Positions 1 to 34,809 are shown, numbered from the stretch's first letter. The stretch is 34,809 nucleotides of DNA from Candidatus Altarchaeales archaeon WOR_SM1_SCG (GCA_001723845.1 MCBE01000022.1:1-34809); one strand, 5' to 3'. The notes: generated from the sequence alone by a model not told the origin. Numbers and translations: made by a program.

Positions 1-194
1 CAGAAATGATTAGGACAAAGGTTGTGGGAGGGTGATAAACAGGTAAGGGTTCGCCGTGAAACGAATTAAAAAGTTAGGAAGTTGGGAGATATTTAATTGG
101 GGTTGATTTTAATGGTTAAATGTGGGGAGTGTTTGATGTCTGTGATATTTTGAGAGGATACAAAAATAAGATGTTTTAAATTTTTTACAAATTT

Positions 195-545
195 TCACCC
201 CTTGATTTTCATAATCGCTTCCGCAATATCCCCACCTGTTTCTTCAAGTGCTGCTCTTGCCTCATCTTCGCTTGTGCCTGCTTGCTCTGCGACCATCTTC
301 ACATCATCATCGTCAATTTCAATTGAAACTTCCTCCTCTTCAATTTCTCGTGTGTGTTCCTGTCCCGTTATCTGGAAAGATGCCTGACCCTGCATAACAA
401 CCTTTGCAACACCCGGGTTTGTAATGACAATTTCCCTGTCGCTGCACCTGATTATAACCTCTTCTGCGTCAATCTCCTCCATTTTTATACCCATACGCTT
501 CATCATTGTCTGCATCTGCTTCGGGTTAATTGCTCCTGGAAACAT
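195..545 (-). CDS. nac: Nascent polypeptide-associated complex protein (archaeal NAC)
   Basis: Archaeal NAC is a ribosome-associated homodimer that contacts nascent chains as they leave the exit tunnel. The 116-residue product has the usual family length. An N-terminal basic/Met-rich stretch (PKQMQTMMKRMGIKM) is followed by the NAC beta-barrel (about residues 20-70, including the VVMQGQASFQITG stretch) and an acidic linker. A C-terminal UBA domain (about 78-116) ends in GGDIAEAIMKIKG. It is divergent from the phosphatase gene at 647. A TATA-like element lies about 25-30 bases before the start codon, which suggests a short or absent leader. Family assignment is secure; function is from the family. 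Confidence 0.95.
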   Translation of the reverse strand: MFPGAINPKQMQTMMKRMGIKMEEIDAEEVIIRCSDREIVITNPGVAKVVMQGQASFQITGQEHTREIEEEEVSIEIDDDDVKMVAEQAGTSEDEARAALEETGGDIAEAIMKIKG

Positions 546-570
546 TTTTATTTTTTTATGTTTATTTTTT

Positions 571-580
571 ATATTTAAAT
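571..580 (-). promoter_or_regulatory. TATA box of the NAC gene
   Basis: Read on the minus strand this is ATTTAAATAT, close to the archaeal box A consensus. It lies about 26-35 bases upstream of the NAC start codon (543-545). A TBP-driven transcript would therefore begin at or just before the ATG. No Shine-Dalgarno sequence is visible in the gap, consistent with leaderless translation. Confidence 0.55.
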
Positions 581-646
581 GTTATCTTTAATTTTCTTTA
601 ATTTTGATTTATTAATTTTTAAATTTGATTTAAATTATTATAAAAC

Positions 647-1411
647 ATGGAGCAAACACAGTTTTTAAAAACAGCATTAATTGCAGCAAAAAAAGCAGAA
701 GAAGTGATTATGAAATATTACTCCGGAGAAATCAGATCAGAACTTAAAGGAGACGAGACACCTGTAACCGCTGCGGACAGGGAAGCTGAAAAAGTAATCG
801 CAGAAACAATTAAATCAAAATTCCCGAAGCATTCAATCCTGGGCGAGGAATCCGGTAAAAGCGGAAGTTCCGAATACACCTGGATAATAGACCCGATTGA
901 CGGCACAAAGAATTACATCCGCAAGATACCGATGTTTGCAACACAGATTGCTCTTGCGAAAAATAATGAATTAATTCTTGGAGTTTCAAATGCGCCGGCG
1001 CTTTGTGAACTGCTTTATGCAGAGCGCGGAAAAGGTACCTACTGTAATGGTAAAAAAATCAGCGTGAGTACGATGAAAAAATTAAAGGATTCGTTTATGA
1101 GTTTCGGCGGCATAAATTATTTTGAAAAAATAAATTTACTCGGGAATTTACTAAAACTCATCGGCATGATGCAGGGAAGAAGGGGTTTTGGTGACTTCTG
1201 GGGATACCACCTGCTTGCACAGGGAAAAATAGAAATCATGGTTGAGGCGGATATCAAGATATGGGATATCGCAGCCCTAACGGTGATTGTTGAAGAAGCG
1301 GGGGGGAAAGTTACCGACATTACAGGAAAAAAGGTTTCAACGGATACGAAAACGGTGCTTGCAACCAATGGTTTGCTGCATGATGAGGTTTTAAGGATTT
1401 TTAAGGAATGA
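647..1411 (+). CDS. Inositol monophosphatase / fructose-1,6-bisphosphatase family protein
   Basis: Li+-sensitive Mg2+-dependent phosphatase family. Archaeal members commonly hydrolyse both inositol-1-phosphate and fructose-1,6-bisphosphate. The metal-site motifs are all present: VTAAD (about 40-44), GEESG (66-70), DPIDGTKNY (82-90), and the C-terminal WDIAA motif (about 206). At 254 residues it is full length for the family. The ATG at 647 follows an AT-rich stretch with TTTAAATT-like elements and no ribosome-binding site, so a near-leaderless message is likely. The last ~150 bp of this gene recur as a frameshifted copy at 3520-3682, beyond a small accessory island. The exact substrate cannot be told from sequence. 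Confidence 0.93.
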   Translation: MEQTQFLKTALIAAKKAEEVIMKYYSGEIRSELKGDETPVTAADREAEKVIAETIKSKFPKHSILGEESGKSGSSEYTWIIDPIDGTKNYIRKIPMFATQIALAKNNELILGVSNAPALCELLYAERGKGTYCNGKKISVSTMKKLKDSFMSFGGINYFEKINLLGNLLKLIGMMQGRRGFGDFWGYHLLAQGKIEIMVEADIKIWDIAALTVIVEEAGGKVTDITGKKVSTDTKTVLATNGLLHDEVLRIFKE

Positions 1412-1466
1412 AAAATCTATTGTTTATTTTATCATTAACCAAATAATTAATGATAGAGAAGTTAAG

Positions 1467-2402
1467 ATGGGAAAATCAAAGAAAAATAATGGATGTGATG
1501 AATATCACAAATTTCAAAAAGCAAGAAGTATTTGCATACATTCTTTTGATAAACAATATAAAAAATCAAAAGATTCGGAAGAAGCACTTCAAAAAGCACT
1601 TAACACGGCAAAAATAACTCAAAAAAAACTAAATCTAACTCAAAGGCACTTTGCTGGTTTGGAAGGCGAAGTTATTTTTTATGGAAAATATGATGAAACA
1701 CTTGATTTTGATCTGCTACCGGATACTAAAAAAACACATGCTGATTTTCATTCCCCAATAACTCAAAAGTACTATGATGTTACAACAAATATAGATTATA
1801 AAGACCTTGGTAAGTACATCAGAGATGAGAATAGAGAATATTTATTATCTTGTGTTGACCGAAAATCAAGAGAAGTTGAGTTAATTCCAACTTCTTTCCC
1901 TAAATGCCCTAATTGCAGTTCCCCTGCCCATTATGTTGTATATTTAGACGATACAAAAATGACAACTTTTGACTCTTTTTGTGATTATCCCTATCAAGTT
2001 TTGAAATTGTATTGTTGTAATTGTCAATATTCAGAAGAATTAAAAACATTGGAGTGTGGTTTAAATGACCCATATAGAATGGCGTATGAGGAGTTAGAAT
2101 GTGAATATTATTTAAACATATCATATCCAAACAATAAAGAAAAATTAAGAACATTAGATAAAAGAATGGATGATTTAATAAAAGGATACTGGTTTGATAT
2201 TTTGAAGTTCTGTAAAAAAGAGTTTGATGTCTTCATTTCTGCCATTAGTCGTATGGAATCAGAAATGTTCCCACCAAGTAAGAATGATTTTTATGAGTAT
2301 GAATTGCCTGTATGGAGACATCCAATTTTAGATTTTGATAAATACAAGGGTAAAGATAGTAGGGAATTTTATTTCCCCGATTATGAAATGGGTTTAATTT
2401 AA
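1467..2402 (+). CDS. Hypothetical protein with CxxC zinc-binding cysteines, possible nuclease
   Basis: A 311-residue protein I do not recognise. The N-terminal 60 residues are Lys-rich and helical. A segment GLEGEVIFYG (64-73) ... HADF (91-94) ... YYDVTTNIDYKDL (102-114) has the spacing of a PD-(D/E)XK fold, but the usual lysine is threonine (DVT), so activity is doubtful. CPNC (147-150) and a second cluster LYCCNC (181-186) would form a zinc ribbon/knuckle. The C-terminal third is acidic and aromatic with no motif I can name. It sits 47 bp upstream of a more convincing PD-(D/E)XK protein on the same strand, so the two may be co-transcribed as an accessory or defence-like pair. Function unknown. 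Confidence 0.7.
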   Translation: MGKSKKNNGCDEYHKFQKARSICIHSFDKQYKKSKDSEEALQKALNTAKITQKKLNLTQRHFAGLEGEVIFYGKYDETLDFDLLPDTKKTHADFHSPITQKYYDVTTNIDYKDLGKYIRDENREYLLSCVDRKSREVELIPTSFPKCPNCSSPAHYVVYLDDTKMTTFDSFCDYPYQVLKLYCCNCQYSEELKTLECGLNDPYRMAYEELECEYYLNISYPNNKEKLRTLDKRMDDLIKGYWFDILKFCKKEFDVFISAISRMESEMFPPSKNDFYEYELPVWRHPILDFDKYKGKDSREFYFPDYEMGLI

Positions 2403-2449
2403 AATCTAATTAATAGTGGTACAAGCTAATACAACAGGGAGTAAATAAT

Positions 2450-2869
2450 ATGGCAAGAGATAAAACACAAAATTCAAATTTGGCATCAGAGTTTTATGTA
2501 GCATCCCAACTTTTTAGAGTGGGGTATGTGGTTACTATCACACTTGGTCACACAAAGGAAATAGATCTTATTGTTGTCCATCCTGATGGTAGAACAATTA
2601 CAATAGATGTAAAAGGGCTAAAAAACACTACGAATTGGCCATTAAGCCCGAAACTTGAGAAAGAAGATCATTTTTTTGTGCTTGTGTCATATCTAAATAA
2701 ATTTGCTGATTTAAATATCCATCCAGATGTGTTTGTGGTTCCATCACTTGAAATTAAGAGTTTGCTCACGCCTTGGAGTGGTAAAGCACAGGTTAAACAA
2801 AAAGGTGTAAGATATAGGGATGCGAAAAATAGTAAATACAAGGATGCATGGGAATTGCTGTTCAAATAA
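2450..2869 (+). CDS. PD-(D/E)XK nuclease-like protein
   Basis: A 139-residue single-domain protein. It shows a helix with a conserved acidic residue (SEFYVASQLFRVGY, E14), then KEIDLIVV (D39) and TIDVKG (D53-V-K55). This gives the E...D...(D/E)XK order of the restriction-endonuclease/resolvase superfamily. The length and layout resemble the small 'group I intron endonuclease/Holliday-resolvase-like' proteins that occur alone or with toxin-antitoxin genes. It lies downstream of the unknown zinc-cysteine gene (47 bp) and upstream of the RelB/ParE pair (63 bp). A purine-rich GGGAG occurs just before the ATG. Nucleolytic activity is inferred from the motif; the target is unknown. Confidence 0.75.
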   Translation: MARDKTQNSNLASEFYVASQLFRVGYVVTITLGHTKEIDLIVVHPDGRTITIDVKGLKNTTNWPLSPKLEKEDHFFVLVSYLNKFADLNIHPDVFVVPSLEIKSLLTPWSGKAQVKQKGVRYRDAKNSKYKDAWELLFK

Positions 2870-2932
2870 AACTTGGATTTATTTATTTTATTCACAAAAC
2901 TAAATACTTAACATAAACAAACCAATAATAAA

Positions 2933-3145
2933 ATGAACACAGTAAAAATACCTGCTAAATTAGAGGCAATTCATCTTATTGAAAAACTGCCGGATGATTA
3001 TTCCATGGATGAAATCATGGGCGAGTTGTATTTTAAGCAGCAGGTAAAACAAGGATTGCAAGATGTGGAGGGAGGCAGGGTGTATTCTCACGAGCAAATT
3101 AAAAATATGGTGGTAAAATGGCGAAAATCATCTGGTCGGATTTAG
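2933..3145 (+). CDS. RelB-like antitoxin of a type II toxin-antitoxin pair
   Basis: A 70-residue acidic/helical protein. Its layout EKLPDDYSMDEIMGELYFKQ ... GLQDVEGGRVYSHEQIKN is typical of a small antitoxin family found directly upstream of ParE/RelE toxins. The gene overlaps the downstream toxin by 28 bp, the usual translational coupling of such modules. The antitoxin would bind and neutralise the toxin and autoregulate the operon; this is family knowledge. No palindromic operator is obvious in the short AT-rich upstream gap. Confidence 0.82.
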   Translation: MNTVKIPAKLEAIHLIEKLPDDYSMDEIMGELYFKQQVKQGLQDVEGGRVYSHEQIKNMVVKWRKSSGRI

Positions 3146-3432
3146 CAAAGGAACATTTAAGAAAGATTGACTCTTATATTTCAGAGGGATCTCCTTTCTA
3201 CTCTATTATTTTTATTGACAGGTTAATCGCTTCTGTTGAGAAGATTGGAGTATTCCCGAAATGTGGAAGGAGGGTACCTGAATTTGGTAAAGATAACCTG
3301 AGGGAAATTTTCTTTCATAAATACAGAATCGTGTACCTGATTGATGATGATACCGTAAAGGTATTGGCTATTGTTCATGGAGCAATGGATATTATAAAAA
3401 AACGAAAGCGAGAACGATGGGAATTCAAATAA
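3118..3432 (+). CDS. ParE/RelE-family toxin
   Basis: A 104-residue protein with the ParE/RelE fold signature. It starts with a beta strand KIIWSDLAKEHLRKIDSYI, followed by helix 2 and the core FPKCGRRVPEFGKDNLREIFFHKYRIVYLIDDDTVKVLAIVHGAMD. This matches the YRIVY..D...V.....I.H family pattern. RelE-type members are ribosome-dependent mRNA interferases and ParE members poison gyrase. The sequence resembles the ParE-like branch but I cannot assign the target. It is coupled to the antitoxin by a 28-bp overlap. It lies on a small island between the intact phosphatase gene and a decayed copy of that gene's 3' end. Confidence 0.88.
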   Translation: MAKIIWSDLAKEHLRKIDSYISEGSPFYSIIFIDRLIASVEKIGVFPKCGRRVPEFGKDNLREIFFHKYRIVYLIDDDTVKVLAIVHGAMDIIKKRKRERWEFK

Positions 3433-3472
3433 TGGAGTCAATTTCAAAAATAATTTAATCAAAATTCTAAGT

Positions 3473-3519
3473 GTATTCCTAAAAAGGAATACGCTGGCTC
3501 TCGTCGGGAGCCGCCCGAC
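3473..3519. repeat. Two adjacent perfect hairpins at the edge of the duplicated phosphatase segment
   Basis: GTATTCCT-AAAA-AGGAATAC (3473-3492) is a perfect 8-bp stem with a 4-base loop. Ten bases later GTCGGG-AGCCG-CCCGAC (3503-3519) is a perfect 6-bp GC stem with a 5-base loop. The second hairpin ends exactly where similarity to the phosphatase gene begins (3520). They could be a transcript end for the toxin-antitoxin operon, a REP-like palindrome, or the scar of a mobile element. Confidence 0.55.
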
Positions 3520-3682
3520 TGGGATATTGCAGCACTTGCGGTGATTGTTGAAGAAGCGGGGGGGGAAAGTTACCGACATTAGAGGAAAGCCGGTTTCAAC
3601 GGATACGAAAACGGTGCTTGCAACTAATGGTTTGCTGCATGATGAGGTTTTAGGGGTTTTTAGAGGAGAGATTGTACTATAA
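3520..3682 (+). pseudogene. Frameshifted 3' fragment of an inositol-monophosphatase gene
   Basis: This stretch repeats the last ~150 bp of the intact phosphatase gene (1262-1411) at roughly 90% identity. It starts at TGGGATAT (the WDIAA motif) and runs through GGTTTGCTGCATGATGAGG. The run of seven G in the intact gene is eight here, which shifts the frame and gives an immediate TAG. If corrected, the frame would end in a slightly different C-terminus with a TAA at 3680-3682. Many of the differences are third-position or conservative, so the copy was probably under coding selection before it decayed. No upstream part of the gene is present. Confidence 0.85.
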
Positions 3683-3699
3683 CAAGCGTGTTTTTTTAA

Positions 3700-3780
3700 T
3701 ATAAAATCGTTAAAAAATTATTTGAGAAGAAAGGGCAGGTGATTGGTCTTGAGGATATTTACGCGGCGGCGTTTGAATGA
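3700..3780 (+). other. Short coding-like scrap between relics
   Basis: The 3433-4024 stretch holds no intact gene. Within it, 25 codons between stops read as a plausible protein tail (IVKKLFEKKGQVIGLEDIY ... AAAFE, stop TGA). The GC content (GCGGCGGCG) is higher than the flanks. I do not recognise the family. It is most likely another gene fragment in this decayed patch, but too short to be sure. Confidence 0.25.
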
Positions 3781-3858
3781 ATTTAGATAAAATTTGAATT
3801 GAATTTGCCGGGCACAAAATTAATGAAATTATTGATTTTTTCCCGGAGGAACGGTCTT

Positions 3859-3981
3859 GAGTTACACATCCGGCTTTTTCCGGTTAAAAACGGAAGACCC
3901 GATATTGGAACATGGCAGAGCGTTTTTCTCATGGAACCTGGCGGTGTGAGAACAAGAAGTGTTGTTGCCAGGAGATTTTAG
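3859..3981 (+). pseudogene. C-terminal fragment of a YjbQ/UPF0047 (secondary thiamine-phosphate synthase) gene
   Basis: The open frame 3799-3981 starts with TTG and has no convincing beginning. Its last ~30 residues (PVKNGRPDIGTWQSVFLMEP, then GGVRTRSVV) match the characteristic YjbQ C-terminus: NG...GTWQ, a hydrophobic strand ending in E, then G.R.R. Intact YjbQ proteins are about 130-140 residues and carry conserved histidines upstream; those are absent here. I read this as the 3' relic of a lost gene, downstream of the phosphatase relic and convergent with the amylase gene. YjbQ is a small cytoplasmic protein of poorly settled function. Confidence 0.6.
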
Positions 3982-4024
3982 TTAATTTTTGTAAAATTTT
4001 GCACAAATTCTTCCGTGATTTAGT

Positions 4025-5749
4025 TTATTGTTTTAACTTAAGTATCGCCATTTGATTGCCTTTAAGCGGGACGCGTACATACGTTCGCCCGGATGATTCT
4101 TCAACCGTTACCTGCGAAATTCCGTTTAAAAGATCAATCATCTTACTGCCCGGCGGTGTAAGGTTCTTTTCAACAATTATGCAGTCCTGTCTTTCGGAAA
4201 CATCAAGGTTTATTGCAACAAGAACCTCATCCGTATCAAGAACTCTGGAAAAAGCAAGAGTGCTTTTGCCGTCAACAGGGTGTCCGAAAGTACTGCCATC
4301 CGCTGATATTTCCCGGAAATACTGCCTGCCGTATCTCAGAGCAGGCTCATGGTTTCTTACTCTTGCAACAGAATTAATACCTTTGTATATCTCATGCTTT
4401 TCATTAAAGAAGTGAACTCCTGTTGTTTCAAAGGCACCCCATTTACCGCCGAACATACATTCCCTTACATGACAGTCATTATCGGTTCCGCCGCCGTCAA
4501 ACCCCTGCTCGGTACCGTAATAAATGCACGGTATTCCCTGGCTTGTGAGAAGATACCCTATTGCAAGGACTGCCTGCCGGGGGTGGAAATTGTTGTGCAA
4601 AAAACGCCTGTAAGGTCTTGACATCTGGTCGTGGTTGTCCAGAAATGTGACAAAGTAGCGTCCTGCCTCGCCGTGATCTGCGTACTGGGTTTTAAATCGC
4701 TCGTAACGCTCTCGCAGCACGGATGGATTACGAAAGCCCTTGATAACTTCCTCCAGATCAAAATATAATGGAAAATCCAGGCAGGCATCAAGTGAAGGGA
4801 ACCGCTCATTCGTTCCTTCTATTCTGCTGTTACGACCGATATACTTGTGTATATCCTCATCACTTCCCACCACCTCACCAAAGATGAAAAAGTTTTGCTT
4901 ACCGATGCGCTTCGCATATTCGCGCACCGCATTACAAAATATTGCGGTTGCACTATCTTCCATGTGCTTTACCGTATCCACCCGAAAACCGTCAATATCG
5001 GCAGTTCCAATCCAGTATTTGTATGCCTTTATAAGAGTGCTTAACACATCATTGTTGGTGACATCCAGTTCTTTTAAGGTGAGAAAGTCGCCGTTGACTG
5101 CCTGATCGGTATCCTCCCAATTTGTTATTTGCCCTCTTCTTTTATAGTACTCAGGATTCTGGAGTTCTTCAGGCCATACGGCATCATCTTCCTGGAATCC
5201 CGGTGCATGATCAACCTCGCGCCAAAAATCAAGGTCAAAGGGACCCGGTGCATCTTTCCAGTAATAATAGGGATAATCACCGGGATACGCCCAGTTGTCG
5301 CCCGTGTGGTTGATTATTATATCCTGTATAACATACATGTTCCTGTTGTGGGCTTGCTTTACAAGTTCCTGAAGATCCTCAATTGTTCCAAACCTTTCAT
5401 CAACATCCAGGAAATCCTGGATTCCATATCCGTGATAGGTGTCATTTTTCTCCTGCCGGTTTTTAAATATAGGGCTCAGCCAGATGGCATTACATCCAAG
5501 GTTCTTAATATAATCCAGCCTGCGCGTGATGCCCCTGATATTTCCTCCCTGGAATAATTTACCCTGCTTTGGATCCCTGTTCTTTGGAGCAGATTTTGGA
5601 TCATAAGGTGGTATGTTTTCTTGATTATTGTCAAAACGATCGACTAAAAGAAAATACATGACTTGATCTCTCCAGTCACCTGGCGACGGAAATGGTTTCC
5701 TCCCTGGTTTAAAGTCCAGTTCCTTTACGGATTTAATTTTGCCTTGCAT
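4025..5749 (-). CDS. GH13 alpha-amylase family glycoside hydrolase, cytoplasmic
   Basis: A 574-residue retaining alpha-glucan hydrolase of family GH13. All four conserved regions are present: I DIIINH (143-148), II GFRVDTVKH (254-262, nucleophile D258), III FGEVVG (acid/base E292) and IV FLDNHD (369-374, D374). A C-terminal beta-sandwich domain runs from about residue 480. There is no signal peptide, so it should act on intracellular glucan or imported oligosaccharide. Likely activities are alpha-amylase, neopullulanase or cyclomaltodextrinase; the sequence alone does not decide. A Shine-Dalgarno-like AGAGGT lies a few bases before the ATG, unlike the leaderless look of several neighbours. 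Its GC content looks higher than the flanks, which would fit lateral acquisition. Confidence 0.95.
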   Translation of the reverse strand: MQGKIKSVKELDFKPGRKPFPSPGDWRDQVMYFLLVDRFDNNQENIPPYDPKSAPKNRDPKQGKLFQGGNIRGITRRLDYIKNLGCNAIWLSPIFKNRQEKNDTYHGYGIQDFLDVDERFGTIEDLQELVKQAHNRNMYVIQDIIINHTGDNWAYPGDYPYYYWKDAPGPFDLDFWREVDHAPGFQEDDAVWPEELQNPEYYKRRGQITNWEDTDQAVNGDFLTLKELDVTNNDVLSTLIKAYKYWIGTADIDGFRVDTVKHMEDSATAIFCNAVREYAKRIGKQNFFIFGEVVGSDEDIHKYIGRNSRIEGTNERFPSLDACLDFPLYFDLEEVIKGFRNPSVLRERYERFKTQYADHGEAGRYFVTFLDNHDQMSRPYRRFLHNNFHPRQAVLAIGYLLTSQGIPCIYYGTEQGFDGGGTDNDCHVRECMFGGKWGAFETTGVHFFNEKHEIYKGINSVARVRNHEPALRYGRQYFREISADGSTFGHPVDGKSTLAFSRVLDTDEVLVAINLDVSERQDCIIVEKNLTPPGSKMIDLLNGISQVTVEESSGRTYVRVPLKGNQMAILKLKQ

Positions 5750-5858
5750 TTTTAGACCTCTTTTAATTTATTTTTTAATTTTATAATTGATTTAATTTAT
5801 AATTGATTTTATTAATTATAACTTAATTCTTTATATAGTCACATACAGTAATGTGTTT

Positions 5859-5947
5859 TCAGCGACAATTTTTTGTCCCGGCATACCTTCAGCGACAATT
5901 TTTTGTCCCGATTACCTCTCCAGAGACAATTTTTTGTCGCACAGACA
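5859..5947. repeat. Three tandem palindromic GACAATTTTTTGTC motifs
   Basis: AGCGACAATTTTTTGTCCCG occurs at 5861-5880 and again at 5891-5910. A variant AGAGACAATTTTTTGTCGC lies at 5922-5940. The period is 30-31 bp. Each core is itself a palindrome (GACAA...TTGTC), and the last unit runs into GCACAGACA. They sit in the divergent gap between the amylase and PAC2 genes, about 110-190 bp from either start. Possible readings are a three-site operator, or the multiple transposase-binding sites of one end of an IS21/Tn7-like element whose body is gone. No transposase gene is nearby. Confidence 0.75.
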
Positions 5948-6031
5948 AGAAATAATAATTATATTTCCTCAACTTTTTTCAAAAATTCCTTACCTTTAAT
6001 TTCTTCAACATTTTTATTAGATATAATTTAA

Positions 6032-6053
6032 TTTAAATACTAAATTTAAATAC
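6032..6053 (+). promoter_or_regulatory. TATA box region of the PAC2-family gene
   Basis: Two overlapping TTTAAATAC elements (6032-6040 and 6045-6053) match the archaeal box A. The first lies about 24-32 bases upstream of the ATG at 6064, the spacing expected for a leaderless transcript. No Shine-Dalgarno sequence is visible. Confidence 0.55.
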
Positions 6054-6063
6054 ATAAATAAAC

Positions 6064-6852
6064 ATGGATAAAACAATAAGATTAGGTAAAACCTCGGAAA
6101 TAATACTAAAACAAAAAGTAAATAAAAACCCGACGGTAATTGACGGCTTTCCAAGTATCGGCTTTGTCGGAACAATTGCTGCAAGATACCTTGTTGAAGA
6201 ATTGAATATGAAACTTATAGGATACATAGAGTCAGATAAAATTCCAAGCGTTGCGATAGTTCATAAATCAAAACCGTGTCCACCGATACGAATTTACAAA
6301 AAAGGCGATTTGATAATAGTTCTTTCCGAATTAATTATACCATTACAGTTTACGCATGATTTCTCTAAAATTTTAATAAAATGGTTCAATGAAATAAAGC
6401 CGAGGGAAGTGATATCCCTGGTTGGTATAAGTTCTGACCCCCTGCCTTTAAAAATTATAAACCCCCCGAGCATCCAGCAGGATTACGAAGAGCATCATGT
6501 TTATGGAATTGCAACAAATGAAAAATTAAATAAAAAATTAGAAAAATTAAAGGTTAATATTATACGCGAGGGCACACTTACCGGCGCATCAAGTACTATT
6601 TTGCTTGGATGCATTGAAAATGATATTCCAGCAGTCACATTGATGTCGGAGGCACATTTCGTTCCGGACCCCATGGCGTCTGCTGCGGTGCTGAATGTTC
6701 TAAATGAATATCTGAATTTAAATGTTGATGTAAAAAAACTTGTTGAACAGGGCAAAAAGGTTGAATCGCAGTTTAAAGTATTATTTAAAGAATTAAAGAA
6801 CGGGAAAAGCAGTTATACGAAAATGGAGAAGTTTTCGCCGATGTACGGGTGA
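6064..6852 (+). CDS. Proteasome assembly chaperone (PAC2) family protein
   Basis: A 262-residue member of the archaeal PAC2/PbaB-like family (COG2047). Relatives promote assembly of, or associate with, the 20S proteasome. The N-terminal signature VIDGFPSIGFVGTIAARYLV (about 25-44) and the following ESDKIPSVAIVH are characteristic. The core Rossmann-like fold continues through LVGISS and the late stretch EGTLTGASSTILLG ... TLMSEAHFVPDPMASAAVL. A charged helix follows at the C-terminus. Length is normal for the family. It is transcribed alone, convergent with a winged-helix gene 17 bp away. Substrate or partner proteins cannot be read from sequence. Confidence 0.9.
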   Translation: MDKTIRLGKTSEIILKQKVNKNPTVIDGFPSIGFVGTIAARYLVEELNMKLIGYIESDKIPSVAIVHKSKPCPPIRIYKKGDLIIVLSELIIPLQFTHDFSKILIKWFNEIKPREVISLVGISSDPLPLKIINPPSIQQDYEEHHVYGIATNEKLNKKLEKLKVNIIREGTLTGASSTILLGCIENDIPAVTLMSEAHFVPDPMASAAVLNVLNEYLNLNVDVKKLVEQGKKVESQFKVLFKELKNGKSSYTKMEKFSPMYG

Positions 6853-6869
6853 ATTTAAAAATTAATTTA

Positions 6870-7388
6870 TCAGTACCCCATCTCATTTAAAACAGATATA
6901 ACGGTCATCGGAGGCATTCCGGTATCCTTGCAGATTTTCAAAATATCTTCCTCTGTTTTTATATCCTGCGCGAGTTTACCCATAACTGAAAGTGTATGGG
7001 ACACGGCATCCTCCGGGAGCATGAAGTAAATAACTCCTTCAATTTTTGATTTGCCTAAAAAGCCCTTTTTCACAAGGGAATTCAATGTAATTGACGCATG
7101 GGTTTCATACTGTAAACTCCTATGTGTTTTACCGAATTTTTCAATAAGACCATCCCTTGTAATCGGTTTTTTCTCTTCCGTAATAAATTCCAGCACCATT
7201 TTCTCAACCTTTGCAAGTTTTGGCGGCTGCTTTAGTTTTGAAGTTTCTCTTTTAAATTCCGCCAACCGCAGCAAGAACAGGGACTTTGTCTGCCGGTCTA
7301 TTAAAATACCGCTGATTTCCTTTGCAATGTCTTTTCCTTCCTTACCCATGCTTTTCAGCATGGCTGCAAGCATTTCAGTTTCATCCAT
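6870..7388 (-). CDS. Winged-helix domain protein, function unknown
   Basis: A 172-residue soluble protein. The N-terminal ~65 residues are helical (MLAAMLKSMGKEGKDIAKEI ...). The middle (about 65-130) reads as a winged helix: VEKMVLEFITEEKKPITRDG, a recognition-like helix SLQYETHASITLNSLVKKGF, then a wing GKSKIEGVIYFML. The C-terminal ~40 residues look like a second small helical motif (EEDILKICKDTGMPPMTVIS). I do not recognise the family; a transcription regulator is the simplest reading. It is the last gene of a long minus-strand block, 46 bp downstream of a surface-protein gene, so it might be co-transcribed with it. Confidence 0.7.
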   Translation of the reverse strand: MDETEMLAAMLKSMGKEGKDIAKEISGILIDRQTKSLFLLRLAEFKRETSKLKQPPKLAKVEKMVLEFITEEKKPITRDGLIEKFGKTHRSLQYETHASITLNSLVKKGFLGKSKIEGVIYFMLPEDAVSHTLSVMGKLAQDIKTEEDILKICKDTGMPPMTVISVLNEMGY

Positions 7389-7434
7389 TTTTTGTTTGAT
7401 TCTTTATTTATATTTTCGTAAATTCTATTTTTAT

Positions 7435-9423
7435 TCATTTCCGCTTAAACGCAATAATTGTTATAATTATTATGATGACAACCAGAACACCAATAATGAT
7501 GTATAAATATTTGCCGTTATCACCGGTCGGTTGCTCGGGAGGAATCTCTTTAGAATCATCCGGTTCTCCCGGTTCTTCAACAACAGGTAGTTCTTTTACA
7601 TATATCTTCCCTGATTTTTCGCCCGTGAATGATTCACCAACTTTTGAATTCTCCGCAGTCATCTGCAATGTGTAACCCAGGTGTTCAATATTCGGATCGG
7701 TTAGTTCAATATTGCAGTCCAGGAGTATTTTATCGTATCTCTTAAGAACAGGTTTGTCTCTCATGGCAATTCCAATATTTGAGTCCTCTATGCCCCGGCA
7801 GTTAGCAATCGCACCGCCGTTTGTTATCCTGAGTGAGACATGAACATTTTTTATTTCATCACCCAGGTTTGTTACGGCAGCAGAGCAGTGAGCAATTTTC
7901 CTGTTTTTATCAAAATACGCCCTATCGCACTGTAAATTTGTATCAATATTCGGAACCTCAACCTCAACCGGTTTCTCAACACCATTGATATTTAAAATCC
8001 CGTGATAAGACCTGTACGCTGAAATATCTGACGGAACTTCAAGATAAAGATATTTATTTAATTCCGATGTTGAAACCCCAAACGGCTCTACTTCCTGGAA
8101 CCAATCTGCGACTTCTCCTGTAACATGAATTTCAACATTATTTAATTCGCCTTTATCTGTGCTGAGTGTGAGTTTCTTGTAGCCGCTGTAACCGGGGGGA
8201 ATGAACATTCGTATCTTTTCAATATCTTCTATTTTATTTTCGTCAACTTTTACCAGAAGTGTGATTCTCTGGCATTTATTGTCTTTGCAGTAATTGGTTG
8301 AGCATTCATTGTCAGAGGAGCAGGATTCGTCAAGTTGTTTTTTAGCCAGGCATTTATGGTCTGAGCAGTATTTAGAGGGGTCGCAAGATTCATCGCTTGT
8401 GCAGTAGCCCCGCGGTCTGCAAATTTCATCAACACAGTTGCTGCTTAAACACTCTTCATTTTCCGAGCAGGAATTGTCTTCTTTCTTTTTATCGCGGCAG
8501 ATTTTATCAGAGCCGCAGAAGCCGTCGGAATCGCAATCTGAATGTACAAAGCATGATCTTGATGGAGTTGGCGGGTGTTCGCCGAAGTCGTTGATTGATT
8601 TTGATGGTGAACTATCTATCCAAATGTTGGGGTCTGTTTCGCTGTAAAGAGTCATTGGTTTTTTGGTTGGGGTGGTATAAGCTTCAATATAGAGCGTGAT
8701 ATCTGGGTGTCCAAAATAGACATCTATATATAAATTATGTGTTCCGGGTGTCAAATGTCTGGTGATATATTTTACACCTCTACTACTTTCTTCTTTATCA
8801 AACACCTCAACACCATCAATATAAAGTGGTGCGAAGATACATGAAGGGCATTCAAAATTTATTCTCCCATCGCGTACAGAACAATCAGGGAGAACCAACT
8901 TTAGTTTTATATACTCGCATCCTTTATTATATTTTTCAAATCTGATCTTCTTGAACATCCCTGCCTGCTGCATGTAGTACACAGCAGAATCTTTCACCTG
9001 CTCCTCTCTCAACGCAGAAATACTATTCTCATCAAGTTTGGCAATCTGAATCAATTCTCTCTCCAGAACATCTTTCTGTGCTAAACTGAACACTTTCATA
9101 CTCCCAACCTTAACAACACCATTACTGTAAACATATCCCCAGTCCCCTGTCGAGAACTGAAACGCAATTCTTTCATCACTCTGCTCTTTAAGTTCATAAT
9201 TCAGTTTCGTGCAGAAGTCATTTAACTCAATCGTTTTTTCAATGTTTACAGAAACGCCTGAATTAAATTCCGAGGCATTCGCTGTTCCTATGCAGAAACT
9301 AAAAATTAATAAAATAATTAATCCTTTTGCTGCGGTTTTGTTTAAATTTTTAATTAATTTTTTTGATTCATTGCTTTCCTTTTGATTTATGTTTCCCTTT
9401 TTGTTTTTAATTTTCGTTTTCAT
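7435..9423 (-). CDS. Cysteine-rich membrane-anchored surface protein (paralogue 1)
   Basis: About 662 residues if translation starts at the second Met (MKTKIKN, shared with the paralogue upstream); the open frame extends three codons further to 9432. A Lys/Asn-rich N-terminus precedes a hydrophobic signal segment (GLIILLIFSFCIGTANA). A ~260-residue ectodomain follows, then a Dickkopf/EB-like cysteine-rich block (about 290-390) with repeats such as CFVHSDCDSDGFCGSDKIC. Next come beta-rich Ig-like domains and a C-terminal transmembrane helix with a KRK stop-transfer tail. The product should be anchored in the cytoplasmic membrane facing outward. It is closely related to the next gene (9586-11571). 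Role unknown: adhesion, S-layer or cell contact are possible. Confidence 0.88.
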   Translation of the reverse strand: MKTKIKNKKGNINQKESNESKKLIKNLNKTAAKGLIILLIFSFCIGTANASEFNSGVSVNIEKTIELNDFCTKLNYELKEQSDERIAFQFSTGDWGYVYSNGVVKVGSMKVFSLAQKDVLERELIQIAKLDENSISALREEQVKDSAVYYMQQAGMFKKIRFEKYNKGCEYIKLKLVLPDCSVRDGRINFECPSCIFAPLYIDGVEVFDKEESSRGVKYITRHLTPGTHNLYIDVYFGHPDITLYIEAYTTPTKKPMTLYSETDPNIWIDSSPSKSINDFGEHPPTPSRSCFVHSDCDSDGFCGSDKICRDKKKEDNSCSENEECLSSNCVDEICRPRGYCTSDESCDPSKYCSDHKCLAKKQLDESCSSDNECSTNYCKDNKCQRITLLVKVDENKIEDIEKIRMFIPPGYSGYKKLTLSTDKGELNNVEIHVTGEVADWFQEVEPFGVSTSELNKYLYLEVPSDISAYRSYHGILNINGVEKPVEVEVPNIDTNLQCDRAYFDKNRKIAHCSAAVTNLGDEIKNVHVSLRITNGGAIANCRGIEDSNIGIAMRDKPVLKRYDKILLDCNIELTDPNIEHLGYTLQMTAENSKVGESFTGEKSGKIYVKELPVVEEPGEPDDSKEIPPEQPTGDNGKYLYIIIGVLVVIIIIITIIAFKRK

Positions 9424-9585
9424 TTTTTGCATCTCTTTTTTGTTTTAAATTTTGATTTATTTTACATTACTATCTACATTGCCATTTCTCTTTTAAATTC
9501 TTTTAAACATAGTAAAAATCAACTATTGTTGTTCACTTATTCATTTGTATTCTCCAAAAAAAGGATAATTATAATGTGTTTTTAT

Positions 9586-11571
9586 TCATTTCCCTATAAA
9601 TAATAAAATTATTATGATAACCAATAGGACGCCAATAATGATATACAGAAGGTACCCTCTACTTCCCTTTGGTTGTTTGGAAGGACTTTCTCTGGAATCC
9701 TGTGACTCCTCTGGTTCTTCAACTACAGGAATGTCTTTTATATATATCTTCCCTGATTTTTCACCGGTGAATGATTCACCAACCTTTGAATTTTCCGCAG
9801 TCATCTGTAAACTGTAATCCAGTTGCTGAATATTGGGGTCGGTTAATTCAATATTGCATTTCAAGAGGATTTTATCATACTGCTTTAATTCTCCTTTGTT
9901 CAGCATCGCAATCCCGATGTTTGAGTCCTCTATTCCATCGCATTGGGCAATCACCCCGCCGCTTGTTATTCTCATGGAAATATGTAAATTATTCAATGTA
10001 TCAGCACCAAGATTCACAACACCAGCAGAACACCGAGCTAATTTTTTATTTTTATCAAAATATGCCCTGTCACATTGTAAATTTGTGTCAATATTCGGGA
10101 CTTCAACTTCAATTGGTTTCTCAACACCATTAATCTTTAAAATCCCATGATAAGACCTGTACGATGAAATCTTCGTTGGGACCTCAAGATAAAGATATTT
10201 ATCCATTTCTGCCGTTGAAATTCTGAACGGCTCTACTTCCTGAAACCAATCTGCGACCTCTCCTGAAACATGGATCTCAACATTATTTACTTCGCCTTTA
10301 TCTGTGATGAGTGTAAGTTTCTTGTAGCCGCTGTATCCGGGAGGAATGAACATCCGTATCTTTTCAATATCTTCAATTTTATTTCCGTCAACTTTTACAA
10401 TGAGGGTGATTCTCTGGCATTTACTGTCTTTGCAGTAGTTGGTTAAACATTCATTATCAGTGGAGCAGGATTCGTCATTTTGTTTTTTAGGAAGGCATTT
10501 GTGGTCTGAACAGTATCTGGGGGAGTCGCAATCTGTGTCGGTTTTGCAGTAGCCCGGCGGTCTGCAAACTCCATCAACACAGTTGCTGCTTAAACATTCT
10601 TCATTTCCCAAACAGGGATTGTCTTCTTTCTTTTTGTCGCGGCAGATTTTATCTGAACCGCAGAAGCCGTCGGAATCACAGTTGGAATGTACAAAGCAGG
10701 ATTTTGGAGGGGTTGGTGGATGTTCATTAAAGTCGTAAATTGATTTGCTTGCATCAGTGCCATCTGTCCAGAAATTAGAATCTGTCTCGCTGTAAAGTGT
10801 CATTGATTTTTCACATGGGTTAGTGTAAGCTTCTATGTAGATGGTAAACCCATGGTTTCCCTGTACACACCCCGTTGCAAAATATATGTCGTGTACTCCT
10901 TGTGTCAAACATTTAGTGATATATTCTACTCCATTAATGCCCCTAAACTCACAATTTCCCTGATCAATACTAATTAGTCCTCGGATGGACTCATGGACTT
11001 TAAATTTTGCTTTCCCTTCCTTTATAGAACAGTCAGGAACCATTAACTTTAGATTTAGATAAGAACAGTCCTTAATACTCCCTTTAAATTTAATCCTCTT
11101 AAACACATTCGCTTGTTGTGTATAATACACAGCAGAATCTCTCACCTGCTCCTCTCTCCATTCTGAAATGCCTCTTTCATTAATATTCGCAATCTGCATA
11201 ACTTCCCTCTCCAGTACATCTTTCTGTGCCAAACTGAACCCTTTCGTACTCCCAACCTTAACAACTCCATTCCTGTAAACATACCCCCAGTCCCCTGTCG
11301 GGAATTGAAACGCAATTCTCTCATCGCTCTGCTCTTTAAGTTCATAATTCAGTTTCGTGCAGAAATCATTCAACTCAATGGTTTTTTCAAGGTTTACGGA
11401 AACGCCTGAATTGAAACTTGCGGCATCCGCTGCTCCGATGCAGGAACTAAAAATTAATAAAATAATTAATGCTTTCGCTGCGGCTTCGTTTAAATTTTCA
11501 ATTAATTTTTTTGCTTCATTGCTTTTGTTCCGGTTTTCGTTTCCTTTTTGGTTTTTAATTTTGGTTTTCAT
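9586..11571 (-). CDS. Cysteine-rich membrane-anchored surface protein (paralogue 2)
   Basis: A 661-residue tandem paralogue of the 7435-9423 product with the same layout. It has a Lys-rich N-terminus, a hydrophobic signal segment (ALIILLIFSSCIGAADA), an ectodomain, a cysteine-rich block (CFVHSNCDSDGFCGSDKICR ...), a C-terminal beta-rich region and a final transmembrane helix (LYIIIGVLLVIIIILLF). The N-terminal 150 residues, cysteine block and C-terminal half are strongly conserved between the two. Residues about 170-265 differ much more and include extra cysteines here (GNCEF, TGCVQGN). A GAGG-type ribosome-binding site precedes the ATG. The 150-bp gap to paralogue 1 is AT-rich with no other feature. 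Confidence 0.88.
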   Translation of the reverse strand: MKTKIKNQKGNENRNKSNEAKKLIENLNEAAAKALIILLIFSSCIGAADAASFNSGVSVNLEKTIELNDFCTKLNYELKEQSDERIAFQFPTGDWGYVYRNGVVKVGSTKGFSLAQKDVLEREVMQIANINERGISEWREEQVRDSAVYYTQQANVFKRIKFKGSIKDCSYLNLKLMVPDCSIKEGKAKFKVHESIRGLISIDQGNCEFRGINGVEYITKCLTQGVHDIYFATGCVQGNHGFTIYIEAYTNPCEKSMTLYSETDSNFWTDGTDASKSIYDFNEHPPTPPKSCFVHSNCDSDGFCGSDKICRDKKKEDNPCLGNEECLSSNCVDGVCRPPGYCKTDTDCDSPRYCSDHKCLPKKQNDESCSTDNECLTNYCKDSKCQRITLIVKVDGNKIEDIEKIRMFIPPGYSGYKKLTLITDKGEVNNVEIHVSGEVADWFQEVEPFRISTAEMDKYLYLEVPTKISSYRSYHGILKINGVEKPIEVEVPNIDTNLQCDRAYFDKNKKLARCSAGVVNLGADTLNNLHISMRITSGGVIAQCDGIEDSNIGIAMLNKGELKQYDKILLKCNIELTDPNIQQLDYSLQMTAENSKVGESFTGEKSGKIYIKDIPVVEEPEESQDSRESPSKQPKGSRGYLLYIIIGVLLVIIIILLFIGK

Positions 11572-11726
11572 TTTTTGTGCCTCTTTTTGTTTTGAATTTT
11601 TATTTTATTTACTAATCGTGTCGTTAATCATGTAATTTTTTCATCAATCATGTAAATACCTCTTGATATACGCCATTTTATGCGCCATTTTCTCTTGATT
11701 TACGCTACACCTCATTCACACCAAGG

Positions 11727-11996
11727 TTAAATTGTTTTAATTTGACCTTCATTAAGAGCAAGTTCATTAAGATCAATATTGCATTCTTCAGGTTTTTCGG
11801 ACATTTAATCTTGCGTTTCATTTTGCGTTTTACTTTTCCATTTTGCGTTTCACTGTATCGGCACATAGGGACTTTTCTATGTTTTCATGACATTTTTCAT
11901 GACATTTTCCCGGTTTTCATGACATGTTTCAATTATTTTTTAGGGACATTTTTAGGGACATTATTTATTTTTTAGGGACATTATTTACGCCCCATT
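11727..11996 (-). pseudogene. Decayed C-terminal tail of the adjacent COG2865-like gene
   Basis: The 425-bp gap 11572-11996 holds no intact gene. On the minus strand 11727-11811 reads MSEKPEECNIDLNELALNEG then QIKTI and stop. This is clearly homologous to PEEGKVDLKELGLNERQIEA in the downstream-facing gene (11997-13403). Between that relic and the gene's stop lie short tandem duplications: ACGCCCCATTTT twice, TAGGGACATT three times, TTTTCATGACAT three times, TTTTGCGTTT three times. On the minus strand they encode broken NVPK- and NVMK-like repeats, a linker type familiar in COG2865/Fic-type proteins. I infer a former second winged-helix module lost through stops and frameshifts. Confidence 0.6.
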
Positions 11997-13403
11997 TTAC
12001 GCCCCATTTTGTCTGGATATGACCCACAAATATCGTTTGTCCTTAAAAGACCCAACCTCATGGATTTGATTTTTCTTGACCAAATCAGTTAAATCCCTGG
12101 TTGCGGTTTGTCTGGACACATTAAATTTCTCTCTATATTTTTTGTTTGTGACCACTTCCCCTTCATTAACCATCAATCTCAAAGCTTCAATCTGCCTTTC
12201 ATTCAATCCAAGTTCCTTGAGATCAACCTTGCCTTCTTCAGGTATTAGCGAAAATAAATCGTCAGGCGCATGAAATTTAACCATGAATCCCCCGCAGATC
12301 TCCTCAAAATCCGGCTCTTTGAGTCCGTGTTCAACACACCATTTCACTATCTTGTTTGTTCCCTTCCCCCACTGTTCAATATTCTTTATGAGAAAGAATG
12401 CATCTGCAATAAGCCGGTTTCTTGGCACTGAATCATGTTTTTGTTTAAGCATTTCAGGTGTTAATGGTTCAGGTAATGCTCCGGGGTCGGTGATTTCAAC
12501 CCTGTCATCAAACACCGCAAGTTTGATATTGCCCGGACATTCATAATCCCTATGACAGACTGCGTTTGCAATCGCTTCTCGCAATGCGTCAGGAGGATAC
12601 TCCCACATTTCCTCTCTTTTGAACATTACAACCTTTGCAGCTTTTTTGATATGAGAAAGAATAAACTTTTCAGCATCATCAACCTGATCAATAATATTAC
12701 CTTCAATTAGTTTCATATCCAGGAAATCAACCGCTGCGATGCCCTTGAAGCGCGCACACCTTATTCTTGCCTGCAGGAAGAAGTTTTGCGGATTCCTTCC
12801 AAATAATAAAACAGCAGCGTTTGTCAATTTTCCTTCTTTGAATAATTTTAGCCGCTCAAGAGCTTCTTTTAAAGGTGTTTCCATATCAACATCAAAATTT
12901 CTCTCGTGTTTTGCCTTTCTCAAAAACCATTTCACTTTTTCTTCATCAATATCATCCAATATTGCGCCATCACAAATCAGCCCATCCCAGTAAATTTTTT
13001 TACTCTCAATTACAAGTTTCCTTATCTCAGAAGATGAAATCCTGTGTCTTGATCTCCCAACTCTTTTATAAGCCCGTCCCTTGAAAAGCACAGGTTTTTC
13101 CTGTGACTCGGGAATTTCAATTTCAATTATTTTTTTATCCTCTAAACTATCAATTCCTATAGAAGGAAATACCTGTGGGTCAGTATGCTGTTTTATGTAA
13201 TTTGCTAATTCCTCTATTGTATTTTTACCGATTTCAACCCCGGTAATTTTGTTTTTATCTTCATCAAAACCAACAACAATTGTGCCCCCTTTGGTGTTTG
13301 ATAATGCTGATGCAGCTTCTCCGATTTGATCTTTTAATCGCAGGGATTTCTTGAATTCCACATTCTCTGATTCTCCTTTTTTTAGTAATTCTTTAAGATT
13401 CAT
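11997..13403 (-). CDS. Schlafen/AlbA_2 domain ATP-binding regulator (COG2865-like)
   Basis: A 468-residue protein. The N-terminal AlbA_2/Schlafen-like domain (about 1-130) shows ESENVEFKKS and TKGGTIVVGFDEDKNKITGV. A GHKL-type ATPase-like domain (about 240-380) carries REAIANAVCHRDY, VFDDRVEITDPGALPEPL and EQWGKGTNKIV. The C-terminal winged helix has NERQIEALRLMVNEGEVVTN and FNVSRQTATRDLTDLVKK. Such proteins are often annotated as RecG-like helicases, but no helicase motifs are present. They are usually treated as putative transcription regulators or conflict-system components. The gene ends in RQNGA just before a patch of tandem repeats and a homologous relic, so the original protein was probably longer. 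It lies in a minus-strand block with surface proteins and a JAMM protease; a regulatory link is only inferred. Confidence 0.9.
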   Translation of the reverse strand: MNLKELLKKGESENVEFKKSLRLKDQIGEAASALSNTKGGTIVVGFDEDKNKITGVEIGKNTIEELANYIKQHTDPQVFPSIGIDSLEDKKIIEIEIPESQEKPVLFKGRAYKRVGRSRHRISSSEIRKLVIESKKIYWDGLICDGAILDDIDEEKVKWFLRKAKHERNFDVDMETPLKEALERLKLFKEGKLTNAAVLLFGRNPQNFFLQARIRCARFKGIAAVDFLDMKLIEGNIIDQVDDAEKFILSHIKKAAKVVMFKREEMWEYPPDALREAIANAVCHRDYECPGNIKLAVFDDRVEITDPGALPEPLTPEMLKQKHDSVPRNRLIADAFFLIKNIEQWGKGTNKIVKWCVEHGLKEPDFEEICGGFMVKFHAPDDLFSLIPEEGKVDLKELGLNERQIEALRLMVNEGEVVTNKKYREKFNVSRQTATRDLTDLVKKNQIHEVGSFKDKRYLWVISRQNGA

Positions 13404-13441
13404 TTTCTTAAAAATATTAAATTAAAAACATAATTACAATT

Positions 13442-14074
13442 TCACCCGTTTATACCCACTTCCACCGGCTTTGATTCTTTCGTGTAAAAAGCAACCTCGT
13501 GATCGTGGGTTATGCTGCTCCATTTTATTGTGTTTTCATTTACTTTTTTGTAGTCCTTTTTTGCACGAACCGAACCGCCGCTTATCGCATGAATGCCGTA
13601 AAACACCTCTGTTCCCGGGGAGTGTTGTTTTATCGTTTGTGCCGTTGTTCTGAAAAATAACTTGTCCTGCGGACTCGGAAAAGGCGTTCCTTCGGGATGC
13701 GTGTGGACAATTACAAGCAATTCGGGCAGTTCTCCGATTTCCGCTTTAATGTGTGCAATCATATTTTCTATATTTACATTCGCTTCAATTGAACTTGAAT
13801 CGTAGAGGACATCTTCGGTTGAAAATTGGTGTAGCATATCTGTTTTATAACCGTCTCCGGATAGGGCATATACAATTTCAATATCTTTCTGTCCCGGTCT
13901 GAATATTGACTGCGCCCTTATTTCCATGCTTTTTAAAACAGGGGGCTGGAGGAGAAGCCCCCCGGATTGTTTTTCAGTTTTTTCGGCTTTACCTTTTTTC
14001 TTTTGATTTTCTCCTGATTTTTCAAATTCAACTACAAGGTCGCCGTCCTCAACAATTATTTCCCATTCACCCAT
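13442..14074 (-). CDS. JAMM/MPN-domain (JAB1-type) zinc metalloprotease
   Basis: A 210-residue protein with an intact JAMM motif, H-T-H-(x7)-S-x2-D: HTHPEGTPFPSPQD (H124, H126, S134, D137). The likely catalytic glutamate is E66 in IEIVYALSG. These residues coordinate zinc in deubiquitinase-like proteases. Archaeal relatives remove ubiquitin-like SAMP modifiers or process sulfur carriers. The first ~45 residues are a charged, Lys-rich extension (GENQKKKGKAEKTEKQ) not typical of the core fold. No signal peptide, so it should be cytoplasmic. It lies 38 bp from the COG2865-like gene and 40 bp from the LamG surface-protein gene on the same strand. No ubiquitin-like or E1 gene is visible in this window, so the substrate is open. 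Confidence 0.85.
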   Translation of the reverse strand: MGEWEIIVEDGDLVVEFEKSGENQKKKGKAEKTEKQSGGLLLQPPVLKSMEIRAQSIFRPGQKDIEIVYALSGDGYKTDMLHQFSTEDVLYDSSSIEANVNIENMIAHIKAEIGELPELLVIVHTHPEGTPFPSPQDKLFFRTTAQTIKQHSPGTEVFYGIHAISGGSVRAKKDYKKVNENTIKWSSITHDHEVAFYTKESKPVEVGING

Positions 14075-14114
14075 TTCATTGATAATTAAAAATATTATTA
14101 ATTAATTAAAAGTA

Positions 14115-15926
14115 TTATTCTTTATGCCTGAAGATGAATTTCGGTTTTTTCCAGACCGCGATGATTACTGCAAGACCCAGAAATACAATAGTAATCAAGA
14201 GTAAATGGGTGGGTGTTGGGAATTCGCCCTGTTTGCCATTCCCTGCATTATCCGGTTCTTTTTGCTCTTCTGTTATCTCACCCTGCTTTTTATCTACATA
14301 AACTGTGTGATCAAAACCAACCTGGCGCAGCGGTTCCTCGCTGCCCTCCCATTTCCAGTAAATCAACATACTTATCCTGTAATTCCCGGGGTTTTTTGCT
14401 GTAAATGGTATTTCTATCCATCTTGTTCCGGTGCCTTTAATTGTCGTGCTGTAACTTGATTTTCCTTCCAGGACATTGGTGCTTCCAGAGACCTCAACAT
14501 TATCAGGAACATCCATGATTATCTGCATATCCAGGTTTGGGTTGCCCATTATATTTGTAACCTGAACAGCAATCCTTCCAGGGTTTTTATCGTCTGCATC
14601 CAGTGCTTTGGAACTGAAATGCGGAGGTGGTGGTGTCCTTTCTTCGCCACATGAGCCATCCGGGTTCTTTTTGAGAGTTGTGGTGCAGTCGCTCCATTTT
14701 CCATCAATACATTTTTCTTTTCCGTAGCATTCGTTTGGTGCTGTGCAGCCGCGGGTTTCTCCTTCTTTGCATGTGCAGGTTTCACTTTCTGGAATACATG
14801 AACCATCATCGCATTTCTGTAAATTTGTTTCGCAGTCGCTCCACTGCTCATTGGTGCAGGTTTGGGAGCCGGAACAGCCGTTTGATGCTGTGCAGGAGCG
14901 GGTCTGACCTTCATATTCACACACGCAAGTAATTTTACAGGTGCTGTTCGGGCATTTCTTTAAGTTGGTTGTGCATTCGCTCCATTTTTCATTTACGCAG
15001 GTTTGAGTTCCCTGGCAGGTGTTTTGTGCCGTGCAGGGTTTGGTTTCGCTGCTTGTGCAGGGTTTTAAGTTTTCCCAGTTAGCTTTAATTTCGTCTTCAG
15101 TTAATGCTCTGTTGTAGATTTTTACTTCGTCTATTGTGCCGTCGAAAAATTCAATCAACTTTGAATTATGCCTACCAATGTAAGCCACTCCGGGTTGAAT
15201 ATTGAGAACTCCCACATCAGCCGCTGGAGAAACTTCGTTTCCACCCACATAAACTCTTTCGGTGTCAATCCCATCATAAGTGGCTACAATATAATACCAT
15301 TGTCCAATAGTCGTTACACCTGCTGCATCCCAATTAGGATTGTTAGAATAATGGGCGTCAGTTATTCTCCCAATTAAGCCGTAGTGAAATTCAATATTTA
15401 TCATTTGATTCGTCTCGGTGTTTCCATATACAAAAAAACGTTGCTCTTTAGTTACATCATTAAATTTAACCCACCCCTCTACTGTCCATGGATCACTTCC
15501 TTGAAATAAACCTGTGGTAGGTAATCCCATATAATCCTCCTTTCCATCAAACTTCAACGCCTTTCCCGAAATTTCACTATCAACAACTTTGGCACCGTAA
15601 ATTGTCCCATCGTTATTTCCTGCTTCATCTTTTGCAGTTCCATCATCAAAACTCCAGTACGCCACAAGCCCCTCATCCCCTGCACTAACCGTTCCAATTC
15701 CCACCATAACCAACAGTCCAATAATCCCGATCACCCCTAATTTTCCAGAAATTAAATTCCCAATTCCTTCACTTATTTGCCCAACCCTTTCAACCGCTCT
15801 CTCATGGACGCCGGCGGTACTTTTTGTTTCTGTTTTCATCTTTTGTTTATTATTATTTACATTTTGCCCGAAAACAGGGGCTGCTCTTTCATCAGGCACG
15901 GCAGCACTTTTTGTTTTTGTTTTCAT
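14115..15926 (-). CDS. LamG-domain, cysteine-rich membrane-anchored surface protein
   Basis: A 603-residue predicted surface protein. After a long N-terminus and hydrophobic segment (LGVIGIIGLLVMVGIGTVSA) comes a LamG/concanavalin-like domain (about 85-290: LVAYWSFDDGTAKDEAGNND ... GTIDEVKIYNRALTEDEI). Three related cysteine repeats follow (CTAQNTCQGTQTCVNEKWSE, CTASNGCSGSQTCTNEQWSD, CTAPNECYGKEKCIDGKWSD). A beta-rich domain and a C-terminal transmembrane helix with basic tail end the protein. The fold suggests glycan binding or cell contact. The start is ambiguous: the first 29 codons repeat the next ones (MKTKTKSAAVPDERAAP / MKTETKSTAGVHERAVE), so the ATG at 15837-15839 may be the original start. 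It heads the minus-strand block, divergent from the VapBC-like pair. Confidence 0.87.
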   Translation of the reverse strand: MKTKTKSAAVPDERAAPVFGQNVNNNKQKMKTETKSTAGVHERAVERVGQISEGIGNLISGKLGVIGIIGLLVMVGIGTVSAGDEGLVAYWSFDDGTAKDEAGNNDGTIYGAKVVDSEISGKALKFDGKEDYMGLPTTGLFQGSDPWTVEGWVKFNDVTKEQRFFVYGNTETNQMINIEFHYGLIGRITDAHYSNNPNWDAAGVTTIGQWYYIVATYDGIDTERVYVGGNEVSPAADVGVLNIQPGVAYIGRHNSKLIEFFDGTIDEVKIYNRALTEDEIKANWENLKPCTSSETKPCTAQNTCQGTQTCVNEKWSECTTNLKKCPNSTCKITCVCEYEGQTRSCTASNGCSGSQTCTNEQWSDCETNLQKCDDGSCIPESETCTCKEGETRGCTAPNECYGKEKCIDGKWSDCTTTLKKNPDGSCGEERTPPPPHFSSKALDADDKNPGRIAVQVTNIMGNPNLDMQIIMDVPDNVEVSGSTNVLEGKSSYSTTIKGTGTRWIEIPFTAKNPGNYRISMLIYWKWEGSEEPLRQVGFDHTVYVDKKQGEITEEQKEPDNAGNGKQGEFPTPTHLLLITIVFLGLAVIIAVWKKPKFIFRHKE

Positions 15927-15984
15927 TTTTAATTTGTTTATATATTTTTAATTTAAATCATAATTATTATTTATTCGATTGAAA

Positions 15985-16260
15985 ATGGCTGAACTAATTA
16001 TTGAAGTTCCAAATGAATTAGAAGAACGAATAAAATCCTTTCCCAGTGTAAATTGGATGGATGTGGAAAGAAAGGCGATAGAATCCAAATTGTTTGAATT
16101 GGAATTAAAACAATCAGCAGATATGAGGCGCATTCTCGTTGAGGCGATCTCTTCAAAGAGTGAATTATCAGAAGAGGAAGCCGATAAGTTTGCAATTGAA
16201 CTCGGCAGGAAGATTAAAAAGGGCAGGTACAAGCAGCTTAAATCAATGGGGGTGGTTTGA
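15985..16260 (+). CDS. VapB-like antitoxin
   Basis: A 91-residue protein if it starts at the ATG (MAELIIEVPNELEERI); the ORF-track start at 15979 is a TTG two codons earlier and less likely. The N-terminal beta-helix pattern (IIEVPNELEERIKSFPSVNW) resembles ribbon-helix-helix type antitoxins, and the charged helical C-terminus would wrap the toxin. Its TGA stop is immediately followed by the GTG start of the PIN-domain gene, which implies translational coupling. It would neutralise the toxin and may repress the operon; this is family knowledge. Confidence 0.78.
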   Translation: MAELIIEVPNELEERIKSFPSVNWMDVERKAIESKLFELELKQSADMRRILVEAISSKSELSEEEADKFAIELGRKIKKGRYKQLKSMGVV

Positions 16261-16677
16261 GTGAAAGTTGTAGTTGATGCTAACATTATCATATCGCTTT
16301 TGATAGCAAAGGGTTCCAAACACAAACTGTTTTTCTCCGGTGAGCTGGATATAATATCTCCTGACATAATCTTATTTGAGATAGGCAAACACTGGGATGA
16401 GATATCTGAAAAAAGCAGGTTATCCAAATGGGAATTAAACCTTGAATTTTCCGCTGTTAGAGAACAGATGATGGTGTTTTCTGTTGAGAAATCTAAATGG
16501 ATCAAGGAAGGCGTAAAGATTTCCCCGGACCCTGATGATGCCGAATACTTCGCACTGGCACTGAAATTCAATTGCCCTATCTGGTCAGAGGACAAACCGT
16601 TGAAACAGCAGCAATCCAAGGTGGAAGTAATGGATACAAGGAAACTGCTGGAAAAACTTGGTTTAATCCCTGTGTGA
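16261..16677 (+). CDS. PIN-domain ribonuclease toxin (VapC-like)
   Basis: A 138-residue PIN domain starting at a GTG directly abutting the antitoxin stop (TGAGTG). The four acidic positions are visible: D6 in VVDANIII, E40 in LFEIGKHW, D92/D93 in DPDDAEYFALAL and D111 in WSEDKPL. PIN toxins are Mg2+-dependent endoribonucleases that typically cut tRNA or rRNA. The family with the DPDDAEYFALAL motif is common in archaea. A GGTGGT stretch at the end of the antitoxin gene could serve as ribosome-binding site. The module is complete and looks functional. Confidence 0.9.
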   Translation: MKVVVDANIIISLLIAKGSKHKLFFSGELDIISPDIILFEIGKHWDEISEKSRLSKWELNLEFSAVREQMMVFSVEKSKWIKEGVKISPDPDDAEYFALALKFNCPIWSEDKPLKQQQSKVEVMDTRKLLEKLGLIPV

Positions 16678-17037
16678 AATTCTTTATTTTCCGCAGGGAG
16701 ATTTATGTTGGTGTTTTTCATTTTTATCTATTATTTAGTTTTTACATAAAATATATATTTTTTGTTATAACAGAAATTTATATAGTTATATTATATATTA
16801 CGAATTTATTCTTTAAAAAAGAAAAGCGAAAATATTTTCTTCGTTCAGTGTGCGAAAATCTGATAAGTAAATTATATATAATTCAGTTTATATAAAATCC
16901 GGTGATTTTTGCGGTAAAATTTTTGAAAAATCAGGTAAAATCAGCAAAAATGTCAAAATTTTATTTAAATTTTAGAATCTTAGAATGTTTGAACAATTTA
17001 AAAATTAATTCTTAATTCTAATTCTTAATTACAAAAA
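16678..17037. other. AT-rich intergenic region upstream of thrS
   Basis: No supported gene in this 360-bp gap. It contains very AT-rich blocks (TATATAGTTATATTATATAT near 16781), an 8-bp inverted repeat TGATTTTT...AAAAATCA around 16902-16934, and tandem AATTCTTAATT copies just before the thrS start. It probably holds the thrS promoter; a TTTAAAAATT element about 35-45 bases before the ATG is a TATA candidate. An uncharted small RNA cannot be excluded. Confidence 0.4.
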
Positions 17038-18906
17038 ATGAGAACTCTAATTATCCACTCGGATTACATTAAATTTAAACTAAAGAAAAAAGCAATCGGT
17101 GATGCAGAAGAGGTTTCTGAAAAAGAAGGTGCGGCAGTTGATGCACTTGTCGCATTTATCGCGGTTGAAAAGGTTGACGAGACAGACCCCGGTTCCGTAA
17201 TTGAGCAAACTATTTCCGAAATTAAAGAACTTTATGAAAAAGTCGGTGCGAAATCTGTTGCGGTCTATCCTTACGCACATCTTTCGGATAACCTGTCAAG
17301 CCCGAAAACCGCAAAGGTTATTCTTGACGGCGTGTATGAAAAATTGAAATCAGAGGGCTACGAGGTTATAAAAGCACCTTTCGGCTGGTATAAAAGTTTT
17401 GAGATAAAATGCAAGGGTCATCCGCTGTCGGAACTTTCAAGAACAATTGTTCCGGGGACTGCTAAAGTAAAGGATGAAAAAGAGAAGGAATCAGATGCAC
17501 TTAAATCAGAGGAAAAATTAAAGTCATACTGGTATATCCTTGATGTTTGCGGCACACTGACGCCTGCTGATAAGTTCAATTATTCGGAGCATGATAATTT
17601 AAAGAAATTTTCCGACTATGAAATTTCAGGAACAAGGGCTGTTGATAAAATACCTCCTCATGTGAAGTTTATGCGCCTGCATGAAATTGCCGACTACGAG
17701 CCAGGCTCTGATCCCGGAAACATGAGATGGTACCCTAAAGGGAGTTTGATTAAGCGACTGCTTGAAGAAAAGGTCTCTGCAATGGTTGCAAAAATGGGCG
17801 GCATGCAGGTTGAAACGCCGATAATGTATGATTATTTGCACGATAATCTTTCAAAATATTTAAACAGGTTTCCTGCAAGACAGTATGTTGTGAAATCAGG
17901 AGAAAAAGAATATTTTTTAAGATTTGCCGCATGCTTCGGGCAGTATTTAATGAAACACGATATGACAATTTCCTATAAAAATTTACCTTTAAAATTATAT
18001 GAATTATCACATTATTCGTTCAGGCGGGAGCAGAAGGGTGAACTTGTCGGGCTTCGCCGGCTAAGAGCATTTACGATGCCTGATATGCACACGCTCGCAT
18101 CTGATCTAACGAGTGCAAAAAATGAATTTCTTGAGCAGTATAAGGCATCAATGCGGTGGATGCAGGGTTTGGGGATTGACTATGAAGTCGGGATAAGGTT
18201 TGTTAAGGATTTCTACTACGAGAATGAGGAATTTGCAAAAAAACTCGTACAGTTAATGGGTCGCCCGGTGTTGATTGAAATGTGGGATGAGCGTCCTTTT
18301 TATTTTGTAATGAAATTTGAATTTAATTTTGTTGATGCCCTGAACAAGGCATCTGCCTTATCAACCGTGCAAATTGATATTGAAAACACAAAAAGATTTG
18401 ACATATCATATACCGATGATTCCGGTAACAAGAAATACCCGCTGATGCTTCATGCATCAATTTCAGGAAGCATTGACAGGAATATTTACGCAATTCTTGA
18501 AAAGTGCGAGCTTGACATGCGGCGCGGGAAAAAGCCAACTTTTCCGCTGTGGCTTTCACCGACACAGGTAAGATTGATTCCTGTTTCTGAAAATTTTGTT
18601 TCTTTTTCAGAAGAAATTTTAAATAAAATTAATGATTCAAACATTCGCGCGGATTTAGATGATCGTGTTCTTTCCATGGGTAAAAAAATAAGAGAGGCGG
18701 AAAAGGAATGGATTCCTTATATTGTTGTAATCGGTGAAAAAGAGAAGGAGACGGGTGAATTGTCCGTAAGGGTAAGAGAAACCGGAAAACAGGAGAATAT
18801 GACTGTTGATAATTTAGTTAATGATATTAAAGAGAAAACCGAAGGGCTTCCGTTTAAACCATTACCTGTGCCAAAATTGTTGAGCAAGAGAGCAAAGTTT
18901 GTTTAA
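17038..18906 (+). CDS. thrS: Threonyl-tRNA synthetase, archaeal type
   Basis: A 622-residue class II synthetase that charges tRNA-Thr. The N-terminal ~145 residues form the archaeal D-aminoacyl-tRNA deacylase-like editing domain (MRTLIIHSDYIKFK ... KSVAVYPYAHLSDNLS ... APFGWYKSFEIKCKGHPLSE) instead of the bacterial TGS/N2 domains. The catalytic core includes motif 2 (YSFRREQKGELVGLRRLRAF, then TMPDMH) and motif 3 (SISGSIDRNIYAILE). The C-terminal anticodon-binding domain begins near FPLWLSPTQVRLIPVSE. Length and domain order are those of a complete enzyme. The stop overlaps the frame of a HepT remnant that begins exactly here. Confidence 0.97.
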   Translation: MRTLIIHSDYIKFKLKKKAIGDAEEVSEKEGAAVDALVAFIAVEKVDETDPGSVIEQTISEIKELYEKVGAKSVAVYPYAHLSDNLSSPKTAKVILDGVYEKLKSEGYEVIKAPFGWYKSFEIKCKGHPLSELSRTIVPGTAKVKDEKEKESDALKSEEKLKSYWYILDVCGTLTPADKFNYSEHDNLKKFSDYEISGTRAVDKIPPHVKFMRLHEIADYEPGSDPGNMRWYPKGSLIKRLLEEKVSAMVAKMGGMQVETPIMYDYLHDNLSKYLNRFPARQYVVKSGEKEYFLRFAACFGQYLMKHDMTISYKNLPLKLYELSHYSFRREQKGELVGLRRLRAFTMPDMHTLASDLTSAKNEFLEQYKASMRWMQGLGIDYEVGIRFVKDFYYENEEFAKKLVQLMGRPVLIEMWDERPFYFVMKFEFNFVDALNKASALSTVQIDIENTKRFDISYTDDSGNKKYPLMLHASISGSIDRNIYAILEKCELDMRRGKKPTFPLWLSPTQVRLIPVSENFVSFSEEILNKINDSNIRADLDDRVLSMGKKIREAEKEWIPYIVVIGEKEKETGELSVRVRETGKQENMTVDNLVNDIKEKTEGLPFKPLPVPKLLSKRAKFV

Positions 18907-19150
18907 ATTCCTCCTCACTATCGGGCTCGGTATTCCGGGCGATGACGAAGACATCATAGAGAACCTGACTAAAAATAAGATTTTGAGCCGAGAAACCAAA
19001 GAAAAATTGAAAGCAATGAAGGGCTTTAGAAACATACCGGTTCACAGGTACGGCAGGATAGACGACAACATTATATATGAAATATTAGAGGAGAACCTGC
19101 CGGATTTTTATGCATTTATAGAAGAAATAGAAAATTTTTTAGATAATTGA
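18902..19150 (+). pseudogene. 5'-truncated HepT-type (DUF86) HEPN toxin remnant
   Basis: About 82 codons read as the C-terminal part of a HepT/DUF86 protein. GLGIPGDDEDIIENLTKNKI leads into GFRNIPVHRYGRIDD, which contains the R-x4-H-x-Y ribonuclease motif, and IIYEILEENLPDFYAFIEEI follows. Intact HepT proteins are about 110-140 residues; the N-terminal helices are missing. There is no ATG: the frame opens with TTG inside the last codons of thrS. No MNT nucleotidyltransferase antitoxin gene is adjacent. I read it as a relic joined to the 3' end of thrS, though an expressed fragment translated by re-initiation cannot be excluded. Its end overlaps the ligase gene by 12 bp, convergently. Confidence 0.75.
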
Positions 19151-21868
19151 TGTTGTACCGTGAGTATTTCTCATCAGCCCGCGAGCCCTCTCAACACTAT
19201 CCGCATCCTCCGCCCCCTTATCCTCTCTCACCCTCACAAGCCGCGGGAACCTCAAAGCGTACCCGGATTCATAAGTCGGCGACTTCTGGATTTCCTCGTA
19301 AGCCACTTCAACAACAACCTTCGGCTTTAGTTTTACTTCCTTCCCGATTTCTTCTGTAATCAGCGGCTTGAGGTTTTTGGTCATTTCCTTGAACTGGTCA
19401 TCCGTTAGTCCGGTTGCCATTCTCCCGATTTTCAGGATTTTACCGGTATCCTCATCCCTTGCCCCCAGCAGGAACGATGCGAGCCAGTGCGCCCGTCTTC
19501 CCTCACCCCATGTCGCACCGACTATCACAAGGTCAAGTGTTTCCATCACCGGCTTTATTTTATACATATATCCCACTCTTGAGCCGGGCTGGTATGGTGC
19601 GTCAAGATTTTTAACCATGACACCTTCATGTCCCATGGATAAAGAATATTTATAAAATTTATTTGCATCACCCGGGTTGTCCGTAATCATCTGCTCCGCT
19701 ATCCTGAATTTCCCCGTGGGATTTATAATTTCCTCTAAAATTTTTCTCCTGTTTTTGAATTTCTCATTAATTAACGATTTCCCGTTTAGATAAACAATAT
19801 CAAATAAATTAATTTCAACAGGTATTTTTTCAACCATCTCACGAATGTCGTATTTGCGCTTTATCCGCCTGGAGAGATCCTGAAACGGGCGCGGCAATCT
19901 TCCCTCATCACCGCCGCGTATTGCAACCGCTTCCCCTTCAACAATCGCCGAATCTGCCTTTATATTTTCTCTTGCCGATTTTACAATTTCAGGGAACTGG
20001 TTTGTGACATTCTCAAGCCGCCTTGTGAATAATTTAATTTCATCATTGTTCTTGTGTATCTGGCAGTTATGTAAACAAGCCAATGTTGTGCAATAACTCT
20101 CATCACCCTCTACTTGCAAATTATAAACTTTTGATCTCGGATCAATACCTCGTGGATGTTTCCTTCTAATCTCTTCTTTTTTAAATATTTTTACAATCAA
20201 TTTATTATCTTCAATCCTTGATGCGCCTGGTTTACCTTTTGTCAATATCAATTTAAAATATGTCTTATTATTTATTCTCAACTTTTTAAGAGCCATTATA
20301 ATTCCAAACTTTAATCCGAGTAATTGCACAAAAGCCGCCAGATTGCCCTCTTTTGTTGTAATAGAAGTTCTTTTAAAACTGTCCACGCATCCATCTGCAT
20401 CTACCCATCCATTTAGAAACTCAGTAAAGTCATTTTTTGAAATATTCCAGAACCACCGGGGAAGATTCTTTCCCTTCCAACCTCTTTTTTCATGTCTGAA
20501 ATTTTTGGAAAGCCACTTTAAAAATGGCTTATCTGTCCAATACATATAAATTGCTCCGTTATGTGGTGATTTACTGATTTTGGTTATTCCAAAAGTTTTT
20601 TTAATTATGTTTCCATAAAAATTACACATATCTTCTCCTGTTTTTTCGTTAAACATAATTCCCACTCTCCATGTTTTATTATGTGTGTTAGAATAACCAT
20701 CTCCAATCCAATATCCTAAAAACCTAAAGAATTTTTTATTTAATTTAAATGTTTTCACATAATTGGCGTGTGTTTTTAATACAACCTCTTTTGGAATTTT
20801 CTCTTTTATTTTGAAATCAGGAATTGGAAATGCAAGTTCATCCTTTTTGTCTATGTCTTCTATGTTCTTCCATTTAAATTTTTCAGAAGAATAAACTAAT
20901 ACGGGATGTTTTTCTGTAATTTTAAATTCGTTTCCAAGCCAGGTTTGAACTTTAAAAACACATTCGTTTTTATCAATCGTTCTTTTATTTTTAGCAACTA
21001 CTTTTTTAAAATTTCCTTTATGTGTCAATACATAGTCCCCGACTTTGACATCTTTTATGGGCATTGTCCCTTTGTTTTTTATATATATTGGCGTAAGCCC
21101 CGAAACACAGCGAAATCCATCGTATTTTATTTCAAAAGCACACTCTTCAAAGTCCTCAACCGCTTCTTCAACCGAGTCAACTTTCTGTGAAAGCATGACC
21201 CTCATGGGAGTTCCTGTCTCAAGATTAATATTTTTAATCCCCTCGCTTCCATGTAATTTCGCAATTTTTGCAACCTTCCCGAAATCCGAAATCAACGAAT
21301 ACCCGCGCTCAATTAGTTTTGCATCAACCCCGTAAGCAGAAGCAATCGCATCCCTGATAATTCCCTCGCCCACTCCGAGCCGCAGTTCCTCAAGAATCAA
21401 ACGAATGATATATTTCGCTTCGGAGGGTGTTGCAAACGACAATAACTCTTCAATGTATTTCAGTTTCTTTTTCGTGGATTCTTTACCTGAAAATTCCGAA
21501 ATTTTATTTAAATTATCATAGACCTTATCAAGTGTTAGTTCCTGCGTGAAAAGGGCGCTCTGGGTTTTATTTTTCAATAATTTTTCCGCTGCAAGCCCGG
21601 TATCACCGGTCTCGCGGATTGTATCTGAAATTTTCTTTTCGCTGGCTCCCGAAACATCCGCGATGGCTTTAATCATTAATTTATTTGCAATTCCCAGTTC
21701 TTTATCGCTCCACTGCGGGAATGCCTTTCCCTGGAGGAATAGAACAACTGCCGCAAGATAATCTCCTGGAACATCTTTCAGGAATTCGGAAACGATGTCT
21801 GTCATTTCAAGGCGTTTTGTTGTCTTCTCAAGTTCGCAATAGACGGAAACTAATTTGCTGTATTTCAT
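19139..21868 (-). CDS. lig: ATP-dependent DNA ligase interrupted by an intein
   Basis: A 909-residue precursor. Removing the 348-residue intein leaves a 561-residue ligase, the usual length for archaeal replicative ligase (LigI type). Extein features: N-terminal DNA-binding domain (about 1-210); motif I FEIKYDGFR with adenylated Lys K248; then, after the intein, QIHKNNDEIKLFTRRLENVT; later EGVMVKNLDAPYQPGSR, WLKIK-equivalent YMYKIKP; and the OB-fold end (VVEVAYEEIQKSPTYESGYA ... LRFPRLVRVREDKG). It seals nicks in replication and repair. Activity depends on protein splicing because the intein separates the catalytic lysine from downstream motifs. Convergent with the HepT remnant; alone on its strand. 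Confidence 0.96.
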   Translation of the reverse strand: MKYSKLVSVYCELEKTTKRLEMTDIVSEFLKDVPGDYLAAVVLFLQGKAFPQWSDKELGIANKLMIKAIADVSGASEKKISDTIRETGDTGLAAEKLLKNKTQSALFTQELTLDKVYDNLNKISEFSGKESTKKKLKYIEELLSFATPSEAKYIIRLILEELRLGVGEGIIRDAIASAYGVDAKLIERGYSLISDFGKVAKIAKLHGSEGIKNINLETGTPMRVMLSQKVDSVEEAVEDFEECAFEIKYDGFRCVSGLTPIYIKNKGTMPIKDVKVGDYVLTHKGNFKKVVAKNKRTIDKNECVFKVQTWLGNEFKITEKHPVLVYSSEKFKWKNIEDIDKKDELAFPIPDFKIKEKIPKEVVLKTHANYVKTFKLNKKFFRFLGYWIGDGYSNTHNKTWRVGIMFNEKTGEDMCNFYGNIIKKTFGITKISKSPHNGAIYMYWTDKPFLKWLSKNFRHEKRGWKGKNLPRWFWNISKNDFTEFLNGWVDADGCVDSFKRTSITTKEGNLAAFVQLLGLKFGIIMALKKLRINNKTYFKLILTKGKPGASRIEDNKLIVKIFKKEEIRRKHPRGIDPRSKVYNLQVEGDESYCTTLACLHNCQIHKNNDEIKLFTRRLENVTNQFPEIVKSARENIKADSAIVEGEAVAIRGGDEGRLPRPFQDLSRRIKRKYDIREMVEKIPVEINLFDIVYLNGKSLINEKFKNRRKILEEIINPTGKFRIAEQMITDNPGDANKFYKYSLSMGHEGVMVKNLDAPYQPGSRVGYMYKIKPVMETLDLVIVGATWGEGRRAHWLASFLLGARDEDTGKILKIGRMATGLTDDQFKEMTKNLKPLITEEIGKEVKLKPKVVVEVAYEEIQKSPTYESGYALRFPRLVRVREDKGAEDADSVERARGLMRNTHGTTSII
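20066..21109 (-). mobile_element. LAGLIDADG intein inserted in DNA ligase motif I
   Basis: Residues 254-601 of the ligase precursor. The intein starts at Cys254 (CVSGLTPIYIKNKGTMPIKD, block A) directly after KYDGFR. Block B is ITEKHPVLV with the TxxH pattern. The homing-endonuclease motifs are LGYWIGDG (about 384-391) and FLNGWVDADG (about 484-493). Block F is VYNLQVEGDESY. Block G is LACLHN with the penultimate His-Asn, followed by Cys602 as the +1 nucleophile. All splicing residues and both LAGLIDADG aspartates are present, so the intein looks splicing-competent and possibly able to home. The rejoined extein reads KYDGFR-CQIHKNN, as expected for a ligase. Confidence 0.95.
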
Positions 21869-22015
21869 GTTGTTATTTCTTTAAAAATTACATTAGAGGT
21901 ATATTAAATCTATATTTTTTGATTTAATAACTATTTTTATTAAATAATATTTAATAATTATTCAATTAATATTAAAAAGTTTTTAATAATTATTGAGTAA
22001 ACTAAATCAAATAAA

Positions 22016-23323
22016 ATGGAATATCTTGACAGAGAGATAACAACAAAACTCAAGAAATGGATTGACAGAAGAGAGATTTATGCAATAAAAGGTCCGAGGC
22101 AGTGCGGGAAAACAACACTGCTATATATCTTGAAGGATTATCTGGTACACGAAAAAGGTGTTGATGAAGACAGGATTATATTCCTTAACTGCGAGGATTA
22201 CGAGGTTCTGGAAAAGTTCAATAAAAACTCAAAGGAATTTATTTCAAGTTACATCACCGGTAGGGACATAAATTATTTTTTTCTTGACGAGTTTCAATAT
22301 GTTGAAGACGGCGGCAGGAAACTGAAAATTCTTTACGATACATACGAAAATGCAAAATTTATAATTACCGGTTCATCCTCGCTTGAACTTACCGGCAAAA
22401 CCTCTAAATTCCTCGTGGGCAGGGTTTTTGAATTTAATCTTTACCCGTTTTCTTTTAAAGAATTTTTAAATGCAAAAGATAAGCGGCTTGCAAGAATTCA
22501 CAACGAGAGAAATGAAAAATTTAAAAATTTAATTTTCAATTCAATAAACCCGGGAATTGACGAGGAAATATTTACAGGTGATTTTAAAAATTTATTCGCG
22601 GAATATGTAACCTACGGCGGATACCCGGAGGTAATAAAAACAGATGACAAAGAAACAAAAAAAGAAATTTTAAAAAACATTTATAACACTTATGTAACAA
22701 GAGATGTAATTGAACTTTTAAAAATCCGTGATGTTTTCAAGTTCAGGAAAATTGTTTCTGTTTTAAGTTCCCAATCAGGAGGTATAGCGAACTATAATGA
22801 ATTGTCCTCTGTATGCGAGAGTTATTATAAAGAACTTATGGAAATTCTTGATGTCCTTGAAGAGACGTTTATCATAAAAAGAGTAACGCCGTTTTACAGG
22901 AATCTGAAAACAGAACTAAAAAAGAACCCGAAAGTTTATTTTGTTGATTCGGGATTAAGGAATTACACGATAAATAATTTTGCCCCGGTTGATGAAAGAA
23001 CCGACAAAGGAGAAATTATTGAAAATTTTGTTTTAAATCAATTAAATCAATTATTATCTTTATCGCACGAATACGAATTTCGCATAAATTACTGGCGGAC
23101 TCTCGGAAAAGCAGAAGTTGATTTTATTTTAAATTTCCAGAAAAAGATAATTCCTGTTGAAGTGAAATATAAAAAATTTCAAAAACCGGAAGTCACGAGG
23201 AGTTTCAGGAGTTTCTTAACAGCATATCAGCCGGATAACGCTGTTTTATTAACAAAAAATTATTCCGGGAAAATGAATGTTAATGGAATAAATATTTCGT
23301 TTATTCCCGTGTGGTATGTTTAA
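22016..23323 (+). CDS. AAA-type ATPase with DUF4143 C-terminal domain
   Basis: A 435-residue P-loop ATPase of the widespread archaeal/bacterial AAA_14-DUF4143 family. Walker A is GPRQCGKTT (26-34); Walker B is NYFFLDEFQYV; ITGSSSLELT is the sensor-type region. The C-terminal DUF4143 part ends in WRTLGKAEVDFILNFQKKII followed by PVEVKYKKF, a PD-(D/E)XK-like nuclease signature (D...E-x-K). Members are often numerous in archaeal genomes; their role is unsettled (possible conflict or transposon-related functions). Standalone gene, divergent from the ligase across an AT-rich gap. Full length. Confidence 0.9.
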   Translation: MEYLDREITTKLKKWIDRREIYAIKGPRQCGKTTLLYILKDYLVHEKGVDEDRIIFLNCEDYEVLEKFNKNSKEFISSYITGRDINYFFLDEFQYVEDGGRKLKILYDTYENAKFIITGSSSLELTGKTSKFLVGRVFEFNLYPFSFKEFLNAKDKRLARIHNERNEKFKNLIFNSINPGIDEEIFTGDFKNLFAEYVTYGGYPEVIKTDDKETKKEILKNIYNTYVTRDVIELLKIRDVFKFRKIVSVLSSQSGGIANYNELSSVCESYYKELMEILDVLEETFIIKRVTPFYRNLKTELKKNPKVYFVDSGLRNYTINNFAPVDERTDKGEIIENFVLNQLNQLLSLSHEYEFRINYWRTLGKAEVDFILNFQKKIIPVEVKYKKFQKPEVTRSFRSFLTAYQPDNAVLLTKNYSGKMNVNGINISFIPVWYV

Positions 23324-23361
23324 TTAATGCTTTTTAATTTATATTGTTGTATTGCTCGCAA

Positions 23362-23820
23362 TCAAATATTTTTCAAAACAAATTTCGTTACAAACGGCAA
23401 ACGAAACGCTTTTCCCTGGTATGCTAAATACGCCAGGTAAATTTTAAGCAATAACCACAGGAAACCTGCGAGCATAAATATTATCATAATTAAGAAAAAT
23501 ATAATAAATATTACAAAAAACAGCAAACCAAATACTGCACCGTCACCGGGCATCGTTGATGCGCCGATCGGGAACATGAAAAACATAAGCATCCACGCAA
23601 TCCATCCCACCATGAACACAACCATACACACAGTCAACAGGATAATCTCCGTTAAAAGCATCTGGAGCCCGTGAAATCTTGCGAATTTATCGTCTTTTGC
23701 AAGCAGGTAAATTAACAGGGGTGCAAAAACGCCGATAATTATTGCTCCCGCGTAAGCCAATGCGCCCAGCATCCTGCTGTCATTCTTCTCCGGTTTTATA
23801 TCGTTAATTGTTTCAAACAT
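23362..23820 (-). CDS. Small integral membrane protein, DUF4870-like
   Basis: About 152 residues from the ATG (MFETINDIKPEKNDSRMLGA); an upstream in-frame TTG at 23832 would overlap the preceding gene's stop. Three to four hydrophobic helices are evident: AYAGAIIIGVFAPLLIYLLA, a middle pair around LLTVCMVVFMVGWIAWMLMF, and a C-terminal IFFLIMIIFMLAGFLWLLL. The sequence KDDKFARFHGLQMLL between helices 1 and 2 is the hallmark of the DUF4870/Tic20-like small membrane protein family. No enzymatic motif. It follows the AMMECR1 gene by 8 bp and is likely co-transcribed with it. Function unknown. Confidence 0.82.
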   Translation of the reverse strand: MFETINDIKPEKNDSRMLGALAYAGAIIIGVFAPLLIYLLAKDDKFARFHGLQMLLTEIILLTVCMVVFMVGWIAWMLMFFMFPIGASTMPGDGAVFGLLFFVIFIIFFLIMIIFMLAGFLWLLLKIYLAYLAYQGKAFRLPFVTKFVLKNI

Positions 23821-23828
23821 TCTTGGTT

Positions 23829-24434
23829 TCAATCACTAAATTTCTTCTCAATCACTTCCCCATAAGGTTCAACTTCGCCGAAAACCTGTCCCGTGAAACT
23901 GTAAACTTTAACTCTTTTACCAAACCACGCATCAGGCGAGAGTCCTGCTTTTACGCAGGTCTGCGATAAAAATTCCGGCTCGTTCCATTTCCATTCAACA
24001 GGAACCTGCGGGAGTAAAAGTCCTTTAAAAAAGCCGCTTTCAACAATCAAGCCGTCTCTTCCGACCTTGATTTTTTCAAGATATTTAACCGGGTCATCCA
24101 CTTCAACAAGTTCCGGTTTTGTAAGCACCGAGACCTCAACAATTAAATTTTTTAATTCATTTTTTTCTACGGGGGAAAAGCGAGGGTCTTTTAGTGCCGC
24201 AGAAATTGCAGCGCCCCTGACTGCATCAATTAAAGGCATCACCGGCTCCGTATATCCGATGCACCCCCTGAGATTATGGTCCGGGAATGTATGCAAACTC
24301 ACGAAGACGCCTCTCTTTTTACTTAAAATATCTCTTAAATTTTCAGGCGGCACTGCTCCCGTTTCACTAAAATACGACTCAATTACCTCTCTTGTAAATT
24401 TAACCAGTGATTTTCCCTGTTGTAGCGACAGCAT
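23829..24434 (-). CDS. AMMECR1 domain protein
   Basis: A 201-residue member of the AMMECR1 family, conserved across archaea and eukaryotes. The signature LRGCIGYTEP (about 59-68) is intact. The flanking GVFVSLHTF and the C-terminal VPVEWKWNEPEFLSQTCVKA and PDAWFGKRVKVYSFTGQVFG segments are typical. Length fits the archaeal members. The biochemical role is unsettled; in archaea it often neighbours MEMO-like or radical-SAM genes, none of which is seen here. It is followed by the small membrane protein gene in a probable two-gene unit, divergent from topA. Confidence 0.93.
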   Translation of the reverse strand: MLSLQQGKSLVKFTREVIESYFSETGAVPPENLRDILSKKRGVFVSLHTFPDHNLRGCIGYTEPVMPLIDAVRGAAISAALKDPRFSPVEKNELKNLIVEVSVLTKPELVEVDDPVKYLEKIKVGRDGLIVESGFFKGLLLPQVPVEWKWNEPEFLSQTCVKAGLSPDAWFGKRVKVYSFTGQVFGEVEPYGEVIEKKFSD

Positions 24435-24587
24435 TTTTTATTTTTAATAATTGGTATTCTATAAATAAATTTTAAATCAAAATTACGATTTATACTGCTT
24501 TCAATTCAATTCTTTTATTAATTTTTAATTATAATTTTATGAATAACGATTTTATTAATTTTATTAATTTTAAAATTTAGAATTTAA

Positions 24588-24593
24588 GGTGAT
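24588..24593 (+). promoter_or_regulatory. Shine-Dalgarno-like GGTGAT before topA
   Basis: GGTGAT is complementary to the anti-SD end of archaeal 16S rRNA but lies only three bases before the ATG at 24597, closer than normal. It supports the chosen start weakly. Confidence 0.4.
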
Positions 24594-24596
24594 AAC

Positions 24597-26693
24597 ATGA
24601 AAACACTGATAGTTACGGAGAAACCAAAGGTCGCGGAAAGGATTGCAAAATCGCTGGGAAAAAGCGTAAAAAAACAATTTAGAAATAAAGTACCGTATTA
24701 TGAAGTCGGGGAAAATATTGTAGCACCTGCTGTCGGGCACATCTACGGCTTAAAGGAAAAGAACGCAAAATGGACTTATCCTGTTTTTGACATTGAGTGG
24801 GTTCCTGCTTATGAGGTGAACGAGGGTTCTTCCTTTACAAAGGGCTACCTGAATAATTTAAAATTTCTCGCGAAAAAATGCGGTAAATTCATTAACGCGT
24901 GCGACTTTGATATTGAGGGAAGCGTAATCGGGTTTAATGCAATAAAATACGCATGCAATGTAGATCCTTTCGGTGAGAATGTTTACCGGATGAAATTTTC
25001 AACAATTACAAAGGATGCGATTATCAGGGCTTATGAAAATCTTGACCCGATTCAAAGGGAAATGGTTAATGCGGGACTTGCAAGACATACGCTTGACTGG
25101 TACTGGGGTATAAATCTTTCAAGGGCATTAACAACATCAATCAAAAAAGCAGGGAGGTATGTGACATTAAGTATAGGGAGAGTACAGGGTCCGGCGTTAA
25201 AAATTCTTGCCGGGCGCGAGAAGGAAATAAGGGCATTTGTTACGGAACCCTACTGGGAGATTGAGCAGATTGCAAAAGAAAATAAAAATAATAAAAAAAT
25301 TTCTTCACTTCACGAAAAAGGTAAATTCAAAGATGAAAAGGAAGCAAAAGAGGTTAAAGAAAAATGCGGTGATAAGACAACTGTTTCAAAAGTCGTGAAG
25401 AAAAAATTCAAACATGCCCCACCGCATCCGTTTGACCTCACAACCCTCCAGACAGAGGCGTACAAACAGCTGAAGGTTGACCCGAGAAAAACGCTGGAAA
25501 TTGCACAGGACCTCTATACCTCGGGATTTATAAGTTACCCCCGGACTTCATCACAGCAGCTTCCCGATGACATCAATTTCAGGGAAATTTTAACAAAATT
25601 AAGTAAAAACGAAAATTACGAACACTTATGCGAAATGCTGCTTTCAAAGGAAAAACTGGCTCCGAATAACGGGAAAAAGACGGATCCTGCGCATCCTGCA
25701 ATTCACCCGACGGGCGAGAAGGCAAAAGGACTTTCCGCCGAGAATAAAAAAATTTATGACCTTATTGTTCACAGGTTTCTTGCGGCATTCGGCGACTTTG
25801 CAACAAGAGAGACGGTAAAAATCCTGTTTGATAATAATTCGGAAATTTTTGTTGCGAAAGGCACAAGAACAACTGATCCGGGATGGCACATACTCTACGG
25901 GAAATACGCGAAATTTGAAGAAGAGGAACTTCCGAAATTAGAGGAAGGCGAGGTTCTTGATGTAATTGAAATTAAAATTCATGCAAAAGAAACAAAGCCT
26001 CCGAAGCGATACACCCCCGCCTCAATAATTCGCGAAATGGAGAAAAACAACCTCGGGACAAAAGCCACAAGATCGCAGATAATTGATATTTTATTTAAGA
26101 GAAATTATGTTGACGGCAGGAGTTTAGAAGTCACGCAGCTCGGGCTTGATGTTGTTGAAACCATGGATAAATTCTGCCCCGAGGTGATGAGCATTGATTT
26201 AACAAGGAAATTTGAAGACGAGATGAAAAAAATCAGCGTAAAGGACTACACATCCGAAAAGGTACTCGTGGAAGGCAGGGAAATGGTTACTAAAATTTCT
26301 GCCGAATTCAAAGAAAACGAATTAAAAATCGGCAAGGCGCTTGCAGAATCGGTCTCGGAAACATCTAAAAAACAGAATGTTGTCGGGAAATGCAAGGACT
26401 GCGGCGGCGACCTGATGCTCAGGCAGGGCAAATACGGGAATTTCATCGGGTGCGGCAGTTACCCTAAATGTAAATTTACAATGTCTCTCCCGCAGGGGAT
26501 GATAAAAAAAGAAGGGGAATGCGAAGAATGCGGTAATGCAATGGTCGTAAGGATTATTAAAGGAAAGCGTCCCTGGAAATTCTGTATAAATCCCAATTGC
26601 GGGACAAGAAAGGAAGCAGAGGAGAAGAGAAAAGCCTTTAAGGAAAAGTATTACAAGGGGGATGAGAAAGAAAAAAATAAAAAAGATATGTAA
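24597..26693 (+). CDS. topA: DNA topoisomerase I (type IA)
   Basis: A 698-residue type IA topoisomerase that relaxes negative supercoils through a 5'-phosphotyrosine intermediate. The N-terminal Toprim domain has VTEKP (E8) and DFDIEG (103-108). The catalytic tyrosine is Y314 in GFISYPRTSS. IHPTGEKAKGLS and the EKNNLGTKATRSQIIDILFK segment are typical of domain I/IV. Two C-terminal zinc ribbons follow: CKDCGGDLMLRQGKYGNFIG...C and CEECGNAMVV...CINPNC. A Lys/Glu-rich tail ends the protein. The length and zinc fingers match archaeal topoisomerase I rather than reverse gyrase. Single gene, divergent from AMMECR1. Confidence 0.97.
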   Translation: MKTLIVTEKPKVAERIAKSLGKSVKKQFRNKVPYYEVGENIVAPAVGHIYGLKEKNAKWTYPVFDIEWVPAYEVNEGSSFTKGYLNNLKFLAKKCGKFINACDFDIEGSVIGFNAIKYACNVDPFGENVYRMKFSTITKDAIIRAYENLDPIQREMVNAGLARHTLDWYWGINLSRALTTSIKKAGRYVTLSIGRVQGPALKILAGREKEIRAFVTEPYWEIEQIAKENKNNKKISSLHEKGKFKDEKEAKEVKEKCGDKTTVSKVVKKKFKHAPPHPFDLTTLQTEAYKQLKVDPRKTLEIAQDLYTSGFISYPRTSSQQLPDDINFREILTKLSKNENYEHLCEMLLSKEKLAPNNGKKTDPAHPAIHPTGEKAKGLSAENKKIYDLIVHRFLAAFGDFATRETVKILFDNNSEIFVAKGTRTTDPGWHILYGKYAKFEEEELPKLEEGEVLDVIEIKIHAKETKPPKRYTPASIIREMEKNNLGTKATRSQIIDILFKRNYVDGRSLEVTQLGLDVVETMDKFCPEVMSIDLTRKFEDEMKKISVKDYTSEKVLVEGREMVTKISAEFKENELKIGKALAESVSETSKKQNVVGKCKDCGGDLMLRQGKYGNFIGCGSYPKCKFTMSLPQGMIKKEGECEECGNAMVVRIIKGKRPWKFCINPNCGTRKEAEEKRKAFKEKYYKGDEKEKNKKDM

Positions 26694-26731
26694 CAACCGG
26701 GGAGAAAAAATAATTAAAAATTTTGATTGAA

Positions 26732-26893
26732 TTAAAATTTAAATACATAATCATCTATGATTGCAACATGCTCTCCGGAATGCTCTTTTGCCAGTTCCCC
26801 AATATGCTCGCCAAACCAGCGGTCATCCTTCAATGTTTGCCTGTCAAGTTCCTTCAATTCCCTGTCTGAAATTTTTGTTTTTTCAGGTTTCAT
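26732..26893 (-). pseudogene. Truncated DUF5678-like gene (second copy)
   Basis: Fifty-three codons, too short for the ORF track. They read MKPEKTKISDRELKELDRQT, LKDDRWFGEHIGELAKEHSG, EHVAIIDD and then six unrelated residues before TAA. The first ~48 residues match the intact 88-residue DUF5678-like protein at 29923-30189, and the DNA is about 90% identical. Similarity stops abruptly at about 26751, after TCATCTATGATTGCAAC on the plus strand. The partner aspartic-protease gene is absent here. Like the intact copy, it lies divergently just upstream of an NTPase gene, which suggests duplication of a segment followed by truncation. Confidence 0.75.
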
Positions 26894-26941
26894 CTCTTTA
26901 TTATTTTTGTTTTAATAAATTTAATTTTTAATAAATATATT

Positions 26942-28171
26942 ATGAAAGCAGAGAATCTATTAGGGGTGTTTGAATTTTTTGAAATAAAGCCGCTTGAAGA
27001 GGAAGATGAAATTAAGAACTATTATGAAAAAAGAGAAAGCCCGATAAAGAGTCTTTCTAAAGCCATTCTTTTAAGCAAAAAGCCCGCCAAGTTTTTATTC
27101 AGCGGGCATAGAGGGTCAGGGAAATCAACTGAATTAAACATTCTTTCAGGGAAGGTCAAGGATAAGTATTTTGTGGTTAACTTCTCGGTTTTTGACTTAC
27201 TGAGCATACACGACATCAAAGACATCGACCTTTTACTCACCATCGGTTCCGAGATATATAAAAAAGCATACGATGAGGGTATTAAACTGGATAAGAAAAT
27301 TGTTAACGACCTCTCCGCGTGGATGGAGGATGTGACAAAAATTAGTATAAAAGAACAGAAGGTTTCTTTGGGAGGGGAAGCCGCCCTTAACTGGCTTTTA
27401 ATAAAACTCGGCTCGGAGATGCAGACCGGGACAACAAAAAAAGAGGAATTAAGGGGGACGATAAAGCAGAGACTTGGGGATTTAATGGAAAAAATAAACT
27501 CATTGATATACGAGGTTGAGAATAAGCTGGCAAAAAAAGAGGGAAAGAAAATTCTTGTTATAATTGACGACCTTGATAAAATAGACCTTGATGAGGCGGA
27601 GGAGTTGTTTTATAAGCACAGCAATTCGCTGACGCTTCCTGCATGCAGTATTGTTTACACGATACCCATCTCTTTAGTTCACTCAAGCAAGTACACGCAG
27701 GTGAAGTTGAGTTTCGCTAATTCGTATGTGCTTCCAAACATAAGGTTGAACAAAAAAGACGGCGGAAAGGACGAAGCCGGGAGAGAAATATTAAGGAAAG
27801 TTGCAGGGAAAAGAATGGATTTAAACCTTATCTCAGGAGAAGCGCTGGAAAAAGCAATTGACGGGTGCGGCGGGGACATGTTCCAGTTTATCTACATAAT
27901 AAGGTTCGCAAGCATCGAAGCCGACAACAAAAACAGGAGCCGGATAGAGAAAGATGATGTTTCAGCAATACTTGTGAACCTGAGAAATGACTTTGACAGA
28001 ATTCTAAAGAAAGATGATTATCCAATCCTTAAAGAAATCCACAAGACAAAGGATGCCGTTGACGGGGAGCGGCTTCTGGAATTATTTCACAGTTTAAGTG
28101 TTTTGGAGTATTTAAATGCAGAAAGATGGTGCGATATTCATCCCTTGATTATTCCATTACTGGACAAATAG
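26942..28171 (+). CDS. P-loop ATPase, first gene of an ATPase-TPR pair
   Basis: A 409-residue AAA-like ATPase. Walker A is SGHRGSGKST (54-63); Walker B is ILVIIDDLDKID (204-215). YTIPISLVHSS after it is the probable sensor-1 strand, and a helical lid follows (GGDMFQFIYIIRFASIEA). The arrangement resembles an ATPase family I know from multicellular bacteria, where it is encoded directly beside a TPR protein with a degenerate nucleotide-binding domain. The same pairing is seen here: the next gene starts 46 bp before this one ends. The role is unassigned; STAND/AAA conflict or signalling systems are the nearest analogy. An AT-rich promoter with AATAAATATATT sits just before the ATG. Confidence 0.8.
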   Translation: MKAENLLGVFEFFEIKPLEEEDEIKNYYEKRESPIKSLSKAILLSKKPAKFLFSGHRGSGKSTELNILSGKVKDKYFVVNFSVFDLLSIHDIKDIDLLLTIGSEIYKKAYDEGIKLDKKIVNDLSAWMEDVTKISIKEQKVSLGGEAALNWLLIKLGSEMQTGTTKKEELRGTIKQRLGDLMEKINSLIYEVENKLAKKEGKKILVIIDDLDKIDLDEAEELFYKHSNSLTLPACSIVYTIPISLVHSSKYTQVKLSFANSYVLPNIRLNKKDGGKDEAGREILRKVAGKRMDLNLISGEALEKAIDGCGGDMFQFIYIIRFASIEADNKNRSRIEKDDVSAILVNLRNDFDRILKKDDYPILKEIHKTKDAVDGERLLELFHSLSVLEYLNAERWCDIHPLIIPLLDK

Positions 28172-29475
28172 ACAGGTTGAACCTGGTGCTCAGGAGAGCA
28201 GAAAACGGAGTGATAGTTCTTTTAGAATGCAACAGTTTGCCCTTGAGAGAGGAAGTGATTAACCGGCTAAAGGAGGAACTGGATGAAAATTTCAAATTCC
28301 TTTCAATAAACATTGACGAAAAGAATAAAAATCTTCCGGGTATAGTTCAGGATTATTCCGGTTCAGGGAGAATTGATAAAAAAACGGTTGTTTTCGTGCA
28401 TAACATTGATGATGCGATGCCTGAAGTCATAGGATACTTAAACTGGGGAAGAGAGGTCTTTCTTGATTTAAAAGTAAAAATCATTATCCTCTGCCCGACA
28501 TTTGTCGCAGATGAAATAATAAAAAACGCACCTGATTTCTACAGGTTCTCCCACAGGATAACAATCAAGGAAAAAACACAGACCAGAGGAGAGGTTATTC
28601 CCTCGTTTATCTCGGATGTGAAATACAAGGATTTAAATGAATTAAACGAGAGAATCAATATACAGGAGCATCTGCTGAAGAAAGCAACAGAGGATTATAA
28701 AATCGCTGATTTATCGTTCAATTTAGGCAGGTTATATTTTAAAAAAAATGAATATAAAAATTCTTTAAAATTCTTTAATGATTGTTTAAAAATTTACGAG
28801 AAAATCGGTGGTAAAAAGCAAATTGCAGCAACATACAACGAAATGGGTATAATCCATTATTCACAGGGCAACTACAGTGAAGCCCTGAAATGGTACAAAA
28901 AAAGCATGGAAATTTCAGAAAAGATTGGCAATATCACAATTCTTACAACAACATATAACAACATTGGTGAGGTTCGTAGAGTTCAGGGCAACTACAGTGA
29001 AGCCCTGGAGTGGTACAACAAAAGCATGGAAATTAAAGAAAAAATCGGCGACACAGCAGGACTTGTCGCAACATATAACAATATTGGTTTAATTCATAAT
29101 TCGCAGGGCAATTATCCTGAAGCTCTGGAATGGTACAACAAAGGCATGGAAATCATGGAAAAAATCGGCGACACAGCAGGACTTGCCGCAACATACAACA
29201 ACATCGGTTCAATTCATGACGCTCAGGGCAACTACACTGGAGCCCTAAAATGGTACAATAAAAGCATAGAAATTTCTGATAAATTAGGAATGCTTCATTA
29301 CTCTGCAATGGGATATTCAAACATGGGCATTGCTTGTCTTGAGAATAAAGATATTAATTCCGCTCTTAATTATTTCACTAAAAGCCGCGACCTCTTCAGG
29401 AAGTTAGGTCTGGATAAAGATGCAGACAAAGCCGAAAAGACAATCTCGGATTTAACAACCGGAAACAAAACATGA
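28126..29475 (+). CDS. TPR protein with degenerate NTPase-like N-terminal domain
   Basis: A 449-residue protein in a different frame, starting inside the last 46 bp of the preceding ATPase gene; coupled translation is likely. Residues about 1-165 resemble a nucleotide-binding domain without a P-loop: VIVLLECNSLPLREEVINRL replaces GxxxxGK, VVFVHNIDDAMPEV sits at the Walker B position, and APDFYRFSHRI follows. TPR repeats begin near 185; four almost identical 40-residue units (type YNNIGLIHNSQGNYPEALEW) span about 240-400. The same consensus and DNA recur in the CHAT-NB-ARC-TPR gene. I infer that this protein is the TPR scaffold or sensor for the adjacent ATPase. Confidence 0.8.
   Translation: MVRYSSLDYSITGQIDRLNLVLRRAENGVIVLLECNSLPLREEVINRLKEELDENFKFLSINIDEKNKNLPGIVQDYSGSGRIDKKTVVFVHNIDDAMPEVIGYLNWGREVFLDLKVKIIILCPTFVADEIIKNAPDFYRFSHRITIKEKTQTRGEVIPSFISDVKYKDLNELNERINIQEHLLKKATEDYKIADLSFNLGRLYFKKNEYKNSLKFFNDCLKIYEKIGGKKQIAATYNEMGIIHYSQGNYSEALKWYKKSMEISEKIGNITILTTTYNNIGEVRRVQGNYSEALEWYNKSMEIKEKIGDTAGLVATYNNIGLIHNSQGNYPEALEWYNKGMEIMEKIGDTAGLAATYNNIGSIHDAQGNYTGALKWYNKSIEISDKLGMLHYSAMGYSNMGIACLENKDINSALNYFTKSRDLFRKLGLDKDADKAEKTISDLTTGNKT
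28841..29320 (+). repeat. Four 120-bp TPR-coding direct repeats
   Basis: Successive 120-bp units carry blocks such as CAGGGCAACTAC, GCCCTGGAGTGGTACAACAA and AAAATCGGCGACACAGCAGG with only scattered differences. The last unit degenerates after about 29280. The units resemble those at 32321-33280 at DNA level. Confidence 0.85.
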
Positions 29476-29528
29476 TTGGAAATTCAAACAAAAATTTTAA
29501 TGGAATGAAAACTTTAAAATATGCGTAA

Positions 29529-29921
29529 TCAGCATACCGGGTTGAATCTCATTAATTTCTTTTTGTCGTTAAAGCAGATTTCAAATTTATCAAAGATTGT
29601 TTCCCTGCCCAGCAGGTTGAATGCCGTCCCGAGTTCGTCGGAGAATCCTATTTTCGCATCTCTTATGATCTTGCCCGCGATTATGGTTTCCACTTCATGA
29701 ATGTAAATTGTTATTTTATTCCCGTCGCCGATGGTAGGTGTTCTTTTTTCACCGGAAGTTATGTTAATCCCCAATTCTTCCCCTATACTTGATTTAAAAA
29801 CAGAGTAACTTGCACCGGTGTCAATAAGAGCAGCCACCGGAACAAGATTTGCATTTTCTCTCAAGATCACAGGGACTACGGAAAAATACTTGTCCCCGAT
29901 TTTTTTATACTTGAACTTCAT
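29529..29921 (-). CDS. Retropepsin-like aspartic protease
   Basis: A 130-residue protein starting at MKFKYKKIGDKY. The ORF-track start at 30050 lies inside the upstream gene and is rejected because this ATG follows that gene's stop by one base. The catalytic motif is AALIDTGASYSVF (D34-T-G-A), followed later by FNLLGRETIFDKFEICF, the conserved strand/helix of retroviral-type proteases. Such single-lobe enzymes act as homodimers. It is encoded with a DUF5678-like protein, a pairing common in prokaryotes. It is cytoplasmic by sequence. The operon is antisense between two NTPase/TPR genes, an arrangement that makes a link to them possible but unproven. Confidence 0.85.
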   Translation of the reverse strand: MKFKYKKIGDKYFSVVPVILRENANLVPVAALIDTGASYSVFKSSIGEELGINITSGEKRTPTIGDGNKITIYIHEVETIIAGKIIRDAKIGFSDELGTAFNLLGRETIFDKFEICFNDKKKLMRFNPVC

Positions 29922-29922
29922 T

Positions 29923-30189
29923 TTAAACAAGCAGCATCTCATCTCCTTTTTTAGGTATATATGCAACCAGGGGTATTTTGCCGGGAAATGCTTCTTTTGC
30001 ATGATCATACGCTTCACCAAAATCCATTCCATAAGCCACCGCTTTTTCATCTATGATTGCAACATGCTCTCCTGCATGCTCTTTAGCCAATTCTTCAATA
30101 TGCTCGCCAAACCAGCGGTCATCCTTCAATGTTTGCCCATAAAGTTCCTTCAATTCCCTGTCTGAAATTTTTGTTTTCTTTGACTCCAT
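29923..30189 (-). CDS. DUF5678-like protein, partner of the aspartic protease
   Basis: An 88-residue protein. The pattern DRWFGEHIEELAKEHAGEHV, AIIDEKAVAYGMDFGEAYDH, then PGKIPLVAYIPKKGDE matches the DUF5678 family: W...(E)L...Y.G..VAI.D..V...G....A...A......P....VP. These proteins usually sit immediately upstream of a retropepsin-like protease gene, as here (TAA, one base, ATG). They may be a chaperone, substrate or antitoxin-like partner; the function is not established. A 5' copy of this gene occurs at 26732-26893. Confidence 0.8.
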   Translation of the reverse strand: MESKKTKISDRELKELYGQTLKDDRWFGEHIEELAKEHAGEHVAIIDEKAVAYGMDFGEAYDHAKEAFPGKIPLVAYIPKKGDEMLLV

Positions 30190-30288
30190 GTTATTAATTA
30201 ATTTTTAAATTAATAAATTATCAAAATTAATAATAAATTTTATCAAAATTAACCATGAAATAATATTGTGTATCTAGTAAATAACAAG

Positions 30289-33200
30289 ATGGAAAATTCC
30301 GATGCTTTAAGGGTGCTTGTGGTTTCATCATCACCGCTTGTAGGTACTAAACCCCTTGATTTGGAAGAAGAGAGGAAACGACTGAGGGAAGCGTTTGGAA
30401 AAACAAAAGGAAATATTGAGGTTCATTACCTGCCGCATGCAACGGTTAAAAGTATCCAGGAAGCGCTGCTTGATGATTATGATGTTTTTCATTTCGTCGG
30501 ACTCAGCACGGAAAAAGGGGAACTTGTACTTGAACAGGAGGATGGAAACGACTACTGCCTTCCCGGTGATGATCTTGCAGGAATGCTGAAAGACAGCGGG
30601 ATAAAACTTGCCGTGCTTATCGCCTGTTATTCTTATTCTGATGCTGTTTCAGAGAAACTTGAAGGTAAAATCCCTTCAATTATCGGAGTTCGTAAAGACA
30701 AGCCACTGCCGGTTGTTGCAGGGTCTGCTTTTACTTCCATGTTTTACACTGCACTTGCTAAAGGTAAAAGCGTTAATCGTTCATTTGAGGATGGTAAAAC
30801 AGCAATTGATCTTATGAAAGGATTGAAAAAATATTCTCTTTCAAAGTTGTTTGTCTTAACTCAAAAAGAAGACAATACTTTGATCACAGGCGGCTCCGTT
30901 GGAAATTACACAGAAATTGAACCCGTTAAAACTCCCTGCAATTTACCCAAGGCGGATCGTTTTTTGGGCAGGATAGGTGAGATGGTGGCAATAAACAAAA
31001 ATCTTAAAGGTAAAGACAATCATATAATAAATCTGCACGGTGTTGCAGGAATAGGAAAAACAGCACTTGCTCTTGAGGCTGCACGCTGGCAGAAGGAAAG
31101 GGGATATTTCAAGGGGGGTGTTTTCTGGCATTCCGTGGAATTAAACCCGACACTTTCCGGCTTGCTTGAAAGCATAAGCAATGCATTTGAAATGGAGTCA
31201 ACACTAACAGAGAAAGAGGTTCTCGGCTATCTGAATAAGAATGATTGCCTTCTTGTTATTGATAATTTTCAAACCGTGCTTGATCTGGATGATAACGGAA
31301 ATGAACAGGCAGAGAAGGTTATTCAATTTTTACAGAATATTATTGATTCAACCCATGTTCTAATAACAAGCAGAAGAAACCATATAGGTTTACGAAACGA
31401 GAGGGATATTTATTTAGGAGAACTTCCAATTGAAATCGCAAAAAAACTTTTTATTGAAATTGTGGGAGAAAGGGGCTGGAAGCCCGGAAAGGAAGTGCCG
31501 GATTATAGAACAAACAATGACATAACAAACATCTGCGAACTTCTTGGATGCGTGCCTCTTGCTATTGTTCTTTCCGCGCCGCTTCTTCATACGGAACGCA
31601 TATCAGTGGGAGAACTTTATGAAAGATTGAAAAAAGAAGGTGAGATGCACAACTTACTTGACGAGGATAAGAGAGCTGTCCCAAGATTAAAGGATTACAA
31701 GGCATCGCTTCTTTTATCCTATTCAACTTTAAAAGATGATGCAAAATATGCTTTTGCTGTGATGTCAATCTTTTCGGGCTGGACAGGTGAGGAGGCGGTA
31801 AAAGATATTATTCCAAATATCACTGAAATTTTCGAAAAGGGAATGCACGATCTGGAAAGGAAAAATCTAATAAGATGCATAGGTGAAGGTAAAAGCAGGA
31901 GATGGCAGCATCTTCCTATAATCAAAAGTTTCGCTTTTGAAAAACTGAAGGAATATGATATTGATATTGAAACGCTGAAACTAAACCACGCAAACTACTA
32001 CCTGAAAATCGCCGAAAAATACGAACAAGGTAAGGAACACCTATGGAAATTCCTTGACCCCGAATGGGACAACATCACATCCGCTGCCGACTTCATCTCG
32101 GATAAATTCAACGAAAATTTCAATAATTTTAAAAATTTAAACGAATCTCAAATCAAGGAAAATAAAATCGTAAATTTAACCGGGGAATATGCACTGGCTC
32201 TCAAGCATGTTGCTTATTTCAGGCACCTTGGAAAACAGGGGGAGAGATGGCTTAAAACAGGGCTTGAAGCATTCAATTTAAAGGGAGATGAAAAAAGAAA
32301 GAGTTTAATGTGTAACCAGATTGGTTTAATTCATGATGCTCAAGGAGATTATCCTGAAGCCATTAAATGGTATAATAAAAGCATGGAAACTTCAGAAAAA
32401 ATTAGCGACACAGCAGGTATTGGAGCAATATATAATAATATTGCTTCAATTCATTATGCTCAAGGTAATTATCCTGAAGCACTGAAATGGTACAACAAGA
32501 GTTTAGAAATTAAAGAGAAAATCGGCGACACCGCGGGTCTTGCCACAACATACAACAATATTGGTTTAATTCATGATGCTCAAGGTAATTATCCTGAAGC
32601 ACTGAAATGGTACAACAAGAGTTTAGAAATTAAAGAGAAAATCGGCGACATAGCAGGGTTTGCCGCAACATACAACAACATCGCTGCAATTCATTATGCG
32701 CAGGGTAATTATTCTCTCGCCCTGAAATGGTACAATAAAAGCAGGGAAATCATGGAAAAAATCGGCAACACCGCAGGGCTTGCCGCAACATACAACAACA
32801 TAGGTGAAGTTCATAGAGTGCAGGGTAATTATCCTGATGCACTGAAATGGTTCAATAAAAGCGGGGAAATTTCAGAAAAAATCGGCAACACCGCGGGTCT
32901 TGCCGCAACATACAACAACATCGCTGCAATTCATTATGCACAAGGAGATTATCCCGAAGCCCTTAAATGGTACAATAAAAGCTGGGAAATCACAGAAAAA
33001 ATCGGCGACACCGCAGGGCTTGCCGCAACATACAACAACATAGGTGAAGTTCATAGAGTGCAGGGCAATTATCCTGAAGCCCTGAGATGGTACAAAAAAA
33101 GTGCAGAAATTAAAGAAAAGATAGAGGATTCCATAACCCTTTCAGATACTTATATTGATATAGGTAACATTCATTATGCCCAAGGTAATTATTCTGATGC

Positions 33201-33672
33201 GGAAAAATATTATTATAAAGGTTTTAGGATTTCAAAAGATATTGGTATCAAATTAAAGCAGGCAGAAATTGGTTATGTGCTTGGCAAAATTTTATTAAAA
33301 AGAAAGAATACCTACGATGCTTTAGAAGTTCTAAAAGAAGTGAAGGAGGCATTTAAAGAGATTCATAATAAAAAAGGGTTGGCAGATACTTGTCTTGAAT
33401 TGGGCAATATTTATCAGATGTTAAATGATTATGAAATGTCCCGGTGGTTATATAAAGATGCGTTACGATTTTATAAAGATCTTGGTGATTTGTCCGGAGA
33501 AGCTGTAACAGAAACAAATCTTGGAAGGTTGGAAATTAGAACAAACTTATTTTCTGATGCAGAAAAACATCTTAAAGATGCTTATAAATATTTTGTTAAT
33601 GCAAATGATTATAAAAAGCAGGACGCAATTCATCAATTATTACAGATAACACAACAAATATCAAAAGGTTAA
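30289..33672 (+). CDS. CHAT-NB-ARC-TPR protein (NLR-like STAND NTPase)
   Basis: About 1127 residues from the ATG (MENSDALRVLVVSSSPLVG); the frame opens seven codons earlier with GTG. An N-terminal CHAT caspase-like domain (about 1-195) includes DYDVFHFVGLSTEKGELVLE and LAVLIACYSYS. The catalytic Cys is present (ORF-track C120) but the GHG histidine is replaced (GLS). The NB-ARC NTPase follows: P-loop GVAGIGKTALA, Walker B CLLVIDNF, sensor VLITSRR, GLPL-like GCVPLAIVLSAPLL, then a winged helix. A helical linker leads to at least eight 40-residue TPRs and a more diverged TPR tail. This is the architecture of animal/plant NLR-type sensors and of bacterial conflict systems: TPRs sense, NB-ARC oligomerises, CHAT is the effector. 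Confidence 0.92.
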   Translation: MENSDALRVLVVSSSPLVGTKPLDLEEERKRLREAFGKTKGNIEVHYLPHATVKSIQEALLDDYDVFHFVGLSTEKGELVLEQEDGNDYCLPGDDLAGMLKDSGIKLAVLIACYSYSDAVSEKLEGKIPSIIGVRKDKPLPVVAGSAFTSMFYTALAKGKSVNRSFEDGKTAIDLMKGLKKYSLSKLFVLTQKEDNTLITGGSVGNYTEIEPVKTPCNLPKADRFLGRIGEMVAINKNLKGKDNHIINLHGVAGIGKTALALEAARWQKERGYFKGGVFWHSVELNPTLSGLLESISNAFEMESTLTEKEVLGYLNKNDCLLVIDNFQTVLDLDDNGNEQAEKVIQFLQNIIDSTHVLITSRRNHIGLRNERDIYLGELPIEIAKKLFIEIVGERGWKPGKEVPDYRTNNDITNICELLGCVPLAIVLSAPLLHTERISVGELYERLKKEGEMHNLLDEDKRAVPRLKDYKASLLLSYSTLKDDAKYAFAVMSIFSGWTGEEAVKDIIPNITEIFEKGMHDLERKNLIRCIGEGKSRRWQHLPIIKSFAFEKLKEYDIDIETLKLNHANYYLKIAEKYEQGKEHLWKFLDPEWDNITSAADFISDKFNENFNNFKNLNESQIKENKIVNLTGEYALALKHVAYFRHLGKQGERWLKTGLEAFNLKGDEKRKSLMCNQIGLIHDAQGDYPEAIKWYNKSMETSEKISDTAGIGAIYNNIASIHYAQGNYPEALKWYNKSLEIKEKIGDTAGLATTYNNIGLIHDAQGNYPEALKWYNKSLEIKEKIGDIAGFAATYNNIAAIHYAQGNYSLALKWYNKSREIMEKIGNTAGLAATYNNIGEVHRVQGNYPDALKWFNKSGEISEKIGNTAGLAATYNNIAAIHYAQGDYPEALKWYNKSWEITEKIGDTAGLAATYNNIGEVHRVQGNYPEALRWYKKSAEIKEKIEDSITLSDTYIDIGNIHYAQGNYSDAEKYYYKGFRISKDIGIKLKQAEIGYVLGKILLKRKNTYDALEVLKEVKEAFKEIHNKKGLADTCLELGNIYQMLNDYEMSRWLYKDALRFYKDLGDLSGEAVTETNLGRLEIRTNLFSDAEKHLKDAYKYFVNANDYKKQDAIHQLLQITQQISKG
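32321..33280 (+). repeat. Eight 120-bp TPR-coding direct repeats
   Basis: Units of exactly 120 bp run from 32321. 32461-32530 is identical to 32581-32650, and 32761-32820 differs from 33001-33060 by one base. Units alternate between IAAIHYAQ-type and IGEVHRVQ- or IGLIHDAQ-type starts, giving a 240-bp super-repeat. Such near-identity implies recent unit duplication or gene conversion. Confidence 0.9.
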
Positions 33673-33685
33673 TATCTCAATAAAA

Positions 33686-34809
33686 ATGAAAAACATAAGA
33701 AAATATGAAACAGGATTTGATAAATGGGAACTTAAAAGAAATCCCTTTGAAGTACTTCCTCCAAAAGATGAAGAAACGCGAAAGTGTGTATTCACCGGTA
33801 GAGAGAGGGAAATAAATGATATTTGCCGACTTGTAAAAACACCAAAAGGTATTTTTATCTGCGGGATGTTTGGTACGGGTAAAACAATGCTGGTTATGGA
33901 AGCTTTAAGTAGATTGGAAGAAGCAAACTTTACGAAAGTTTATGCAAGTTATGATGCACACGACGGATTCCGAAAAACAGTATTAAAAAATTTAGCAAAA
34001 ACTATATCACAAAGAGGTAATACATATGCAAAAAAAGTTTATGATGTCCTGACGATGGGTAATAAAATAGAGGAAACAGAAAAGGAAAGAGGTATGAATT
34101 TTGGAATAGCTGATGGTAAGATGAAATGGATAGAAAGAGCAACATTAAAAATTGAAAATCCCCGGGATTATATAGAAAAATTAATAGAAAGCGAAATAGA
34201 AGAAGGAAGAACAGTGGTTATTGCTGTGGATGATCTGGAAAGAAGAGCTGACATTGCAAGTATTCAGGAGATTATAGATGACACACGAGATATACTTCGA
34301 TTTGGTAGTTCATTAATACTTATGGGGCAACCGATTGGGGTTACGAGGGATATTCGTACATCCAGTGGATGTATTATGCATGAAATCCTGCTGGATACAC
34401 TTTCAGAAAAGGAATTAATAGAAATGATGATAAAATACCTTAATACAGCCCGCTCAGAAGATAAAGGAACTTATCCTTTTAGTAAGAATGTAGCTGAAAA
34501 GATCGCTAATAATATTGTTGAATGGAAATTAACACCAAGACTTTTTAATTTTGCTTGTTTTAATTTACTTGAAATTGCATCACACGATCTCTTGGATGAG
34601 ATTGATGATGGTGTGCTGGAAAAATACTGGCAAAAGATGGCAGATAAAATATTGGGTCAGATTGAAGAATTAGATAAAAAATATCTGGAGATTATTTATA
34701 AGGAAGGAGGATTTTCCGAGGATTCTGATAATGTAATCAAAATGATTGGAGGCGAATTTGCAGGATATGCTGAGGTTCGTGGAATACTTGCAAAATTGGC
34801 TCATGTAGA
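33686..34809 (+). CDS. AAA+ ATPase (Orc1/Cdc6- or AAA_16-like), incomplete at window end
   Basis: Not in the ORF track because it is open at the right edge. The 374 visible codons start at MKNIRKYETGFDKWELKRNP, 13 bp after the CHAT gene stop. The sequence FEVLPPKDEETRKCVFTGRE precedes Walker A GMFGTGKT, and Walker B is VVIAVDDLERR. GSSLILMGQPIGVTRD is the sensor-1-like strand, and a helical lid follows (FSKNVAEKIANNIVEWKLTP). The last ~60 residues look like the start of a winged helix. The layout NPF..R....FTGRE..I is typical of archaeal AAA_16/Cdc6-like ATPases found in accessory loci. Its position implies co-transcription with the CHAT-NB-ARC-TPR gene. Confidence 0.82.
   Translation, partial: MKNIRKYETGFDKWELKRNPFEVLPPKDEETRKCVFTGREREINDICRLVKTPKGIFICGMFGTGKTMLVMEALSRLEEANFTKVYASYDAHDGFRKTVLKNLAKTISQRGNTYAKKVYDVLTMGNKIEETEKERGMNFGIADGKMKWIERATLKIENPRDYIEKLIESEIEEGRTVVIAVDDLERRADIASIQEIIDDTRDILRFGSSLILMGQPIGVTRDIRTSSGCIMHEILLDTLSEKELIEMMIKYLNTARSEDKGTYPFSKNVAEKIANNIVEWKLTPRLFNFACFNLLEIASHDLLDEIDDGVLEKYWQKMADKILGQIEELDKKYLEIIYKEGGFSEDSDNVIKMIGGEFAGYAEVRGILAKLAHV

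What the first reader, a model, noticed from the sequence alone, without database searches (positions are those of the whole stretch)
1262..3682. Accessory island bracketed by two copies of the phosphatase 3' end
An unknown zinc-cysteine protein, a PD-(D/E)XK protein and a toxin-antitoxin pair lie between the intact phosphatase 3' end and a ~150-bp, ~90% identical copy with a G7-to-G8 frameshift. This resembles integration into, or recombination at, a gene end. It also fits an old tandem gene duplication whose second copy was replaced. The near-identical direct repeats could let the island be lost by recombination.
Basis: partly seen in the sequence, partly recalled or inferred. Interest (0 to 1): 0.55.

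Follow-up and report, generated by a model that had tools for sequence, protein, structure and literature searches.

The report
Archaeal mobile element duplicating gene ends
The repeated phosphatase end is the scar of a jump by a previously undescribed family of small mobile DNA in one order of archaea: each copy ends in the same folded knot and copies the end of the gene it lands in, so the gene stays whole, which is a way of moving genes that fits no known class of mobile element.

Summary
In detail: 1262-1407 and 3520-3667 are direct repeats (148 bp, 91%), and the second has 8 G instead of 7. The 59 bp just before the second copy (3461-3519, "R") is a dispersed, structured repeat: a hairpin plus an H-type pseudoknot that ends exactly where the copy starts. 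It is absent from Rfam and has strong covariation. R occurs about 49 times in this genome (E<=0.01) and in 10 of 23 other genomes of the same order; the 77 genomes searched outside the order gave one weak match. After R, the DNA is a copy of upstream DNA at 36 of 51 sites (27 of 416 random points). Copies are 18-524 bp and mostly reach the gene's end, so the upstream gene stays intact. Relatives carry the empty version of one such site, which proves insertion with target duplication. Elements range from about 60 bp (R alone) to 9 kb; cargo includes restriction-modification, SIR2-STAND and toxin-antitoxin genes. Reverse transcriptase, Y1/Y2 HUH transposase, TnpB and tyrosine recombinase do not track R. 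The duplication pattern resembles "insertion with long target duplication"; the structured end matches no known element. Mechanism inferred: one-ended insertion from R's 3' end.

The parts
647..1411 (+). Intact inositol-monophosphatase/HisN-like phosphatase gene: the target gene, left whole
   Evidence: PF00459 1.2e-61; TIGR02067 2.6e-74, below its curated cut-off
1262..1407 (+). A' : upstream copy of the duplicated target (in-frame C-terminus; gene ends at 1411)
   Evidence: 91.2% direct repeat with 3520-3667
1412..3460 (+). S : inserted cargo segment, single copy in this genome
   Evidence: only a 57-bp partial match elsewhere
1467..2402 (+). 311-aa Cys4 (two CxxC) protein, no family
2450..2869 (+). 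139-aa PD-(D/E)XK-like protein
   Evidence: sub-threshold NERD 0.0023 and PDDEXK_5 0.066; no credible PDB relative
2933..3145 (+). 70-aa putative RelB/ParD-type antitoxin
   Evidence: weak NF050811, E 0.02; overlaps the toxin gene
3118..3432 (+). ParE/RelE-family toxin
   Evidence: PF05016 3e-18
3461..3519 (+). R : dispersed structured end element (hairpin plus H-type pseudoknot), 3' end of the mobile element
   Evidence: model R1: 70.4 bits, E 9.7e-15 in own genome; covariation; fold z -5.6
3470..3495 (+). H1 hairpin of R (3470-3480 with 3485-3495)
   Evidence: UAUU/AAUA swaps to GGCU/AGCC among copies
3497..3519 (+). H-type pseudoknot: S1 3497-3500/3508-3511, S2 3503-3507/3515-3519
3520..3667 (+). 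A : downstream copy of the phosphatase 3' end, decayed (G8 frameshift at 3558-3565)
3703..3806 (+). Fragment of another gene's 3' end, 89% identical to the R-associated target at C289
3799..3981 (+). C-terminal fragment of YjbQ/UPF0047
   Evidence: PF01894 4.4e-6; TIGR00149 profile 97-127 of 132 only

Best explanation
The island is one insertion of an R-ended mobile element into the 3' end of the phosphatase gene. SHOWN: R is a conserved folded sequence at the element's 3' end. It joins target DNA at an exact point, with a preference for A at +7 and +12 and A/T at +13. The target from that point onward, 18-524 bp, is present twice, so X-A-Y became X-A'-(S)R-A-Y. The upstream gene stays whole because the duplication reaches its end. 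The other end of the element is not fixed. INFERRED: the element inserts from one end. A nick at X|A is joined to, or primes copying from, R's 3' end. Copying or transfer runs leftward through R and sometimes into DNA upstream of the donor R, which is how cargo is carried. The free left end is then captured by host repair at a downstream position, and this creates the long target duplication. The enzyme is unknown. The stated confidence is for the whole account; that the island is an R-ended insertion with target duplication I hold at about 0.93.
For: R is dispersed, structured and covarying. 30 of 31 copies found without requiring pairing have a fully paired S1, with six stem sequences; 45 matches to a similar pattern in viral contigs had none. 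Duplication starts at R's 3' end at 36 of 51 sites against 27 of 416 random points. In the variant copy C18, whose S2 is swapped to CTGCG/CGCAG, the duplication start moves with the predicted knot end. The same architecture occurs in other families of the order, often at tRNA genes. For an insertion in G019 (66 bp plus a 56-bp duplication) the site is empty in G007 and G017 as one continuous alignment with few gaps, and in G009 less cleanly with 18 gaps. In sense insertions the stop codon mostly lies at or in the duplicate, and in most antisense insertions the start codon does. Four insertions in G013 share the R end but have different left ends. Element lengths run from about 60 bp to 9 kb.
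Against: No enzyme was found. 15 of 51 R ends show no copy; several lie near contig ends, others may be decayed. Cargo-bearing insertions (1-9 kb) could be composite or secondary events: C225 carries an R remnant at its left end. No donor copy of the window's cargo exists in this 74%-complete assembly. Left-junction microhomology is clear at only a few sites. The empty site was shown for a cargo-free copy, not for the window locus.
Confidence: 0.6

Rival explanations
1. Target-primed reverse transcription: R is the 3' end of an RNA that a reverse transcriptase copies onto a nicked target. The left end is then truncated, as in LINE or SINE retroposons.
For: Fixed structured 3' end, variable 5' end, variable duplications, and U.G wobbles tolerated on the R strand.
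Against: RVT_1 was found in neither this genome nor any R-carrying relative. Cargo genes lie in both orientations, including multi-gene antisense blocks, which argues against copied mRNAs.
Confidence: 0.15
2. Campbell-type integration: circles carrying R, cargo and a captured gene end integrate by homologous recombination or by a tyrosine recombinase at gene ends, restoring the gene.
For: Produces the same X-A-S-R-A layout with an intact gene; six tyrosine recombinase matches in this genome; cargo is island-like.
Against: The targets are dozens of unrelated sequences, not one att site. Six R-carrying genomes have no PF00589 match. Elements of about 60 bp carry nothing. Eleven loci have 100% identical copies, as a duplication made at insertion predicts, whereas captured arms would be expected to differ.
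Confidence: 0.12
3. RNA-guided or IS200/IS605-like system: R is the right end and guide scaffold of a TnpA/TnpB-type element, and the following sequence is its guide.
For: A structured 3'-terminal pseudoknot immediately before target sequence resembles a scaffold followed by a guide (from general knowledge).
Against: No TnpB and no Y1 transposase in this genome or in most R carriers. These elements make no long duplications (general knowledge). No motif lies on the X side where a TAM would be; the motif is inside A.
Confidence: 0.06
4. Old tandem duplication of the phosphatase whose second copy eroded around an intervening island.
For: Decayed second copy, 91% identity.
Against: The junction is exactly R's 3' end, the pattern recurs genome-wide, and an empty site is shown for another copy.
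Confidence: 0.03

Closest known systems
Insertion with long target duplication of restriction-modification genes (Nobusato et al. 2000, as cited in PMC1643837 and PMC3031569)
   Same: Accessory genes flanked by long, variable direct repeats of target DNA; RM-type cargo present here too
   Different: Here every insertion is marked by one conserved folded end with a precise junction, and most elements in the sample are short and cargo-free. The passages read do not mention such an end; the 2000 paper itself was not read.
IS91/ISCR and Helitron rolling-circle elements
   Same: One defined hairpin end, loosely defined other end, capture of neighbouring genes (from general knowledge)
   Different: Long target duplications here; no Y2 transposase in any R-carrying genome
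LINE/SINE-type retroposons
   Same: Fixed 3' end, variable 5' end, variable target duplications
   Different: No reverse transcriptase; cargo in both orientations
Integron cassettes / CALIN (archaeal integrons, PMC9668308, seen as title and abstract only)
   Same: Folded site at the 3' end of cargo, toxin-antitoxin and defence cargo (from general knowledge)
   Different: Long duplications; insertions scattered at gene ends rather than arrayed; no integrase correlation; attC features were not tested formally
REP/MITE-like short repeats
   Same: Small, dispersed, hairpin-forming, non-coding
   Different: 18-524 bp target duplications and a pseudoknot end; no Y1 transposase in this genome

Membership tests
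Target-primed retroelement | Reverse transcriptase in the host | tested here: not met
   RVT_1 absent from G000 and all R carriers; present only in G004 and G028. Draft genomes, so a divergent RT is not excluded.
Target-primed retroelement | Fixed 3' end, variable 5' end, variable target duplications | tested here: met
IS200/IS605 (TnpA Y1 / TnpB) | Y1 transposase or TnpB in the host | tested here: not met
   Y1: 0 in G000, among R carriers only in G018. TnpB: 0 in G000, among R carriers in G013, G017, G018
IS91/ISCR | Y2 HUH transposase in the host | tested here: not met
   none in any R carrier; none of the 14 named control genomes gave a match either
Tyrosine-recombinase integrative element | Integrase in the host, one conserved att site | tested here: not met
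   no PF00589 match in six R carriers; targets are unrelated
Insertion with long target duplication | Accessory genes between long variable direct repeats; empty site in a relative | tested here: met
   (empty site shown for a cargo-free copy, not for the window)
Known structured RNA family | Rfam match | tested here: not met
   none at R
Integron cassette | attC consensus boxes and IntI | not tested
   no attC model run; the long duplications are unexplained by integrons

The most novel reading that the evidence does not exclude
A new class of prokaryotic mobile element. A folded 50-60 nt end, acting as RNA or single-stranded DNA, directs one-ended insertion at gene and tRNA ends and leaves long target duplications that spare the host gene. 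It depends on an unrecognised enzyme and also ferries defence and toxin-antitoxin genes.
Probability: 0.5. Interest if true: 0.92.

Novelty: categorically new. Interest (0 to 1): 0.85.

Why it matters
Insertion with long target duplication has been reported since 2000 for restriction-modification genes, and the passages I could read describe no element end for it. Here is a family with dozens of insertions per genome, a defined folded end, an empty site and recent copies with identical duplications, so the mechanism becomes testable. It would also explain how accessory genes can enter compact archaeal genomes at gene ends without breaking genes.

Tried and rejected
A phosphatase-based synteny search was uninformative: the best named hit is a Patescibacteria gene without synteny, and no relative has amylase, NAC or YjbQ beside it within the flanks held. 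A TAM-like motif upstream of the junction: none. Reverse transcriptase, Y1, Y2, TnpB and tyrosine recombinase as driver: none tracks R. R in viral contigs: 45 pattern matches, all without stem pairing or duplication. A second copy of the window's cargo: none beyond a 57-bp match. The PDB search for the PD-(D/E)XK protein gave only implausible repeat-protein hits.

Full report
Observation. The two phosphatase 3' ends are real: 1262-1407 and 3520-3667, 148 aligned bp, 91.2% identity, G7 against G8.

Searching this genome with the DNA just upstream of the second copy gave 45 matches, the best ones clearly a repeat. The 59 bp at 3461-3519 (R) is a dispersed repeat whose 3' end is exactly the start of the second phosphatase copy. 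Reading other copies showed the same arrangement at unrelated genes: R is followed at once by a copy of DNA lying upstream.

Structure. An alignment of 19 copies supports a hairpin whose stem swaps UAUU/AAUA for GGCU/AGCC, followed by an H-type pseudoknot; the covariation score is 0.314 against 0.128 in shuffles. Across the order, S1 takes many sequences. In 31 copies found without requiring pairing, 30 are fully paired with six stem types. A similar sequence pattern in viral contigs gave 45 chance matches, none paired. S2 is nearly invariant but shows whole compensations (CTGCG/CGCAG in three copies, GCCGG/CCGGC in one, ATCGG/CCGAT in another genome). On 18 distinct 22-mers, 7 of 9 pairs change on both sides, score 0.428 against 0.108. 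Caveat: S1 and S2 pairing was part of the search that collected the copies, and those enter; one search was run to avoid this. R has no Rfam match.

Distribution. Model R1 finds 49 copies at E<=0.01 (57 at E<=1) in this 2.55-Mb, 74%-complete archaeal assembly. It also matches in 10 of 23 other genomes of the same order, and in only 1 (weakly) of 77 genomes outside it; the search used strict filters, so negatives are not firm.

Duplications. Of 51 R ends with enough flank, 36 are followed within 9 nt by a copy of upstream DNA, against 27 of 416 random points. Over all genomes 54 such loci have copies of 18-524 bp (median 60), 70-100% identical, 11 of them identical; element lengths run from about 60 bp to 9,017 bp (a few loci are tandem arrays, where the automatic length understates the element). 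At A's start there is a preference for A at +7 and +12 and A/T at +13; nothing is conserved on the X side. In sense insertions the stop codon lies inside or within a few tens of bp of the duplicate's end for most loci; in most antisense insertions the start codon lies inside. Thus the upstream gene survives. In other genomes many insertions lie at tRNA genes.

Insertion proven. A 66-bp element with a 56-bp duplication in G019 was tested by searching its flanks in relatives. In G007 and G017 the flanks joined with a single A align continuously (456 and 453 bp, 4 gaps each); G009 also lacks the element but aligns less cleanly (458 bp, 18 gaps). The downstream copy therefore stands in native sequence, and R plus one copy of A was added. 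For the window locus itself no close relative was available, so the same history is inferred.

Two ends, two rules. In G013 four insertions share R and a stretch before it but start at different points. In this genome the minimal elements start near AAAATTCTAAG, sometimes with matching target sequence, but left-end microhomology is not general. So the 3' end is fixed and the left end is not.

Cargo. Segments of 1-9 kb between A' and R carry restriction-modification genes (C227), a SIR2-STAND protein with a ThsA-like domain (C55), PIN, HEPN_Swt1 and HD-CE proteins, and in the window a ParE pair. Cargo genes lie in both orientations, which argues against retrocopied mRNAs. The window's cargo has no second copy in this assembly beyond a 57-bp match.

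Enzyme. Reverse transcriptase, tyrosine recombinase, TnpB, Y1 and Y2 were searched in 29 genomes. None tracks R, and this genome, with the most copies, lacks all but tyrosine recombinases. Six R carriers have no tyrosine recombinase match. All are drafts of 60-92% completeness, so single absences are weak; together they are stronger.

Mechanism. The best-supported reading is one-ended insertion. R's 3' end is joined to, or used to prime copying at, a nick; the left end is variable and is resolved by host repair at a point further along the target, so the stretch between is duplicated. Selection keeps insertions whose duplication reaches the gene end. Shown: the structure, the exact right junction, the duplication, the empty site, the intact gene and the variable left end. 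Inferred: the one-ended order of events, cargo pick-up from donor flanks, and whether R acts as RNA or DNA.

Known context. Insertion with long target duplication was described for restriction-modification genes in Helicobacter (Nobusato 2000, cited in PMC1643837 and PMC3031569). I read only citing papers, not the original, and the later survey was not held. The window island fits that pattern. The folded end element, the short cargo-free forms and the archaeal distribution were not found in any paper searched; the library is open-access only, so an earlier description elsewhere cannot be excluded. The rating 'categorically new' refers to the R element family, which fails the defining tests of every mobile-element class tested; the duplication pattern as such is known.

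Noticed in passing
window 3703-3806: A 104-bp fragment is 89% identical to the duplicated 3' end of a different gene at an R insertion on contig C289, directly followed by a YjbQ C-terminal fragment: three gene 3' ends lie in a row behind the island.
   Followed up: partly
window 5858-5941: Three 23-bp repeats (TTCAGCGACAATTTTTTGTCCCG) at about 30-bp spacing between the amylase gene and the next gene on the other strand.
   Followed up: no
L131 (C283) 932-1238; L201 (C98) 9618-9803; L197 (C300) 13039-13227: Tandem arrays of R plus duplicated target, at C300 involving a duplicated tRNA-Arg.
   Followed up: partly
L274 9387-9631 and L275 4291-4549 (G013): A longer cargo-free form: an R-like unit with an expanded pseudoknot loop, a linker of about 75 bp, then R.
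   Followed up: partly
L277 about 10870-11025 (G007) and L270/L271 (G013): R inserted at the end of a gene that reads like an RNA polymerase B subunit (by eye, not searched), apparently at the same site in two species, with different H1 hairpin sequences: an apparently inherited insertion.
   Followed up: partly
L128 3553-3656, L127 9484-9632, L134 8859-9010: Some R copies carry 50-100 bp of extra palindromic sequence in the H1 loop, shared between loci.
   Followed up: no
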